From positions 2,418,001 to 2,482,000 of the forward strand of contig NZ_CP071955.1 in NCBI RefSeq assembly GCF_017603965.1: 64,000 nucleotides of DNA, read 5' to 3'. The stretch is from Xanthomonas fragariae. Its GTDB lineage: Bacteria; Pseudomonadota; Gammaproteobacteria; Xanthomonadales; Xanthomonadaceae. The translations under genes and the position numbers were made by a program. This document shows, piece by piece, positions 1-64,000 of this stretch; positions within the stretch are counted from its first letter, which is position 1, and every line of letters starts with the position of its first letter. The notes below the pieces were generated by a model. That model did not search any database. It was not told where the DNA came from and was given only the letters and a program-made list of their open reading frames with translations.

Positions 1-65
1 GACCGTCGCGATCTGGAGTGGTTTCCACACCATCGCCTTTCTCCCTATCACTGACCGGAATCCGC

Positions 66-1115
66 ATGCCTCTGCTTGACCGCTCCGTTTTTGTCCTTTT
101 GCCACTGGTATTTGCGACTGCCTGCTCTGCCGCGCCACCGGCTAAACCCGGCCCGCCTGACGCGCCCGTCGCCGCCTGCACTGCAAAAGTGCGCCCTGGC
201 CAGGATCTGCAAAAAGCCATCGACAAACTTCCGCAAAGCGACACGCCTGCGGTGTTGTGCCTGGAAAAAGGCGAATTTCCGTTGAGTGGATTGGTATCGA
301 TCCACCGCGGCAATCTTACGCTCCGCGGCAAGGGCCCGAGCACCGTGCTGCGCATGGCTGATGGCGTGCAACAACCGGCACTGGTGGTCGGCGACTACGA
401 AAACCAGCAGCCGACCGGCGTGATCCGCAATGTCAGCATCGAAGACATGCAAATCGTTGCCAGCACCGGCGAAAAAGAGTTCATGCCCGAGCGCCCGTAC
501 CTGAGCAATAGCGCAGTGGTGGTGCGGTCGGGCCAGGGCATCCGGCTCGCCGGCCTGCAAGTCAACAAGTGCCGCAGCGCCTGCCTGCTGAGCGAATACG
601 ACACCAGCGAGATCACCGTCGAAAACAACGATGTGTCCGGCGCTATCTGGGACGGCGTGTCGTTCAACCGTACGGCCAAGGTCACCATGGCCAACAACTA
701 TATCCACGACAACGTAGCAGCAGGCCTGACCATCGAGCACCTGGAAGATAGCGAAATCCGCAACAACCGCTTCGAGCGCAACGGCAGCCAGGGCATCTAT
801 CTGTCGGATGCGCGGCGCAACCGCTTCAGCAACAACCAGTTCGACGGCAACAAGCTTGCCGGCGTGTTTTTGGCCTGCGCTATTCATCATCGCACGCCGG
901 AAGTTCTGTGCTGGGACAACAGCATGAGCCAGGAAAATGTGTTCGAGAACAATCGTTTCTCCAACACGCCGTTCACCTACACCGTCGGTGTGGACCGAGC
1001 TGCAAACTGCACCGCGGCCGACTTCAAGCCGAACCTGTGGCGCAACAATCAGGCCGATGTGGCCGGCGTTGATATCGAGCCGCAGCGCTACGGCTATTGC
1101 GTACGCAGCGACTGA
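66..1115 (+). CDS. Right-handed beta-helix repeat lipoprotein
   Basis: About 349 residues. The start at 66 gives a clean lipoprotein signal (MPLLDRSVFVLLPLVFATAC, Cys at residue 20), whereas the longer frame from 18 adds 16 residues without a signal character. The body is a series of Asn-rich coils of parallel beta-helix type (ENNDVSG, ANNYIHDN, IRNNRFERNGSQGIYLSDA, NNQFDGN), as in pectate-lyase-like and NosD/mannuronan-epimerase-like folds. Such proteins usually bind or cleave polysaccharide at the cell surface, but I see no diagnostic catalytic motif, so the substrate is unknown. Convergent with asnB, separated by a strong hairpin. Confidence 0.75.
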   Translation: MPLLDRSVFVLLPLVFATACSAAPPAKPGPPDAPVAACTAKVRPGQDLQKAIDKLPQSDTPAVLCLEKGEFPLSGLVSIHRGNLTLRGKGPSTVLRMADGVQQPALVVGDYENQQPTGVIRNVSIEDMQIVASTGEKEFMPERPYLSNSAVVVRSGQGIRLAGLQVNKCRSACLLSEYDTSEITVENNDVSGAIWDGVSFNRTAKVTMANNYIHDNVAAGLTIEHLEDSEIRNNRFERNGSQGIYLSDARRNRFSNNQFDGNKLAGVFLACAIHHRTPEVLCWDNSMSQENVFENNRFSNTPFTYTVGVDRAANCTAADFKPNLWRNNQADVAGVDIEPQRYGYCVRSD

Positions 1116-1121
1116 TCGCCA

Positions 1122-1165
1122 CAGCGGCCGGCAGTGCGTAATGCGTAAGCGCATGCCGGCCGCTG
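1122..1165. terminator. Bidirectional hairpin between convergent genes
   Basis: Twelve-base perfect inverted repeat CAGCGGCCGGCA (1122-1133) and TGCCGGCCGCTG (1154-1165) in the 64 bases between the beta-helix gene and the asnB stop. There is no long T run, so this is a probable rather than canonical intrinsic terminator. Confidence 0.5.
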
Positions 1166-1179
1166 CAACTGCATCACCG

Positions 1180-2874
1180 TTACGACGCCAGCGCTTGTTC
1201 GTGCACGCCGGCAATCGCGCGGCCAGAGGGGTCGGCCATCGCCGCAAAGCTCGCGTCCCAGGCAATTGCCGTAGGCGACGAACACGCGATCGACTTGCCG
1301 CCCGGCACGGTTTCGGCAGCTGCCTGGCCAGGGAAAAACTGTTCGAACAGCGTGCGATAGAAATACGCTTCCTTGGTCTGCGGCGGATTGACCGGAAAGC
1401 GCTTGTCGGCCGCACCCAGTTCGCGGTCGCTCACATGCGAGGCGGCATGCGCCTTCAGCCCATCGATCCAGCCATAGCCCACACCATCGCTGAACTGCTC
1501 TTTCTGCCGCCATAGAATCGACTCGGGCAGATAACCGGAGAAGGCTTCGCGCAGCACGCCCTTTTCCATCCGCGAGGCGCCAGTACCGGTCTTGTCGATC
1601 ATCTTGAAGCTGGCGTCCATGCGCATCGCCACATCCAGGAATTCGCGATCCAGGAACGGTACGCGCGGCTCCACGCCCCAGGCCATCATCGACTTGTTGG
1701 CGCGCAGGCAATCGTAGTTGTTGAGCGCGTCCAATTTGCGCACCAGTTCCTCGTGGAATTCGCGCGCGCTCGGGGCCTTGTGGAAGTATAGATAGCCGCC
1801 GAAGATTTCGTCGCTGCCTTCGCCGGACAGCACCATCTTCACGCCCATCGCCTTGATGCGTCGCGCCAGCAAGAACATCGGCGTGGACGCGCGAATGGTG
1901 GTGACGTCGTAGGTCTCGATATGGCGAATGACTTCAGGCAACGCATCCAGGCCTTCTTCGAAGGTGTATTCGAAGCCGTGGTGCACCGTGCCCAGTGCTG
2001 CGGCGGCCACTTCCGCAGCCGCCAAATCCGGTGATCCTTTCAAGCCGATCGCGAACGAATGCAACCGCGGCCACCATGCTTCGGTGGTGTCGTTTTCTTC
2101 GATGCGATGACGTGCGTAGCGCGCGGCCACTGCCGCGACCAACGACGAATCCAATCCACCGGACAGCAGCACGCCATACGGCACGTCGGTCATCAACTGA
2201 CGATGCACCGCACGCTCGAACGCCTCGCGCAATTCCTGCAGTTGCACCTGCACGCCTTCCACTTCGGCGTATTCGCGCCAGGACCGCTCGTAGTAGCGGC
2301 TCAGCGCGCCGGTGGCGCTGTCGTACCAATGACCGGGCGGAAACTGCGCGGCATCGGCGCAATCGTCCACCAGCGATTTCAGTTCGGACGCCACACGCAA
2401 GCGGCCTTCGCGGTCGTGACCCCAGTACAACGGAACCACACCAATCGGATCACGTGCGATAATTACGCGCGCTGCGGCCTTGTCCCACAGCGCGAACGCG
2501 AAGATGCCGTTGAGGCGGTTGAGATACGAGGCTGGCGCGTCTTCGCGGTACAGCGCGTTGATCACCTCGCAATCGGAGCCGGTCTGGAATGCGTACGGGT
2601 GCAGCAATTCCTGTTTGAGGTCCCGATGGTTGTAGATCTCGCCATTTACAGCGAGCGCGAGGTTTCCATCTTCGGACAGCAACGGCTGCGAGCCGCCAGC
2701 CGGGTCGACGATGGCCAGGCGCTCATGCACCAGGATCGCACCGGTATCGACATACACGCCGCTCCAGTCCGGGCCGCGATGGCGCTGCCGCTGCGAACAT
2801 TGCAGTGCCTGCCTGCGCAATGCCTGCAGATCGTCACCGGGTTGCAGGCCGAAAATACCGAAGATGGAACACAT
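1180..2874 (-). CDS. asnB: Asparagine synthase B (glutamine-hydrolysing)
   Basis: 564 residues, close to E. coli AsnB. Catalyses ATP-dependent amidation of aspartate to asparagine in the cytoplasm using glutamine. The N-terminal nucleophile Cys2 follows the start Met directly (MCSIFG), fixing the start. The Ntn glutaminase domain (about 1-200) shows the NGEIYNH motif at 77-83, and the synthetase domain shows the ATP pyrophosphatase P-loop SGGLDSS at 238-244. The gene is preceded by an Asn-rich leader peptide and a terminator/antiterminator pair (2946-3096), so it is probably controlled by asparaginyl-tRNA charging. It lies downstream of dapE on the same strand. Confidence 0.95.
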   Translation of the reverse strand: MCSIFGIFGLQPGDDLQALRRQALQCSQRQRHRGPDWSGVYVDTGAILVHERLAIVDPAGGSQPLLSEDGNLALAVNGEIYNHRDLKQELLHPYAFQTGSDCEVINALYREDAPASYLNRLNGIFAFALWDKAAARVIIARDPIGVVPLYWGHDREGRLRVASELKSLVDDCADAAQFPPGHWYDSATGALSRYYERSWREYAEVEGVQVQLQELREAFERAVHRQLMTDVPYGVLLSGGLDSSLVAAVAARYARHRIEENDTTEAWWPRLHSFAIGLKGSPDLAAAEVAAAALGTVHHGFEYTFEEGLDALPEVIRHIETYDVTTIRASTPMFLLARRIKAMGVKMVLSGEGSDEIFGGYLYFHKAPSAREFHEELVRKLDALNNYDCLRANKSMMAWGVEPRVPFLDREFLDVAMRMDASFKMIDKTGTGASRMEKGVLREAFSGYLPESILWRQKEQFSDGVGYGWIDGLKAHAASHVSDRELGAADKRFPVNPPQTKEAYFYRTLFEQFFPGQAAAETVPGGKSIACSSPTAIAWDASFAAMADPSGRAIAGVHEQALAS

Positions 2875-2952
2875 GGAAAAACTCCTGATGAACTGCGGGG
2901 GTTGGCGGCCGGCGAGATAGCGTGCTGCACGAGAATGACACCCATAAAAAAA

Positions 2953-2972
2953 CCCGCATCGGCCGATGCGGG
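2953..2972 (-). terminator. Terminator hairpin (arms 3:4) of the asnB leader
   Basis: Perfect palindrome CCCGCATCGGCCGATGCGGG, followed on the minus strand by seven U. The four A after it on the other side also allow function on the plus strand. It is 78 bases upstream of the asnB ATG. It could be read merely as the dapE terminator, but the duplicate 3' arm inside the leader peptide argues for attenuation. Confidence 0.85.
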
Positions 2973-3006
2973 TTTTCTGATTGCTGGGCGTTTTAGTTTA
3001 CTTCGC

Positions 3007-3096
3007 CTAGTCGCAGACCCGCATCGGCAGCGCACGATTATTCGCGCGCAGATCGTTGCGGTTGGCGACATTGAGGTCGGCGATGTGGATAAGCAT
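3007..3096 (-). CDS. Asn-rich leader peptide of asnB (29 residues)
   Basis: ATG at 3096-3094 and TAG at 3009-3007. Five of 29 residues are Asn: positions 9, 12, 14 and the adjacent pair 19-20 (context LNVANRNDLRANNR). Three are Asp. The Asn pair lies about 10 bases upstream of the proposed antiterminator segment, the spacing expected for a stalled ribosome. The frame is closed upstream by a TGA just before 3120, and no other ATG is available. The Shine-Dalgarno is weak. It begins 72 bases after the dapE stop, so it could be read from dapE or from a promoter in that gap (a poor TTGCCG, 16 bases, TATTGA match exists). Confidence 0.65.
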   Translation of the reverse strand: MLIHIADLNVANRNDLRANNRALPMRVCD

Positions 3097-3167
3097 GCAG
3101 CCGACGCTAACCGTTCGTTTTCAATAGCGCAACTGTTTCAGCGGCAACGACGGCGGAAAACAGGCAA

Positions 3168-4298
3168 TCACGCGACCAGCAAGCGCTCGATCAACGTGCG
3201 ATACAGCGCAGGCAGCGCTTTCAGATCGGCCACACGCACGTGCTCATCGACCTGATGGATGCTGGCGTTGACCGGGCCGACTTCGATGCACTGCGCACCT
3301 AGCGGCGCGATGAAGCGCGCATCCGAGGTGCCCCCGCCGGTGCTCTCTTCCGGTGGCGCGCCGGCGAATTGACCCAAGACCTCACGCGCGACGCTGCGCA
3401 AGCGCCCTTCCGGCGTGTAGAACGGCTCGCCGCTGCGATGCCAGCGCAGCGCATAGTCCAGTGCGTGGCGATCCAGCAATGCAGTGATTTCCGCTTCCAG
3501 CCGTGGCGCATCCCAGTGCGGGGTGTAGCGCAGATTGAAGGCCACCTGCAGCTCGCCCGGAATCACGTTGTTGGCACCGGTGCCCGCATGGATATTGGAA
3601 AGTTGCAGGCTGGTCGGCGGAAAACTTTCGAAGCCATCGTCCCACTGCCGCGCGACCAGCTCGGCCAGTGCCGGCGCTGCCAGATGGATCGGATTGCGCG
3701 CTTTGTGCGGATACGCCACATGCCCCTGTATGCCCTTCACCGTCAGCGTGCCGGACAGACTGCCGCGACGACCGACACGCAATAGGTCGCCCAATCGCTC
3801 GGTGGACGATGGCTCGCCGGTGATGCACCAATCGATCGTCTGCCCGCGCTCGCGAAACAACTCGGCAACGCGCCGCACGCCATCGATGGCATCGCCTTCT
3901 TCGTCGGAGGTCAGCAGCACCGCCAGCGTGCCGGTGTGCTCCGGGTGGGCGACGACGAACTGTTCGGCTGCGATGGCGAAGGCGGCCACGCTGCCTTTCA
4001 TGTCGGCTGCGCCGCGCCCGTACAGCACGCCATCGCGAATCTGAGGGTCGAACGGATCGCTGGTCCATGCCTCGCGCGGCCCCGGCGGCACCACATCGGT
4101 ATGCCCTAGCAATACCAACACAGGCGCACCGCTGCCATGCGTGGCCCACAGATTGTCGACCTCGCCCAGGCGTAGGTGTTCGTATGCGAATCCAGCCGCG
4201 CTCAGGCGCTGCGCAATCAGCGCCTGGCAGCCGGCATCGGCCGGCGTCACCGAGGCGCGCGCGATCAGGTCACACGCCAGATCCAGCACATCGCTCAT
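3168..4298 (-). CDS. dapE: Succinyl-diaminopimelate desuccinylase
   Basis: 376 residues, M20 family zinc peptidase fold. Hydrolyses N-succinyl-L,L-2,6-diaminopimelate to L,L-DAP and succinate in the lysine/peptidoglycan pathway. Metal-binding motifs are visible: [11 protein letters not shown] (His ligand), [10 protein letters not shown] (bridging Asp) and SDEEGDA (catalytic Glu pair), with the C-terminal His in the [13 protein letters not shown] segment. The [19 protein letters not shown] start is typical. Same strand as the ArsC/YffB-like gene upstream and asnB downstream; dapE and yffB are also neighbours in E. coli. Confidence 0.95.
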
Positions 4299-4401
4299 GC
4301 AACATCACCACAATGGGGCCGCATCAGCGGCGTTGATTGAAGACCAAGCATGCAGTGATCCAAAGCATGCGTTGATCGCGGTTGCGATCGCGTTAGCCTT
4401 A

Positions 4402-4543
4402 GAGCGGCTAGTAAAACGACTGCGCTCACCGCCAGGCGGGCGCGGCCGGTGCTCGGAATCGGCATGTACCACGCCTACACTCCGGTTCCTGCGCGCCGTG
4501 AGCACCCACCTGACGACTGCTCGCTACGGTTTGTTAGCCGCTC
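4402..4543 (-). mobile_element. MITE copy 1 (142 bp) related to the IS427-type element
   Basis: Terminal inverted repeats GAGCGGCTAGTAAAACGAC and CGGTTTGTTAGCCGCTC, flanked by TTA direct repeats (4399-4401 and 4544-4546). No coding capacity. The ends match those of the 866-bp insertion sequences at 41099 and 44931. The reverse complement aligns end to end with copy 2 at 39914, sharing for example GCACCGGCCGCGCCC. It fills most of the 355-base gap between dapE and the YffB-like gene; nothing else is seen there. Confidence 0.8.
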
Positions 4544-4653
4544 TTAGCGCGACCTGATCGGCAATCATCCGTTTCTCATCGGCGCGGTTTACATCGCCGC
4601 ACCAGCGATGACAGCCGCGGCGGTCAAGCTGCGCAGTGATGGCACTGCACTGC

Positions 4654-5010
4654 TCAGCCGATACCGAACAGCTTCTTGAAGCCATTATCGGAAAAGCCCT
4701 GAATCAATGCACCGTCGGCGGTGATGACCACCGGACGTCGGATCATCTGCGGGTATTCGCGCAACAGTAGCTTCCATTCGGCAGCGCTGGCTGCGGCCTT
4801 GCGGTTGTCCGGCAGCTGCCGCCAAGTGCTCGAGGATTTGTTGATCAACGCATCGAATCGGCCGACCTTGTCCGCCCATACAACCAGCGTCTCCGGCTCG
4901 GGCTTGTGCTCGCGGTAATCGACAAAGGCATAGGCAACACCGAAACGGTCCAGCCACTTGGTGGCTTTCTTGCAGGTATCGCAGTTTTTGAGTCCGTAAA
5001 GTGTGTTCAT
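4654..5010 (-). CDS. ArsC/Spx-family reductase-like protein (YffB type)
   Basis: 118 residues from the ATG at 5010 (MNTLYGLKNCDTCKK); four extra in-frame residues upstream (start 5022) are unlikely. Thioredoxin-fold ArsC family with CDTCKKA near the N terminus (Cys at 10 and 13), a conserved WRQLP segment and the RRPVVI segment typical of the family. E. coli YffB, encoded beside dapE, is the closest comparison. The activity is not established; it is a glutathione-dependent thiol-reductase-like protein, not necessarily an arsenate reductase. About 213 bases without recognisable features separate it from dapD. Confidence 0.85.
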   Translation of the reverse strand: MNTLYGLKNCDTCKKATKWLDRFGVAYAFVDYREHKPEPETLVVWADKVGRFDALINKSSSTWRQLPDNRKAAASAAEWKLLLREYPQMIRRPVVITADGALIQGFSDNGFKKLFGIG

Positions 5011-5223
5011 GAGCGCATCCAAGTTCGACCTTTGAAGCCTTCTTCCGTCGGGACAGGGGTTAAGGGTGAGGGTACGGGTGGAAGCCTCGTGTACCCACGA
5101 CCGCCAGGTTTCCCACGCCTCTTCATCCGGCGCTGCGCGCCACCTTCCACAAGGGACAATGGAACTAACGGAGCGGTCGCAAACCTGCGTAGGAGGTTGA
5201 GCAGTTTTCTTGTTGACTTGCCT

Positions 5224-6381
5224 TCAATCCGCCAACCCACGCAGCAACTCATTCACGCTGGTCTTGCTACGCGTCTTGGCGTCCACCTGCTTGACGATCA
5301 CCGCGCAATACAGCGAGTGCGAGCCATCATTCGACGGTAGCTGCCCGGACACCACCACGCTATACGGCGGCACATAACCATAGGAAATCTCGCCAGTGGC
5401 GCGATTGTAGATGCGCGTGCTCTGGCCGATGAACACGCCCATGCCGATCACGCTGTGATGGCCGACGACTACACCCTCAACCACTTCCGAACGCGCGCCG
5501 ATAAAACAATGATCTTCAATGACGGTCGGGCTGGCCTGCAACGGTTCGAGCACGCCGCCGATGCCAGCGCCGCCTGACAGATGGCAGTGCTTGCCGATCT
5601 GCGCGCAAGAGCCCACGGTGGCCCAGGTGTCGACCATGGTGCCTTCGCCCACGTACGCACCGATGTTGGTGAAGCTCGGCATCAACACCACGTCCTTGCC
5701 GAAGTAACTGCCGCGACGGGCGACTGCGCCCGGCACCACACGCACACCGGCCTTGCGGAACTCGGCTTCGTGGAAGCCGGCAAAGCGTGATTCGACCTTA
5801 TCCCAGAACGGCGCCGGCTGCGCGTCGATCACGGCCATCTCGTTGACGCGGAAATACAGCAGCACGGCCTTCTTCAACCACTCGTTGACGGTCCAGCCGC
5901 CCTGCCCGTCCGGCTCGGCGACGCGGAGCTCACCGCTCTCCAGGCCGTCGATGACGCGGGTGACGATGGCGCGGGTGGAGCCATCGATTTCGTCGATGGT
6001 CAAAGTGCCGCGACGTTCGAATGCACTTTCGATCCCGAACTTGAGTTCGTCATGGCCCACATGCGTTGCGGCGGTGTGCACGGCCTTTTCGGCGATCGGC
6101 AGTTTCTTCGCCGCTGCAGCCTTTTTGGCAGCCGGCGCGGCAACGACGCTGGTCGGCTGCTTGGCCACGCGCGGCGCAACGCCAGTCGCCGTCTTGGCGA
6201 CGGTCTTCGTGGCAACGCGTTTGTTGCCGCTAGTTTTCTTCACAGCGGCCTTCTTACCGACAACCGCGACAGACTTAGCGGCATCGGCGACAGGCGCGTT
6301 GGTGGCCTTGCTGCTCGGCTTGGGCGCTGCGCTGGTGGTGGCTGCGCTCTGCTTGCGCGCTGTCTTCTTGCTAGTGGCCAT
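5224..6381 (-). CDS. dapD: Tetrahydrodipicolinate N-succinyltransferase with a lysine/alanine-rich N-terminal tail
   Basis: 385 residues from ATG 6381, preceded by GGAG five bases upstream. The upstream continuation of the frame to 6840 lies inside glnD and is not coding. Residues about 110-385 match the usual DapD of about 275 residues: an N-terminal helical part with [10 protein letters not shown] and [11 protein letters not shown], a left-handed beta-helix ([31 protein letters not shown]), and a C-terminal [10 protein letters not shown] segment. It transfers succinyl from succinyl-CoA in DAP/lysine synthesis. Residues 1-110 are an extra, low-complexity tail of Lys, Ala, Thr and Pro ([23 protein letters not shown]) resembling histone-H1-like proteins. 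It starts 31 bases after the glnD stop, so map-glnD-dapD look like one operon. Confidence 0.93.
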
Positions 6382-6412
6382 GGGGGCTCCGGACGTATAG
6401 GTAGGGTCGAGG

Positions 6413-9022
6413 TTAAGTAGGGTCGAGGCAGGCGCACAGCGCATCGCGCAGGGCTTGCCGGGCGGATTCGGGCAACGGGCGATCATGCTCGTCGGTGATC
6501 TGGAACTGATCTTCCGCACGCTCGCCAAACGTGGCAATGCGCGCGTCGTGCACACGCAGGTGTTGCATGCGCAGCACATGCGCCACGTCAGCGAGCAGAC
6601 CGGGGCGATCGGGCGCAACCAAGCTGATACGGGTACGGTGGCCGTCGGCGCTTTCGCTGAATTCCACGCGCGGCGCAAAACGGAAATGCCGTAACTGACG
6701 CGGCACTGCACGCCGCGACGGACGCACCTTTTGCAGATCGCCGGCGAGCACCTGACGCAACGCGGCGGCCAGACGCTGCGGGTCGCCATCGGCCGAGCTG
6801 TCCTGCGGCAGCACTTCGAACACGTCGAGAATCGCATCATGCGGCGCGTCCAGTACGCGGGCGCGGTGGATGCCGTACCCCCTGCGGTCGAGCGTGGCCA
6901 CGATCGCGGAGAACAAGCCGTCGCGATCGAGCGAATACACGAACACTTCCAGTGCGTCGTTGTCCGGAACCGCGCGGCGCGCCTTGACCGTGGTCTGGCC
7001 GATCTGCACTTTGATCAGCGAGACCGCCTGCCACGCCAGTTGCTCGGGACGGAAGCGCAGGAAGTTTTCGTCCGGCATGCCCGCGAATTGACGATCGATG
7101 GTGGCATCGTCGTATCCCTGATTCTGCATCAGCGCGCGCGCCGATTCGCGTGCCTCGCGCAGGCGTTCCTCGCGCGGCGGTGGATGTTCAAGGCCTTCGC
7201 GCAGCGCGCGGCGCGCGGCGAAGTACAGATCGGCCAGCAGCCGGTCCTTCCACGCGTTCCACAATTTGGGGCTGGTACCGGCGATATCGGCGCAGGTCAG
7301 CAAATACAGATGATCCAGCCGTTCGCGCGTGCCGACCAAGGTGGCGAAGCGATGGATCACATCCGGGTCGGAGATATCCTGTTTTTGCGCAGTTACCGAC
7401 ATGCGCAGATGCTGCTCCACCAGCCAAGCCACCAGCGCGGTGTCGGCGTCGCTGAGCCGATGCGCCAGGCAGAACCCGCGCGCATCCACCGCACCCAGTT
7501 CGGAATGATCGCCGCCACGGCCTTTGGCGATGTCGTGAAACAGGCCGGCCAGCAGCAGCAATTCCGGTTTGCGCAAACGCGGCCAGACTTCGTGGGTGAT
7601 CGAAAAACGTTCGTCGGCGCGGCCGGCGGCAAACAGCGAGATGTTCCGCAGCACCATCAGCGTGTGCTGGTCCACCGTGTAGACATGGAACAGGTCGAAC
7701 TGCATACGCCCGGAGACACTGGCAAATGCCGGAATCCATTGGCCGAGCACGCCCAAGCGCGCCATGCGATTGAGCGTTTCCACTGCGCGTGGCCCGCGCA
7801 ACAACGCCATGAACTGGTCGCGTGCAGGTGCATCGGCCACATCGTAGGCCGGCAACTCGCGCAGCACCTCGGCTAGCGCGCGCGCAGTCAGCGAATGCAG
7901 TCCACGCACGTCGCGGTGTGCGGCCCACTGTGCGAACAAGGCGAACACCTGCATGACATCGCCATTCGGCCACGTGTGCGCATCGGCAGCCAGATAGCCG
8001 CGGCGCAAGCTGAAACCCTCACTCAATGGCTCCGGCACCGCCTCGCCATCGAATTGTTCTTCGAAGCGCTGTAGCAGCCGGTCGCTGATGCGACGGATCA
8101 ATGCAGCGCTGCAATAAAAGCGCTGCATCATTTTTTCGACGCCCAGGCTTTCCGGGGCGTCGGCAAAGCCCAGCCGCTCGGCCAGAGTCTTCTGGTAATC
8201 GAAACGCAGGCGTTCTTCCGGTCGGTTGGCGACGATGTGCAGGCCAAAACGCAGCCGCGCCAGTTGCTCGCGCTCGCGCAGCAGCGCGGCCGCTTCGTCG
8301 GAGCCGACATGTCCGAGCTCAACCAGCGCCTCCAGATCCTTGACGCCGAAGGCTCGCAACGCCATCCAGCCTAACGTCTGCAGATCGCGCAGACCGCCCG
8401 GGCCCTCCTTTATGTCCGGCTCCAGGTTGTCAGCGGTGTCGCCGAAGCGCTGATGGCGTGCCAGCAATTCTTCGCGCTTGGTCTGGAAGAATTCGCGCGG
8501 CGGCCACACCCGTTGCGGCGCGATCGCCGCCGCCAGTGCAGTGCTTGCGTCGTTTGCCGCAACCAGCGGGCGCGATTCGATCAACGCAGTGAGTACGGTC
8601 TGGTCGACGGCGGCGGCGGTGCACTGCGCCAGTGAGCGAACCGCATGGCTGATCGGCAGGCCCACATCCCACAACAGCGCAAACAAACGCGCCAAGGCCT
8701 GCTCGTGCTGCTGCTGCACGACGGTCTCACCCAACACCAGCACATCTACATCCGAGCGCGGAAATAACTCGCCATGCCCATAGCCACCGACCGCGTACAA
8801 AGACAACCCGCTGTCGGCCGGAATGCAACGTGTCCACGCATTACGCATCAATTGATCGACTGCACGCGCGCGCAGCGCGACCAGTCGCTCGATCGGCTCG
8901 CCCTGATCGAAGCGTTTGCAAAGCCGCGTGTCCGCTTGCACCAGCAGCGGACGGGCCTGCACGGACCATTCCGCGTCGCCAGCGACGCCCTGGTCGGCTC
9001 CGCACGCCGGCGTGGCCGTCAT
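6413..9022 (-). CDS. glnD: Bifunctional uridylyltransferase/uridylyl-removing enzyme GlnD
   Basis: 869 residues from ATG 9022. This start overlaps the map stop in an ATGA, so translation is probably coupled. It senses glutamine and adds or removes UMP on PII. The nucleotidyltransferase motif [19 protein letters not shown] is at about 79-97. An HD hydrolase domain shows [17 protein letters not shown] near residue 500. Two ACT domains lie at the C terminus (from about 690 and 800; the second begins [19 protein letters not shown]). The last bases and the 3' spacer carry a short direct repeat, TAGGGTCGAGG, twice. Confidence 0.95.
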
Positions 9023-9795
9023 ACCGGTGCGGGAGGGTTCGGCGACAGCGTCAGCACATCCACGCCGTGTTCGGTCACTGCGACCATGTGCTCCCACTGC
9101 GCGGACAACTTGCGATCCTTGGTGACCACGGTCCAGCCGTCGGGCAGGGTCTTATGGTGACAGGTGCCTTCGTTGATCATCGGCTCGATGGTGAAGGTCA
9201 TGCCCGGCTTGAGCACCAGACCTTCGCCCGGACGGCCGTAATGCATCACCTGTGGCTCGTCGTGATAGACCTTGCCGATGCCGTGGCCGCAGTAGTCGCG
9301 CACCACGCTAAAGCGCTCGGCCTCGGCGAACCTCTGGATCGCGTGCCCTACATCGCCCAGCGTTGCGCCTGGCTCGACCGCACGGATGCCGCGCCACATC
9401 GCTTCATAGGTGGTGTCCACCAAGCGCTTGGCCATTACCGAGGGCGTGCCCACGTAATACATACGGCTAGTATCGCCATGCCAGCCGTCCTTGATGACAG
9501 TGACATCGATATTGACGATGTCGCCGTCTTTCAAGACCTTGGCTGCGCTCGGGATGCCGTGACAGATCACGTTATTGACCGAGGTACACACGCTCTTGGG
9601 AAAGCCGCGGTAGCCGACGTTGGCAGGAATGGCGCCCTGCACGTTGACGATGTGATCGTGGCAGATGCGGTCCAGCTCGGCCGTGGTCACGCCCACTTGA
9701 ACATGCGGGGCCACGATGTCGAGCACCTCGGCGGCCAGACGACCGGCGACGCGCATCAGTTCGATTTCTTCTTTGGTTTTCAGATTGACGCTCAT
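9019..9795 (-). CDS. map: Methionine aminopeptidase, type I
   Basis: 258 residues from ATG 9795 (MSVNLKTKEEIELMR); the 37 residues upstream in frame are non-family. M24 pita-bread fold removing initiator Met. Metal ligands are visible in DIVNIDVTVIKDGWHGDTSR (two Asp), the CGHGIG region (His), TFTIEPMIN (Glu) and QWEHMVAVTEHG (Glu). Its stop overlaps the glnD start by four bases. rpsB is not immediately adjacent: the pilus operon and the rpsB leader lie between them. Confidence 0.95.
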   Translation of the reverse strand: MSVNLKTKEEIELMRVAGRLAAEVLDIVAPHVQVGVTTAELDRICHDHIVNVQGAIPANVGYRGFPKSVCTSVNNVICHGIPSAAKVLKDGDIVNIDVTVIKDGWHGDTSRMYYVGTPSVMAKRLVDTTYEAMWRGIRAVEPGATLGDVGHAIQRFAEAERFSVVRDYCGHGIGKVYHDEPQVMHYGRPGEGLVLKPGMTFTIEPMINEGTCHHKTLPDGWTVVTKDRKLSAQWEHMVAVTEHGVDVLTLSPNPPAPV

Positions 9796-10115
9796 GGTCA
9801 GGATTATCGCCGATTCGGGCTGAATCTGAACGACCCACGTAGCCGCTTTTTTGCGTGACGGGCGATGACGGCGCAAGCAGACGGTGCAACAGGAAACCGG
9901 CGCCATCCCGTATTCATGCGTGACGCAGTGCGGGCAGCGTCAAGATCTCCATTAACGGGGTCATCCGAAAATTGTCGCAATTTTGAAAAAAGAACCAGCG
10001 TAAACAGCTACATAGCGTGTGAATTCGGCGTTATCTTCTGGCATGGCTGATGCATTCCAGAGAGGGCGACGAGCCGTCGCATCACCAATGACCAGACCGG
10101 TCTAAGGAAATGTCC
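9796..10115. other. Divergent intergenic region map / pilus operon
   Basis: About 320 bases between divergent transcription units. An AT-richer stretch lies at 9967-10040 with A and T runs (TTTTGAAAAAAG). A ten-base palindrome AGACCGGTCT sits at 10093-10102, just ahead of the AAGGAA ribosome site of the pilin gene. No gene is seen. Promoters for both sides must lie here, but none matches consensus well enough to place. Confidence 0.4.
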
Positions 10116-10640
10116 ATGCGTACTGCCCATCTCGTCCTGCTGTCCCTCAGCCTGTTCTCGACCATCAGTGTCGCGACCGCGGCAGATACCACCACCTTCA
10201 ACGTCAAGATCGCCGTCACTAAGGCCTGCACCATCACCGCTGCGTCCGCCACGGACGTCGACTTCGGTTCGGTGCTCTCGACCTCGACCGCCAACGCCGA
10301 CGCCAACGGTAGCGTGACCGCGCAGTGCACCGCGCTGACGCCCTACAACATCGCGCTTAGCGCAGGTAGCAATGCCAGCACCGCAAACGACGTCACCACC
10401 CGTCGCATGAAAAACGCAGACCCGCTAGTCACCACCAGCAACTTCATCGCCTACCAGCTCTACCAGGATCTGGCACGCAGCACGGTATGGGGCAGCACCA
10501 GCGGCACCAATACGCTGAGCCGCACCGCCACCGGCATCAACCAGGTCTTTCCGGTCTACGGTCGTGTGACCAACCCATCGGTCAACAATGCCGCAACCGG
10601 TAGCTATCAAGACACGATCACCGCCACAATCGTCTATTGA
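10116..10640 (+). CDS. Spore coat U domain pilin, major subunit candidate
   Basis: About 174 residues. I chose ATG 10116 because AAGGA lies seven bases upstream, whereas it abuts the alternative ATG at 10110. A signal peptide (to about ATAA, residue 23) is followed by one SCPU domain: an N-terminal donor-like strand TTFNVKIAVTKACTI, two Cys, and a C-terminal TITATIVY strand. Subunits of this type form archaic chaperone-usher pili such as Acinetobacter Csu. It is the first gene of a pilus operon; the next gene starts at its stop. Confidence 0.85.
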   Translation: MRTAHLVLLSLSLFSTISVATAADTTTFNVKIAVTKACTITAASATDVDFGSVLSTSTANADANGSVTAQCTALTPYNIALSAGSNASTANDVTTRRMKNADPLVTTSNFIAYQLYQDLARSTVWGSTSGTNTLSRTATGINQVFPVYGRVTNPSVNNAATGSYQDTITATIVY

Positions 10641-10648
10641 GCACGCGC

Positions 10649-11419
10649 ATGACCATGCACCACCGCCTGCCGCTATGGCTGCCCGCGTGGGCGGTTCCGG
10701 TTGGACTGACCTTGGCGCTGGCGCTGAGCAGCGGCTGGACACTTCCCTCGGCGCGTGCGGCCAGCCTGCAACTGGCACCGACCTCGCTGACCTTGCACGC
10801 AGAGCAGTCCGCCGACGGGCTGTGGCTGAGCAACAGCGGCGGCGTGCCGGTGCAGGTGCAGACTCGCGCCTATCGCTGGACCCAGCGCGATGGACGGGAC
10901 CAGCTCGCCCCCACACCGGAACTGCTGGTCAGCCCACCGATGCGCACCCTGGCCGCTGGCGAACGCCAGCTGATTCGCGTCATTCGCGCCGGACCTGCGC
11001 CAACCGGCCAGGAGGTCTGTTACCGCATCATCGTCGACGAACTTCCCAACGCCGATGCCGATCGCAAAGGCATGCAATTCGTGCTGCGCTACTCGGTGCC
11101 GATCTTCGTGCTGCCACCCGGCAAAGCCGATCCTGAGCCGACCTTGAACGCGCATGTGGTGGCCGGCAGCGACGGCAATGCGCAGATCCAGATCAGCAAC
11201 ACGGGCAGCGGGCATGCCCAGATCGCCGACCTGCAACATCGAGTCGATGGCACGGCCAAAACCGCATTGAACGGCCTGGTTGGCTATGTGCTGCCCGGTC
11301 AGACCATGCGCTGGTCATTGGGTGCACCGCTGGCGCAGTTCGGCCGCGGCACCATCATCGCAAGGATCAATGGTGAGGCGGACGAACGTACTTTGTTGGC
11401 AGTGCCCACAGCGCCGTGA
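10649..11419 (+). CDS. Fimbrial periplasmic chaperone (PapD-like), first copy
   Basis: About 256 residues from ATG 10649; a TTG at 10637 would overlap the pilin stop. A long hydrophobic signal ends near ARAAS. The Ig-like domain shows LQLAPTSLTLHAEQSADGLWLSN, the VQVQTRAYRWTQ edge strand, and the conserved GERQLIRVIR of domain 1. Domain 2 has NAQIQISNTGSGHAQI and GYVLPGQTMRW. It would carry SCPU subunits to the usher by donor-strand complementation. The usher reading frame begins inside its 3' end. Confidence 0.87.
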   Translation: MTMHHRLPLWLPAWAVPVGLTLALALSSGWTLPSARAASLQLAPTSLTLHAEQSADGLWLSNSGGVPVQVQTRAYRWTQRDGRDQLAPTPELLVSPPMRTLAAGERQLIRVIRAGPAPTGQEVCYRIIVDELPNADADRKGMQFVLRYSVPIFVLPPGKADPEPTLNAHVVAGSDGNAQIQISNTGSGHAQIADLQHRVDGTAKTALNGLVGYVLPGQTMRWSLGAPLAQFGRGTIIARINGEADERTLLAVPTAP

Positions 11420-13784
11420 TGCGGCCCGGCTGGCGATGACGCTGCTCGCGACTGCTACTTGCCTGGGGAGCGCTGCTGCCGGCGATCTGGCCGATGTGGC
11501 GCCACTTCCCGATCAGACCGTGCAAGACGACACGCCGCAGTCACAAACGCTGTATCTCGACGTCACCTTGAATCAGGCAGACCGCGGTCTGGCGCCGTTC
11601 GAACTGGTCGACGGGCATCTGCATGGATCGGTCGAAACGCTACGCAAACTCGGCTTCATCCTGGCCGATCGCGCTGCTGGCGAGCTGGTCGATCTGGAAC
11701 GTCTGCCCGATGTGGAAGTGCGTTACGACGCCGCGTTACAGCGGCTAGCGTTGCAAGTGCCGCTGGCGCAGCTGTCGCTATCCACCACGGTGTTGAAAAC
11801 CGAAGAAGTCGCCCCGCCCAGCGCCACCGCATCGCCCGGCATCCTGCTCAATTACGACTTTTATGCCACGCGCAACACAGGTACCAGCAGCGTGTCGTTA
11901 GCCACCGAATTGCGCGGCTTCGGTATCGGTCGCGGCATGGTCGACACCACCGCTGTATTCCTGGCTTACGACCGCCCGCAGGACGAGCGCTGGCGTAGCG
12001 AAGCGGTGCGCCTGGACAGCGCCTGGGAGATGGATTTCCCAGACAGCGCAACCAGCCTCACCGTGGGCGATTTCTATAGCGGCTTTGTCGACTGGAGCCG
12101 TTCGATCCGCTTGGGCGGCGTGCAGATCGGCCGCAATTACGCCTTACAGCCGTATCGGGTTTTGACGCCGACGCCGAGCTTCCTGGGCGAAGCGGCAGTG
12201 CCTTCCACGGTGGAGCTGTACGTCGATGGCCTGCGCCAGTACAGCGGCCAAGTGCCGGCCGGGCCGTTCCAGTTGGCCGCGCAACCAGGCATCAGTGGCA
12301 CCGGTCAAGCGCAGATCGTGGTGACCGATGCATTCGGCCGCGTGCGCCGGCTGGACTTTGCGTTCTACAGCACGCCGCAGTTGCTGGCGCGCGGCATTTC
12401 GGAATGGTCGGCCGGCATGGGCCATCTGCGCCGCGACTACGGGGTGCGCTCGTTTTCCTACGAATCGCGCGCGGTGGCCAGCGCCACCTTTCGCAAAGGC
12501 CTGCGCGAAGACGTCACCATCGAAGCGCATGCCGAGGCCGGCGGCGGCGTGGTCAATACCGGTGCGGGCGGGATCTGGTTGCTCGGCGTGGGCGGCGTTT
12601 TCAACCTCGCCTATGCACATAGCCGCATGGAAGATCTGCGCGGCGGTCAGTACGTGCTGGGCTATGCCTGGAACAACCGGCGTTTCAATTTCAACGTCGG
12701 CACTCAGCGCACCCACGGCGATTATCGCGACCTTGGCGCGCTGCAAGGCAGCCTGCCGGCACGCATCAGCGACCGCGCGGTGTTCGGCGTCAATGTCGAG
12801 CCGATCGGCTCGCTGGGGACCAGTTACGTGCGGCTGAGTTATCCGCAAGGCGACACCTCTCGCTACGCCAGCGTGTTCTGGTCGCGCGGTTTCGGGCGTA
12901 ACTGGGCCGCCAACCTGTCCGGCAATCAGAACCTGGACCTGCGCAGCGATCGCAGCCTGTATCTGTCGCTTTCGACCACATTTGGCGGGTCGCGCCAGGC
13001 AAGTGCATCGATGCAGCGCAACGGCAACCGCACCGGATTTGTGGCAGACATCAGCCAGCCGCTGCCGGGCGATGGCGACCTCGGCGGTATCGGTTGGCGG
13101 CTGCAGGGACGTGCAGCCGACGATGCCGGCGGCGGGCTGGCCGAACTTGGCTGGTTGAACCGTGTCGGCCGCTACAACATCGGCGCCGCCAACCAGGGCG
13201 GCACGAATTTCGGCTATGCCAGCGCAAGCGGTAGCCTGGTGTGGATGAACGGTCGCGGCTTTGCAGCGCGCGATATTCAGGATGCCTTTGCGGTGGTATC
13301 CACCGACGGTCAGGCCGGTATCCCGGTGCGGCTGGAAAACCGCTTGATCGGTGTCACCGACGCGCGCGGCACCCTGCTGGTCACGCCATTGCAATCGTGG
13401 CAACGCAACCAGCTGTCCATCGACACCTTGAACCTGCCGGCAGATCTGCGCGTGGATCGCGTCGATACCGCAGTGACGCCGCGTCAGCAATCCGGCGTGG
13501 CGGTGCGCTTCGGCATCACTCGAGTGCGCGCCGCGGTCATCGTGCTGCACGATGCGCAAGGCGCGCCCCTGCCGGTCGGCAGCATGGTGCAGCGCGAGGG
13601 CGATGTCGAACGCGTGGTGGTCGGCTACGACGGCGAAACCTATCTGGACAATCTGCAGATCGACAACCGCATCTTTGTCGAGTTGCCCGATGGCCGCTGC
13701 AGCGCGCAGTTCACCTATCCCGCCAACCCAAACGGCATTCCACGCATCGGACCACTGCAGTGCATTGCCGAGCCTTCGCCATGA
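11370..13784 (+). CDS. Outer membrane usher of the SCPU-type pilus
   Basis: About 804 residues from ATG 11370, overlapping the chaperone by 50 bases; ATG 11436 is the alternative but would lack a charged signal n-region. A signal peptide (to about GSAAAG) is followed by the N-terminal domain (QTLYLDVTLNQADRGLAPFELVDGHLHG). The beta-barrel has the middle plug strand region (STVELYVDGLRQYSGQVPAGPFQL), and C-terminal domains end at CIAEPSP. This is the FimD/PapC superfamily, shorter archaic type, forming the secretion and assembly pore in the outer membrane. Its stop overlaps the start of the next subunit gene (ATGA). Confidence 0.9.
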   Translation: MVRRTNVLCWQCPQRRDAARLAMTLLATATCLGSAAAGDLADVAPLPDQTVQDDTPQSQTLYLDVTLNQADRGLAPFELVDGHLHGSVETLRKLGFILADRAAGELVDLERLPDVEVRYDAALQRLALQVPLAQLSLSTTVLKTEEVAPPSATASPGILLNYDFYATRNTGTSSVSLATELRGFGIGRGMVDTTAVFLAYDRPQDERWRSEAVRLDSAWEMDFPDSATSLTVGDFYSGFVDWSRSIRLGGVQIGRNYALQPYRVLTPTPSFLGEAAVPSTVELYVDGLRQYSGQVPAGPFQLAAQPGISGTGQAQIVVTDAFGRVRRLDFAFYSTPQLLARGISEWSAGMGHLRRDYGVRSFSYESRAVASATFRKGLREDVTIEAHAEAGGGVVNTGAGGIWLLGVGGVFNLAYAHSRMEDLRGGQYVLGYAWNNRRFNFNVGTQRTHGDYRDLGALQGSLPARISDRAVFGVNVEPIGSLGTSYVRLSYPQGDTSRYASVFWSRGFGRNWAANLSGNQNLDLRSDRSLYLSLSTTFGGSRQASASMQRNGNRTGFVADISQPLPGDGDLGGIGWRLQGRAADDAGGGLAELGWLNRVGRYNIGAANQGGTNFGYASASGSLVWMNGRGFAARDIQDAFAVVSTDGQAGIPVRLENRLIGVTDARGTLLVTPLQSWQRNQLSIDTLNLPADLRVDRVDTAVTPRQQSGVAVRFGITRVRAAVIVLHDAQGAPLPVGSMVQREGDVERVVVGYDGETYLDNLQIDNRIFVELPDGRCSAQFTYPANPNGIPRIGPLQCIAEPSP

Positions 13785-14815
13785 ATGCGCACGCGCTCTG
13801 GCGCCTGTTGTTGAGCGTCACGATCGCCGCGTTGTGGCTGGTACCCAGCCAGCCCGCGCGGGCAGACACCAGCTGCAGCGTCACGCTTGGCACACCGTTG
13901 GCGTTCGGCAATGTAGCGGCCAATGGCACGACCGATGCGGTGGCAACGCTCAGCGTGTCTTGTTCGACCGTCGCGCTCAGTGTGCTGGGATACGCCCAAG
14001 TGAGCCTTTGCCTGGACCTTGGGCCAGGCAGCGCCAGCAACGGACTGTACGCTCCGCGCCGCATGCTCAACTCCACCAGCGACAGTCTGGATTTCCAGAT
14101 CTACAGCGAGGCGACACGCACTCAGATCTGGGGAACCACTGGATCGACAATGCCCTCGCCGCGCACGCTGACGCTTTCGTACGCAGTTCCGGTGATCACT
14201 GGCGGCTCCCAGACAGCCAGTGTCGCGCTATACGGCCGCATTCCAGCCAACCAAATCCTGTCGGTCGGCAACCACACCAGCAGTTTCGGCGGTGCCGACA
14301 CCGTGCTGCGCTACTCCTACAACGAGAGCATCATCGGCGCACCATCGCTACCGGCCAATTGCACGGCCGGCGGCAGCGGCGCCAAGACCGCCAGCAACGC
14401 GTTCCCGTTCACCGCCTCGGCCAATGTGCCGGCGCGCTGCAATACCTACGTCACCACCGATCTGGACTTCGGCAGCATTGCCGGCACCATCGCCACCGCA
14501 ATCGATCGCACCGCTACCATCAGCCTGGCCTGCACCAACCGCACCGCATGGAACATCGGCCTGGACGATGGCAGCAACGCCAACGGCAGCGCCAGACGAA
14601 TGCGCCACGCGACTAGTTCCAACTACATCACTTACGAGCTCTACAGCAACAGTGGCCGTAGCAGTCGCTGGGGGAATACGATCGGGGTCGACACCCTGGC
14701 CGGCACCGGCAACGGCGTTGCGCAGACGGTAACGGTCTATGGTCGCGCGCCGGCTTCCCAGCTGCCCATCGCGGGGGCCTACAACGACACGGTGACCGTA
14801 TTCATCACTTACTGA
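13781..14815 (+). CDS. Two-domain spore coat U protein, candidate tip adhesin
   Basis: 344 residues, ATG overlapping the usher stop. A signal peptide (to about ARAD) is followed by two SCPU domains. The first is divergent (about 30-185, TSCSVTLGTPLAFGNVAANG to the Cys-containing linker near 190). The second is canonical (about 205-344, RCNTYVTTDLDFGSIAG ... YNDTVTVFITY). In archaic pili the two-domain subunit after the usher is the tip adhesin (CsuE type); that role is inferred from architecture and position. Confidence 0.82.
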   Translation: MNAHALWRLLLSVTIAALWLVPSQPARADTSCSVTLGTPLAFGNVAANGTTDAVATLSVSCSTVALSVLGYAQVSLCLDLGPGSASNGLYAPRRMLNSTSDSLDFQIYSEATRTQIWGTTGSTMPSPRTLTLSYAVPVITGGSQTASVALYGRIPANQILSVGNHTSSFGGADTVLRYSYNESIIGAPSLPANCTAGGSGAKTASNAFPFTASANVPARCNTYVTTDLDFGSIAGTIATAIDRTATISLACTNRTAWNIGLDDGSNANGSARRMRHATSSNYITYELYSNSGRSSRWGNTIGVDTLAGTGNGVAQTVTVYGRAPASQLPIAGAYNDTVTVFITY

Positions 14816-14863
14816 CAGTTAATAAAGTTCGCTCCGGAGACGTCGCTATTTGCTACGACTCTA

Positions 14864-15190
14864 ATGCAATCGATTGCCTTTATGACACTGGTCACTTTTC
14901 TGAAACGCCTGACTCCGGTTGCCCTGGTCTGCACTACGTTCGTGGCCAGCGCGGCTGCCAGTCGCGGGCCGGAAAATTCCACTCTGCAAATCGGCTTGCG
15001 TCTGCTCAGCGCTTGCGAGTTGCGTACCTCGCCAGCGCGCGCCAGTTGCTCCACAGGCACGCCGATGACGATCGCCCAGCCGGCGGTTAGCAACGCCCTC
15101 TCCTTGGTCGCCGGCACCGGTCAAGACGCCAGCGCACTCTCCGGGCCTGCGCCCGCCGGCAGGGTGCGCTTTACCACGGTCGCGTTTTAA
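14864..15190 (+). CDS. Small secreted protein of the pilus operon, mini SCPU-like subunit candidate
   Basis: 108 residues (or 102 from ATG 14882). A signal peptide is followed by about 75 residues. The segment STLQIGLRLLSACEL resembles the donor-strand pattern of SCPU subunits (compare TTFNVKIAVTKACTI in the first gene), and the protein ends VRFTTVAF like the final pilin strand. It has three Cys after the signal. Much shorter than a full SCPU domain, so either a reduced subunit or a decayed one. It ends two bases before the second chaperone gene. Function not known. Confidence 0.55.
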   Translation: MQSIAFMTLVTFLKRLTPVALVCTTFVASAAASRGPENSTLQIGLRLLSACELRTSPARASCSTGTPMTIAQPAVSNALSLVAGTGQDASALSGPAPAGRVRFTTVAF

Positions 15191-15192
15191 GC

Positions 15193-15915
15193 ATGGCCGC
15201 GTCCCGTCTTGTTTGCGGTTGGCTGGCTTTGGTTCTGGCTCTGGCCGGCGCTGGCCCCGCTACCGCCGCCGAGATCGCCATTGCGCCAACCACCGCGTAT
15301 ATTCCTGCCGACAGCGACCAAGCGACCGTCTGGCTCCACAACCAGGCCGCGCTGCCATGGCGCGCCGAAGCCAAGCTCTATCGCTGGCGTCAGGACGGCG
15401 ATCGCGAACTGCTCGAACCGGCCACCGACGCTACCGTCAGCCCGACCAATTTCGAGATCCCGTCGCAAGGCCGGCAGTTGCTACGGTTAATCCGCCTCGG
15501 CCCCAGCCCGACGCATGCCGAAGACAACTACCGATTGGTCGTGACCCAGCACGCGACCGGCGAGGAGACCGAACTGCTGCGTTATTCCATACCGTTGTTT
15601 GCGCTGCCGAGCCAGCCGGGTGAGCGGCACCCGGCACTGCAGGCCACGCTCTCCAGGCAGGGCCAGGGCAGCGACCGCGTCCTGCGCGTCCACAACGCCG
15701 GGCTCAGCCACGCGCGCTTGGCTGGCTTGGCCTATATCGCTGCCGACGGCACCCGCAGCAGCATCCGCGACGACCTGGCCGGCTACGTACTGCCCGGCCA
15801 GACCCGGCAGTGGGCGCTGCCCGCCAACCTTCCTGCAGGCAACGGCCGGTTTGTGGCGCGCGTCAATAGCGATGTCGAAACTACACTCGCGTTGGAGCCG
15901 CAAGCCTCCGACTGA
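15193..15915 (+). CDS. Fimbrial periplasmic chaperone (PapD-like), second copy
   Basis: 240 residues. A signal peptide (to GPATAA) is followed by the PapD-like two-domain structure: EIAIAPTTAYIPADSDQATVWLHNQ, the RAEAKLYRWRQ strand, GRQLLRLIRLGPSP and GYVLPGQTRQWALP. It is clearly paralogous to the chaperone at 10649 but diverged. A second chaperone in the same operon suggests specialisation for different subunits, for example the small protein immediately upstream. It is the last gene of the operon. Confidence 0.87.
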   Translation: MAASRLVCGWLALVLALAGAGPATAAEIAIAPTTAYIPADSDQATVWLHNQAALPWRAEAKLYRWRQDGDRELLEPATDATVSPTNFEIPSQGRQLLRLIRLGPSPTHAEDNYRLVVTQHATGEETELLRYSIPLFALPSQPGERHPALQATLSRQGQGSDRVLRVHNAGLSHARLAGLAYIAADGTRSSIRDDLAGYVLPGQTRQWALPANLPAGNGRFVARVNSDVETTLALEPQASD

Positions 15916-15941
15916 TTCCTGCCGGGGCGAAATACCGCAGA

Positions 15942-15970
15942 TTGCACCGGCCTACCTTGACAGCTATACT
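15942..15970 (+). promoter_or_regulatory. Candidate rpsB promoter
   Basis: TTGCAC (15942-15947), a 17-base spacer and TATACT (15965-15970), within the gap before rpsB. The -10 matches five of six consensus bases and the -35 three of six. An overlapping TTGACA (15957-15962) has no good -10 at the right distance. Confidence 0.4.
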
Positions 15971-16206
15971 ATCCAAGTCGTTTTGCATGCCTCATACGCG
16001 TGCATAGCGTCGTTAACGTCGAACGTCATCGACGAATTCACACCTGCCGCCGCCATCCGTGCCGGGGTGCCCCGCATGGGGTTCGACACGGAGGCGACAG
16101 GGAAGCCCAACCCTGGAATTGTTCGCCTGCCCCCCTCGTAAGGGCCCGCCGTATGCGGATGCTCACTGGGACAAGCGCAGATTCCGATATATTAAGAGTT
16201 ACTTCA
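15971..16206 (+). promoter_or_regulatory. Long structured 5' leader of rpsB
   Basis: About 235 untranslated bases ahead of rpsB, with several GC-rich complementary blocks (for example GCCGGGGTGCCCCGC around 16060-16076). In enterobacteria the rpsB leader is bound by S2 for autogenous control of rpsB-tsf. A similar role here is inference from the position and length; no consensus structure was computed. Confidence 0.35.
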
Positions 16207-17025
16207 ATGCCCCAAGTCACTATGCGTCAGATGCTGGAAGCCGGCGTTCATTTCGGCCACCGAGCCCGTTACTGGCACCCCAAGATGGCGCCGTACATCT
16301 TCGGCGCGCGCGGCAATATCCACATCATCAACCTCGAGAAGACCGTTCCGCTCTTCAATGACGCGATGAACTACCTCTCCTCGATCGCGCAGAAGCGCGG
16401 CACCGTGCTGTTCCTGGGCACCAAGCGCAGCGCTCGCGAGTCCATCAAGGAAGAAGCCGAGCGTTGCGGCATGCCGTTCATGACCCAGCGCTGGTTGGGC
16501 GGCATGCTGACCAACTTCCGTACCGTCAAGCAATCGGTTGCCCGCCTGAAGGAACTCGAGTCGGCCGAGACCGATGGCACCTTCGACAAGCTGGTCAAGC
16601 ACGAAGTGCTGGGCCTGCGCCGCGAGCGCGAGAAGCTGGACGCCTCGCTCGGCGGCGTTAAGGACATGAACCGTCTGCCCGACGCGATCTTCGTGATCGA
16701 CATTGGCCATGAAGACATCGCCATCAAGGAAGCCAAAAAGCTCGGCATCCCGGTGATCGCTGTAGTCGACACCAACTACGATCCGACCCTGGTCGACTAT
16801 GCCATTCCGGGTAACGACGACGCCATCCGCGCCGTGCAGCTGTACGCACGCGCCGCTGCCGACGCGGTGCTGGAAGGCAAGGCTGCTGCGCCGAACTCGG
16901 CTTCGGTGCGCGAAGAAGAGTTCTCGGCTGAATCCGCCGACGAAGGCAAGGGCCGTCGCGCCCCGGCCAAGAAGGCCGAGAAGAAGTCAGACGCTTCGGC
17001 TGCCGCTGCCCCCACTGCCGAGTAA
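16207..17025 (+). CDS. rpsB: 30S ribosomal protein S2
   Basis: 272 residues. The start [18 protein letters not shown] is diagnostic, and the 16207 ATG is the only one that fits. The conserved body includes [21 protein letters not shown] and [11 protein letters not shown]. The C-terminal 40 residues are a Glu/Lys/Ala-rich tail longer than in E. coli (241 residues). First gene of the rpsB-tsf unit. Confidence 0.97.
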
Positions 17026-17195
17026 ATCGGCATGCAATGCGGCCGCACCATGCTGGGCGGCCGCAGCCTCGACGGGTCCATCGCGGCCCTTGGTTGAGGC
17101 CACCGAAGACATCTACGGGGGCGGCCAGCATGTCTGCACCGTCTCCTACTGGCGGATCACTCCGCCGCACGCATTCGTTTATATGAGGTTATTCC

Positions 17196-18074
17196 ATGGA
17201 AATCACTGCTTCCCTGGTCAAGGAACTGCGCGAGCGCACCGGCGCCGGCATGATGGAGTGCAAGAAGGCACTCCTCGAAAACGCAGGCGACATCGACGCC
17301 GCTGCCGAATGGCTGCGCAAGTCGGGTCTGGCCAAGGCTGACAAGAAGGCCGACCGTGTGGCCGCCGAAGGTCGCATCGCCACCGCACAGATCGGCGGCA
17401 AGGCAGTGCTGGTCGAAGTCAACTCCGAGACCGACTTTGTTGCCAAGGACGAGAATTTCCTGGCCTTCACCGTGACCGTGGCCAGCGCTGCGCTGAACTC
17501 GGACGCAACCGATGCCGAAGCGCTGAAGAGCATCAAGCTGGACAGCGGCGAGACTATAGAAGAGCGCCGCGCTGCGGTCATCGCCAAGGTCGGCGAGAAC
17601 CTGCAGGTGCGTCGTTTGGTGCGTATCGACAGCGCCAACAACGTCGCTGCCTACGTGCACGGCGGCCGTATCGGTGTGCTGGTCGAACTGAAGGGTGGCG
17701 ACATCGAGCTGGCGCGCGGCATCGCCATGCACATCGCTGCGATGAATCCGCCGCACATCAAGGCCTCCGACGTTCCGGCCGAGTTCGTTGCCAAGGAAAA
17801 GGAAATCGAACTGGCCAAGATGTCCGAGAAGGACAAGTCCAAGCCGACCGAGATTCTGGAAAAGATCATCAGCGGCAAGATCAGCAAGATCGTCAACGAA
17901 GTGACGCTTTACGGTCAGCCGTATGTGCTCAACACCGACCAGACCGTCGGGCAGGCCGTCAAAGCGGCAGGTGCCGAGGTGGTCTTTTTCCAGCGCCTGG
18001 CCGTTGGCGAAGGCATCGAGAAGGTGGTGGAAGACTACGCCGCCGAAGTGATGAAGCAGGCCGGACTGGCCTGA
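17196..18074 (+). CDS. tsf: Translation elongation factor Ts
   Basis: 292 residues. The N-terminal UBA-like domain ([24 protein letters not shown]) and the TDFVAK nucleotide-exchange motif (about 80-85) identify EF-Ts, which recycles EF-Tu-GDP. It is followed 17 bases after the stop by a strong intrinsic terminator, closing the rpsB-tsf operon. The 170-base gap from rpsB contains no gene. Confidence 0.97.
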
Positions 18075-18090
18075 TTTTTTCAGGCGATGA

Positions 18091-18122
18091 CGAAAAAAGC
18101 CGCGGCTCGCCGCGGCTTTTTT
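18091..18122 (+). terminator. Intrinsic terminator after tsf
   Basis: Seven-base GC stem GCCGCGG (18099-18105), CTCG loop, CCGCGGC (18110-18116), followed by six T and preceded by six A. Confidence 0.92.
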
Positions 18123-18128
18123 CGTTGT

Positions 18129-18869
18129 GCGCATCGCACTGTAGCCAGATAGCGCAGGTCGTGCTGGAGCTGGACGCCGAACGTTTCGAAAAAGGTGATC
18201 GAACGCATCGCCGAATCGCTGCCCGAACTGGAAGCCTTGTTCGACATCCGCGTGCCACAACCCGAGCACATCCAGATGATCTTCGAGCAGGCACGTGAAC
18301 TGGCGATGCTGCATCGCCTGCGCCAATTGCAGGAAGTGACCGAAGCGCGCCGGCATGCCGACGAATCGGGAAACCGCATGCGTCATCTGGCCGAACAGGC
18401 CAACCGCGACGCATCGACCGGTGTGTTCAATCGGCACCAGCTTGGCACACCGCGCTTGCGCACGAGTTCGAACTGGCATCGCGGCAGAATTGGCTGCTGT
18501 CGTTGGCTGCTGTCGATCGCCTTTATCGACCTGGATGACTTCAAACGCGTCAACGATGCGCATGGCCATCCGGTCGGCGACGCGGTGTGCGCAATTTTGC
18601 GCAGACGCTGCAGCCCATGGTGCGCACCAGCGATCTGGTGACACGCTACGGCTGCCAAGACTTCCTGGTGATCCTGGTCAACACCGCAGCCGAAGCGGCG
18701 TTGATGGTGATCGAGCGCATCCTGCCCGGACCGCCAGTTTGAGAGCATCGAGGATCTGTTGCATGCGGTCGACAGCACGCTGTGTCGCTCCAAGCGTCGC
18801 GGCCACAACCGTGTCACCGCCCTACGATGCGACCGATATACCGACACCGCCCACCCCGCGCGCGCACTG
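18129..18869 (+). pseudogene. Degenerate diguanylate cyclase (GGDEF) gene
   Basis: Protein similarity is spread over all three frames. ELDAERFEK precedes a helical signal-transduction segment (IERIAESLPELEALFDIRV), then a GGDEF-domain start (ANRDASTGVFNRHQ) and SIAFIDLDDFKRVNDAHGHPVGDAVC. After another shift comes TRYGCQDFLVILV, where the GGDEF motif itself has become GCQDF. At least three frameshifts and loss of the active-site motif mean no cyclase activity is possible. It sits between tsf and pyrH, which are otherwise adjacent in the conserved cluster. Confidence 0.8.
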
Positions 18870-18976
18870 AGCAACACGTCACGCCGCTGCCGACGAAGGA
18901 ATTTTTACCACGTCCGATGACAAGCTTCCGATAGAATTACCGGCATTTGCCGATCCCCTACCCCGAGGTTTCCCCT

Positions 18977-19699
18977 ATGTCTGAACTTCCCTATCGCCGC
19001 ATTCTTCTCAAACTTTCCGGGGAGGCGCTGATGGGAGACGGGGATTACGGCATCGATCCCAAAGTCATCAATCGCCTCGCCCAGGAAGTGATCGAAGCGC
19101 AGCAAGCCGGCGCACAGGTCGCTTTGGTGATCGGCGGCGGCAACATCTTCCGCGGCGCCGGCCTGGCCGCCAGCGGCATGGACCGCGTCACCGGCGACCA
19201 CATGGGCATGCTGGCTACGGTGATCAACGCGCTGGCGATGCAGGACGCGCTGGAAAAGCTCGGAGCCAAAGTGCGCGTGATGAGCGCGATCAAGATCAAC
19301 GACGTCTGCGAAGACTTCATCCGTCGTCGTGCGATCCGTCATCTGGAAAAGGGCCGCATCGCGATCTTCGCCGCCGGCACAGGCAACCCATTCTTCACCA
19401 CCGACTCGGGCGCCGCCCTGCGCGCGATCGAGATCGGCGCCGACCTGCTGCTCAAGGCAACCAAGGTCGACGGCGTGTACGACAAGGACCCGAAGAAGCA
19501 CACCGATGCAGTGCGTTACGACAGACTGACCTACGATCAGGTCATCATGCAGGGCCTGGAAGTGATGGACACGGCCGCATTCGCATTGGCGCGCGACAGC
19601 GACCTGCCGCTGCGCATCTTCGGCATGAGCGAGCCGGGCGTGCTGCTGCGCATCTTGCATGGCGAACAGATCGGTACCCTGGTCCAGGGCCGCAGCTGA
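18977..19699 (+). CDS. pyrH: UMP kinase
   Basis: 240 residues from ATG 18977 ([18 protein letters not shown]); a longer in-frame start at 18947 is not family-like. Amino-acid-kinase fold phosphorylating UMP to UDP, normally hexameric with GTP activation and UTP inhibition. Motifs seen: [26 protein letters not shown] and [12 protein letters not shown]. Confidence 0.97.
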
Positions 19700-20047
19700 G
19701 GCCGGGAATCGGGATTGGGGAATCACAAAAGCGCAGCCCCAGGGACTGCGCTGAAACCCAAAGAACCTTTGAACAACTCACGACGTGGCAAGCGAGCTTA
19801 GAACTTTGCTCAAATGCGACGATCGTCCACGCTGAAAATCAAGCAATTACGCAGAGCGGCGATTGCCTCAGTTGTTGATTTGAAGCTCATGGGAGCGTTG
19901 TTCAGAGCTTGCCTAACTGACAGCGGCACCGGGTGTGAAGCGCGGCGCCACAATTGAACCGGCTGCGCAGGACCCTGACGGCCTGCGAGTCGGGAAACCT
20001 CAGTCCCGGCTATAATCCCCGCACTTAGCTCCACACGGATTTCGGCG
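19700..20047. other. Intergenic region pyrH-frr
   Basis: 348 bases without a gene. It holds a repeat-like GGGAATCGGGATTGGGGAATC (19702-19722), a short hairpin AGCGCAG/CTGCGCT (19730-19752) without a T run, and TTGTTCAGAGCTTGCCTAA (19902-19920). The last resembles the terminal repeat of the IS at 46888 and may be the scar of a lost copy. A perfect TATAAT (20011-20016) 32 bases ahead of frr is a plausible -10, but no matching -35 is present. Confidence 0.45.
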
Positions 20048-20605
20048 ATGCTCAACCAGATCAAAAAAGACGCGCAGACGCGCATGACCAAGAGCATCGA
20101 TGCTCTACGTCATTCACTGACCACCGTGCGTACCGGGCGCGCCTCGCCGGCGTTGCTGGACGGCATCAAGGTCAAGGCATATGGCACCGACACTCCGCTC
20201 AATCAGGTTGCCAGCATCAGCGTGTCCGAAGGACGCTCGCTGGTGATCGGCCTGTTCGACAAGAGCATGATCAAGGACGTCGAGAAAGCGATTTACGCCT
20301 CGGATCTAGGCCTGACCCCAACCGTGGTAGGCACCGTGATCCGTCTGAACCTTCCGCCGTTGACCGAGGAGCGCCGCAAGGAGCTCAGCAAGGTCGTGCA
20401 TGGCGAAGGCGAAGACAGCAAGGTGGCCATCCGCAATATCCGTCGCGATGCCAACCAGCAGGTCAAGGATCTGCTCAAGGACAAGAAGGTCACCGAAGAC
20501 GAGGCACGCAGCTCGGAAGACGAGATCCAGAAGCTGACCGATAAGGCCATCAAAGACGTGGATGAGGTCGTCAAGGACAAGGAACAGGAATTGATGACGG
20601 TCTGA
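20048..20605 (+). CDS. frr: Ribosome recycling factor
   Basis: 185 residues, the family length. Starts [24 protein letters not shown] and contains the hinge segments [16 protein letters not shown] and [11 protein letters not shown], ending in the three-helix bundle. It splits post-termination 70S complexes with EF-G. uppS starts two bases after the stop, so frr-uppS-cdsA-dxr are probably co-transcribed. Confidence 0.97.
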
Positions 20606-20607
20606 TC

Positions 20608-21384
20608 GTGGCATCTTCTGCCATGCATCCAGCACCTTCCGCCACCGCTGTGCCGCGCCACATCGCCATCATCATGGATGGCAATGGGCGTTGGGCGCAG
20701 CTTCGGCGGCGTCCCCGCGTGATCGGTCATCGCGCGGGCGCGCGGGCGGTCAATCGCACCATCGATTTCTGCCTGGAAAAAGGCGTCTCGGCACTGACGC
20801 TGTTCGCGTTCTCCAGTGAAAACTGGGGCCGCCCGCAGGACGAAATCGACGCGCTGATGAAGCTGTTTCTGCATGCGCTCGACCGCGAGGTCGAAGAACT
20901 GCAGCGACGTGGCGTGCAAGTGCGCTTTATCGGCGACCGCAGTCGCTTCGCGGCGCAATTGCGCGACCGCATGGCCGGTGCCGAACGCATGACCGCGGCC
21001 AATTCGCGCCTGATACTGAGCATCGCCGCCAGCTACGGCGGCCGCCAGGACATTACGATGGCCGCACGCGCACTGGCCGAGGACGTGGCCGCCGGTCGCC
21101 TGCAGCCGCAACAGATCAACGAAGCCCTGCTTTCCAGACGTGTCGCACTGGCCGATCTGCCGGCGCCGGATCTGTTTATCCGAAGCGGTGGCGACACCCG
21201 CATCAGCAATTTCCTGCTCTGGCAGCTCGCCTACACCGAGCTGTGGTTCACCGAAACCTTGTGGCCGGACTTCGATGCCGGCGTGCTGCAGCAGGCGCTG
21301 GATGACTACGCCGGGCGCGAGCGTCGCTTCGGCCTGACCAGCGACCAGATCGCCGACAAGGCGACGGAGACCTCCTCCGCATGA
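20608..21384 (+). CDS. uppS: Undecaprenyl diphosphate synthase (cis-prenyltransferase)
   Basis: 258 residues with a GTG start at 20608 (an internal ATG at 20623 is the alternative). The pyrophosphate-binding motif [13 protein letters not shown] lies near residue 18. [29 protein letters not shown] and the TLWPDF segment are all present. It makes the C55 lipid carrier for peptidoglycan and O-antigen at the inner membrane. It overlaps cdsA by four bases. Confidence 0.96.
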
Positions 21385-22202
21385 CCAAGACCCGCGTGAT
21401 TGCCGCGCTGATCATGGCGCCGCTCGCAATTTGCGCGATCGTGCTGTTGCCCACGCAGTGGCTGGCGGCGCTGGCGGCGATCCTGTTCCTGACCGGACTG
21501 TGGGAGTGGCTCAAGCTCTCTGGCATCGACGACAGCCTGCCGCGCACCGTGCTGCTGGTACTCAATTTGCTGCTGATGGTGCTGATGGTGTGGGCGTCGG
21601 CCGGCTCCATGGTGCTGTTCGAGATTGCCGCGCTGATAGGCGTGGCGTGGTGGTTGGTGGCACTGCTTTGGCTGCGCTTTTTCACCTTTGGTGCCGGCAA
21701 CGGCCAGGCGCGCGCGCTCAAGCTGGCCGCAGGCACGTTGGCGTTGCTGCCAGCATGGGCCGCACTGGTACTGCTGCATGCCAATCCGGACAAGGGCAAC
21801 CTGTGGCTGCTGACCGCGCTGACCATGGTATGGGCGGCCGACTCAGCCGCATACTTCGCCGGTCGCGCCTTCGGCAAGCACAAGCTGGCGCAGCGGATCA
21901 GCCCCAACAAAACCATCGAAGGCCTGCTCGGCGGGATGCTCGCCGGTATCGCGGTCGCCTGCGCATTCGGCTGGCTGGCCGGGCTGACCCTGGAGCATGT
22001 GCCGCAGCTGATGCTGGTCTCCGCAGTCGCGGTGCTGGCCTCTGTACTGGGCGATCTGTTCGAGAGTCTGCTCAAGCGCCAGGCGGGCGCCAAGGACTCG
22101 GGCACGGTGATTCCGGGCCACGGCGGCGTGCTGGATCGGATCGATGGCGTGCTCGCCGCCCTGCCGGTGTTCGCACTCGGCAAGGAAATTCTGGGGTTCT
22201 AG
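21381..22202 (+). CDS. cdsA: Phosphatidate cytidylyltransferase
   Basis: 273 residues and about eight hydrophobic segments. The C-terminal CDP-diglyceride synthase signature is clear: [13 protein letters not shown] followed by [14 protein letters not shown] (about 225-255). It makes CDP-diacylglycerol from CTP and phosphatidate in the inner membrane. ATGA overlap with uppS; dxr begins two bases downstream. Confidence 0.96.
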
Positions 22203-22204
22203 GC

Positions 22205-23395
22205 ATGGCTGGCTCCTCTCCCCGTCAGGTCGCCGTGTTCGGCGCGACCGGCTCGATCGGTGCGTCGGCACTGGACGTGATCGCGCGCCACCCGGAGCGA
22301 TTGCGCGCCAGCGTGTTGTCGGCAGGCAGCAAGATCGATGAGCTGCTGGCGCTGTGCGCCATGCATCGGCCGACGCATGCGGTGATCGCGGACGACTCCT
22401 TGTACCCGGCGTTGCGCGATGGGTTGCGTGCGCGGGGCTTGGAGACCCAGGCGCATGCCGGTTCCGAAGCGTTGGACGCGCTGGCCGGCAGCGATGCCTG
22501 CGACACTGTGGTAGCTGCCATTGTCGGCGCGACCGGGCTACCCTCCACCCTGGCCGCTGCCCGCGCCGGCAAACGGCTGTTGCTGGCCAACAAGGAATCG
22601 TTGGTGCTGGCCGGCGAGCTGCTGACCCGCACCGCAGCCGCCGCTGGCGCGGAAATCATTCCGATCGACAGCGAGCACAGCGCCATCTTTCAGTGTCTGC
22701 GCTCCTGCGACGCAAGCGGCGGCGTGCGTCGGGTGATCCTGACCGCGTCCGGCGGCCCGTTCCGTGGCTGGGACCGCGCCGCACTGGCGGCGGTTACGCC
22801 CGCACAAGCCGTCGCGCATCCCAAATGGTCGATGGGCCCGAAGATTTCGGTGGATTCGGCGACCTTGATGAATAAAGGTCTGGAAGTCATCGAAGCGCAT
22901 CACCTGTTTGGCCTTCCCGGCGCGCAGATCGATGTGCTGGTGCATCCGCAAAGTCTGGTGCATTCGCTGGTCGAGTTCGTCGACGGCTCCACCCTTGCCC
23001 AGCTCGGCCTGCCGGACATGCGCACCACCTTGGCGGTCGGTCTGGCATGGCCGGAGCGAGTCGAATCCGGGGTCGCCGGGCTGGACCTGTTGAGCCAGGG
23101 CCGGCTGGATTTCGAAGCTCCAGACACTGCCGCATTCCCCTGTCTGCGCTTGGCCTGGGACACATTGCGGGCCGGTGGAACCGCGCCTGCTATCCTGAAC
23201 GCGGCCAACGAAGTAGCTGTTTCAGCGTTTCTTCAGGGCCAAGTGGGTTTTCTAGCGATCCATGCGTTAGTCGAACACACGCTGACAACGCTTCCGCGAA
23301 ACAATGCCGACACCCTCGAAACCCTACTTTTTGCTGACGCGCAAGCGCGGCAAATCACTGAACGCGCCCTCGCCCACCACGCCCTTCATGCCTGA
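22205..23395 (+). CDS. dxr: 1-deoxy-D-xylulose 5-phosphate reductoisomerase
   Basis: 396 residues from ATG 22205; the frame upstream lies inside cdsA. The NADPH-binding [14 protein letters not shown] is at about 13-26, followed by metal/substrate motifs [31 protein letters not shown] and [10 protein letters not shown]. Second step of the MEP isoprenoid pathway, feeding undecaprenyl and quinone synthesis. Confidence 0.96.
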
Positions 23396-23421
23396 TCGAT
23401 CCACGCAACCGAGTTGCATCC

Positions 23422-24765
23422 ATGGGTGATTTCATCGGTTCGGTCTGGTGGATGATCGTCAGCCTGGGTGTATTGGTGACTTTCCACGAATTCGGACACT
23501 TCTGGGTCGCGCGTCGCTGCGGCGTCAAGGTGCTGCGCTTTTCTGTGGGCTTCGGCAAACCGTTGTGGATGCGCCGCGATCGCCACGGCACCAAGTTCGT
23601 GATCGCCGCAATTCCGCTCGGCGGCTATGTCAAGATGCTCGACGAGCGCGAGGGCGATGTGCATCCAGCCGAGCAGGACCAGGCGTTCAATCGCAAGACC
23701 GTGTGGCAACGCATAGCAATCGTGATCGCTGGCCCGATCGCCAATCTGTTGCTGTGCATAGCGATGCTGTGGGCGATGTTCGTGGTCGGCAAGCAGGATT
23801 ATTCGGCCACCGTGGGCCGTGCCGATGGCCTGGCCGCTGAAGCCGGGTTGACCCCGGGCGAGCGTATCGTGCGCATCGATGGCCGCAGCGTGAGTAGCTG
23901 GAGCGATGCCAGCATGCAGCTGGCCACTGCGGCGATGGACAAGCGCGACATCCGCGTTTTGACTGCCTCCGACGCCGGCAGCAGCGAGCACACCTTGCGC
24001 CTATCGCAGTTGCCGGCTGGCTTCGACGAGCGCAGCGTCGCCTCGCTGGGCGGTATCGGCTGGCAGTTCATGCTGCAGCCGCCGGTGATCGCCGACGTGC
24101 TGCCCGGCTCGGTGGCCAATGGCCTGCTCAAGCCGGGCGACCGCATCGTCGCCATCGATGGCAAGCCGATCCGCTCGGCCGAGGACATCATTCCCCAGGT
24201 GCAGGCGCTGGGCAAGCATGGCGGCCCCGGCATGATCGAAGTGGCGCGAGGCGAGGACCGCCTGGCGCTGGAAATCGCCCCGCGCAGATCGCCGCAAGGC
24301 CAATGGATGCTGGGCATCCGCCCGGCCGCTGCGCCGGTGCCGGAGTACGACAGCCGTCAGCAGTACGGCGTCTTGGCTGCGGTGCCTGCGGCGATCCGCG
24401 AAACCGGCAGAATGACGGTCGATTCGCTCGGCATGATGAAGCGCATGCTGACTGGCCAGGCCTCGGTAAAGAACATCTCCGGTCCGGTCACGATCGCGCG
24501 CGCCGCCAATGCCTCGGCCGAACGCGGGCTCGACTGGTTCCTGTACTTCCTTGGATCGCTGTCGCTTAGCCTGGCAATCATCAACCTGATGCCCATCCCA
24601 ATCTTGGACGGTGGGCACCTGCTGTATTACCTTATTGAGTTGGTCAAGGGCAGCCCGATCAGCGAACGGGCCATGATTGCCGGACAATATGTTGGTCTGG
24701 CGGTTCTGGCCGGGCTGATGGGACTGGCGTTCTACAACGATATCCTCGGCCTGGTTCCACGATGA
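23422..24765 (+). CDS. rseP: Site-2 intramembrane protease RseP
   Basis: 447 residues. The zinc motif HEFGH is at 22-26 in the first membrane helix; two PDZ domains follow (GLTPGERIVRIDGRS and GLLKPGDRIVAIDGKPI), and NLMPIPILDGGH near residue 390 supplies the third ligand Asp. It cleaves the anti-sigma factor in the envelope stress response and clears signal peptides. Confidence 0.96.
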   Translation: MGDFIGSVWWMIVSLGVLVTFHEFGHFWVARRCGVKVLRFSVGFGKPLWMRRDRHGTKFVIAAIPLGGYVKMLDEREGDVHPAEQDQAFNRKTVWQRIAIVIAGPIANLLLCIAMLWAMFVVGKQDYSATVGRADGLAAEAGLTPGERIVRIDGRSVSSWSDASMQLATAAMDKRDIRVLTASDAGSSEHTLRLSQLPAGFDERSVASLGGIGWQFMLQPPVIADVLPGSVANGLLKPGDRIVAIDGKPIRSAEDIIPQVQALGKHGGPGMIEVARGEDRLALEIAPRRSPQGQWMLGIRPAAAPVPEYDSRQQYGVLAAVPAAIRETGRMTVDSLGMMKRMLTGQASVKNISGPVTIARAANASAERGLDWFLYFLGSLSLSLAIINLMPIPILDGGHLLYYLIELVKGSPISERAMIAGQYVGLAVLAGLMGLAFYNDILGLVPR

Positions 24766-24848
24766 AGCTGCTCCACTCTTTCCGCCTGTTGTCGTCGTCA
24801 TACGTCGGCATCCAGCAACACCCGAAATCGACTCCAACCGGATGTGAC

Positions 24849-27215
24849 ATGACGCGTCTTCCCACTCGCAGCCTGCTTGCCCTCGCTCTTGCTGCCGGCC
24901 TCAGCCTGTCAGCCGTTGCCCTGGCCGCCGAGCCGTTCGTTGCCAGCGACATCCGCGTCGACGGCCTGCAGCGCATTGCTTCTGGAACCGTGTTCACCTA
25001 TTTGCCGGTGAACCGCGGCGACACCGTGGACGATGGCAAGGTTGCCGACTCGATCCGTGCGCTGTACCGCACCGGCTTCTTCGAGGACGTGCAGCTGGAT
25101 CGCCAGGGCAACATCCTGGTGATCACGGTCAAGGAGCGCCCGGCGATCAACAAGCTCACAGTGACCGGCAACAAGGACATCAAGTCAGAAGAGCTGCTCA
25201 AGGGCCTGGGCGACATCGGCCTGACCGAAGGCGGCACCTTCGATCGCCTGAGCCTGGACCGCGTGACCCAGGAACTAACCCGTCAGTACAACAACCGCGG
25301 CAAGTACAACGTCGAGATCACCCCCACGGTGAGCCCGCTGGACCGCAACCGCGTCGATGTGGCCATCGCGATCAAGGAAGGCAAGGCGGCCAAGATTCGC
25401 CACGTCAACCTGATCGGTACCGAGAAATTCGCCAACGAGGACATCCTGGAGAACTGGGAATCCAAAGAGCACAACTGGGCCTCGTGGTATCGCCGCGACG
25501 ATCAGTACTCCAAGGAGAAGATGTCCGGCGATCTGGAAAAGCTCAACTCCTGGTATCTGGACCGCGGCTACGTGGACTTCAGCATCGACTCAACCCAGGT
25601 GTCGATCAGCCCCGACAAGCGCGACATGTTCGTCAGCGCTGGCGTCACCGAGGGCGAGCAGTACAAGATTTCCGAGATCAAGGTCACCGGCGACACCGTG
25701 CTGCCGCAGGCCGACATCGAGCGTCTGGTCACCCCCAAGGCGGGCGACATCTTCTCGCGTGCGCTGCTGCAATACAGCTCCGATGCGATCACCAACACGC
25801 TGAGCAACGTCGGTTACGCGTTCGCCAAGGTCAATCCGATCCCGACCCCGAACCGCGAAGACCGCACGGTTGCGGTGAATCTGCAAGTAGTGCCGGGCCC
25901 GCGCGTGACCGTGCGCCGCATCCTCTACAAGGGCAACAGCCGCACTTCCGACGAGGTCTTGCGCCGCGAAATGCGCCAGTTCGAAAACACCTGGTACTCG
26001 CAGGCCGCGATTGATCGTTCCAAGATCCGTCTGCAGCGTCTAGGCTACTTCGAGAGCGTAGACGTAGAAACCCCAGCGGTGCCGGGCAGCAACGACCAGG
26101 TCGACGTGGTCTACAACGTCAAAGAAACCACCTCTGGCAGCTTCGTGTTCGGCCTGGGTTACTCGCAGAGCTTCGGTGTGACCACCTCGGTGCAGTTGTC
26201 GCAGAACAACTTCCTGGGCGGTGGCAACCGTGTGGCGGTGGAAGCCTCGCGCAGCAGCTATCAGCAGCGTTACGCGTTTTCCTACACCAACCCGTTCTTT
26301 ACCGACGACGGCGTATCGCTGGGCTACAACCTGTCCTGGCGTGCGTTGGACTACTCGGACTTCAACACCGCGCAGTACAACAGCAAGAATGGTTCGGCGC
26401 AGGTGTTGTTCGGCGTGCCGATTACCGAGAACGACACCGTGTCGGCGATGGTCGGCGTGGACAGCAACCAGATCAATACGTTCGCCGGCCAGACGCCGCA
26501 GGCGATCATCGATTACATCGATGCGGTCGGTACGCGTACCTTCCATGCCTGGCGGACCGAGTTGGGCTGGGCGCGCGATACCCGCGATGAGTTTTTCATG
26601 CCCACTCGCGGCATGTACCAGCGTGTCGGCCTGGAAACCACCCTGCCAGGCTCCACGGTCGAGTACTACAAGCTCAACTATCAGATATCCAAGTACTGGC
26701 GCATCATGCCGGCGATCGTGTTGAACACGCGCTTCGAGCTGGGCTACGGCGACAGCTACGGCAACGACAGCTCGCGCGTGTTGACCAATCCGGATGGATC
26801 GACCCGCACGGTTAATGCCACCGGCCTGCCGTTCTACGAGAACTTCTACGCCGGCGGCACCAACTCGGTACGCGGCTTCGAAGACAACACGCTGGGGCCA
26901 CGCTCGGAACGGACGGTGAACTACACGCGCGGCCAGCCGCTGGGTGGCTCGTTCAAGACCGTCGGTTCGGTGGAAATGTATTTCCCGAAACTGTTCGATA
27001 GCCCGTCGGCGCGCGTATCGGCGTTCTTCGACTTCGGTAACGTGTACAGCGGCGTGGACAACTTCAAGGCCAACGAATTGCGCGCCTCCACCGGCGTGGC
27101 ATTGTTGTGGCGCGCACCGGTCGGCCCCATCTCGATCAGCTACGCGTTCCCGCTGAAAAAGGAAGACAACGACGAAATCGAACGTCTGCAGTTCACTTTC
27201 GGCGGCCAGTTCTAA
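24849..27215 (+). CDS. bamA: Outer membrane protein assembly factor BamA
   Basis: 788 residues from ATG 24849, giving the signal MTRLPTRSLLALALAAGLSL with cleavage near ALAAEP. The in-frame ATG at 24762 overlaps rseP but would bury the signal. Five POTRA domains (about 25-350; first FVASDIRVDGLQRI) are followed by the Omp85 16-strand barrel with the loop-6 motif VRGFEDNTLGPR and the terminal aromatic strand LQFTFGGQF. Essential core of the BAM complex. Confidence 0.96.
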   Translation: MTRLPTRSLLALALAAGLSLSAVALAAEPFVASDIRVDGLQRIASGTVFTYLPVNRGDTVDDGKVADSIRALYRTGFFEDVQLDRQGNILVITVKERPAINKLTVTGNKDIKSEELLKGLGDIGLTEGGTFDRLSLDRVTQELTRQYNNRGKYNVEITPTVSPLDRNRVDVAIAIKEGKAAKIRHVNLIGTEKFANEDILENWESKEHNWASWYRRDDQYSKEKMSGDLEKLNSWYLDRGYVDFSIDSTQVSISPDKRDMFVSAGVTEGEQYKISEIKVTGDTVLPQADIERLVTPKAGDIFSRALLQYSSDAITNTLSNVGYAFAKVNPIPTPNREDRTVAVNLQVVPGPRVTVRRILYKGNSRTSDEVLRREMRQFENTWYSQAAIDRSKIRLQRLGYFESVDVETPAVPGSNDQVDVVYNVKETTSGSFVFGLGYSQSFGVTTSVQLSQNNFLGGGNRVAVEASRSSYQQRYAFSYTNPFFTDDGVSLGYNLSWRALDYSDFNTAQYNSKNGSAQVLFGVPITENDTVSAMVGVDSNQINTFAGQTPQAIIDYIDAVGTRTFHAWRTELGWARDTRDEFFMPTRGMYQRVGLETTLPGSTVEYYKLNYQISKYWRIMPAIVLNTRFELGYGDSYGNDSSRVLTNPDGSTRTVNATGLPFYENFYAGGTNSVRGFEDNTLGPRSERTVNYTRGQPLGGSFKTVGSVEMYFPKLFDSPSARVSAFFDFGNVYSGVDNFKANELRASTGVALLWRAPVGPISISYAFPLKKEDNDEIERLQFTFGGQF

Positions 27216-27229
27216 AAGAGACGCAGGCA

Positions 27230-27267
27230 AAACAATGGCGGCCCGAATGCTCGGGCCGCCATTGTTT
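27230..27267. terminator. Bidirectional terminator after bamA
   Basis: A 17-base perfect stem AAACAATGGCGGCCCGA (27230-27246), loop ATGC, TCGGGCCGCCATTGTTT (27251-27267), followed by TGTTTG. It serves bamA and the convergent small gene ending at 27299. Confidence 0.93.
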
Positions 27268-27298
27268 GTTTGAGCTGCTTCCTGGCTGAAAACCGGGC

Positions 27299-27490
27299 TT
27301 AGAAGTAGTTACTCCAAACGGTGCCCAGGCAGCTAGCGGTGGCGCTCCAATTGGAGCTGTCGACGCACTGGACCTGCTGATCCCAGAAGCTTTGTGCCTG
27401 GGCACGCTGATCTGCGAAGTCATCGGCCGAGGCACTGGTGACCGCGCCCAGCAGGATCAGGCTACCGAAAATGGAGATGACAGTTTTCAT
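27299..27490 (-). CDS. Small secreted peptide, unknown function
   Basis: 63 residues from ATG 27490, with AGGAAG eight bases upstream. Signal peptide MKTVISIFGSLILLGAVTSA (cut near SASA-DD), then a mature peptide of about 41 residues with two Cys, three Trp and the end GTVWSNYF. An upstream extension of the frame to 27592 lacks a ribosome site. It is convergent with bamA and divergent from lpxD, at the position where E. coli and many gammaproteobacteria carry skp. It is not Skp-like: no coiled-coil and the wrong strand. Confidence 0.6.
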   Translation of the reverse strand: MKTVISIFGSLILLGAVTSASADDFADQRAQAQSFWDQQVQCVDSSNWSATASCLGTVWSNYF

Positions 27491-27618
27491 ATGGTTCTTC
27501 CTGGGTTCGCCGCACAGTTGCGGCCCAGACAGAAATACGCCTGACTGTTTGGCACAACTTTGGCAACGTTTTTTTTTCGTAAAACCAGCCACTTACCGTT
27601 TATGCGAGGTTTACCAGG

Positions 27619-28632
27619 ATGCGACTGACCGCCAGTGCGATTGCCGAACAATTTGGTTTGACCATCGTCGGTAACGGCGCCACCGAAGTCAGCGGCGTCG
27701 CCACCCTGGCACATGCCGGCACGGGGCAGCTGAGCTTCCTGTCCAACCCGCGCTATCGGCCGCAGCTTGCCGACAGCCAGGCAGCAGTCGTGGTATTGCG
27801 CGCCGAAGATGCCAAGGCCGCGCGCGGCACCGCCCTTGTCGCCAAAGACCCGTATACCGCCTTCGCCAAGATCGCCGCGTTGTTCGATGTGGCGCCGGTG
27901 CGCGAACCGGGCATTCACCCCTCAGCGGCGATCGACCCCTCAGCTCAGATCTCGTCGAGCGCGCATGTCGGCCCGTTCGTCAGCATCGGTGCGCGCAGCC
28001 GCGTGGGCGATGGTTGCGTCATCGGCACCGGCAGCATCATCGGCGAAGACTGCGTTGTAGATGCGGGCTGCGAACTGCTTGCACGCGTCACCCTGGTGAC
28101 CCGCGTGCGCTTGGGCAAGCGGGTACGCATTCACCCCGGTGCGGTGATCGGCGCTGACGGCTTCGGTCTGGCAATGGATGCCGGCCACTGGATCAAAGTG
28201 CCGCAGCTCGGCGGCGTGCTGATCGGCGACGATTGCGAGATTGGCGCCAACACCTGCATCGACCGCGGCGCGCTCGATGACACCGTGCTGGAAGAAGACG
28301 TGCGCGTGGACAACCTGGTGCAGATCGCGCACAACTGTCATATCGGTGCGCATAGCGCCATCGCCGGCTGCACCGGCATTGCCGGCAGCGCCAAGATCGG
28401 CCGTTACTGTCTGCTCGGCGGACATGTGGGCGTGGTCGGTCACCTGGAGATCTGCGACAAGGTCGTGATCACCGGCAAGTCGGTGGTGCGCAATTCCATC
28501 CATGCGCCAGGCGAGTATTCGTCCGGCACACCTCTCACCGACAATCTCACGTGGCGCAAGAATGCGGCGCGCTTCAAACAACTCGATGTGCTGGCACGGC
28601 GTATCCTGGCTGTGGGCAAGGAGAAAGAATGA
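27619..28632 (+). CDS. lpxD: UDP-3-O-(3-hydroxyacyl)glucosamine N-acyltransferase
   Basis: 337 residues. An N-terminal uridine-binding domain precedes a left-handed beta-helix with hexapeptide repeats (about 100-300), including the catalytic His segment VQIAHNCHIGAHSAIAG. Third step of lipid A synthesis. Stop overlaps the fabZ start by four bases. Confidence 0.96.
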   Translation: MRLTASAIAEQFGLTIVGNGATEVSGVATLAHAGTGQLSFLSNPRYRPQLADSQAAVVVLRAEDAKAARGTALVAKDPYTAFAKIAALFDVAPVREPGIHPSAAIDPSAQISSSAHVGPFVSIGARSRVGDGCVIGTGSIIGEDCVVDAGCELLARVTLVTRVRLGKRVRIHPGAVIGADGFGLAMDAGHWIKVPQLGGVLIGDDCEIGANTCIDRGALDDTVLEEDVRVDNLVQIAHNCHIGAHSAIAGCTGIAGSAKIGRYCLLGGHVGVVGHLEICDKVVITGKSVVRNSIHAPGEYSSGTPLTDNLTWRKNAARFKQLDVLARRILAVGKEKE

Positions 28633-29090
28633 GTCACCCCATTTACGAGCTGCCGATCGACATCAATCAGATCCAGACGCTGATCCCGCACCGCTACCCG
28701 TTTCTGCTGATCGACCGGGTGGTCGAGCTGGATCTCCAAGCCAAGCGCGTCGTCGGGCAGAAGAACGTCAGCATTAACGAGCCGTTCTTTCAGGGACATT
28801 TCCCGACCCGCCCGGTCATGCCCGGCGTATTGATCATCGAAGCGCTGGCGCAGACAGGCGGCGTAATGACCCAGCTCGGCCTAGGGCGCGATGCGCTGTC
28901 CAAGCTGTTCTACATGGTCAAGGTCGACAACGCACGCTTCAACAAACAGGTGGTGCCGGGCGACATGCTGATTCTGGAGGTGCAGATGAAGCGACTGATT
29001 CGCAACATGGGATGCTATTACGGCGAGGCCAAGGTCAACGGCGAAGTCGTGGCCAGTGCCGACATCATGTGCGCTGGCGGCAGAGAATAA
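28629..29090 (+). CDS. fabZ: 3-hydroxyacyl-ACP dehydratase
   Basis: 153 residues from ATG 28629 (ATGA overlap with lpxD). Hot-dog fold with the catalytic GHFPTRPVMPGVLIIEALAQ (His and Glu) and the IPHRYPFLLIDRV start. Dehydrates 3-hydroxyacyl-ACP, competing with LpxA/LpxD for the same substrate pool. lpxA follows after 23 bases, with GGAGG before its start. Confidence 0.96.
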   Translation: MSHPIYELPIDINQIQTLIPHRYPFLLIDRVVELDLQAKRVVGQKNVSINEPFFQGHFPTRPVMPGVLIIEALAQTGGVMTQLGLGRDALSKLFYMVKVDNARFNKQVVPGDMLILEVQMKRLIRNMGCYYGEAKVNGEVVASADIMCAGGRE

Positions 29091-29113
29091 TTCTCTTTTG
29101 GAGGTGAGACACG

Positions 29114-29905
29114 ATGCGTGATCAACCACCCTTGATCCATCCTACCGCCGTCATCGACCCGTCGGCGCGACTGGCCAACGATGTGCGCGTGGGTGCGTTT
29201 TCGCTGATCGGCGCCGATGTCGAGATCGGTGCGGGCACCGAGGTGGGGCCGCATTGCTCGCTCCATGGCCCTACCAGGATCGGCCGCAACAACCGCTTCA
29301 TCGGCCATGCGGCGGTCGGCGGCGAACCGCAGGACAAGAAGTACGCCGGCGAGCGCACCGAACTGGTCATCGGCGACGGCAACGTCATCCGCGAATTCGT
29401 CACCATCAATCGCGGCACCGGCGGCGGTGGCGGCGTTACCGTAGTCGGCAACGACAACTGGATGCTGGCCTACACACACGTGGCGCACGACTGCCATGTC
29501 GGCAACCATTGCGTGTTCTCCAACAACACCACGCTGGCAGGCCACGTCGCTGTGGGCGACTACGTGATCATCAGCGGCTTTGCCGGCGCGCATCAGTTCT
29601 GCCGCATCGGCGCGCACGCCTTCCTGGGCATGGGCGCGCTGATCAACGGCGACGTTCCGCCGTTCACCATGGTCGGCAGCGAATCGCTGGGCCGCCCGCG
29701 CGGCATCAACAGCGAAGGGCTCAAGCGCCGCGGTTTCGATGCCGAGCGGATTACCGCGATCAAGCGCGCATACCGCACGCTGTACGTCGCCGGCCTGCCA
29801 CTGAGCGAGGCCAAACTGCAGCTGGCCGAACAGGCCAAGAGCAGCGAGGACGTACGTAGCCTGCTCGAGTTCATCGAAGCGGCGGAAAGGCCGTTGTTGC
29901 GATGA
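29114..29905 (+). CDS. lpxA: UDP-N-acetylglucosamine O-acyltransferase
   Basis: 263 residues. Left-handed beta-helix (about 1-190) with the catalytic His in [14 protein letters not shown] and the [19 protein letters not shown] segment, followed by a helical C terminus. First committed step of lipid A synthesis. Overlaps the lpxB start by four bases. Confidence 0.96.
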
Positions 29906-31152
29906 ATACCGTGACCGGGGGCCGGGGGCCGGGGGCCGGTAACGGCAACTGCGGCGGTGAAATGCTTTTTCCGGGTCCCGGGTCCCCGGTCCTCGGTCCC
30001 GCTCCACGCATCGCCCTCATCGCCGGCGAAGCCTCCGGCGACATCCTGGGTGCCGGGCTGATCGAACAGCTGCGTCGACGTTACCCGAATGCGGAGTTTG
30101 TCGGCATCGGTGGCGATACGATGCGCAGTGCCGGGTGCCAGACCTGGTTCGATGCCAGCGAGCTGGCGGTGATGGGGCTGACCGAAGTGCTGCGGCATCT
30201 GCCGCGTCTGCTCAAGCTACGCAGCGCGTTCCGCGAGCGCGTGCTGGCGTGGAAGCCGGACGTATTTATCGGCATCGACGCGCCCGATTTCAATCTACCG
30301 GTCGAGCGCTGGCTAAAACAACGCGGCATCCGCACCATGCACTACGTCAGCCCCTCGGTGTGGGCATGGCGCCAGAAGCGTGCGGAGAAGCTAGGGGTCA
30401 GCGCCGACTTGGTGTTGTGCCTGTTTCCGATGGAGCCGCCGATCTACGCCAAACACGCTGTAGATGCGCGCTTCGTCGGCCACCCGATGGCCGACGACAT
30501 TGCCTATCAGGCCGACCGCGAAGCTGCGCGCGCCAAGTTAGGTCTTTCCGCGTCCAGCACCGTGCTGGCGGTGCTGCCCGGCAGCCGGCATGGCGAAATT
30601 CGCCGGCTAGGCGAGACGTTTTTCCAGGCCGCCTGGCTGCTCTCCGAGCACCTGTCCAATCTGCACGTGCTGGTGCCTGCGGCCAACGCCTGCTGCAAGC
30701 AATTGTTGGCCGAACAATTATCGCGCTCGTCACTGCCGGTGCTGCGCTCGCATCTGCTCGACGGCCAGGCGCGCACCGCAATGCTGGCTGCCGACGTGGT
30801 GTTGCTGGCATCCGGCACCGCCACGCTGGAGGCAATGCTGGTCAAGCGCCCCATGGTGGTTGGCTACAAGGTTGCCCCACTGACCTACCGCATCGTCAAG
30901 ACGCTGGGCTTGCTCAAGGTCAACCGCTACGCACTGCCCAACATCCTGGCCAACGACGATCTGGCGCCGGAACTGATACAAGACGACTGTACGCCGGAAC
31001 GGCTGTGCCTCGCCCTGCTCGATTGGTTCAAGCACCCCGAGAAAGTCGCCGCCCTGCAGCCACGCTATCTCGCCCTGCACGCCGAGCTGCGCCGCGATGC
31101 CTCGGCGCGCGCGGCGGATGCGGTGGCGGAGCTGCTTGAAGGCACGGATTGA
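29902..31152 (+). CDS. lpxB: Lipid A disaccharide synthase
   Basis: 416 residues, GT19. The family body starts near residue 36 ([22 protein letters not shown]) and includes [24 protein letters not shown] and [16 protein letters not shown]. The first 35 residues are encoded by a GC-rich repeat tract (29914-30000: GGGGGCC units, then CGGGTCCCGGGTCCCCGG) and are rich in Gly and Pro. The true start may be the ATGA at 29902 (coupled to lpxA) or ATG 29962; the tail is not part of the fold. Confidence 0.95.
29914..30000. repeat. GC-rich short repeat tract within the lpxB 5' end
   Basis: Units of CCGGGGG at 29918-29939, and a CCCGGGTCCCCGG-like block at 29970-30000 that is roughly its inverse, with a unique middle part. 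The two blocks could form a hairpin. It is translated as the N-terminal Gly/Pro tail of LpxB. Confidence 0.6.
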
Positions 31153-31925
31153 TGAGTAGAGATTTGGGATTGGTCAGGAGCAAAAGCATGAAAGTCCTTG
31201 CGCCGCGTTTACCAATAGATGACGCCAACGCCGAGGTGCGCCAGTCGCCCTTGTTTGGCGAATCGCCCATCCCGAATACCGAATCCCGGCGCCTGATTGC
31301 CGGCGTCGATGAAGCCGGCCGCGGACCGCTCGCAGGGCCGGTGGCGGTGGCGGCGGTCGTGTTCGATCCCAGCAAGCCGCGCATCAATGGGCTGGACGAT
31401 TCCAAGCAGCTGAGCGCCGAGCGGCGCGAGCAGCTGTACGCGCGCATCGTCGAGCGAGCACTGGCGTGGTCGGTGGTGCTGATCGATAGCGAAGAAATCG
31501 ACCGCATCAATATCTACCAGGCAACTATGCTTGGCATGCGGCGCGCAGTGGAAGGTGTGGCGCATGTGGCCGGGTTTGCGCGTATCGATGGCAACCGCGT
31601 GCCCAAGGGATTGCCCTGCCCGGCCGAGGCGTTGATTGGCGGCGATGCGCTCGACCGCGCAATCATGGCCGCCTCGATCGTGGCCAAGGTCACCCGCGAC
31701 CGCCTGATGCATGAGCTGCACGCGCAACACCCCGAATACCGCTTCGACCGGCACAAGGGCTACAGCACCCCGGTGCATCTGGCTGCGCTGCAGACCCATG
31801 GGCCGTGCCCGCAGCACCGCCGCAGCTTCGCGCCGGTGAGGTTGGCGCTGGGGAGCCGGACACCGGCATCAGGGACCGGAAAACTGGAACAGCTACAGAT
31901 CGGGTCGGCGGCGGGATTGCCGTAG
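31152..31925 (+). CDS. rnhB: Ribonuclease HII
   Basis: About 257 residues from ATG 31152 (TTG 31149 and ATG 31188 are alternatives). Core motifs are [16 protein letters not shown] (catalytic Asp-Glu), [14 protein letters not shown] and [14 protein letters not shown]. Removes ribonucleotides from DNA and RNA-DNA hybrids. The N-terminal roughly 50 residues precede the fold. Part of that tail (SPIPNTESR) is the translation of the ATTCCCGATTCCCG-type short repeat found elsewhere in the window. The C terminus also has an extra tail of about 35 residues. Confidence 0.95.
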
Positions 31926-32140
31926 GCAGAGATTGCCGGACCGGTCGGATCGAGCGGAACCGTGCTCAACGTGGTGCGTGACACGCCCGTCACGCGCGCC
32001 TCAGGAGGGTCGGTGCCGCTCGAATGGCCCGATCTGCTGCCTCACCTGGTCTCCGGTCTCGGGCCCCGACTGCCCGCCTGTCAAGCCTTGTTCGCCTCCG
32101 CCCTCACCGCTACCCTGCCCGGGCATCGTTCTGGTTCCGC

Positions 32141-35100
32141 ATGTCCACTTCCCGCTTCGTCCATCTGCACGTCCACACCGAGTTCTCGCTGGCGGATTCC
32201 ACCATCCGTGTGCCCGAGAAACCGGATCAGGCTGATCCGAAAAAGGCCAAGCAGGCCAACCTGCTCAGCCGCGCGGTCGAACTCGACATGCCCGCGCTGG
32301 CAGTCGCCGACCTGAACAATCTGTTCGCGCTGGTCAAGTTCTACAAGGCCGCCGAAGGCGTGGGCATCAAGCCGATTGCCGGCGCCGACGTGATGATCGC
32401 CACGCCGGACATGACGCCCTGGCGTATGACCCTGCTGTGTCGTGACCGCGAAGGCTATCTGAGCCTGTCGCGTCTGCTCACCCGCGCCTGGATGGAAGGC
32501 CACCGCCCCGAAGGCGGCGTAGCGATCCACCCGGAATGGCTGCAGAGCGGGCACGCCAACCTGTTCGCCCTGGCGGGGCGCGACAGCCTGGCCGGGCGCC
32601 TGTTCGGCGAAGGCCGCGCCGACCTGGCCGAGCAGCAACTGGCCGACTGGCAACGCGTATTCGGCGATGGCCTGCATCTGGAACTCACCCGCACCGGGCG
32701 CGAGGGCGAGGAACGCTTCAACCAATTCGCCCTGCATGCCGCCGGTGTGCGCGGCCTGCCTGTGGTGGCCAGCAACGATGTGCGCTTTCTCTACGCCAGC
32801 GACTTCAATGCGCACGAAGCACGCGTGTGCATTTCGTCGGGCCGCGTGCTGGACGATCCCAAACGTCCGCACCACTACAGCGACCAGCAATACCTGAAAT
32901 CGGGCGAGGAGATGGCCGCGTTGTTCGCCGACGTGCCCGACGCCATCGACAACACGCATGCGCTGGCGCAACGCTGCAATATCGAGATGCGCCTGGGCAC
33001 CTACTTCCTGCCAGCCTATCCGGTGCCGGAAAACGAAACGCTGGACAGCTGGATCCGCAGCCAGTCGCGCGATGGTCTGGCGGCACGCTTGGAAAAGAGC
33101 CCGATCGCGCCGGGCAAGACCCGCCAGGACTATGTCGACCGCCTGGAATTCGAGTTGGACACCATCATCGAGATGGGCTTTCCCGGCTATTTCCTGATCG
33201 TGGCCGACTTCATCCAATGGGGAAAAAACCAGGGCATTCCGATCGGCCCGGGCCGCGGTTCCGGTGCCGGCTCGCTGGTGGCGTGGGCACTGCAGATCAC
33301 CGATCTGGACCCGCTGCCCTACAACCTGCTGTTCGAGCGCTTCCTCAATCCCGAACGCGTGTCCATGCCCGACTTCGACATCGACTTCTGCATGGATCGC
33401 CGCGACGAAGTGATCGACTACGTGGCGCGCAAGTACGGGCGCGAACGAGTCAGCCAGATCATCACTTACGGCACCATGGCCGCCAAGGCGGTGGTGCGCG
33501 ATGCCGGGCGCGTGCTCGGCTTCACCTATGGTCTGGTCGACAGCGTGGCCAAGCTGATCCCCAACATCCTGGGCATCACGCTCAAGGATGCGATGGGAGA
33601 AGGCAAGGACTCGGAGATGGCCTCGCCGGATCTGATCCAGCGCTATCAGGTCGAAGACGACGTGCGCGATCTGATGGATCTGGCCCGTCAGCTCGAAGAC
33701 CTCACCCGCAACGCCGGCAAGCACGCTGGCGGGGTGGTGATCGCGCCCGAGCCGCTCTCCGAATTCTGCCCACTGTTCGCCGAACACGACGAGGACGGGC
33801 GCGGCAAGAATCCGGTCACCCAGTTCGACAAGGACGACGTCGAAGCGGTCGGCCTGGTGAAGTTCGACTTCCTCGGCCTGCGCACGCTGACCATCATCGA
33901 TTGGGCAGTCAAGGCGATCAACGCACGCCACGCGCGCGCCGGCATCGACCCGGTCGACATCACCGCTATCCCGCTCGACGACGTGCCTACCTACAAGGGC
34001 GTGTTCGCATCTGGCAATACCGGCGCGGTGTTTCAGTTCGAATCCTCGGGCATGCGCCGCCTGCTCAAGGACGCGCGCCCGGACCGCTTCGAAGACCTGA
34101 TCGCGCTGGTATCGCTGTACCGCCCCGGCCCGATGGACCTGATCCCCGACTTCAACGCGCGTAAGCACGGCAAGCAAGAGATCGTTTACCCGGATCCGCG
34201 CACCGAAGTCATCCTGAAAGACACCTACGGCATCATGGTGTACCAGGAGCAGGTGATGCAGATGGCGCAGATCGTCGGCGATTATTCGCTAGGCGGTGCC
34301 GACCTGCTTCGCCGCGCCATGGGCAAAAAAGTGCCGGCCGAAATGGCCAAGCACCGCGAAATTTTCCGCGAAGGCGCAGCCAAGGGCGGCGTGAGCGCAC
34401 ACAAGGCCGACGAAATCTTCGACCTGATGGAGAAGTTCGCCGGCTACGGTTTCAACAAATCGCACGCCGCCGCGTACGCATTGATCAGCTACCAGACCGC
34501 CTGGCTGAAACGGCATTACCCGGCCGAATTCATGGCCGCCACACTGTCCTCGGACATGGACAACACCGACAAGGTGGTCGGCTTTCTCGACGAAGTGCGC
34601 AATCTCGGCCTGACCGTCAAGCCACCGGGCATCAACGCATCGGCGTACATGTTCCAGGCCGCAGGCCCGGACACGATTCAATACGGCCTGGGCGCGATCA
34701 AAGGCGTCGGCCAGGGCGCATGCGAGGCGATCGTCGAAGAACGCCAGCGCGGCGGACCTTACACGACGCTGCTGGATTTTTGCACCCGCGTGGGTACCGC
34801 AAAGCTCAACCGGCGCACGCTGGAAGCGATGATCAATGCTGGCGCAATGGACGGGCTGGGCAAGAACCGCGCCTCGCTGATGCTGCAATTGCCGGAGGTG
34901 ATGAAGGCCACCGAGCAGATGGCGCGCGAACGGGCCTCGGGCCAGAACTCGCTGTTCGGCGGGCCGGACCCGAGCGTGCCGGCAATGCGCCTGGATCTGC
35001 CCGAAAGCAAAGAGTGGCCGCTTGGTCAGTTGCTCACCGGCGAGCGCGAAACATTGGGCTTTTATCTCAGCGGCCATCCGTTCGACACGCACCGGGACGA

Positions 35101-35719
35101 AGTGCGCGAGCTGGTCGGTTGCGACCTGGGTTCGCTGGAAAAGATCCTGACCTCGCAACAACGCGGCGGCGGCGATGGCGAGAAACGCGCCTGGCGCCCG
35201 GAAGTCAGTGCGATTCTGGCGGGCCTGGTGATCGGCGTACGCCGCAAGGGCGAGAGCCAGGTGTTCGTGCAGTTGGAAGACGGTCGCGGACGGGTCGAAT
35301 GCAGTGCGTTCTCCGATGCGATGGCCGAGTTCGGCCACCTGCTCACCCGCGACCGCATCCTGATCGTCAAGGGCGGCCTGCGCGAGGACGAATTCAACGG
35401 TGGCTACAGCCTGCGCATCCGCCAATGCTGGGACTACGAGCAGATCTGCGCCGAGCATACACAGCGGCTGTCGCTGCGCCTGGACCTGCGCGAAAAACAG
35501 GCATGGAAGCGCATCGACGCACTATTGGCCAAGCACCGCCCCGGCAAGACGCCATTGCGTCTGGATCTGCTGCTGCGCGCCCCCAGCGGCGGCGTCGCCG
35601 GCATGCTCGATCTCAATGGCAGCCACTCGGTGCGCATCGATCAGCAACTGATGGACAGCCTGCGCGCCGATCCGGCAGTACGCACGTTGAAGATCAAGTA
35701 CAACCCACCGTGGGCTTGA
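32141..35719 (+). CDS. dnaE: DNA polymerase III alpha subunit
   Basis: 1192 residues from ATG 32141 (MSTSRFVHLHVHTEFSLAD); the frame upstream to 32024 is non-family. Domain order is PHP (1-280), palm with the catalytic PDFDIDFCMDRRDEVIDY near residue 410 and GRGSGAGSLVAWAL before it, and fingers (GYGFNKSHAAAYALISYQTAWLKRHYPAEFMAA). A helix-hairpin-helix/OB-fold follows near 1000-1080 (VSAILAGLVIGVRRKG). Replicative polymerase. The 215-base gap from rnhB holds no gene. Confidence 0.97.
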   Translation: MSTSRFVHLHVHTEFSLADSTIRVPEKPDQADPKKAKQANLLSRAVELDMPALAVADLNNLFALVKFYKAAEGVGIKPIAGADVMIATPDMTPWRMTLLCRDREGYLSLSRLLTRAWMEGHRPEGGVAIHPEWLQSGHANLFALAGRDSLAGRLFGEGRADLAEQQLADWQRVFGDGLHLELTRTGREGEERFNQFALHAAGVRGLPVVASNDVRFLYASDFNAHEARVCISSGRVLDDPKRPHHYSDQQYLKSGEEMAALFADVPDAIDNTHALAQRCNIEMRLGTYFLPAYPVPENETLDSWIRSQSRDGLAARLEKSPIAPGKTRQDYVDRLEFELDTIIEMGFPGYFLIVADFIQWGKNQGIPIGPGRGSGAGSLVAWALQITDLDPLPYNLLFERFLNPERVSMPDFDIDFCMDRRDEVIDYVARKYGRERVSQIITYGTMAAKAVVRDAGRVLGFTYGLVDSVAKLIPNILGITLKDAMGEGKDSEMASPDLIQRYQVEDDVRDLMDLARQLEDLTRNAGKHAGGVVIAPEPLSEFCPLFAEHDEDGRGKNPVTQFDKDDVEAVGLVKFDFLGLRTLTIIDWAVKAINARHARAGIDPVDITAIPLDDVPTYKGVFASGNTGAVFQFESSGMRRLLKDARPDRFEDLIALVSLYRPGPMDLIPDFNARKHGKQEIVYPDPRTEVILKDTYGIMVYQEQVMQMAQIVGDYSLGGADLLRRAMGKKVPAEMAKHREIFREGAAKGGVSAHKADEIFDLMEKFAGYGFNKSHAAAYALISYQTAWLKRHYPAEFMAATLSSDMDNTDKVVGFLDEVRNLGLTVKPPGINASAYMFQAAGPDTIQYGLGAIKGVGQGACEAIVEERQRGGPYTTLLDFCTRVGTAKLNRRTLEAMINAGAMDGLGKNRASLMLQLPEVMKATEQMARERASGQNSLFGGPDPSVPAMRLDLPESKEWPLGQLLTGERETLGFYLSGHPFDTHRDEVRELVGCDLGSLEKILTSQQRGGGDGEKRAWRPEVSAILAGLVIGVRRKGESQVFVQLEDGRGRVECSAFSDAMAEFGHLLTRDRILIVKGGLREDEFNGGYSLRIRQCWDYEQICAEHTQRLSLRLDLREKQAWKRIDALLAKHRPGKTPLRLDLLLRAPSGGVAGMLDLNGSHSVRIDQQLMDSLRADPAVRTLKIKYNPPWA

Positions 35720-35720
35720 A

Positions 35721-35798
35721 AATCGGGAATCGCCAATCGCAAAAGCAAGACGGCCGGTCGCCTTGCTTTGATTCCCGATTCCCGATTCCCGATTCTCC
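35721..35798. repeat. Palindromic GATTCCC repeat with hairpin, dnaE-accA gap
   Basis: AATCGGGAAT (35721-35730) is complementary to ATTCCCGATT (35771-35780); inside it AAAGCAAG (35742-35749) pairs with CTTGCTTT (35762-35769). The right side carries three tandem GATTCCC units. Probably acts as a transcription barrier between dnaE and accA as well as being a dispersed short repeat; related tracts are at 19702 and, translated, in rnhB. Confidence 0.65.
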
Positions 35799-35868
35799 CA
35801 ACCCAACCGTACGGGCCAAGCGCACCGCTTCGGCTACACTTCCAGCCTTACGTTGACGACGCCACTGC

Positions 35869-36828
35869 ATGAATCCTAACTACCTCGACTTCGAGCAACC
35901 CATCGCCGATCTGGAAGCCAAGATCCAGGAACTGCGCAAGGCCAGCACCGGCACTGCAGTCAACGTGGACACCGAGGTGCGTGCGCTGCGCGACAAGCTG
36001 CGCGTGCGCACTGCGCAGATCTTCCGCGACCTGTCTGCCTGGCAGGTCTCGCAGCTGGCGCGCCACCCGCAGCGCCCATACACGTTGGACTACATCGGTA
36101 TTATCTGCGACCAATTCCAGGAACTGGCTGGCGACCGCGCCTATGCCGACGACAAGGCGATGGTCGGTGGCCTGGGCCGCATCGACGGACGCCCGGTGGT
36201 GATCATCGGTCACCAGAAAGGCCGCGACACCAAGACCAAGGTGGCGCGTAACTTCGGCATGCCACGCCCCGAGGGCTACCGCAAAGCGCTGCGCCTGATG
36301 AAGCTGGCCGAGCGCTTCCGCCTGCCACTGCTGACCTTTATCGACACCCCGGGGGCTTACCCAGGCATCGGCGCCGAAGAACGCGGCCAGTCCGAAGCGA
36401 TCGCGCGCAACCTGCTGGAAATGGCCGAACTCAAGGTGCCGGTAATCTGCACTGTGATCGGCGAAGGTGGCTCCGGTGGCGCGCTGGCGATCGGCGTGGG
36501 CGACCGCACCTTGATGCTGGAATACGGCACGTATTCGGTGATTTCGCCGGAAGGCTGCGCCTCGATCCTGTGGAAGGACGCCGCCAAGGCCAAGGATGCT
36601 GCCGAACAACTCGGCCTCACTGCCAAGCGTTTGAAGGGCCTGGGTCTGATCGACAAGGTGATCCGCGAACCGACTGGCGGTGCGCATCGCAATCCCGAGC
36701 AGATGGGCAAGCGCTTGAAGGCCGTACTGCTCAACGAGCTGGATACGCTGGAAAAGATTCCCATCGATGCTCTGCTGCAGCAGCGTTACCAGCGCCTGCG
36801 CAGCTACGGAGCTTACGAAGGCAATTGA
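35869..36828 (+). CDS. accA: Acetyl-CoA carboxylase carboxyltransferase subunit alpha
   Basis: 319 residues, matching E. coli. Starts [20 protein letters not shown]; crotonase-like fold with [35 protein letters not shown] and [15 protein letters not shown]. Pairs with AccD to transfer carboxyl to acetyl-CoA, the committed step of fatty acid synthesis. Ends the conserved lipid/replication cluster. Confidence 0.97.
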
Positions 36829-36926
36829 TCGGTGGCGCCGCTGGAATCGGCAATCGGCAGAGCGGCCTGCTGTGTGCGTTGCGCTGACGGTCTGCAACAA
36901 GCTGCGGAAATAATTGCTCAGCATGC

Positions 36927-36955
36927 CCTGGGGCCGGAATAATCCGGCTTCCAGG
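36927..36955. terminator. Hairpin between accA and hemJ
   Basis: CCTGG ... GCCGGA, loop ATAA, TCCGGC ... CCAGG (36927-36955), located between convergent accA and hemJ. No strong T run. Confidence 0.55.
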
Positions 36956-36987
36956 TAGCCGCTCTAAACGATTCTAGATTCCCAGCC

Positions 36988-37434
36988 TCAAAACGGCTTG
37001 GCGAGCACCAGCCAGATCACGCCGACCAACAAGACCACCGGCACTTCGTTGAACAGCCGCAGTGCGCGGCCGCTGGGCAAGGAGCGTCCTCGATCGACGC
37101 CATTGAGCCAGCGTCCGGACACGATGTAATGCGCCAGGATCAGCGCCACCGCAAATAGTTTTGCGTGCAGCCAGCCGCCGGCCCCCATCGTCGGGAAATC
37201 CGGAATCACTCGATAACCTTGCCACAGCACCGCTCCCAGCACTAGCGCCAGGCCCAGCATGCTGTGGCCGAACTTATAGAGACGACGCCCCATCAGCACC
37301 AGCTGCGTGCGCACCGCAGGTTCGGCCCCGGCCTCGGCGATATTGACCAGGATGCGCGGCAGATAGAACACCGCAGCCATCCAGGCGATGACGAACAACA
37401 GATGGAAGGTCTTGATCCACAAATACAAGGTCAT
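36988..37434 (-). CDS. hemJ: HemJ-type protoporphyrinogen oxidase
   Basis: 148 residues and four predicted membrane helices: FHLLFVIAWMAAVFYLPRI, MLGLALVLGAVLW, HAKLFAVALILAHYIV and VPVVLLVGVIWLVLAKPF. UPF0093/HemJ family, which oxidises protoporphyrinogen IX to protoporphyrin IX in heme synthesis; conserved His in helix 1 and helix 3. Convergent with accA, divergent from the methyltransferase gene. Confidence 0.88.
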   Translation of the reverse strand: MTLYLWIKTFHLLFVIAWMAAVFYLPRILVNIAEAGAEPAVRTQLVLMGRRLYKFGHSMLGLALVLGAVLWQGYRVIPDFPTMGAGGWLHAKLFAVALILAHYIVSGRWLNGVDRGRSLPSGRALRLFNEVPVVLLVGVIWLVLAKPF

Positions 37435-37508
37435 GCGCTGGCTCCGCTGGCTCGCGTAGGATGGCCCGCATTTTCACCTATCCGCGCGCGAGAAAGCAGC
37501 TTACGTCC

Positions 37509-38111
37509 ATGCAGCAGTCAAACGACAAACAGTACGACGCTCACTATTTCAGCCGCTGGTATCGCGATGCCGGGCTGGCCGACCCTGCGCGCCTGCGACG
37601 CAAGGTCGCACTCGCGGTAAGCCAGGCCGAGTACTACCTTGAGCGCCCGATCCGCAGCGTGCTGGATATCGGCTGCGGCGAGGCCGCGTGGCGCGCGCCG
37701 CTGCTGACGCTGCGGCCAAAGATCAGCTACCTGGGCTTGGATAGCAGTGCCTACGCAGTGCAGCGCTACGGCCGCAGCCGACAGATCCACCCTGCCCGCC
37801 TCGGCGACTTCGCGTGGCTGCGTCCGTGCGCACCAGTGGACCTGCTGATCTGCTCGGACGTGCTGCACTACGTGCCCACGCGCGAGTTCAATCAGGGCCT
37901 GCCTGGATTGGCGGAGATGTGCGCAGGCGTGGCGTTTCTAGAAACCTTCGCGCAGGAAGACGCCTTCGAAGGCGACCACGATGGTTTTCAGGCGCGGCCG
38001 GCGCGCTGGTATCGGCGCCGCTTCGCCAGTGTGGGGTTCGCTGCACTCGGCTCGCACTGCTGGCTATCGCCGCAGCTGGCCGCAGCGGCGTCGGCGTTGG
38101 AGCGCGGCTAG
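37509..38111 (+). CDS. SAM-dependent methyltransferase, class I
   Basis: 200 residues from ATG 37509 (216 from 37461). Rossmann motif I SVLDIGCGEAAWRAPLL, motif II YLGLDSSAYAVQRYG and the motif IV region VDLLICSDVLHYVP. No substrate-defining motif, so small-molecule methyltransferase of unknown target. Short intergenic 74 bases from hemJ; not obviously in an operon. Confidence 0.75.
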   Translation: MQQSNDKQYDAHYFSRWYRDAGLADPARLRRKVALAVSQAEYYLERPIRSVLDIGCGEAAWRAPLLTLRPKISYLGLDSSAYAVQRYGRSRQIHPARLGDFAWLRPCAPVDLLICSDVLHYVPTREFNQGLPGLAEMCAGVAFLETFAQEDAFEGDHDGFQARPARWYRRRFASVGFAALGSHCWLSPQLAAAASALERG

Positions 38112-38200
38112 CATAGGGCCGCGACGCACATACGATAACAAGCTATTTGCGAGTGTTGCCGGTACGCAATAGAAAGACCTACCCAGGGAAGAATGCATTC

Positions 38201-38335
38201 CTAGCTTCCCTTTGGTAAGTACGCGCATTGACGTAACTGTTCGTACACAAATATCGGCGCCACCAAATCGAACTCCTTCGCGGTGGGAATGAGCGTAAAT
38301 GGATCCGATGACTGCGCCAAAAAAGCATCCTTACC
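38201..38335 (-). pseudogene. 3' remnant of an unknown gene cut by the IS10-like element
   Basis: The last 44 codons (GKDAFLAQSSDPFTLIPT... to YLPKGS, stop TAG) read on the minus strand up to the IS boundary at 38336. The upstream part of the frame, to ATG 38383, lies inside the IS end and is not native. I do not recognise the protein. No matching 5' part is found beyond the other IS end at 39686. Confidence 0.5.
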
Positions 38336-39686
38336 CTGAGGTTTCCCCACATTTCCTCCTGGCAGATCAATCACTTGCGACATGATCGTCTGGAAGAAAG
38401 TGCGCGCATGGCGCACTCTTCAAGGTGCCTAAGCCAGAGAAGGTTGACGACCATGCGCGCCAGCGAAGTATTGCAGAAGTGCCTGCCCAACTCACTGTCC
38501 GGGATGCATGCGTTGCGCGAACGCGCGTTGCTGCATGCGGTTGAGGCGTTGTTGCACGGACGCAGGCTGACACTGATGGACATCGCACGTTCGTGGCCCG
38601 GCGCACTGCGGGTGCGCGCGCCGCTCAAGGCAGTCGATCGCCTGCTGAGTAATCGCAATTTGCAGGTTGAGCGATCAGTGATCGACCACGATATGGCGCA
38701 GTGGCTGGTGCGCGGCGCGCAACCGGTAATCGTCATCGACTGGAGCGATTTGAAGCCAGACAAATCGTGGTGTCTGCTGCGCGCAGCGGTGCCGGTGGGC
38801 GGCCGCACGCTCACCTTGCTGGACATGGTGGTGCCAGGAAAGCAGCAGGGATCGCCTGGTGCAGAAAAACGCTTCTTGCAACAACTGAGGGCACTGGTTC
38901 CGGACGATGTTCGCCCGATCCTGGTCACTGACGCCGGCTTCCGGACACCGTGGTTCCGCGCCGTATCGGCCATGGGCTGGTGTTGAGTTGGGCGACTGCG
39001 CGGACGCCCGCAAGTCAAGCCGCAGAACGTGCCGGATGAGGCAGAGCAATGGAGCGACAGCCGGAAACGGCACGTTTTGGCGTCCAATCGTGCCTGCGAG
39101 TTACCGCCGATGCAGGCCAATCGCAGCGATCCACTCGATTGCCGGTTAGTGGTTTACGCCAAGACACGGCAAGGGCGCAAACAGTGCAATCGCCGCTCAC
39201 CCGCCAAAGCCTCGCGTGCGTCATCGAGTCTGAAGGCCGCGGCGCGTGAGCGCGAGCCCTGGTTGATCGTTGCATCCCCGCAGCTGCAGGCACCCAGCGC
39301 TAAGCGGTTAGTGAATGTGTACGCACGACGGATGCAGATCGAACTGGCATTTCGCGATCTGAAATCACATCGCTACGGCCAGGCGCTGGAAGACAGTTTG
39401 CCCCGACGCGGCGAGCGACTACAGATCCTGCTGTTGATCAACTACGTTGGCTGCATTCGCCAGCTGGTTGGCAGGGCTGGGATGCGAAGCTACCGGTATC
39501 GCCCAGTGGCTGTCTCCACGCAACAGCACACGCAAGCTTTACTCCACGCGACGCATCGGTCGAGAAGCCTTAATCAGGCACTGGCCGATGGAGCCTGTCT
39601 CACTGTGGATAGAGCGCTTGCGCGCACTGCCTGCGGCAGTGCGCGAGCAGATGATGCTTACGGTGTAAAACTTGGGGATACCTTAG
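38336..39686 (+). mobile_element. Degenerate IS4-family (IS10-like) insertion sequence
   Basis: 1351 bp. Left end CTGAGGTTTCCCCACATTT; the right end, read inward, is CTAAGGTATCCCCAAGTTTT. These imperfect inverted repeats resemble the IS10 end CTGAGAGATCCCC. No nine-base target duplication is visible (ATCCTTACC versus TACCTGGTT), so the flanks have probably rearranged. Carries one broken transposase. Confidence 0.8.
38453..39668 (+). pseudogene. IS10-like transposase, inactivated
   Basis: About 400 residues in the ancestral protein. DDE motifs are visible: VIVIDWSDLKPDKSWCLLRA, LVTDAGFRTPWF, and YARRMQIELAFRDLKSHRYG (the YREK-type segment). It is broken by a TGA at 38984-38986, where the related IS10 protein has Trp, and by a frameshift near 39470. 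After the shift the frame LAGLGCEATGIAQWLSPRNS runs to the natural stop at 39668. Confidence 0.85.
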
Positions 39687-39913
39687 TACCTGGTTGCTGA
39701 ACGCTTGCGCGGGGCGCATCAAAAAAACCCTCGGAATGCGCGGAATCTCCCTTACCCGAGAATTACCGACCGCGCGGCAAGGCAATCGCGCGCCCAGCGC
39801 CACGCGAGCGACTCGATCGCGACGCTGCGCTGGACAATCGCCATGGACATCGCAGCGGCACTACTTGACGGGATGCCTCCGCATCTGCGGATTTAATGAC
39901 ACAGTAGGACTAA
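39687..39913. other. Accessory remnant between IS10-like element and MITE
   Basis: 227 bases of high-GC sequence with short open frames only (for example AQRHASDSIATLRWTIAMDI). No recognisable gene; probably debris of an older insertion. Confidence 0.35.
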
Positions 39914-40053
39914 GAGTGGCTAACAAAACGTAGCGAGCAGTCGCCAGGTAGGTGCGGACGGCGCGGAGTAACCGCAGTGTAGAGCGATACACGAGGGTTC
40001 CGAACACCGGCCGCGCCCATCTGGCGGCTGCGCAGTAGTGTTGTTAACCACTC
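39914..40053 (+). mobile_element. MITE copy 2 (140 bp)
   Basis: Ends GAGTGGCTAACAAAACG and GTTGTTAACCACTC, flanked by TAA (39911-39913) and TAG (40054-40056). It aligns with the reverse complement of copy 1 over its whole length and shares ends with the IS427-type elements at 41099 and 44931. Confidence 0.8.
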
Positions 40054-40070
40054 TAGGTCCGCACCCTCAG

Positions 40071-40214
40071 ATGGGCAGGCACGCCATTCTATGGCTCGCC
40101 TGCCTGGCGGTCGCGCTTTTGGCCGTTCTGGGCGCGAAGTGTGCGCAGGCAGGCGGCAAGGTGTGGGCGGCGGCAGGCGTCCATCGGCTTGTCCCCGGTC
40201 TATGCCCACGGTAG
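40071..40214 (+). CDS. Possible 47-residue peptide with signal-like N terminus
   Basis: ATG 40071 to TAG 40214. Residues 1-27 form a hydrophobic signal-like segment (ILWLACLAVALLAVLGAK); the rest is short and basic. It may be a truncated secreted protein gene next to the MITE. No ribosome site of note; low confidence. Confidence 0.25.
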   Translation: MGRHAILWLACLAVALLAVLGAKCAQAGGKVWAAAGVHRLVPGLCPR

Positions 40215-40333
40215 CCGCAGTCCATCGTCCTCAGCCTGAGACCACTACGGGCTGCTGTATCTACACGTCAGTGGGACCATAGTCCATCTTTTGACTAGAC
40301 TTGTAGGCAAGAGCGATTGGCATAGGAGCCGGG

Positions 40334-41098
40334 ATGTCCACTGGAAAAACTTCAAGCGAAAGGGCTACGAGCGTTGTCGCAGGTTTGATCCGTCATATAC
40401 CTGCGCTGGTTTTCTGCTTCGCGACGACGGCCTGCGCGCGCACGCCTTCCGGAACGCCAACCTCACCGCCCAAGGAGCCTGCCACGATGAGCGCGACAGA
40501 CACATTCAGACCGCACACCCTTGTCGAGTACCCAGAGCTCACGCCCGAAGAAATGGGCCGGCGGTTCTTGAAGTTGATCGATAGTTTGAAGTCGTCCAAC
40601 GATCTTACGCTCGAACGCCTCCAAGCAGTGATGCAATTGACAATGACGCCTACGCCAGAGGCGCCTAGCAGTTTTTTTAATATGTATTTACCGGACTCGG
40701 AGTGGTACTACAACGTGGTGTATTACGACGACCCACAGTTACATCGCAAGAATGCTTCCTACAATTTCATCAACGATAAGAACCGCCAAGGCGCTGACAT
40801 GGCTCCGGTATGCAGCATGGATTTCAATGCCTATGTAGCGGAATTGAAGAAGATGGGATTCGTGGAACGCGAAGACATGGCGCAATACGATTCTCCAATG
40901 CCTCCCATGAATGCGGATGGCACAATGGCGGAGCGCCGGGTCTTCCGGCTGCCCGGTTACTTCTTCTCTCGCGACAACATTAGCGTGCTGATTCGCGAGC
41001 GTCGCGAAGCACTGATTAGCGAGCGTCGAGAAACCGATCCACCGGACGATAAATTGAATCATGTCTGCGTAGAATCCATCAGCGTGGGCGGAGGCTAA
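40334..41098 (+). CDS. Predicted lipoprotein, unknown family
   Basis: 254 residues. A basic n-region, a hydrophobic stretch and FATTACAR give a probable lipobox with Cys near residue 35. The mature part is acidic and polar with no motif I recognise. It contains SSFFNMYLPDSEWYYNVVYYDDPQ and FRLPGYFFSRDNISVLIRERREALISERRE; the last includes a short duplication RRE-ALISE-RRE. Its stop TAA (41096-41098) is also the target duplication of the adjacent IS, but removing the IS keeps the stop, so the gene is intact. Candidate immunity-type lipoprotein by size and neighbourhood only. Confidence 0.6.
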   Translation: MSTGKTSSERATSVVAGLIRHIPALVFCFATTACARTPSGTPTSPPKEPATMSATDTFRPHTLVEYPELTPEEMGRRFLKLIDSLKSSNDLTLERLQAVMQLTMTPTPEAPSSFFNMYLPDSEWYYNVVYYDDPQLHRKNASYNFINDKNRQGADMAPVCSMDFNAYVAELKKMGFVEREDMAQYDSPMPPMNADGTMAERRVFRLPGYFFSRDNISVLIRERREALISERRETDPPDDKLNHVCVESISVGGG

Positions 41099-41964
41099 GA
41101 GCGTCTAACAAAACCCCTTGAATCTTGTCTCGCCGGTGGCAAAATTGCGGACATGACACGTCGCAAAGAGATCCCCATTGCGCTGTGGAAGCGCATCGAG
41201 CCGCTGATTCCCCAAGTGAAGCGTTCGCCCAAAGGTGGACGGCCGCGTATCAGTGATCAGCAAGCCCTCAACGGCATCGTCTATGTCCTGCGCACGGGCG
41301 TGCCATGGGAAGACCTGCCTATGGAGCTGGGCTATGGCAGCGGCATGACCTGCTGGCGCCGGTTGCGTGATTGGCAGGCCGCCGGTGTGTGGCATCGTCT
41401 GCACCATGTGTTGCTGACCGAACTGCGTCGCGCCCAGACGCTGGATCTGAGCCGAGCCAGTCTGGACGCCGCCAGTGTGGCCTCCCCCCGGGGGGCGCCT
41501 ACACCGGGCCAAACCCGACCGATCGCGGCAAACTCGGCAGCAAACGGCATCTGATCGTGGACCGCAACGGCGTGCCCTTGGCAGTGTGCGTCACCGGCGC
41601 CAATCGGCACGACTCGGTCGTGTTCGAGGAGTTGATCGACGCCTTGCCGCCAATTGGTGGCAAACCAGGGCGCCCGCGACGTTGGCCAGACAAATTGCAC
41701 GCCGACAAGGCTTACGACATCGACCGCTGTCGCGCCTTCCTCAAGCAGCGCGGCATCATTGCGCGGATCGCACGCAAGGGGATCGCGCGCAACGACCGGT
41801 TGGGCCGTCATCGCTGGGTCGTCGAGCGCACGCATGCCTGGTTCGCAGGCATGGGCAAACTGCGCATCCGCTTTGAACGCCGCATCGATCTCCACTTGGC
41901 GTTGCTCTCGCTTGCATGCTCCATCATCTGCTTACGGCTTCTTCCTGGGTTTTGTTAGCCGCTC
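41099..41964 (+). mobile_element. IS5-family (IS427-type) insertion sequence, copy A, 866 bp
   Basis: Terminal repeats GAGCGTCTAACAAAACCCC and GGGTTTTGTTAGCCGCTC, flanked by TAA (41096-41098 and 41965-41967). Near-identical to copy B at 44931, which is inverted and exactly the same length. Encodes a two-frame transposase. Confidence 0.93.
41153..41958 (+). CDS. IS427-type transposase, two frames joined by -1 frameshift
   Basis: The first frame (41153-41554) carries the N-terminal DNA-binding domain (MTRRKEIPIALWKRIEPLIP ... GVPWEDLPMELGYGSGMTCWRRLRDWQ) and DDE Asp (SLDAASV). The second frame, to 41958, continues GGAYTGPNPTDRGKLGSKRHLIVD, DKAYDIDRCRAFL and RHRWVVERTHAWF. The shift point is the C6/G6 run at about 41486-41497, as in other members where a -1 frameshift makes the full enzyme. 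Moves the IS and probably the MITEs sharing its ends. Confidence 0.88.
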
Positions 41965-42056
41965 TAAACATATTCCGAGTCTACCTTCTATGTTTGATCT
42001 TCACTTAAGAGGCTGCTGAAATAATGAAGTCCATCTGCTTATCGTCAGCAATGTGT

Positions 42057-43127
42057 TTACACGTTGTGGCCGAGCCATTCGGACCATAAAAATGGTTGGC
42101 CCTTTGGATTTTCCTTGGCGTACTCGTAGAATAGAGGAAGGAACTCTGACCGTTCATTACGAAATTCTGAGCGCCCCTTGTCAGAAACGTCTTTATTATT
42201 ATCCAAGCTTCGCCCTGGATTAAATTTACGTTGCCGTTCGATAATATCATTAAACGATAACATCGCAGCATTTCTTAGTATGTCATGCATGACAATAAAT
42301 ATTTTCGTACGGCCTAGACCCATACCACAATGTACGTGCAGTCTCTCATCCTGGGCCATCTCCCGCTCCATTGCAATAAACGCATCAATATCGTCCGCAC
42401 GTGGTGAAAGATGATCTGTCACTGTCAAACGTACATATTTTGCACCCGCAGTTTTCACAAGCTCTTCTTCACTAAAAATCAGTGGCTTACTTAACGTCGC
42501 CCCGCGTGGGTTGCTGGCTTCGCTCTTGACATCTTTGCGATGGAAGATATGTACCGTCTCCTGCGATTTAAGCGCTTGAATCCTCTGTTGCTCGTCTGCC
42601 AAGGCTTCGTCACGTGATTTGCCAGCATTGCCCCAGTTGTTTGGTGTACGCCAAGTACCTGGATAACCGCCGACAATGGCATGCGACTCTTCGCGAGCAT
42701 CCAGAACGACCACTGGGCGCTCCTTGGACGGCTTCAACCTAGTAATCTGTCCAATGGATGCTATACTGCCGCTACCTGAAACGTGCAGGTCCTTCCAGCC
42801 AGTCGGATTGAAACTTTCGGGGAGGTCTTCTTCATCCGAAGAGCGGAAATTATCGGATGATCCTAGATCCCTATCGTAAGCTAGAACAGGATGTGACGTG
42901 GGTGGTGGCGGGAGATGCAAAGGGTCTCTGAATTTCTGGATTACCTGATAAAGTGCTGTTTTCGACCGAGGTGGTTGCCGGCTTGGCAGATCAGCGAGTT
43001 CTGCGGGAACCGCTTGATGAGCGTGTTTTGATACAACCTCCTCTTTAATATTCTCAGCGCAGTCGGCACTCTTCATCCCGTCGCTGCTGGCCGATGGTGC
43101 AATTGACCCGGAGATTTTGTTCGGCAT
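42057..43127 (-). CDS. xopH: Type III effector XopH (AvrBs1.1-like), PTP-fold phytase
   Basis: 356 residues, ATG 43127 with GGAGG about ten bases upstream. An N-terminal secretion-like region rich in Ser and polar residues (1-60) is followed by a cysteine-phosphatase fold with the P-loop HVHCGMGLGRT: Cys267, Arg273, a CX5R site of the PTP-like phytase type. SPRADDIDAFIAMEREM precedes it, as in that family. XopH is known from pepper pathogens as an inositol hexakisphosphate-degrading effector recognised by Bs7. Low GC compared with neighbours and bracketed by two IS copies, consistent with transfer. No clear PIP box (TTCGC, 15 bases, TTCGC) seen upstream. Confidence 0.78.
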   Translation of the reverse strand: MPNKISGSIAPSASSDGMKSADCAENIKEEVVSKHAHQAVPAELADLPSRQPPRSKTALYQVIQKFRDPLHLPPPPTSHPVLAYDRDLGSSDNFRSSDEEDLPESFNPTGWKDLHVSGSGSIASIGQITRLKPSKERPVVVLDAREESHAIVGGYPGTWRTPNNWGNAGKSRDEALADEQQRIQALKSQETVHIFHRKDVKSEASNPRGATLSKPLIFSEEELVKTAGAKYVRLTVTDHLSPRADDIDAFIAMEREMAQDERLHVHCGMGLGRTKIFIVMHDILRNAAMLSFNDIIERQRKFNPGRSLDNNKDVSDKGRSEFRNERSEFLPLFYEYAKENPKGQPFLWSEWLGHNV

Positions 43128-43674
43128 TTATAGTCGCCTCCATATAGACTATATCTCCCTAATTTTAATTGCCGCGCTAACTAGTTTTATATCGTGATCG
43201 GAAGTTGTGTCGTCAATCGCGATATTGAAGCCTGCCCAGCGCCGGATCTGTGGAATGCCTAACGTGCAGCAGATCGGTAGTCGGGTCTTGGTCATGCAGT
43301 AGGCGATCAAACAGTGCAACGACATCAAGCCACTTGAATGCAGTCCCACGGTACAGGTAGTGTAGTTTTGTTACCCAGAAATATCCGCTAACTCACTGAT
43401 GCAATGAGTGAAATCCGAGCTTGTGGGTCATTTTTACACGTTTGTCGGCTGAACCCCAACTTGGGCTGGCCATGTGTATGCGGTCCAAGCCTGCGCACAG
43501 GTTTTCACAAGTAAACTATGTCGGCTGAACCCGGTGTGGGGAGGAGGCCAGCTTGGCCCCCATCCCCGGCATCGGAGATGGGGGCATGCGCTATTTGCCC
43601 ATATGTCTTGCTAGAGAAACGTCTTCACCATTCAATGGCTCGCGACGTCACGATTGTTTCGAGCCTCTGCCCAG
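43128..43674. other. AT-rich spacer between xopH and the xopC 3' end
   Basis: 547 bases. It contains a 66-codon open frame on the minus strand (43349-43149, SLHCLIAYCMTKTRLPICC) that looks like a mobile-element scrap. It also has a direct repeat TGTCGGCTGAACCC at 43443-43456 and 43519-43532. No intact gene. Confidence 0.4.
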
Positions 43675-44930
43675 CTAAAGTTCCGTGATTTTAGAGACAA
43701 CACGGGTTGGAACTCCGTCGACATCAATTTCCCTGCCCACGTCGTCACGCTGCGCGTTGACGATCACCCCCTTGAGTACACGACTCTTTGACTCCGCAAC
43801 ACTCTTTAATTGCTTGATATCGGAGGGTTGATCGCCGTAAGAGGTTATCGGTACATCAGGTTGAACCGACAACCGTTCAAGGCTCTCTGCCAATCTCGTT
43901 GAATCGGGTTTTTTGTCGATCCGCCCAATGATCGTGGAATCCGGATGGGCGTAAATTGCTGCCTCTGCAAGAGTAGTCCGTAGGGGTTCCTCGTCACTGC
44001 CATTCAATGAACTGATAAGCCGCTTCTGCAAATCTTCAGGCATTTGCAAGGGGGCAAAATCCGGCTTTTCAAGGGTCACTTCTTCTGCGCCGGACACCAC
44101 GTCAAAGTAGTGCATCATTCCAAGATGATTGATCTCGTTTTCCAAATCGCCGTGACCGCGATTACTAATCAATATAACGCGAGAATTCGCATTGCGTGAT
44201 TTCTCCAGAATTTCTTTTGCGCCAGGAAGCAGGGAAAGCTCGATGTCCGGGAAGGGAACATCCCGGCGATAATTTTTTTCGAAATTTCCGGTTTTACTAG
44301 CATTTTATATTGGCGGACAAAGTTAGAGTAAATGGCATTATTTATCGACGCCGCTTTCTGCTCAGAAATTCCTGGTAGCATTTTCCTAACAAAATCTTCA
44401 ATTATGTGGCGCTTATATACGCTTGGCCTACCCATCAAATAAGATGAAAAGTCTTTTTGATTTTTCATCAGCAATGGCGCTTCATCGTCGACCGGTCCTG
44501 CATCTTTCAACTTACTGTGCAGGACCCCTACGGCATCTCCGAGCTCAGGCCACGTGGACGCATGCTCCCTTGCTGCGATAGCTAATGCGTTATGCATAAG
44601 CTTGTAATTCAATCCTTTCTCGTCACGCAGACAGTCGTCCCAATCCAATACGACAACCTGTTTTACTTCAGATGCTTGGATTGAGGAACGGCTCGCTAAA
44701 CTAACCTGGTCGAGCTCTTTCACGATTTCATCAGGTGAAGCAGGTTTCATCTTCAAAATAGGAATAAGCGAATCATGCTCACCTTCGAGAACTTTCGCAT
44801 CATCTACGAAGTTACGCGCAGAATCCGTCCCTGCAATCTCTTGCATGGAACGTAGTTTTTGCATTTGCTCAAGCGTATCTGGCGCGTCCGGATCTATCCC
44901 TACATTGTGAAGATGGGCTCTTTCGAATAA

Positions 44931-45796
44931 GAGCGGCTAACAAAACCCAGGAAGAAGCCGTAAGCAGATGATGGAGCATGCAAGCGAGAGCAACGCCAAG
45001 TGGAGATCGATGCGGCGTTCAAAGCGGATGCGCAGTTTGCCCATGCCTGCGAACCAGGCATGCGTGCGCTCGACGACCCAGCGATGACGGCCCAACCGGT
45101 CGTTGCGCTCGATTCCCTTGCGTGCGATCCGCGCAATGATGCCGCGCTGCTTGAGGAAGGCGCGACAGCGGTCGATGTCGTAAGCCTTGTCGGCGTGCAA
45201 TTTGTCTGGCCAACGTCGCGGGCGCCCTGGTTTGCCACCAATTGGCGGCAAGGCGTCGATCAACTCCTCGAACACGACCGAGTCGTGCCGATTGGCGCCG
45301 GTGACGCACACTGCCAAGGGCACGCCGTTGCGGTCCACGATCAGATGCCGTTTGCTGCCGAGTTTGCCGCGATCGGTCGGGTTTGGCCCGGTGTAGGCGC
45401 CCCCCGGGGGGAGGCCACACTGGCGGCGTCCAGACTGGCTCGGCTCAGATCCAGCCTCTGGGCGCGACGCAGCTCGGTCAGCAACACCTGATGCAGACGA
45501 TGCCACACACCGGCGGCTTGCCAATCACGCAACCGGCGCCAGCAGGTCATGCCGCTGCCATAGCCCAGTTCCACAGGCAGGTCTTCCCATGGCATGCCCG
45601 TGCGCAAGACATAGACGATGCCGTTGAGGGCTTGCTGATCACTGATGCGCGGCCGTCCACCTTTGGGCGAACGCTTCACTTGGGGAATCAGCGGCTCGAT
45701 GCGCTTCCACAGCGCAATGGGGATCTCTTTGCGACGTGTCATGTCCGCAATTTTGCCACCGGCGAGACAAGATTCAAGGGGTTTTGTTAGACGCTC
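44931..45796 (-). mobile_element. IS5-family (IS427-type) insertion sequence, copy B, 866 bp
   Basis: Inverted relative to copy A, same length and almost identical. Flanked by TAA on the plus strand (44928-44930, 45797-45799). Inserted in xopC after the codons for SIQNN, with the effector frame preserved on both sides. Confidence 0.94.
44937..45742 (-). CDS. IS427-type transposase of copy B, two frames
   Basis: First frame begins at ATG 45742 (MTRRKEIPIALWKRIEPLIP), fused upstream by open frame to xopC; second frame ends at 44937. The same C6/G6 slippery region joins them (about 45404-45415). Differences from copy A are a handful of substitutions (for example GMPWEDLPVEL for GVPWEDLPMEL), so both are recent. 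Confidence 0.87.
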
Positions 45797-46887
45797 TAAG
45801 TTATTTTGAATTGACTCGAATCTTGAGATTGCCGAATCGCTCGCCGGATCTATTGCGTAGGCGATTAAAATCATCGCTTCGCTATTGGTTAACTTCTCAC
45901 GCGGCATTCCGATTGCGGCAAGGCGTTCAGTAACCTTTCCTTGAGGATCCCAAGATGCTAGGGTTTCGTCTAGAAAAGCGCTAACCTCGGAGGACATGGT
46001 AAGTTGCGGTGAAAATGGATGAGCGCTCAGCGTTGCAAGAGCAAGCACGTCCACACCTGCCTCCTTGGCTGCTGCTTCCATTGCTAGCATAGAACCTCCT
46101 GCCTGAATGTGGTCATCTGTAATGACAACTTTATCGCCGCGTTTCAGGTCGGATGTAACGAAATAAGGCTGCTGTACCAAACGGCCGATCGGACTCGCTT
46201 CTGTGCGCGAGGTTCTTGAGAGACCCACGAGGGACTTATGATCTGTAAATACAATAGGCTTTCTGCCATTCTTCTTAGCTGAAGTAGCTTCTAAGGAATT
46301 TAGTGAGCTAGCCAGCTCTGTTTGTTCGCAAAAAGTAAAGAAGTTTAACGTACTATCTTCGGCATAATGGTCGCGCGTCGGCCTTAGCAAATGAACCACT
46401 CCGCCTTCATCGCCCAAAGCCTCAACTACATGGCGATGTAGCCGTGCGACGTATTCTCCACGAGATTTATCGATTGTCGCTGTAGCCGCGAGAGCTCGAA
46501 TAGCACGTGCTCCCTGACTCTGAGTACTCAACAACGGGCTGGTTTTTAGTCTGCCGAGTTTGCTATTTTCGCCCTCGATTGGTTCATCAGTGAAGAGATC
46601 TCGACCACGCTTTCCCACATGTCTAACTGCATAATAGTCCTGCTTTCCCTTCGAGAGGCTTTTCACTGATTGCAAAGATGGCTTCTCGGTAGCAAATTCG
46701 CTAAAAAAGAAAGGCGCTTTCCCGGATTCATCCCGTGAATGATAATTTTGCGAATCTACACGCTTTGCAGACCCTAGGTTTTGGGTAGAGAGAAGAAACT
46801 GACCTTTTCCAACGTTGTTGTTCGAGCGTTGCTCGGCAATCATTTTATTGACCGCCTGAAGGTTGTCGCTAGCGGTTGGTACCTTAG

Positions 46888-48044
46888 GGAAGCTCTGAAC
46901 AACGCCCCCAGATGCGCGACACTACACACCTACGTTGAGGAGTGATCCATGCAACTGACGTTTGGTGACGCCGAGGGCCTGGGTAAGCGCAAGCAGACCC
47001 GCCGGGAAATCTTCCTGGCCGAGATGGAGCAGGTCGTTCCGTGGCAGCGGTTGCTTGCGCTGATCGCACCGCACTATCCGGCGTCGGGACGGCCAGGTCG
47101 GCAGCCGTACGCACTGGCCACGATGTTGCGGATTCATCTACTGCAACAGTGGTACGCGCTGAGCGATCCGGCGATGGAAGAAGCGTTGCATGAGATCCCG
47201 AGCTTGCGGCGTTTTGCCCAGCTCGGTGGGTTGGACAACGTTCCTGACGAGACCACGATTCTCAATTTTCGTCGTTTGCTGGAGACCCATGGCCTGGCCG
47301 CGCGGATGCTGGAAGCGGTCAACGCGCATCTGGCGCGCAAGGGTCAAAGTCTGCGCTCGGGCACGATCGTCGATGCAACCCTGATCGCTGCGCCCAGTTC
47401 GACCAAGAACGCTGACCACGCGCGCGATCCTGAGATGCACCAGACCAAGAAAGGCAAGCAATATTACTTCGGGATGAAAGCGCACATTGGAGTAGACGAT
47501 GTGTCCGGGTTGGTGCACCACGTGGAATGCACGGCGGCCAACGTTGCCGATATCACGCAGGCGCACAAGCTGCTGCATGGCAAGGAAGACACGCTCAGCG
47601 GGGATAGCGGTTACACGGGGCTGGACAAGCGCGCGGAGATGGCGCGCAAGCGCAAGTTGCGCTACCTGATTGCAGAGAAGCCGTCCAAGCTCAAGCAGAT
47701 CAAGAACGCGCGCGAGTTGCAGTGGGCCCAGCGCTGGGAGCACACCAAGGCCAGCCTGCGGGCGAAGGTGGAACATCCATTTCGGGTGATCAAACGCCAG
47801 TTTGGTTACGTCAAGGTCCGCTATCGCGGCCTAGCGAAGAATACCGCGCAGGTGCTGACGCTGTTTGCGCTATCCAATCTATGGATGGTGCGCCGGCAGT
47901 TATTGCCGGCCAAGGCATAATGCTGTCCGGCGGCAGCTGAAGCCGCCAGATAAGCGCAAAATCTCGTCTTACATACCCAATTTACGCGTTACTGGCGCTC
48001 TCTATGCTGATATTTTTAGGTGTTGAGAGTTGTTCAGACCTTCC
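46888..48044 (+). mobile_element. IS5-family (IS1478-like) insertion sequence, 1157 bp
   Basis: Ends GGAAGCTCTGAACAAC and, read inward from the right, GGAAGGTCTGAACAAC, flanked by TTAG duplications (46884-46887 and 48045-48048). Inserted in xopC codon 56-57 in the opposite orientation to the effector. Confidence 0.92.
46949..47920 (+). CDS. IS5-family transposase
   Basis: 323 residues, GAGGAG ahead of ATG 46949. N-terminal DUF772-like domain (GRPGRQPYALATMLRIHLLQQWYALSDPAMEE), then DDE_Tnp_1 motifs IVDATLIAAP, GDSGYTGLDK and VEHPFRVIKRQFGYVKVRYRGLAKN. Intact, so probably active. Confidence 0.93.
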   Translation: MQLTFGDAEGLGKRKQTRREIFLAEMEQVVPWQRLLALIAPHYPASGRPGRQPYALATMLRIHLLQQWYALSDPAMEEALHEIPSLRRFAQLGGLDNVPDETTILNFRRLLETHGLAARMLEAVNAHLARKGQSLRSGTIVDATLIAAPSSTKNADHARDPEMHQTKKGKQYYFGMKAHIGVDDVSGLVHHVECTAANVADITQAHKLLHGKEDTLSGDSGYTGLDKRAEMARKRKLRYLIAEKPSKLKQIKNARELQWAQRWEHTKASLRAKVEHPFRVIKRQFGYVKVRYRGLAKNTAQVLTLFALSNLWMVRRQLLPAKA

Positions 48045-48214
48045 TTAGATGGAGTGCGATTGAGAGGGCGGAGCCCTTTTAGCTCTGCGCTTAACGCTGC
48101 TTCCTTTGGAATGTCGCTATTGCGACCCACTGGAATTAAAATTTCTGGCGTTAAATCTCCCTCATGAAATTGGCTAAGATCATGAGACTTGCTTACACCA
48201 CTTGTTTTCATCAA

Positions 48215-48685
48215 GATTGACTCCTGTTGATTGCCCCACCCCCCCTGATTGCTTGGTTTTATAACTTAAATAATTTATTAACTTTATTTAAAGTGTCTTA
48301 TAAAGACTCATGGCGTCTCAAATTAAATCATTATTTTCCCTGGCACCCTAGTGCGCTTCCGCTAATAAAACGGATCCTTATATGAAGGGCCTCGACGAAC
48401 GCTGCAAAAAACTAATAAATATTTTTTCAGGACCTGCTTGAATTGAAATAAAATAATTTTGCACGGAAGTTATTGCCTTAGTACGGCGGTTACGCTGATG
48501 GGGAAATTAAAATCATATCGACAGCAAATATTTTAGCTTTGCGGTATCAGTAGACGGGTACTTAAAAGAAAAAACCTGTCTGAGAGCGAATATTCGATTC
48601 TGCAGGACAGTGACGCGTTTAACAAAAAGAGGATTTGTAGGAGTATTAAGCGTCCGACGCCCCACCCTGAGTTGCGGTAGGTTTA
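48215..48685. other. AT-rich region upstream of xopC
   Basis: 471 bases with clearly lower GC than the rest, including ATTTATTAACTTTATTTAAA near 48276. No gene seen. The xopC promoter should be here, read on the minus strand. A single GCGAA (48597-48601) lacks its partner, so no PIP box. Confidence 0.4.
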
Positions 48686-48829
48686 GAGTCCGGGGCTGGG
48701 TCAAGGTGGTGAGAAGTGATGAGGTGGATGCGGCGGCGGGCAGGAATCGGCCTGTACGAGGGGTACATGAGGATTCCGAGCAAGGACCGTGCCCGTCTGG
48801 CAGCTGCGCAGTCGTTTTGTTAGCTGCTC
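48686..48829 (+). mobile_element. MITE copy 3 (about 144 bp), left end degraded
   Basis: The right end CGTTTTGTTAGCTGCTC followed by TAA (48830-48832) is clear; the interior GAATCGGC ... ACATGAGGATTCCGAGCA ... CGTGCCCGTCTGGC aligns with copies 1 and 2. The left end is only GAGTCCGGGGC after TTA. It ends six bases before the next start codon. Confidence 0.7.
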
Positions 48830-48835
48830 TAAGCC

Positions 48836-50806
48836 ATGACCAATCCCAATGCCCAACTGCAAGCAGCCATCGCCCAATTCGCTGCGCAACCCAGCATCAC
48901 GCCTGATCAGGAAGCACAGCTACGTGCCGCCATCACTCAGAATGCCAGCCTGCTGCAACACCTGAATCAGGATGCGGCCAACGGCCAGCTCAAGGGCTTT
49001 GCGTTGCCTCAGGCTGGCGCGGCTGCGAATCTGGCGGGCACCTACGACATGGCCTCAGGCGTAGTCACACTACCGGCCACCAGCTTCCAGCCGGCAGGAA
49101 CTGCGGCTAGCGCGGACCTCACCGCCACATTGCGTGTGCAGGATATGTCGCTGCGCTTCGCTCATACGAACTATGTAGATGCTGCCAACGTCACCCAGCC
49201 GGTGACGCAGGATATGGTCACCAACCTGCAGTCGACCATTAACGGTTCGCCAGTATTGGCCGCCGAGATCAAGCATGCCGTCACGCCGCCGGGGCACGGG
49301 CAGGACGCGCCATTGCAGCATTTCGCCTCGCTCAGCGGCACGGTGGCGGGCGGCACCTACAATCCCTCGAACCAGACCATGAGCCTGCCGCCGAGCAGTC
49401 TGGCAGTACCGCCAGCCAACTTCGGTTCGGCAGACCTCACCTTCGTACTGGGGCATGAAATTCAGCATGGCTTCAATGCGGCGGGCGCGAAAACTGCAAT
49501 GACCAATGCATACAATCAGGCAATGCAGATCGCGCAGGACAACAATCCCGTCAACGACTACACCGCCCCAATAGGTGCTGTCATCCAAGCGGGGCGAGAG
49601 GATGAGGCCAAGGCGCAGATCGCGGGTTGGAATGCCCTACTCAGCCGTGAGCAGCAAACTAAACCCACTGCAAATGTGACGGAGATGATGGCGCTGGCTA
49701 TACCTATCAACCCCAGCCAGCAAGACCTGACTTCGCGGGTTCTCGATTTCGTTGAACAGAGCAAAACCATACCTGGTCAAGCCCAAGCCCGCTCCGGCTT
49801 GACCTTCAACGCCGATGGCACCATGTCGATGACCCCTGCCAACGTGGCGCAGATGGGGCAGAACTATTTTGATAAGCCGCCGGTAGGCACCCTAGGGCTC
49901 ACACGAGAACAGACCACCGGCATTGGCTTTCACGGCGATTCCGACTATCCGAACTACTACGGTGCGAATGCGGTGACCAACATCATCACCCGCGACCGCG
50001 CCTATGCGCACCCGGTCAACGGCGTGTCGCCACAAATGCAGATCAACATGGGGCAATTGCGGCTACGTGAAGACCTGATGGAGCACAACGGGATCACCCT
50101 CACCACCGACGCGAATACACCGCAGCGCTATCTCGACACCAGTACGAGTCCGCCAAAACCCGGTTTGTTCCAGCACACCGCGACGACTCACCAACACACC
50201 AACCCGATCCCGATCTTTCCGTTGGAAGTCCCAGTGCAAACGGTTGACACACGCGAGCCCGCCGCCAGTCTCAAAACGGCCGGTCATCCGCTGGTCGATC
50301 AGTATTTCGCCGCCTTGAAAGCCGGTGACGAACAGGGCGCACGTGCGGCGGCGATAGCGTTCGCAACCCCCGAGCGCTGGCAGCAGACCGTTGCCGATGC
50401 GGAGCAACGGATTCTGGCGAAGCAGCAGCAATTGCCGGGGCGGGACAATCCGCTTTTCGAGCAGGCACTAACGCACCTGGAACGGCTGGGGCCGCAAGCC
50501 GGTGGGTATCTTGATCGTGTGCAGATGGAAGGCGTCGCCGGGGCCGTCGCCTATCAGGCCAAGCTGCAACATCTGCCCAGCATCGATGCGCTGACGCCAG
50601 TCCGGGATGGTCAGAGCTTGCTGGCAATCTCGAACCACCCGTCACTGATAGACCGCGCGCTCATCGATAAAACCCAGGCCGCGGCGCAACCGCTCGATCA
50701 GAGTTTGCAGCAGCTGACGGCGGAAACGCAGCGGCAACAGGATCAGGCGTTGCTCCAAGCCCAGCAGCGGCAGGTGGAGACGCAGCAGCAGGGTTTCTCA
50801 CGATAA
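48836..50806 (+). CDS. Type IV secretion effector with XVIPCD domain and HExxH metallopeptidase motif
   Basis: 656 residues. HEIQHGFNAAG at 207-211 is a zinc-peptidase motif; a possible third ligand Glu lies in REDEAKAQIAGWNAL (about 255). Residues about 537-656 form an XVIPCD (NPLFEQALTHLERLG, GGYLDRVQMEGVAGAVAYQA, then a Gln-rich coiled tail QPLDQSLQQLTAETQRQQDQ), the signal recognised by VirD4 of the Xanthomonas bacteria-killing type IV system. It is therefore a candidate antibacterial toxin. The start codon directly follows a MITE end, and no convincing ribosome site is seen. Confidence 0.82.
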   Translation: MTNPNAQLQAAIAQFAAQPSITPDQEAQLRAAITQNASLLQHLNQDAANGQLKGFALPQAGAAANLAGTYDMASGVVTLPATSFQPAGTAASADLTATLRVQDMSLRFAHTNYVDAANVTQPVTQDMVTNLQSTINGSPVLAAEIKHAVTPPGHGQDAPLQHFASLSGTVAGGTYNPSNQTMSLPPSSLAVPPANFGSADLTFVLGHEIQHGFNAAGAKTAMTNAYNQAMQIAQDNNPVNDYTAPIGAVIQAGREDEAKAQIAGWNALLSREQQTKPTANVTEMMALAIPINPSQQDLTSRVLDFVEQSKTIPGQAQARSGLTFNADGTMSMTPANVAQMGQNYFDKPPVGTLGLTREQTTGIGFHGDSDYPNYYGANAVTNIITRDRAYAHPVNGVSPQMQINMGQLRLREDLMEHNGITLTTDANTPQRYLDTSTSPPKPGLFQHTATTHQHTNPIPIFPLEVPVQTVDTREPAASLKTAGHPLVDQYFAALKAGDEQGARAAAIAFATPERWQQTVADAEQRILAKQQQLPGRDNPLFEQALTHLERLGPQAGGYLDRVQMEGVAGAVAYQAKLQHLPSIDALTPVRDGQSLLAISNHPSLIDRALIDKTQAAAQPLDQSLQQLTAETQRQQDQALLQAQQRQVETQQQGFSR

Positions 50807-50830
50807 TGCAGTCGCCGCACGGGAAATGAG

Positions 50831-51337
50831 ATGAACGACGACACACACAGTGTCCTGGCACAGATGACACTGGCCATTGGGCGGCTGGATACCTTGATGT
50901 CGAACTTGCAGGAGCAGACCAAAAATGCTCAGGCACAAATGCAAGCGACCAGGGAGAAAGAGGAGGCCAAGTTCAAGCAAGCGATGGTGACGCAATTCCA
51001 AGATCAGCAGCAGCGGTTGGAGGCTGCGCTGCGCCCCAGGGTGGCCTGGGCCTGGAAGATCATTGCCGCGCTGGCGGGCTTTTCCGTTCTGTTGCTGGTG
51101 GGCTATTGGCTGCTATTGAGGCAGGCCGACGCGCGGCTGCGAGCCGCACAAGCGCGTGCCGAGACTATCGAAGTGAAGGCAGAAGTGCTGGAAGCATTCA
51201 AGCATGTCGACATCACGTCCTGCGGCGGCCGGCCGTGCATCAGGATCGACCGGGACACGCCTACCTGGAAGAGCAAGGGTAGCGAGTACATCCTGGTCGA
51301 TGCCCAGCCCGGTAAAGAAACGAGAAAGCGACCGTAA
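50831..51337 (+). CDS. Single-pass membrane protein paired with the effector
   Basis: 168 residues, starting 24 bases after the effector stop with GGAAATGAG upstream. Residues 1-70 are a predicted coiled coil (Gln/Lys/Glu-rich). One membrane helix lies at about 75-97 (WKIIAALAGFSVLLLVGYWLLL). A second short coiled stretch is followed by a C-terminal domain with a Cys pair (TSCGGRPCIRID). With a cytoplasmic N terminus the Cys domain would be periplasmic, where a cognate immunity protein would act. The alternative is a plasmid-mobilisation (relaxosome) membrane protein, which can have similar layout. Function not known. Confidence 0.55.
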   Translation: MNDDTHSVLAQMTLAIGRLDTLMSNLQEQTKNAQAQMQATREKEEAKFKQAMVTQFQDQQQRLEAALRPRVAWAWKIIAALAGFSVLLLVGYWLLLRQADARLRAAQARAETIEVKAEVLEAFKHVDITSCGGRPCIRIDRDTPTWKSKGSEYILVDAQPGKETRKRP

Positions 51338-51498
51338 GCCACAGCTTCTATAGATCAAAAGGAAACGGCGTGCAGCGCGATCACTTCCAGCCACTCAACA
51401 TTCTGTGGCAATAGCGTTGAGCATCTGCGGTGCGTTGTTAAGAGGTTTCTTAGCATCCCGTGCAGATACCGCGATGATATCCCGCCTGGCTTCATGAC

Positions 51499-53874
51499 TC
51501 ACACCGACTCCAACACCCAACACCCAAAAGCTGGCCCAGCCGAATAGCCGGTCTCCGGTTCGATGCGGATCTGCAGGCTGGCGCGGCTTGCTACTGCTGC
51601 TGGCAACGCGTAGTCGATGTCGACGAAGTCCAGGCCGCGGTTGCCGTCCAGGCGTTCGTTGGCGACCAGTTCGCCGTCGGCGAGAATGCGGAAGCGGCGG
51701 CGGGTTTCGTCGCCCCAGTAGCGCAGGCGCAGGATGCGGGCCTGCGCGGTGTTGCGCAGAGTGAAGGCGATGAAGCCGCCGGTGCGGGCGTCGCGGCCGG
51801 CGCGACGGCGGTAGCTCAATGGATAGGAGCTTTCGCTCTGCAGCGCGTGTGCTTTCTCTGATGTTTCATCGCCCAGGGCGATGCGATCCAGGGCGCGCGC
51901 GTCGAGTGCCTGTTGTTTGGCTTGCGCTGCAGCCTGCTCAGCCTGGCGTTGCTGCCATGCGGCGGCGTCGCGATGCTCCAGGTAGACAGCGCTGCGGCGG
52001 TCGAATTGGGCGTAGAACGGCGAGAACCGCCAGTGCTGTGCGCCGTCGCTGTAATCAAACACTGGTTTACCAGGCACCGGCTGCAGACGTTGCAACACGT
52101 TATCGCCGCCGATCAATGCAGGGGTCTTGCCAGACCAGGGCTTGGCTGCATCGCCAAGATCGGCCGCCAATACCAACGGTCCGCGTAGCACCGACACCCA
52201 GGCCGGATCGTCCGGTGCAGCTTCCAGGCGCAACGGCATGTCGAACGAGACGCTTAGGGTATCGCCGGCATTCCACGCGCGCGTGAGGCGCAGATAGCCG
52301 TCGCTGACAGCCACATCGACAGGCTGCCCATTGAGCTGCAGAACAGGCGACTGCGCCCAGCCAGGCATGCGCAATGCGAGCGTGCGATGCGCTGCCGGCG
52401 CAGCATCGATACGCAGCAATGCGCTGCCCTGCTCCGGCAGTGCGCTGTGCAAGGTCATATCCAGCCCGGCAGCGTCGCACACGGTGGAAGGCACGTACAG
52501 GTTGACGTAAACGCCCTGCCCGTCCTGCCAGTAGATGGAATCGCCGAACTGCGCATGCGCTTCCATGCCGCTACCGACGCAGCACCAAAAATCGTGAAAT
52601 GGCGACGACCAGCTGCGCGCTTCGCCGGCCAGCATCGGTGTCATGTAGGTGAACATACCGGTGCGGGGATGCTGCTGCGCCATCACGTGATTGAGCAGCG
52701 TGCGTTCGTAGTAATCGAATAGCTCGGCCTGCGGCCCCCACTGGTACAGATGGCGGGTGAGCTTGAGCATGTTGTAGCTGGCGCAATGCTCGCACGTCTG
52801 CTCGGTGAGAAAACGCGCGATGCTGTCCGGCTGCTGGAAATATTCGCGGTCGCCGTTGCCGCCGATCACGTAAGTATGGTGTTCGGTGACGGTATGCCAG
52901 AAGAAGCGCGCGGCCGCGCCCGATGCGGCATCGCCGGTGACCTCATACTCGCGCGCCAAGCCGATCAGCTTGGGGATGTTGGTGTTGGAATGCTGGTGCA
53001 CAAGTTCGTCGCGCTGGGCGATCAGCGGGTCGAGCACGGCGTGATGGTGCAGGCGCTGCGCCAGTGCCAACCATTGCGCGTCGCCGGTGCGTACGTGCAG
53101 CTCGACGAACGATTCGTTGAGGCCACCGAACTCGCACGACAGCACCTGCTGCAATTGTGTGTCGTCGAGCGCGGCAAAGATGCCTTGCAGATATCCCGCC
53201 AAATCCGTCGCAACCTTTAGCGCCTGCGCGTTGTCGCAGTGCGCCTGCACATCGAGCAGGCCGGCGAACAGCTTGTGCCAGGTGTATAGCGGTGCCCAGC
53301 TGCCGTTGAGATAGAACGGCGCCGGGTCGATCTTGCCGCGCTTGAGTTCGTCAAAGACGGCGCGGCCGCTTTCGATCTTGCCTGCCGCATTTTTGCGGGT
53401 GAATCCGGCAACATACCCATCGCCGGCATGCGCCTGGCAGCGTGCGAGTTCTGCAATCAGGTAACTGGCACGCGTGCGGCATTGCGCATCGCCGGTTTGC
53501 GCATGCATCAAGGCCAATGCGCTGAGATAGTGACCGAGCGTGTGCCCGGCGATGGTATCCGCTTCCCACCCGCCATAGGCCGGCGCCTTGGGATCGAGAC
53601 CTGCGTACAGCACGAAGTTGTGCAGCAGCCGGTCCGGCTGCAACCGCATCAAATAGCGCCGATTGGTGTGCAGCGCATCAAGAAACAACGACGGTATCAG
53701 CCTGACCTGGGCCAACGGCACGGCGCGCACGCTACCCGGTTGTGCAGCACTGGCCTGGGCCGGAAAGCGCAGGAAACCTGCGGACACGGCCAGGCCGCTC
53801 CAGGCCAGAAAGCGCCGCCGCGACAGCGTCGGTGCGTGGTTGCAGGTCAACTCGGGTTCGTGCGCGTCCGTCAT
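51499..53874 (-). CDS. GH127-like beta-L-arabinofuranosidase
   Basis: 791 residues. A Tat-type signal (SRRRFLAWSGLAVSAGFL, about 19-36) targets it folded to the periplasm. The catalytic (alpha/alpha)6 domain (about 50-480) shows the GGWEADTIAGHTLGHYLSAL start and the zinc/nucleophile sites TCEHCASYNML and FWCCVGSGMEAHAQFG, matching the Glu-x-Cys and Cys-Cys pattern of HypBA1, where the second site supplies the nucleophilic Cys. C-terminal beta domains follow. Expected to release L-arabinose from arabinosylated hydroxyproline glycans. Same strand as the TonB receptor and other hydrolases upstream. Confidence 0.85.
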   Translation of the reverse strand: MTDAHEPELTCNHAPTLSRRRFLAWSGLAVSAGFLRFPAQASAAQPGSVRAVPLAQVRLIPSLFLDALHTNRRYLMRLQPDRLLHNFVLYAGLDPKAPAYGGWEADTIAGHTLGHYLSALALMHAQTGDAQCRTRASYLIAELARCQAHAGDGYVAGFTRKNAAGKIESGRAVFDELKRGKIDPAPFYLNGSWAPLYTWHKLFAGLLDVQAHCDNAQALKVATDLAGYLQGIFAALDDTQLQQVLSCEFGGLNESFVELHVRTGDAQWLALAQRLHHHAVLDPLIAQRDELVHQHSNTNIPKLIGLAREYEVTGDAASGAAARFFWHTVTEHHTYVIGGNGDREYFQQPDSIARFLTEQTCEHCASYNMLKLTRHLYQWGPQAELFDYYERTLLNHVMAQQHPRTGMFTYMTPMLAGEARSWSSPFHDFWCCVGSGMEAHAQFGDSIYWQDGQGVYVNLYVPSTVCDAAGLDMTLHSALPEQGSALLRIDAAPAAHRTLALRMPGWAQSPVLQLNGQPVDVAVSDGYLRLTRAWNAGDTLSVSFDMPLRLEAAPDDPAWVSVLRGPLVLAADLGDAAKPWSGKTPALIGGDNVLQRLQPVPGKPVFDYSDGAQHWRFSPFYAQFDRRSAVYLEHRDAAAWQQRQAEQAAAQAKQQALDARALDRIALGDETSEKAHALQSESSYPLSYRRRAGRDARTGGFIAFTLRNTAQARILRLRYWGDETRRRFRILADGELVANERLDGNRGLDFVDIDYALPAAVASRASLQIRIEPETGYSAGPAFGCWVLESV

Positions 53875-54021
53875 GGGCTCAGCTTAGCTCCGGGCAGCGC
53901 GCACAGACTGCGCGCGCGGTTGCAACAGTACAAAGCGGTCGCATTGATAACGACTGCATTGGCGTGGACGCTGCGCGCCCAGTCGAATCTGGCCGCGCAG
54001 CACAGCGATACAACACAGCGA

Positions 54022-56919
54022 TCAGAACGTCACTGTTGTGCGCACCCAATAGAACCGGCCAAGCAGGTCGTAGGTGGACACATCGGTGTTGGCGTTGCCG
54101 ACGTTGTTGGAGTAATACAGCGGAGGTTGTTTGTTGCTAATGTTGTCCACGCCCACTTCAAAACGCGTGTGCCACGACTCAACGTTGTAGCCGAGCTGCA
54201 GATTGTCGTAGACGTAGGCGCCGATGTTGCGCACTACCGTCGGCTCGCTGGAATCGGCCGACAGGCTCTGGTCCGGATCCGAATTGCCGATAGCGGTGTG
54301 CCCCACATAGCGGATGCGCCAAGTGGCGCTCCAGTCGCCCAACGCCCAGTTCACTGTGCCCAGCGCACGCCAACGCGGGAAGTTGCCGTACGCCTGCGTG
54401 TAGCGGCCCACAGTGTGGATGGTCACCGAGCTCGGGTCCGTGGTATCGGGCAGCACGTCATAGCGTGTGAGATAGGTGCCGTTGACGCTCGCGGTCACGT
54501 TGCCCCACGGCGTGGACGGCAAGCGGTAGGTCAGATTGAAGTCGATGCCCTTGGCCCACAACTTGCCCAGGTTGACGGTGGGCTCGGCGATGTAATTGAT
54601 GGTGCCGTTGCCGTTGCGATGGATCAGCGCGCAAAAAGCGCTGGCCGAGTTGGCGAAACATTGATTGAGCACGGTCTGCGCCAACACCGTGGTGATGGTG
54701 TCTTCCAGATCGATGCGCCACCAGTCCGCACTCAGCGACAGGCCATCGATCCACTGCAGGTCGTAGACTAGCCCCACATCGTACGACTTGCCGGTCTCCG
54801 GCTTGAGTTGATAACCGGCTACCACCGCGCCGGAGACCTTGCCGGCCACCTGACCATCGGATTGCTGATAGCTGCCATTGGTCGGCACGTTTGCGCAGGC
54901 AACGCTGTTGCCCCCGGTGTAGCCGTTGCACGGGTCGTTGACGGTGGCCGCATCGCCGGCCACACCGGCGTACAACTCGTTGATGTTGGGGACGCGGAAC
55001 ACTTGCGAAACGTTGCCGCGCAGCAACAGGTTTTCGATCGGGCGATATTCCAGCGACACCTTGCTGTTGGTCTTGCTGCCGACCGAACTGAAATCGGAAA
55101 AGCGCGTGCCCAGTGTGATGTTCAAGGCGTTGATGCCGGGCAAATCCTTGAGCAGCGGGAACAAGGCTTCGGCATAGGCTTCCTTGACGTCGAAACTGCC
55201 GGCCAGGGTGGACGAACAGAATTCGATCACCCCGCACAGGCCGTTCTCATCGCCGGTCCATAGCGCATCGGAGGCGGTGGTGGAGCGCTCCTTGCGATAG
55301 GAAATGCCGCTTGCCAGGCTGACGGTGCCGGCCGGCAGATCGAACAGCGAGCCGTTGGCATTGGCCTCGAATTGCTTGACCGTGTAGACGCTGGTCACGA
55401 TGGGATTGACCACCATGCCCTGGAGTGTGGCGAGGTTGCTGCTGTCGTTGAGGTTGAAGAAATTCAGCGGTGTGCAGCCGGCGATCGCCGCGCCTGCACT
55501 GCCGCACTTGACCACCCCATCGCTGTCCAGGAACGAGGGAGCGATGGCCTGATTGAACGCGGCGTAGTCGAGAAAACCGTTGTTGATCGACTTCTGTTTG
55601 ACCTTGCCGTAGTTGAAGTTGGCATTCCATTGCCAGGAGCTGTCGCCGAAGCGGCCGCGCAAGCCGGGGCTGATCTGGAAGTTGTAGGTGTTGTATTGAT
55701 AGCTGCGATTGCCCAGCACGGTCGCGCGCGTGTTGAGGTCGTTGTAGGAGGTGCCGGTGCTGCGATCGGTGCCGAAGTTCACGCCGAACGGGTTGTAGTA
55801 ACTCTGCGACGACACCAGGATGTTGTCGCCGTTGGAGAAGATCGGAATCGGCGCGATGATCGAGGCCGATTCGGTTTTACTGAACCAGGTGTTGACGTAG
55901 CCTTCGACGTTGTCGGTAAAACGATAGCTGCCGAGCAGGAACGCATTGCTGCGCTTTTGCGGGGTCTGCAACAGATTGAACGGCTGGTAGTTGTAGGAGT
56001 CGGCACTGGCGTTGTAACAGTGGAAATCGCCCGGGCCGGCGCGACCGCTCACGCCGCTGTTGAGGGTGACGCGCCCGCAGCCGTTGGCCTGCGCGAGCTG
56101 CGTGGACTGATCCGATCCATCATTGAAATTGACCGTGCCGGTCGGCGTGGCGGAGGAGCCCTGCTTCACCGGTTGACCGTTGGTCAGCGCGAGCGCGTCC
56201 TTGGAATAGTCGCGCGCCGCTGCCGCTACCGGGTCGATGTTGTGATACGACAGGCCACCGATCAGACTGCCGCGCTCCCAGGTCTTGCCGGAGGTCATGG
56301 TGAAGTTGCGTCGGTTGCCGTCGCCTTGGCTACTGGTACCGAAGTCGCTACTGAACTGCACTCCGTCGAAGTGCGTGCGCAGGATGAAGTTGACCACGCC
56401 GCCGATCGCATCGGAGCCGTACACCGCAGAAGCGCCATCGCTCAGCACCTCGATGCGCTCGATCATGCTGGACGGAATCGCATTGACGTCGTTGTAGGCG
56501 AGCCGAATGCCGTTGACCAGCACCAACGTGCGTTTGTCGCCCAGCCCGCGCAGTGAAATCGCCGAGGCACCTGTGCCGCCGCCGTTATTGGTGTACGGGT
56601 TGGTAGCGTTACCAGCGATGGATGGCAGTTCCTGCAGCAGATCGCCGACCGTGGCCTTGCCGGTCGCGGCAATCTGTTCCTGGCTGACGGTGACGACCGG
56701 GTTGGCGGTTTCCGTATCCACACGGCGCAAGCGCGAGCCAGTGACGACCACATTATCCAACGTTTGCGTCGCATCGCCGCTTTGGGTCGCCTGCTGCGCA
56801 GACACGGGCTCGGCCGCAGCTGCAGACAGCGCCAACAGGAGCGCGGTGGTGAGCATGCCCGGCACCAGGCGCGTGGTCACCTCAGTGGTCCGGGAGAAAG
56901 GCAACAGCAACCTCGGCAT
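54022..56919 (-). CDS. TonB-dependent outer membrane receptor
   Basis: 965 residues from ATG 56919, chosen because AGGAG precedes it; ATG 56964 gives 15 unlikely residues. Signal peptide (to about VSAQQA), then a TonB-box-like LDNVVVTGSRL. The plug domain (about 55-170) has VGDLLQELPSIAG, SLRGLGDKRTLVLVNGIRL and SDGASAVYGSDAIGGVVNFIL. The 22-strand barrel ends in VRTTVTF. By genetic context it takes up arabinose-containing oligosaccharides. It sits between the GH127-like gene and the GH43 gene. Confidence 0.93.
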   Translation of the reverse strand: MPRLLLPFSRTTEVTTRLVPGMLTTALLLALSAAAAEPVSAQQATQSGDATQTLDNVVVTGSRLRRVDTETANPVVTVSQEQIAATGKATVGDLLQELPSIAGNATNPYTNNGGGTGASAISLRGLGDKRTLVLVNGIRLAYNDVNAIPSSMIERIEVLSDGASAVYGSDAIGGVVNFILRTHFDGVQFSSDFGTSSQGDGNRRNFTMTSGKTWERGSLIGGLSYHNIDPVAAAARDYSKDALALTNGQPVKQGSSATPTGTVNFNDGSDQSTQLAQANGCGRVTLNSGVSGRAGPGDFHCYNASADSYNYQPFNLLQTPQKRSNAFLLGSYRFTDNVEGYVNTWFSKTESASIIAPIPIFSNGDNILVSSQSYYNPFGVNFGTDRSTGTSYNDLNTRATVLGNRSYQYNTYNFQISPGLRGRFGDSSWQWNANFNYGKVKQKSINNGFLDYAAFNQAIAPSFLDSDGVVKCGSAGAAIAGCTPLNFFNLNDSSNLATLQGMVVNPIVTSVYTVKQFEANANGSLFDLPAGTVSLASGISYRKERSTTASDALWTGDENGLCGVIEFCSSTLAGSFDVKEAYAEALFPLLKDLPGINALNITLGTRFSDFSSVGSKTNSKVSLEYRPIENLLLRGNVSQVFRVPNINELYAGVAGDAATVNDPCNGYTGGNSVACANVPTNGSYQQSDGQVAGKVSGAVVAGYQLKPETGKSYDVGLVYDLQWIDGLSLSADWWRIDLEDTITTVLAQTVLNQCFANSASAFCALIHRNGNGTINYIAEPTVNLGKLWAKGIDFNLTYRLPSTPWGNVTASVNGTYLTRYDVLPDTTDPSSVTIHTVGRYTQAYGNFPRWRALGTVNWALGDWSATWRIRYVGHTAIGNSDPDQSLSADSSEPTVVRNIGAYVYDNLQLGYNVESWHTRFEVGVDNISNKQPPLYYSNNVGNANTDVSTYDLLGRFYWVRTTVTF

Positions 56920-57048
56920 GCAGGGCTCCTGATTTGCATGGAAGACAAACGATAGGCAGCGCACGCCCGTGCCGGCGTATGCCAGCGCAGGTCAAGATGG
57001 ATGGCAGACGCGCACGCAACGAAACCTCTCGCCACGGCCGTGCTGCAG

Positions 57049-57560
57049 CTACGCAGACAATTTCCACGCAGTTGTCAGAACGGATGTTGGTTTCGCACTG
57101 GAGTCGCATATACGCTCCAGTTTCATCAGCTGGCCATAATGTGCCTGTGCGCACGCCCCACGTCTTGTCGCATTTATCGACAGCGCATGCGGAAAACAGC
57201 ATGGTTCGCAAGTGAACGAGCGTGCGCCGATGCCTTGCCTCGCAATCCAGTCGGCAATCAGGCGCGCTGCTACGTGGTTATTGCAGGTTGCACAGACCCC
57301 GCCATCGATCTCGTAGCACGGATAATGCGCGGCGGCAGCCTTGTGCCAGGCGATGCGATCCGGCAGGCCGGCGTCCTTGAGATTGCGCCAGGCGACATCG
57401 TGGAAGGCGCGCGAACGATTGCTGGTCCCCATGCCATCGATCGACGCGACCGGCAAACCGCAGCCCGGTCAGCAACGGCGTCGCGGCGGTGAAACTCTTC
57501 GGTACACACGCGCCTTGTGGGACCGCGTAGATATTTTCGATCACACGATAGCGCTGCTGC
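57049..57560 (-). pseudogene. Frameshifted open frame between TonB receptor and GH43 genes
   Basis: On the minus strand an [26 protein letters not shown] segment in one frame continues, after a shift near 57455, in another frame as [30 protein letters not shown]. It then runs to [27 protein letters not shown] with four Cys close together. The composition looks protein-like but I do not recognise it. It is probably a broken gene beside the MITE remnant at 57577. Confidence 0.35.
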
Positions 57561-57576
57561 AAACCAAACCGCCATC

Positions 57577-57664
57577 GGGGGACCGCAGTGTACGCCTGGT
57601 ACATGCCAATTCCGGACACCGACCGCGCCCGCCTAGCGGCTACGCAGTTGTTTTGTTAGCACTC
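57577..57664 (+). mobile_element. MITE copy 4, truncated (88 bp)
   Basis: The right part only: GTACATGCCAATTCCG, then GACCGCGCCCGCCTAGCGGC and the end GTTTTGTTAGCACTC. Aligns with copies 1-3. It abuts the GH43 gene, whose stop codon (57664-57666) lies on the boundary. Confidence 0.65.
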
Positions 57665-59250
57665 TATGGCACATCACAGCGCGTGCTGTCGGCAGCACTG
57701 GCGGCCGGCAGACGTTGCGGCTGCGGCGCCAGCATTTCCCATTCCTGCACTGCGAGCCCGGCGTAATGCGTTCCGGCGCCGGAGGCATCCAGCACCACGC
57801 GCACGCAGCGCGTTGTCACCGGGGCGAACGACACTGCCTCATAACGATCGGTGCGTGTGCCGTAGCTGTCGGTCGGTTGCACCGGATGCCACTGCCCGCC
57901 TTGCCGATACTCCAGATGCCAACGCGCAGGCGGCGCCACGCCAATGTCAGCGCCGGCCGGCTGATCGGCCCAGAACACGATGCGGGTACGGTCCAGGGTC
58001 ACCGGCTGCGCCCAGCTGTATTGAATCCATTGCTGCGGCGGATTGTCCGGCGTCCAGCTCCCCCACATTTGCGGCGGCAGCGGATTGGCTTTGACGATGC
58101 CGTCGTTGAGCGCGGCTATCCAATACTGAACCGGAATCTCCTGGCCATTGGAGGCGGTGGCGTAGGCGGCAGCGGCCTGATTGCGTTGCGGTGGCGTAGG
58201 CGGCTGCACGCGCCGGGTGGGTGCGACGGTGCGAATGCGCGCCGGTTGCTTGCTGTCGTCCCACTCCAGGAGATCGATCGCCACGCTGCGGCGGAAATGC
58301 CCGCCGCCCTGCGCATCGGCGGTGTGGTAGACCAGATACCACTGCCTGTTGAAGGCCACGATGCCCGGATGCGAAGTGGTCGAGGACACCGGCGGCAGCA
58401 CGACGCCGCGATAGGTCCACGGGCCGAGCGGTGTCGATGCGCTCGCATAAGCGATACACGCGTGGTAGAGCGTGGGCGTGCATGCGGAAGTACTGCCGGC
58501 GTTGTTGGCCGCATATGCCAGGTAATAGGTGCCGTTGCGCTTGAACAGCCAGGGCGCTTCGAAATAGCCGTCGAGCGTGTCCACCGGCACCGGCATGCCC
58601 TTGAAGCTCACCATATCGCGCTGCAGCTCCACGCCATATAACGCACCGAACGTGCCCCAGTACAGATACACGCGCCCGTCGTCGTCCACCAAGACGGTCG
58701 GGTCGATGTTCTGGATATCGTTGGTGCCGGGCACCGACTGCGACACCACCGGCCCTTGCGGATGGGCATCGGTCCACGGGCCGAGCGGGCTGTCGGAAAC
58801 CGCCACGCCAATGGCGAATGGGTCCGGGTTGGGCGAGTTGCGCTGTTGCACCGGCGCGTACAGGTAATAGCGCCCATCTGGCCCCTGCACGATCTGCGAG
58901 GCGTAGGCGTGGCGCTTGTCGGCCCAAGCGAACACTTGTTGCGGACGCAGGAAATCGCGGTAATGCGTCCACTGCCCGCTGGCCGGATCGTTAGTGACAA
59001 ACATTTGCCAACCAGGCATCACAAAGTCATTGCGATCCGGAGGCGCGGTGTCGCGGCCGGCAATGATGTAGAGCTTGCCGTCGGCCACCAGCGGTGCCGG
59101 GTCGGCCGAATAGGTGCTGCCATCGGCCAGGATCGGGTTGCCGGGCGCGTGCAGGTGCACGCCCTGAGGCGGCGCTGCGGCCCATGCGGGAGCGCTGGCG
59201 AGCGACAACGCATATGCAAACGCAAACGCGCGGGTGAGGATACCGGTCAT
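57664..59250 (-). CDS. GH43-family glycosidase with C-terminal F5/8-type domain
   Basis: 528 residues from ATG 59250, overlapping the upstream gene stop in an ATGA. Signal peptide MTGILTRAFAFAYALSLASA. The five-bladed propeller shows the three acidic residues of GH43: YSADPAP (base), IQNIDPTVLVDDDG (pKa modulator) and YFEAPWLFKRNG (acid). The C-terminal discoidin-like domain (about 370-510) has WIQYSWAQPVTLDRTRIVFW. Likely arabinofuranosidase, xylosidase or arabinanase. The last residues (CDVP-stop) fall at the MITE border, so the 3' end may be altered. Confidence 0.85.
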   Translation of the reverse strand: MTGILTRAFAFAYALSLASAPAWAAAPPQGVHLHAPGNPILADGSTYSADPAPLVADGKLYIIAGRDTAPPDRNDFVMPGWQMFVTNDPASGQWTHYRDFLRPQQVFAWADKRHAYASQIVQGPDGRYYLYAPVQQRNSPNPDPFAIGVAVSDSPLGPWTDAHPQGPVVSQSVPGTNDIQNIDPTVLVDDDGRVYLYWGTFGALYGVELQRDMVSFKGMPVPVDTLDGYFEAPWLFKRNGTYYLAYAANNAGSTSACTPTLYHACIAYASASTPLGPWTYRGVVLPPVSSTTSHPGIVAFNRQWYLVYHTADAQGGGHFRRSVAIDLLEWDDSKQPARIRTVAPTRRVQPPTPPQRNQAAAAYATASNGQEIPVQYWIAALNDGIVKANPLPPQMWGSWTPDNPPQQWIQYSWAQPVTLDRTRIVFWADQPAGADIGVAPPARWHLEYRQGGQWHPVQPTDSYGTRTDRYEAVSFAPVTTRCVRVVLDASGAGTHYAGLAVQEWEMLAPQPQRLPAASAADSTRCDVP

Positions 59251-62200
59251 AGAGTGGCCGCCTTGATCTGCAACGTGAGGGAAACCGATACCTGACCGGT
59301 GGGCGCACGCCCCCGGGCCGTGCCGGTCACACGAATCTCGCCGGGTTGTGCATAGCGCGCAGGTTCCAACGATGGCCATTGCACCGGCAACCGTTCGCGC
59401 GAGCCATCGTTGTATTGCACGGTGACAAAACCCGGCAGCGTCGGTGCATGCCCCACTACCGCGCTCACCACCGGCAATGCCTGCATGGTGTTGATCTGCC
59501 CCGGCGGGGTGGCGCGCACCCAAATGGTGGCCTTGATCGGAATCACGCTCTCCACCAAGCCCTGCAATTCCACCGCGCCCTCGCTGCCCAACCGGCCAGC
59601 CGACAGATCGGGCCACTGCACTGCCACTGGCAGCACGCTGCCATCGGCAAAGAACGCGGTGACTTCCTGCGGCAATACCGGCAACTGGCCGGGCGCGGTG
59701 CGCAGATCGATCGATTCCAGTCGCTTGGGCACCTCCGACAGCGCCTGCCATTCGTCCACGCCAATGGCTGCATGCCCGCTGGCAGTGGCCTGTGTGGTCA
59801 AGACCGCACGCAATCCGGTGGTCACCACCGGCGCGAAGCTGGCTGTGCTGGCAGCACCGGTGGCGGCAGCAGCAATCGGGTAACCGCTATTGACCGCGAT
59901 GTCCTTCCAGCGCCCGTCCTGCAGTGCCTGCAACTTCCAACCGGCTGGCGCGGCCACCGCACCGTCGGGCTGATCGTTCCATAGGTAGAGCGCGCTGGAC
60001 GACAGACGCACCGGCCGCGGCCATTGGTACTGCAGCCACACCGTTGCCGGTTGCTCAAGGCCCAGACTGCCCCAACGACGATTGTCATTCGGCGCGCTGC
60101 CCGCTGCCGGGATGACGCCATCATTCAAGGCCTGCACGCGGTACTGCATGCCGGTGATCTGCGCACTGACGCTCGCCGCGCCCTGCAGCGGCACACTCTG
60201 CAGCGCAGGTGACGCGGGCGCATTTACTTGCACGTCGGCATGCCCAGCCAGCACACCGTCATTGGCGACCAAGCGCAACATGTAGCGCCCGGCGCGGGTG
60301 AACCGCACGGCGGTATCCATCGCCGCTACATCGGCAAACAATGCATCGCCGCCTTCCGGTGCTTGTTGCACGCGCCAGCGCACTTGCAGCGCGCCGTTGG
60401 GCAGGCCGTCGTCGCCTACGCGGCCGTTCACCACCACCGTGCCATCGGAGCTGGGATCGTCCAGCTGCCATGCCTGCACCTGCGGTGGCGCATTGCCGGT
60501 GGCTGCAGGCGAAGGCAGGCCGCTGTCGAACAGCTGGATTTCCTTGATGCCGGTGCGTGCGCTGCCGGCATGGGTCACCACCACGCGCAGCCCCTGTGCA
60601 CGGATCGGCGGAAAGCGCACGCGGTTGCGATTGCCTTCGGCCATCGCTGCGTCACGCACCTGCCCCGGCACGGTTTTCCAGCTGCCGCTACCGTCCTGAT
60701 ATTGCACTGCGTAGATCCACGGCGCGGTGTAACCGGGATAGGTTCCCGACGGGAAACCATAGTGATCGCCACCGGGCGACGAACTGCGATAGAAGTACAG
60801 CACCACCTGGTCCAGTTGCCGTCTCCCACCCAAGTCCAGTGCAATCCAGTCGCTGGCCGACGGCGAGCCGGCCGTGCCCCAGAACGGCGTGCTGGCCGTG
60901 CTGCCGTCCACTGCGGCGGCAGGTGCGAAACCGGGCGCAGCGAAGCTGGCGGTGACGCGCGCGCCCTCGGCCAGGTTGCCGCTGGCGGTGTTGGGCAGTG
61001 CCACGTCCACACCCGCCTGGGCCAGGAGTTTTGCAGTGCGCGAAGTGGCGGCAAAGCGTACCTGCGACATGGACGCCAGTTGCGCCGGATGTGCCTCCAG
61101 CACTTGCGCGACACCATTGCGGTTGACCGCATCCGGCGCTGCACTCACCTTGCCGCTTGCCGGGTCGTAGATCACATGCGCCAGGCGGTCGACACGAAAT
61201 GCCAGCCTGCCATCCAGATACACGCTGTAGCCCTTGGGAACCTTGCCGGCGTAATGGGTTCCGTTGCGGTCCCACACGATGCTCAGGTTGCGATCGCGGT
61301 AGCGCAGATTGTCGGCGGCAAAATGTTCCCAGCCGATATCGATCGGATACAACTCGATCTTGTCGTCGCTGCGCGGGCGCAGCCCCATCGCATCTTCGAT
61401 CATGGTGAAATTGGTCGCGCCCAATTGGGTATGATGAATCCACGAGCGGTAGCCGATCTTGCCGCCGTTCCTGGCACTGCCCTTGGCCCAGAATTCGTTT
61501 TGATCCGGGTAGCGGTTGTCGCCATTGATATAGGGCGCCCACGCATTCCAGTACAACAACTTACGGTAACTGTGCGCATTCAGATACGGGCTGGGGTAAT
61601 CACGCAACGCTTCACCGAACAGGCGAAACGCCACAGTCGCATTGATCGTGGAAAAGTTGTTGCTGCCCGCATCGGCGCCACTGCCGCGCGCCTGCATGTC
61701 GACCTGGTTGGCGGTGTAGAAAGGGAATAGCGGGTACTGCGCCGCATCGGCGAACAGCCGCAACGCACGCACATACTTGGGGTCGTAGTCGGCATCGCCC
61801 TGCTTGGGCATCAAGCCCACGCTGAACGGGTAGTAGTTGTTGGTCTCCTTCCAATCCACCGCTAGCCGCGGCCCCTTGGCTTGGCGATGCTTGAGCAGAT
61901 CGCCATGCAAGCCCACCGAGTCGGCGGTGTCGCTGCGGTCTTGCCACAACACCTCCAATACCGCCTTGCGGATGCGTCGCGCGGTGGCCTGCATGCGTTG
62001 CGCGGTTGCGGTGTCGCCGGCCAACGCGGCGGCTTGCGCGGCCGCCTGTGCGTTGGCGTACACGTACGCGCTTTCGGTGCGATCCATACGAATTTCGCCG
62101 TGCTGCTCGGCCCAGTCGAACGACACCGCATCGGCATCGTTACCGGTCATCGCTGCCCAGTCGTATTCGATCAACCCGTTGTGGTTGAGATCGTAGGCGG

Positions 62201-63614
62201 CCAGCAGGCCGTCCACGTCGCCGCTGCCGTAGCGCGCGAGTTTTTGCGCCAGTGCGGCTGGGCCACCATGGATCTGCATCGACCGCCATGCCGAGGCGGT
62301 GATGTATTGCGCGTAAGAGTTGGACCAGTTCTCAGGCGAGCCGGGATTGTCGGTGTACTTGCCGCCGCCTGCGGTTTCGCCGGCGCTGAGCCAGCTGCCG
62401 TAGGCATACAGCGGGTCGCGCAGATATTTCAGATCGTCCAGAAACATGCCGGTGGTCAGCACGATGGCATTGTTATAGCCCAACACGCCTTCGATGGCGA
62501 CAGGAAACTGGTAGTCGTTGCCCGGTACATTGGCATCGAGAAAATTGAAGCGCAGCAGCCACCAGCGATAGAACAGGCTTTTGGTAATGTTCTCTTCGGG
62601 CGTGTCCAGATACGGCACGTTGTCCACCCACCAGCGGTTATAGCTTGCGACATGCTCCTGGTACGCCTGCTGCGGCGACTGCGCAGCAATGCGGATGTAC
62701 TCGGCGCGCGCTTCAGGCAGCTCGTGCGTGAGCAGGCCCAGCTGCACCTTCAATGCCATTGTATCGCCGCTGGCGGGCACGGCCACCTCGCGTACCAGGC
62801 GCTTGCCTTCCACCCGGAATCCATCGCCGGACAAGCGCGGAAACACTGTGGTGATTGCGTTGTAGGCATCGAACGCGCCAGTCAGCTCATTGCCATCGGC
62901 ACGCTGGGCCAGCGGCGAGACCGCTTGCACCGACAATGTATGCGCTGCACCGTCCAGGCTGGACAGCACGATGCTGGCCACTGCCACATTCTGCTGGGTG
63001 ATGTATTTGACCAAGCGCATACGCACGCCTGCGTTAGCGTCTTCGAAGACGGTGCTGAAATAACTCGGCGTCTGGCGCCTCTGCTGCGAGCGTTCCTTCC
63101 ATTGCACCGGCCGTCTGCCTTGCGTGGATTGGATGCGGAACAGCGCGTCGTAATCGGTGGAATGCCAATACGCCACCTGCCCGACGAAACCCGGACGCTC
63201 GGGCTGGTGATACGACAGATAGGCCGCGCGACCACGCGTAAACAGCCAGGAATTTTCGTCGTCGAAGCCGCCACCGGTGCCCTCGCGGGCCAGCATGCGA
63301 TCGACCCAGAAATCGTTGCCCGGTGCCTGCCCTGCCCCTTGCGCGCGATCGGCAGCGTAAATCCTTGACAGTTGCCCGCCAGGCGCAAATGCCGCGCCAC
63401 TGTCCGGCACCGGATGCTGCACACCGCGGAACTGCGGTTCGCCGATCATCGCGTTGGCCGCGGCAATCGGCGGATCCTGCACGTCCTCGGCGATCGCCAA
63501 GGGCAAGCTCAGCACTGCGCACAGCCACACCAACATAGCCGCACCGGAACGCTGGTTCGGACGCAGCCAGCGCCGGTGCCAAGCCAAAAACGAGATCCAA
63601 CGGGAACTGCGCAT
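59247..63614 (-). CDS. Very large GH121-like beta-L-arabinobiosidase with carbohydrate-binding and Ig-like domains
   Basis: 1455 residues from ATG 63614. A basic, hydrophobic N-terminal signal (to about LAIAED). The (alpha/alpha)6-type hydrolase region covers about 50-830, with DFWVDRMLAREGTGGGFDDENSW, YRWWLLRFNFLDANVPGNDY, WKETNNYYPFSVGLMP and an IELYPIDIGWEHFAADNLRYR segment. A discoidin-like F5/8 domain follows (NLAEGARVTASFAAPG ... SDWIALDLGG). After that come PKD/Ig-like modules, a second discoidin-like domain and C-terminal Big_4-like modules (QEVTAFFADGS). I assign GH121 by layout and its GH127 and GH43 partners; GH142 or a related family is possible. Overlaps the GH43 gene by four bases. 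Confidence 0.7.
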   Translation of the reverse strand: MRSSRWISFLAWHRRWLRPNQRSGAAMLVWLCAVLSLPLAIAEDVQDPPIAAANAMIGEPQFRGVQHPVPDSGAAFAPGGQLSRIYAADRAQGAGQAPGNDFWVDRMLAREGTGGGFDDENSWLFTRGRAAYLSYHQPERPGFVGQVAYWHSTDYDALFRIQSTQGRRPVQWKERSQQRRQTPSYFSTVFEDANAGVRMRLVKYITQQNVAVASIVLSSLDGAAHTLSVQAVSPLAQRADGNELTGAFDAYNAITTVFPRLSGDGFRVEGKRLVREVAVPASGDTMALKVQLGLLTHELPEARAEYIRIAAQSPQQAYQEHVASYNRWWVDNVPYLDTPEENITKSLFYRWWLLRFNFLDANVPGNDYQFPVAIEGVLGYNNAIVLTTGMFLDDLKYLRDPLYAYGSWLSAGETAGGGKYTDNPGSPENWSNSYAQYITASAWRSMQIHGGPAALAQKLARYGSGDVDGLLAAYDLNHNGLIEYDWAAMTGNDADAVSFDWAEQHGEIRMDRTESAYVYANAQAAAQAAALAGDTATAQRMQATARRIRKAVLEVLWQDRSDTADSVGLHGDLLKHRQAKGPRLAVDWKETNNYYPFSVGLMPKQGDADYDPKYVRALRLFADAAQYPLFPFYTANQVDMQARGSGADAGSNNFSTINATVAFRLFGEALRDYPSPYLNAHSYRKLLYWNAWAPYINGDNRYPDQNEFWAKGSARNGGKIGYRSWIHHTQLGATNFTMIEDAMGLRPRSDDKIELYPIDIGWEHFAADNLRYRDRNLSIVWDRNGTHYAGKVPKGYSVYLDGRLAFRVDRLAHVIYDPASGKVSAAPDAVNRNGVAQVLEAHPAQLASMSQVRFAATSRTAKLLAQAGVDVALPNTASGNLAEGARVTASFAAPGFAPAAAVDGSTASTPFWGTAGSPSASDWIALDLGGRRQLDQVVLYFYRSSSPGGDHYGFPSGTYPGYTAPWIYAVQYQDGSGSWKTVPGQVRDAAMAEGNRNRVRFPPIRAQGLRVVVTHAGSARTGIKEIQLFDSGLPSPAATGNAPPQVQAWQLDDPSSDGTVVVNGRVGDDGLPNGALQVRWRVQQAPEGGDALFADVAAMDTAVRFTRAGRYMLRLVANDGVLAGHADVQVNAPASPALQSVPLQGAASVSAQITGMQYRVQALNDGVIPAAGSAPNDNRRWGSLGLEQPATVWLQYQWPRPVRLSSSALYLWNDQPDGAVAAPAGWKLQALQDGRWKDIAVNSGYPIAAAATGAASTASFAPVVTTGLRAVLTTQATASGHAAIGVDEWQALSEVPKRLESIDLRTAPGQLPVLPQEVTAFFADGSVLPVAVQWPDLSAGRLGSEGAVELQGLVESVIPIKATIWVRATPPGQINTMQALPVVSAVVGHAPTLPGFVTVQYNDGSRERLPVQWPSLEPARYAQPGEIRVTGTARGRAPTGQVSVSLTLQIKAATL

Positions 63615-63882
63615 GGGCAAGCTCTTTAGAAGGTTCAGGGCCAACCGATCGACGCCAGCGTCGGCAATCATGGTGCGATCAACACACGCAGCGCTCCCCA
63701 GTGCGCTGCGGCTAGTTCGACCAATACCTATCGCTCATCATAGCTCTCTGCCACCGCTACAGTTGCCTCGACGCGAAGCACGGCGGAGCAAAACGAATGC
63801 CACAGCGATCGCGCTTGTATTCCATCGCAGTACAACGTATCGGCGCGCATCTCGCCCGCGAACTGCCCCACCCACTGCAACG

Positions 63883-64000
63883 TCACTGCATCAGCCGCGC
63901 CGCTCGAAACTCCACCCGCAAGCGGCCCCAAAAATCGCGGCCCGGCGTGTCGTACGTGGAGGCTTCGGTATTGGCCGCGTTGGAGTCTTTGTAGAACCGC
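63883..64000 (-). CDS. TonB-dependent receptor, 3' end only
   Basis: The last 38 codons read in from the window edge: RFYKDSNAANTEAS, then TYDTPGRDFWGRLRVEF and a short extra tail ending at TGA (63885-63883). TYD-x-x-GR-x-FW-x-R is the usual terminal barrel motif of Xanthomonas TonB receptors; compare TYDLLGRFYWVRTTVTF at the end of the receptor at 54022. The seven residues after the final Phe are unusual. Probably upstream in the same operon as the GH121-like gene, with a gap of 268 bases. Confidence 0.75.
   Translation of the reverse strand, partial: RFYKDSNAANTEASTYDTPGRDFWGRLRVEFRAARLMQ

Follow-up and report, generated by a model that had tools for sequence, protein, structure and literature searches.

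Sequence analysis indicated that asnB of Xanthomonas fragariae is very probably controlled by an asparagine-specific, ribosome-mediated transcription attenuator. The window referred to here is the whole stretch of DNA that was analysed, 64,000 nucleotides in length. Comparison of asnB loci revealed a leader ORF located between a promoter-like sequence and an intrinsic terminator, conserved codons in this leader for the product amino acid, an antiterminator exclusive of the terminator, covariation of the pairing arms, a spacing of these parts suited to attenuation, and conservation and linkage of the element to asnB. An asparagine-responsive attenuator had been proposed in a first-pass annotation of this DNA, and this reading was supported by the conserved Asn codons, the covarying copy of a terminator arm and a distribution over two families and a neighbouring one. 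A conserved promoter, the lack of two consensus Asn codons in the window's leader and the spread of the element beyond the xanthomonads were absent from that annotation.

Organization of the asnB locus

All of the attenuator elements were found, by sequence and folding, on the minus strand between dapE (4298-3168, assigned with NCBIfam) and asnB (2874-1180). The latter, the putatively controlled gene, encodes a glutamine-hydrolysing asparagine synthetase (NCBIfam PRK09431, 863 bits against a cut-off of 499) and is preceded by an AGGAG sequence at 2886-2882. The next long ORF past asnB (18-1115) is on the opposite strand; hence, asnB is probably the sole controlled gene. The leader ORF (3096-3007) consists of 29 codons and a stop, encodes MLIHIADLNVANRNDLRANNRALPMRVCD and has Asn codons at positions 9, 12, 14, 19 and 20, of which the adjacent AAT AAT pair (codons 19 and 20; 3042-3037) would provide the main control codons. 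The antiterminator arm, segment 2 (CCGATGCGGGT, 3027-3017), repeats the sequence of the terminator 3′ arm; it lies within leader codons 24 to 27 and is separated by 9 nt from codon 20. The terminator stem is formed by 2978-2965 (segment 3, the 5′ arm, common to both structures) and 2960-2947 (segment 4, the 3′ arm) around a 4-base loop, with a run of seven T/U (2952-2946) that overlaps the end of the stem. The 29-codon leader with five Asn codons including an adjacent pair, the 11-base copy of the 3′ arm in its last codons and the perfect terminator with seven U had all been described in the first-pass annotation and were confirmed at this locus, the copy extending to 12 bases with the preceding G. 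This terminator was visible in the sequence and fold and was not listed by a simple terminator scan, probably because the scan counted only T residues after the stem and several of those present here pair with A.

Elsewhere in the window, two copies of the Xanthomonas sRNA sX9 (RF02228) were detected at 4464-4539 (plus strand, 83 bits) and 39918-39992 (minus strand, 68 bits), and a match to the t44 RNA family (RF00127) at 16021-16111 (plus strand) scored 44.4 bits, just over the gathering score of 44. A second gene with a full Asn_synthase domain (PF00733, 387 bits) was present outside the window at G000:C1:2381491-2382606.

Asparagine codons of the leader ORF

At the frequency of Asn in three long genes nearby (29/1834 codons), the probability of at least five Asn residues in the 28 codons following the AUG was ~7e-5. 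None of 5000 first-order shuffles of the leader reached an exact copy of 11 bases of the 3′ arm, the longest being 10 as compared with 12 in the leader itself. A scan of the 64-kb window for small ORFs (10 to 70 codons with at least four Asn in the last 35 residues) detected five, and a strong terminator was present downstream of the asnB leader only, with a score of 46.5 versus scores of 23.5 and 21.5 after two of the others and no terminator after the remaining two.

Thirty Xanthomonas loci were examined, and in all 26 of the 29-codon leaders codons 12, 19 and 20 specified Asn, so that the expectation of a leader frame and Asn codons conserved among relatives was upheld. Codon 19 exhibited synonymous exchange (21 AAT, 5 AAC). 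Codons 7 (3076-3078) and 10 (3067-3069) encode Asp and Val in the window and were each Asn in 23 of the 26 Xanthomonas leaders; the switch of the window strain may therefore be less sensitive. Over all of the leaders, the mean number of Asn codons was 6.5, an adjacent Asn pair was present in 139 of 143 loci and codon choice was unremarkable (444 AAT, 482 AAC). The ends of the Lysobacter and Rhodanobacter leaders differ (NNNNRNNASLPRAGD and NNNNRANNNANRWRARA, respectively) and yet the Asn block is kept.

Conservation of the leader ORF could also be expected if it encoded a small functional protein acting in trans, the downstream hairpin being its own terminator, and a precedent exists in the peTrpL peptide of Sinorhizobium meliloti, as described in PMC7298713. 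Across families, however, conservation is largely confined to the Asn block and the segment 2 nucleotides, the N-terminal half varying widely in sequence and length, and searches with four leaders found no Pfam or NCBIfam family for the leader peptide. Furthermore, when the entire genomes of the window strain and of two family members were searched, strong covariance-model matches were located only at asnB (most of the remaining loci had been retrieved via asnB and are uninformative on copies of the element away from this gene). A trans-acting protein was, on these grounds, considered extremely unlikely as the explanation.

Covariation and folding of the terminator and antiterminator

Covariation was examined in an alignment of 69 diverse loci, kept from 143 after removal of near-duplicates; these loci had been pre-selected by script for a leader and terminator, the shuffles used for comparison ignore relatedness and segment 2 is also subject to codon constraint. 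The terminator helix (3:4) had 90.4% paired cells and changes on both sides in 8 of 12 pairs, with a covariation score of 0.311 versus 0.158 ± 0.009 for shuffled alignments and at most 0.154 when slid; its number of further pair types was matched by 119 of 500 shuffles. For the antiterminator helix (2:3), 77.4% of cells were paired, 7 of 11 pairs had changed on both sides and the score was 0.148 versus 0.090 ± 0.007 for shuffles (0 of 500 reaching this value) and at most 0.050 when slid. Two of five measures for 2:3 were not above shuffles, as the seven both-side changes were reached by 66 of 500 and the further pair types by 376 of 500. At pair 65-129, A-U replaces G-C in 5 of the 69 sequences with retention of the antiterminator pair, and the terminator pair involving the same base is U-G in three of these sequences and U-A in two. 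Consensus folding of the alignment with RNAalifold gave the terminator only, the antiterminator not being recovered. Compensatory changes in both stems, which had been anticipated in the first-pass annotation, were thus apparent in the covariation scores of both helices and not in every other measure for either. Independent drift of the second arm copy, which would have counted against an attenuator, was not what the covariation indicated, the copy changing together with the terminator.

The distances between the parts fitted the order and spacing claimed for an attenuator. In 110 of 139 loci, the nearest Asn codon starts 11 to 16 nt ahead of segment 2, a distance approximating that from an A-site codon to the front of the ribosome. 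In 100 of 139 loci, the end of segment 2 lies 6 to 9 nt upstream of the stop codon, close enough for a terminating ribosome to cover this segment. When folded, the RNA from segment 2 through segment 3 formed 2:3 in 137 of 139 loci and the whole untranslated leader formed 3:4 in 124. In the window, segment 1 (3061-3057) is predicted by the minimum-energy fold of the untranslated leader to pair with positions 3023-3019 of segment 2, and such folds likewise predict segment 2 to be held upstream in 118 of 139 untranslated leaders. With segment 4 present, 2:3 was thermodynamically favoured in only 53 of 139 loci, indicating that in most of them antitermination must be kinetic and occur during transcription.

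Alternative terminator and antiterminator structures also exist in T-boxes and metabolite riboswitches, and another RNA element of this type might be supposed to control the terminator. No Rfam family was matched at its gathering score, the sequence upstream lacks aptamer-like conservation and it is the Asn codons that are conserved, leaving such an element a negligible likelihood. The best of eight sub-threshold Rfam matches (up to an E value of 1) were Thr_leader (22.4 bits, cut-off 55), isrK (21.8 bits, cut-off 50) and Leu_leader (21.2 bits, cut-off 50), and T-box was not among the eight. A T-box, a riboswitch and a known Rfam leader were accordingly ruled out by the absence of a match at the gathering score.

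Promoter-like sequences and predicted leader start

A -35-like TTGCGC (3132-3127) is located 17 nt before a -10-like TAGCGT (3109-3104), which is itself 7 nt before the leader ATG. The conservation of these sequences was determined for 124 loci, 23 of 147 without a unique ATG candidate having been left out. TTGC ended 30 to 34 nt before the ATG in 124/124 loci, and TANNNT ended 5 to 9 nt before it in 88/124 (57/93 outside Xanthomonas) as compared with a mean of 2.4/124 in shuffles and 0 to 1/124 at other offsets; the -10 place was without TANNNT in 36/124 loci. A C residue directly preceded the ATG in 95%, and a Shine-Dalgarno-like motif was detected in 16/124. This spacing puts the predicted transcript start of the window at or next to 3096; hence, the leader ORF is probably leaderless. 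A search of open-licence literature found no study of mapped transcription starts for the genus Xanthomonas.

Proposed mechanism

We infer that transcription starts at the AUG, that the leader is translated and that the element responds to asparagine. Transcription would begin at or next to the AUG of the leaderless, Asn-rich leader ORF. With ample Asn-tRNA, the ribosome would reach the stop codon and cover segment 2, the 3:4 terminator would form and asnB would not be made. With scarce Asn-tRNA, stalling of the ribosome on the conserved Asn codons (in the window, 19 and 20) would leave segment 2 free just beyond it; 2:3 pairing would then precede the synthesis of segment 4, and RNA polymerase would read into asnB. 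If there were no translation, segment 1 would hold segment 2 and the terminator would form. The window's genome encodes an asparaginyl-tRNA synthetase (628 bits, cut-off 342.6), and Asn-tRNA can therefore report free asparagine.

Distribution of the element among asnB loci

The loci were assembled from three sources: 80 found by name; 80 regions found by place, hand-picked, before their leaders had been seen, for genus spread among the matches listed; and 30 genomes hand-picked for divergent AsnB and other families. The best matches of a DNA search were included as L084 to L112. This search, with window positions 2880-3120, detected matches in 180 of 395 family genomes, those outside the genus mostly spanning mid-leader to terminator. 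The family of named loci was assigned from records and AsnB similarity. Ten of 220 loci with identical last 220 nt were removed before the element was counted; two of those removed, L215 (Rhodanobacteraceae) and L221 (another family), were both without the element and were counted as their twins, L072 and L073, in the outgroup.

A script was used to detect ORFs that had at least four Asn among the last 35 residues and a strong terminator downstream. Of the 153 non-redundant asnB loci from the Xanthomonadaceae and Rhodanobacteraceae, 138 had both, as did 3/3 loci of a neighbouring family, in comparison with 0/37 outgroup asnB loci and 0/3060 first-order shuffles of the core loci. The arm copy was also present in 134 of the 153 core loci; taken alone, this measure is generous, since the search accepted the best match within the region where the copy was expected. 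For loci from other families of the order, the script gave 0/17; one of these misses, L063, had by eye a small version of the element with NNTN, an arm copy and a hairpin whose U run is weak. The predicted attenuator is thus one that reaches beyond the xanthomonads, to two families and a neighbour.

Seven of the 15 core loci missed by the script (L023, L028, L029, L040, L169, L187 and L205) had the element by eye. In L028 and L029 the hairpin is present and a proper T run is absent, and in L169 the leader and terminator are followed by ~350 nt of extra DNA before asnB. The element was absent from 8 of 153 core loci, as judged over 1500 nt upstream for L077, L199, L214 and L217 and by script alone over 480 to 600 nt for L210, L211, L212 and L220. 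Identity of AsnB to that of the window was at most 66% in seven of these eight, which probably represent another asnB lineage. L199 is a real exception, having no element and an AsnB 76% identical to the window's. L084, from a close relative, has two mismatches, one each in segment 2 and the terminator stem. In L017, L025 and L043, AsnB is 74 to 80% identical to the window's, the contigs are labelled Holophagales, Rhodococcus and Deltaproteobacteria and no small ORF with at least three Asn was detected within 1500 nt upstream; either transfer without the switch or mislabelled bins would account for these loci.

A class-wide sample of 274 genomes was searched with a covariance model, R1; among the matches listed, the window's genome and two others of the same family scored 112, 98 and 91 bits. 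All other R1 matches listed scored below 40 bits, including one of 39.9 bits to the complementary strand of the terminator in the window. Nine lower matches (L232 to L240) were inspected; eight had terminator-like hairpins, the region for L239 was off-centre and the nearest small ORF had at most two Asn. At an E value of ≤0.01, 153 of 274 genomes were counted with R1, a number not taken as membership since its E values are rough.

Linkage to dapE

In principle, the hairpin could simply terminate transcription of the dapE operon, the Asn-rich ORF being fortuitous. dapE is directly upstream in the window, and no terminator was detected between its stop codon and the leader by the scan that also missed the leader hairpin. 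Among 40 named core loci with the element, dapE was located within ~0.3 kb in five (L003, L005, L006, L016 and L065) and 1.1 to 2.8 kb away in 13. The element, however, stays with asnB in the other 22, whose fetched flanks (up to 3 kb; <1 kb in L010, L034 and L041) showed no dapE and which include all 13 of the loci named Rhodanobacter, Dyella, Fulvimonas, Frateuria or Rhodanobacteraceae. The Asn codons, the frame and the arm copy are, moreover, all conserved. As the element accompanies asnB and not dapE, a dapE terminator was rejected as the full explanation and is very unlikely to be the sole role of the hairpin, which may serve both dapE termination and asnB control.

Relationship to known attenuators

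The leaders of the his, trp, leu, thr, phe and ilv operons are ribosome-mediated attenuators of Proteobacteria. The asnB element shares with them a short leader ORF in which codons for the product are abundant, a choice between 2:3 and 3:4 hairpins, a U run and a gene just downstream; it differs in its asparagine codons, its probably leaderless ORF and the absence of a match at the gathering score of any Rfam family, including RF00506 (Thr_leader) and RF00512 (Leu_leader). T-box riboswitches are known from asparagine genes of Firmicutes and respond to tRNA-Asn charging by reading uncharged tRNA directly, without a leader peptide. A response to tRNA-Asn charging is likewise proposed here, with the difference that a leader peptide is used and that the T-box model was unmatched.

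Two further systems are similar in other respects. The S. meliloti trpL transcript (rnTrpL) starts with the ATG of a leaderless leader ORF, an arrangement predicted here also, and its peptide acts in trans (PMC7298713); the amino acid, gene and bacterial class are different and trans action is reported for trpL. The cysS uORF motif uORFC-8-2 of Rhodobacterales, a candidate attenuator, resembles the asnB element in being lineage restricted, in having tandem control codons and in having been found by comparison, and differs in involving cysteine and a tRNA synthetase rather than asparagine and its synthetase (PMC8632094). No earlier description of an Asn-specific attenuator was found in open-licence literature, although a subscription paper or supplementary table could hold one. 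A term search of the main text of PMC2965389, PMC8632094 and PMC1183508 detected neither asnB nor asparagine. Attenuation of this kind is classical; what appears to be new is the amino acid, the gene and the leaderless arrangement throughout the lineage.

Implications

A wider reading, offered tentatively and thought less likely than not to hold in full, is that this is the first asparagine-specific ribosome attenuator, that it is old (Xanthomonadaceae, Rhodanobacteraceae and a neighbouring family) and that its leaderless ORF makes the switch promoter specific. Transcripts from the element's own promoter would be translated from the 5′ AUG and respond to asparagine. Read-through transcripts from dapE, having no Shine-Dalgarno sequence, would be untranslated at the leader and always terminate; hence, a single hairpin would stop transcription from the upstream operon constitutively and transcription into asnB in a regulated manner. 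A trans-acting role, like that in S. meliloti, could also be played by the leader RNA (~150 nt) once released, or by its peptide.

The asnB loci represent an extensive natural collection of attenuators that covary and whose leader ORFs are apparently leaderless, and a reporter for Asn-tRNA charging that is easy to test could be derived from the element. Ribosome attenuation of amino acid synthesis would extend to asparagine, in an order with many plant-associated members. Asparagine is a main nitrogen carrier in many plants, and the proposed attenuator would predict when bacteria with this element make their own.
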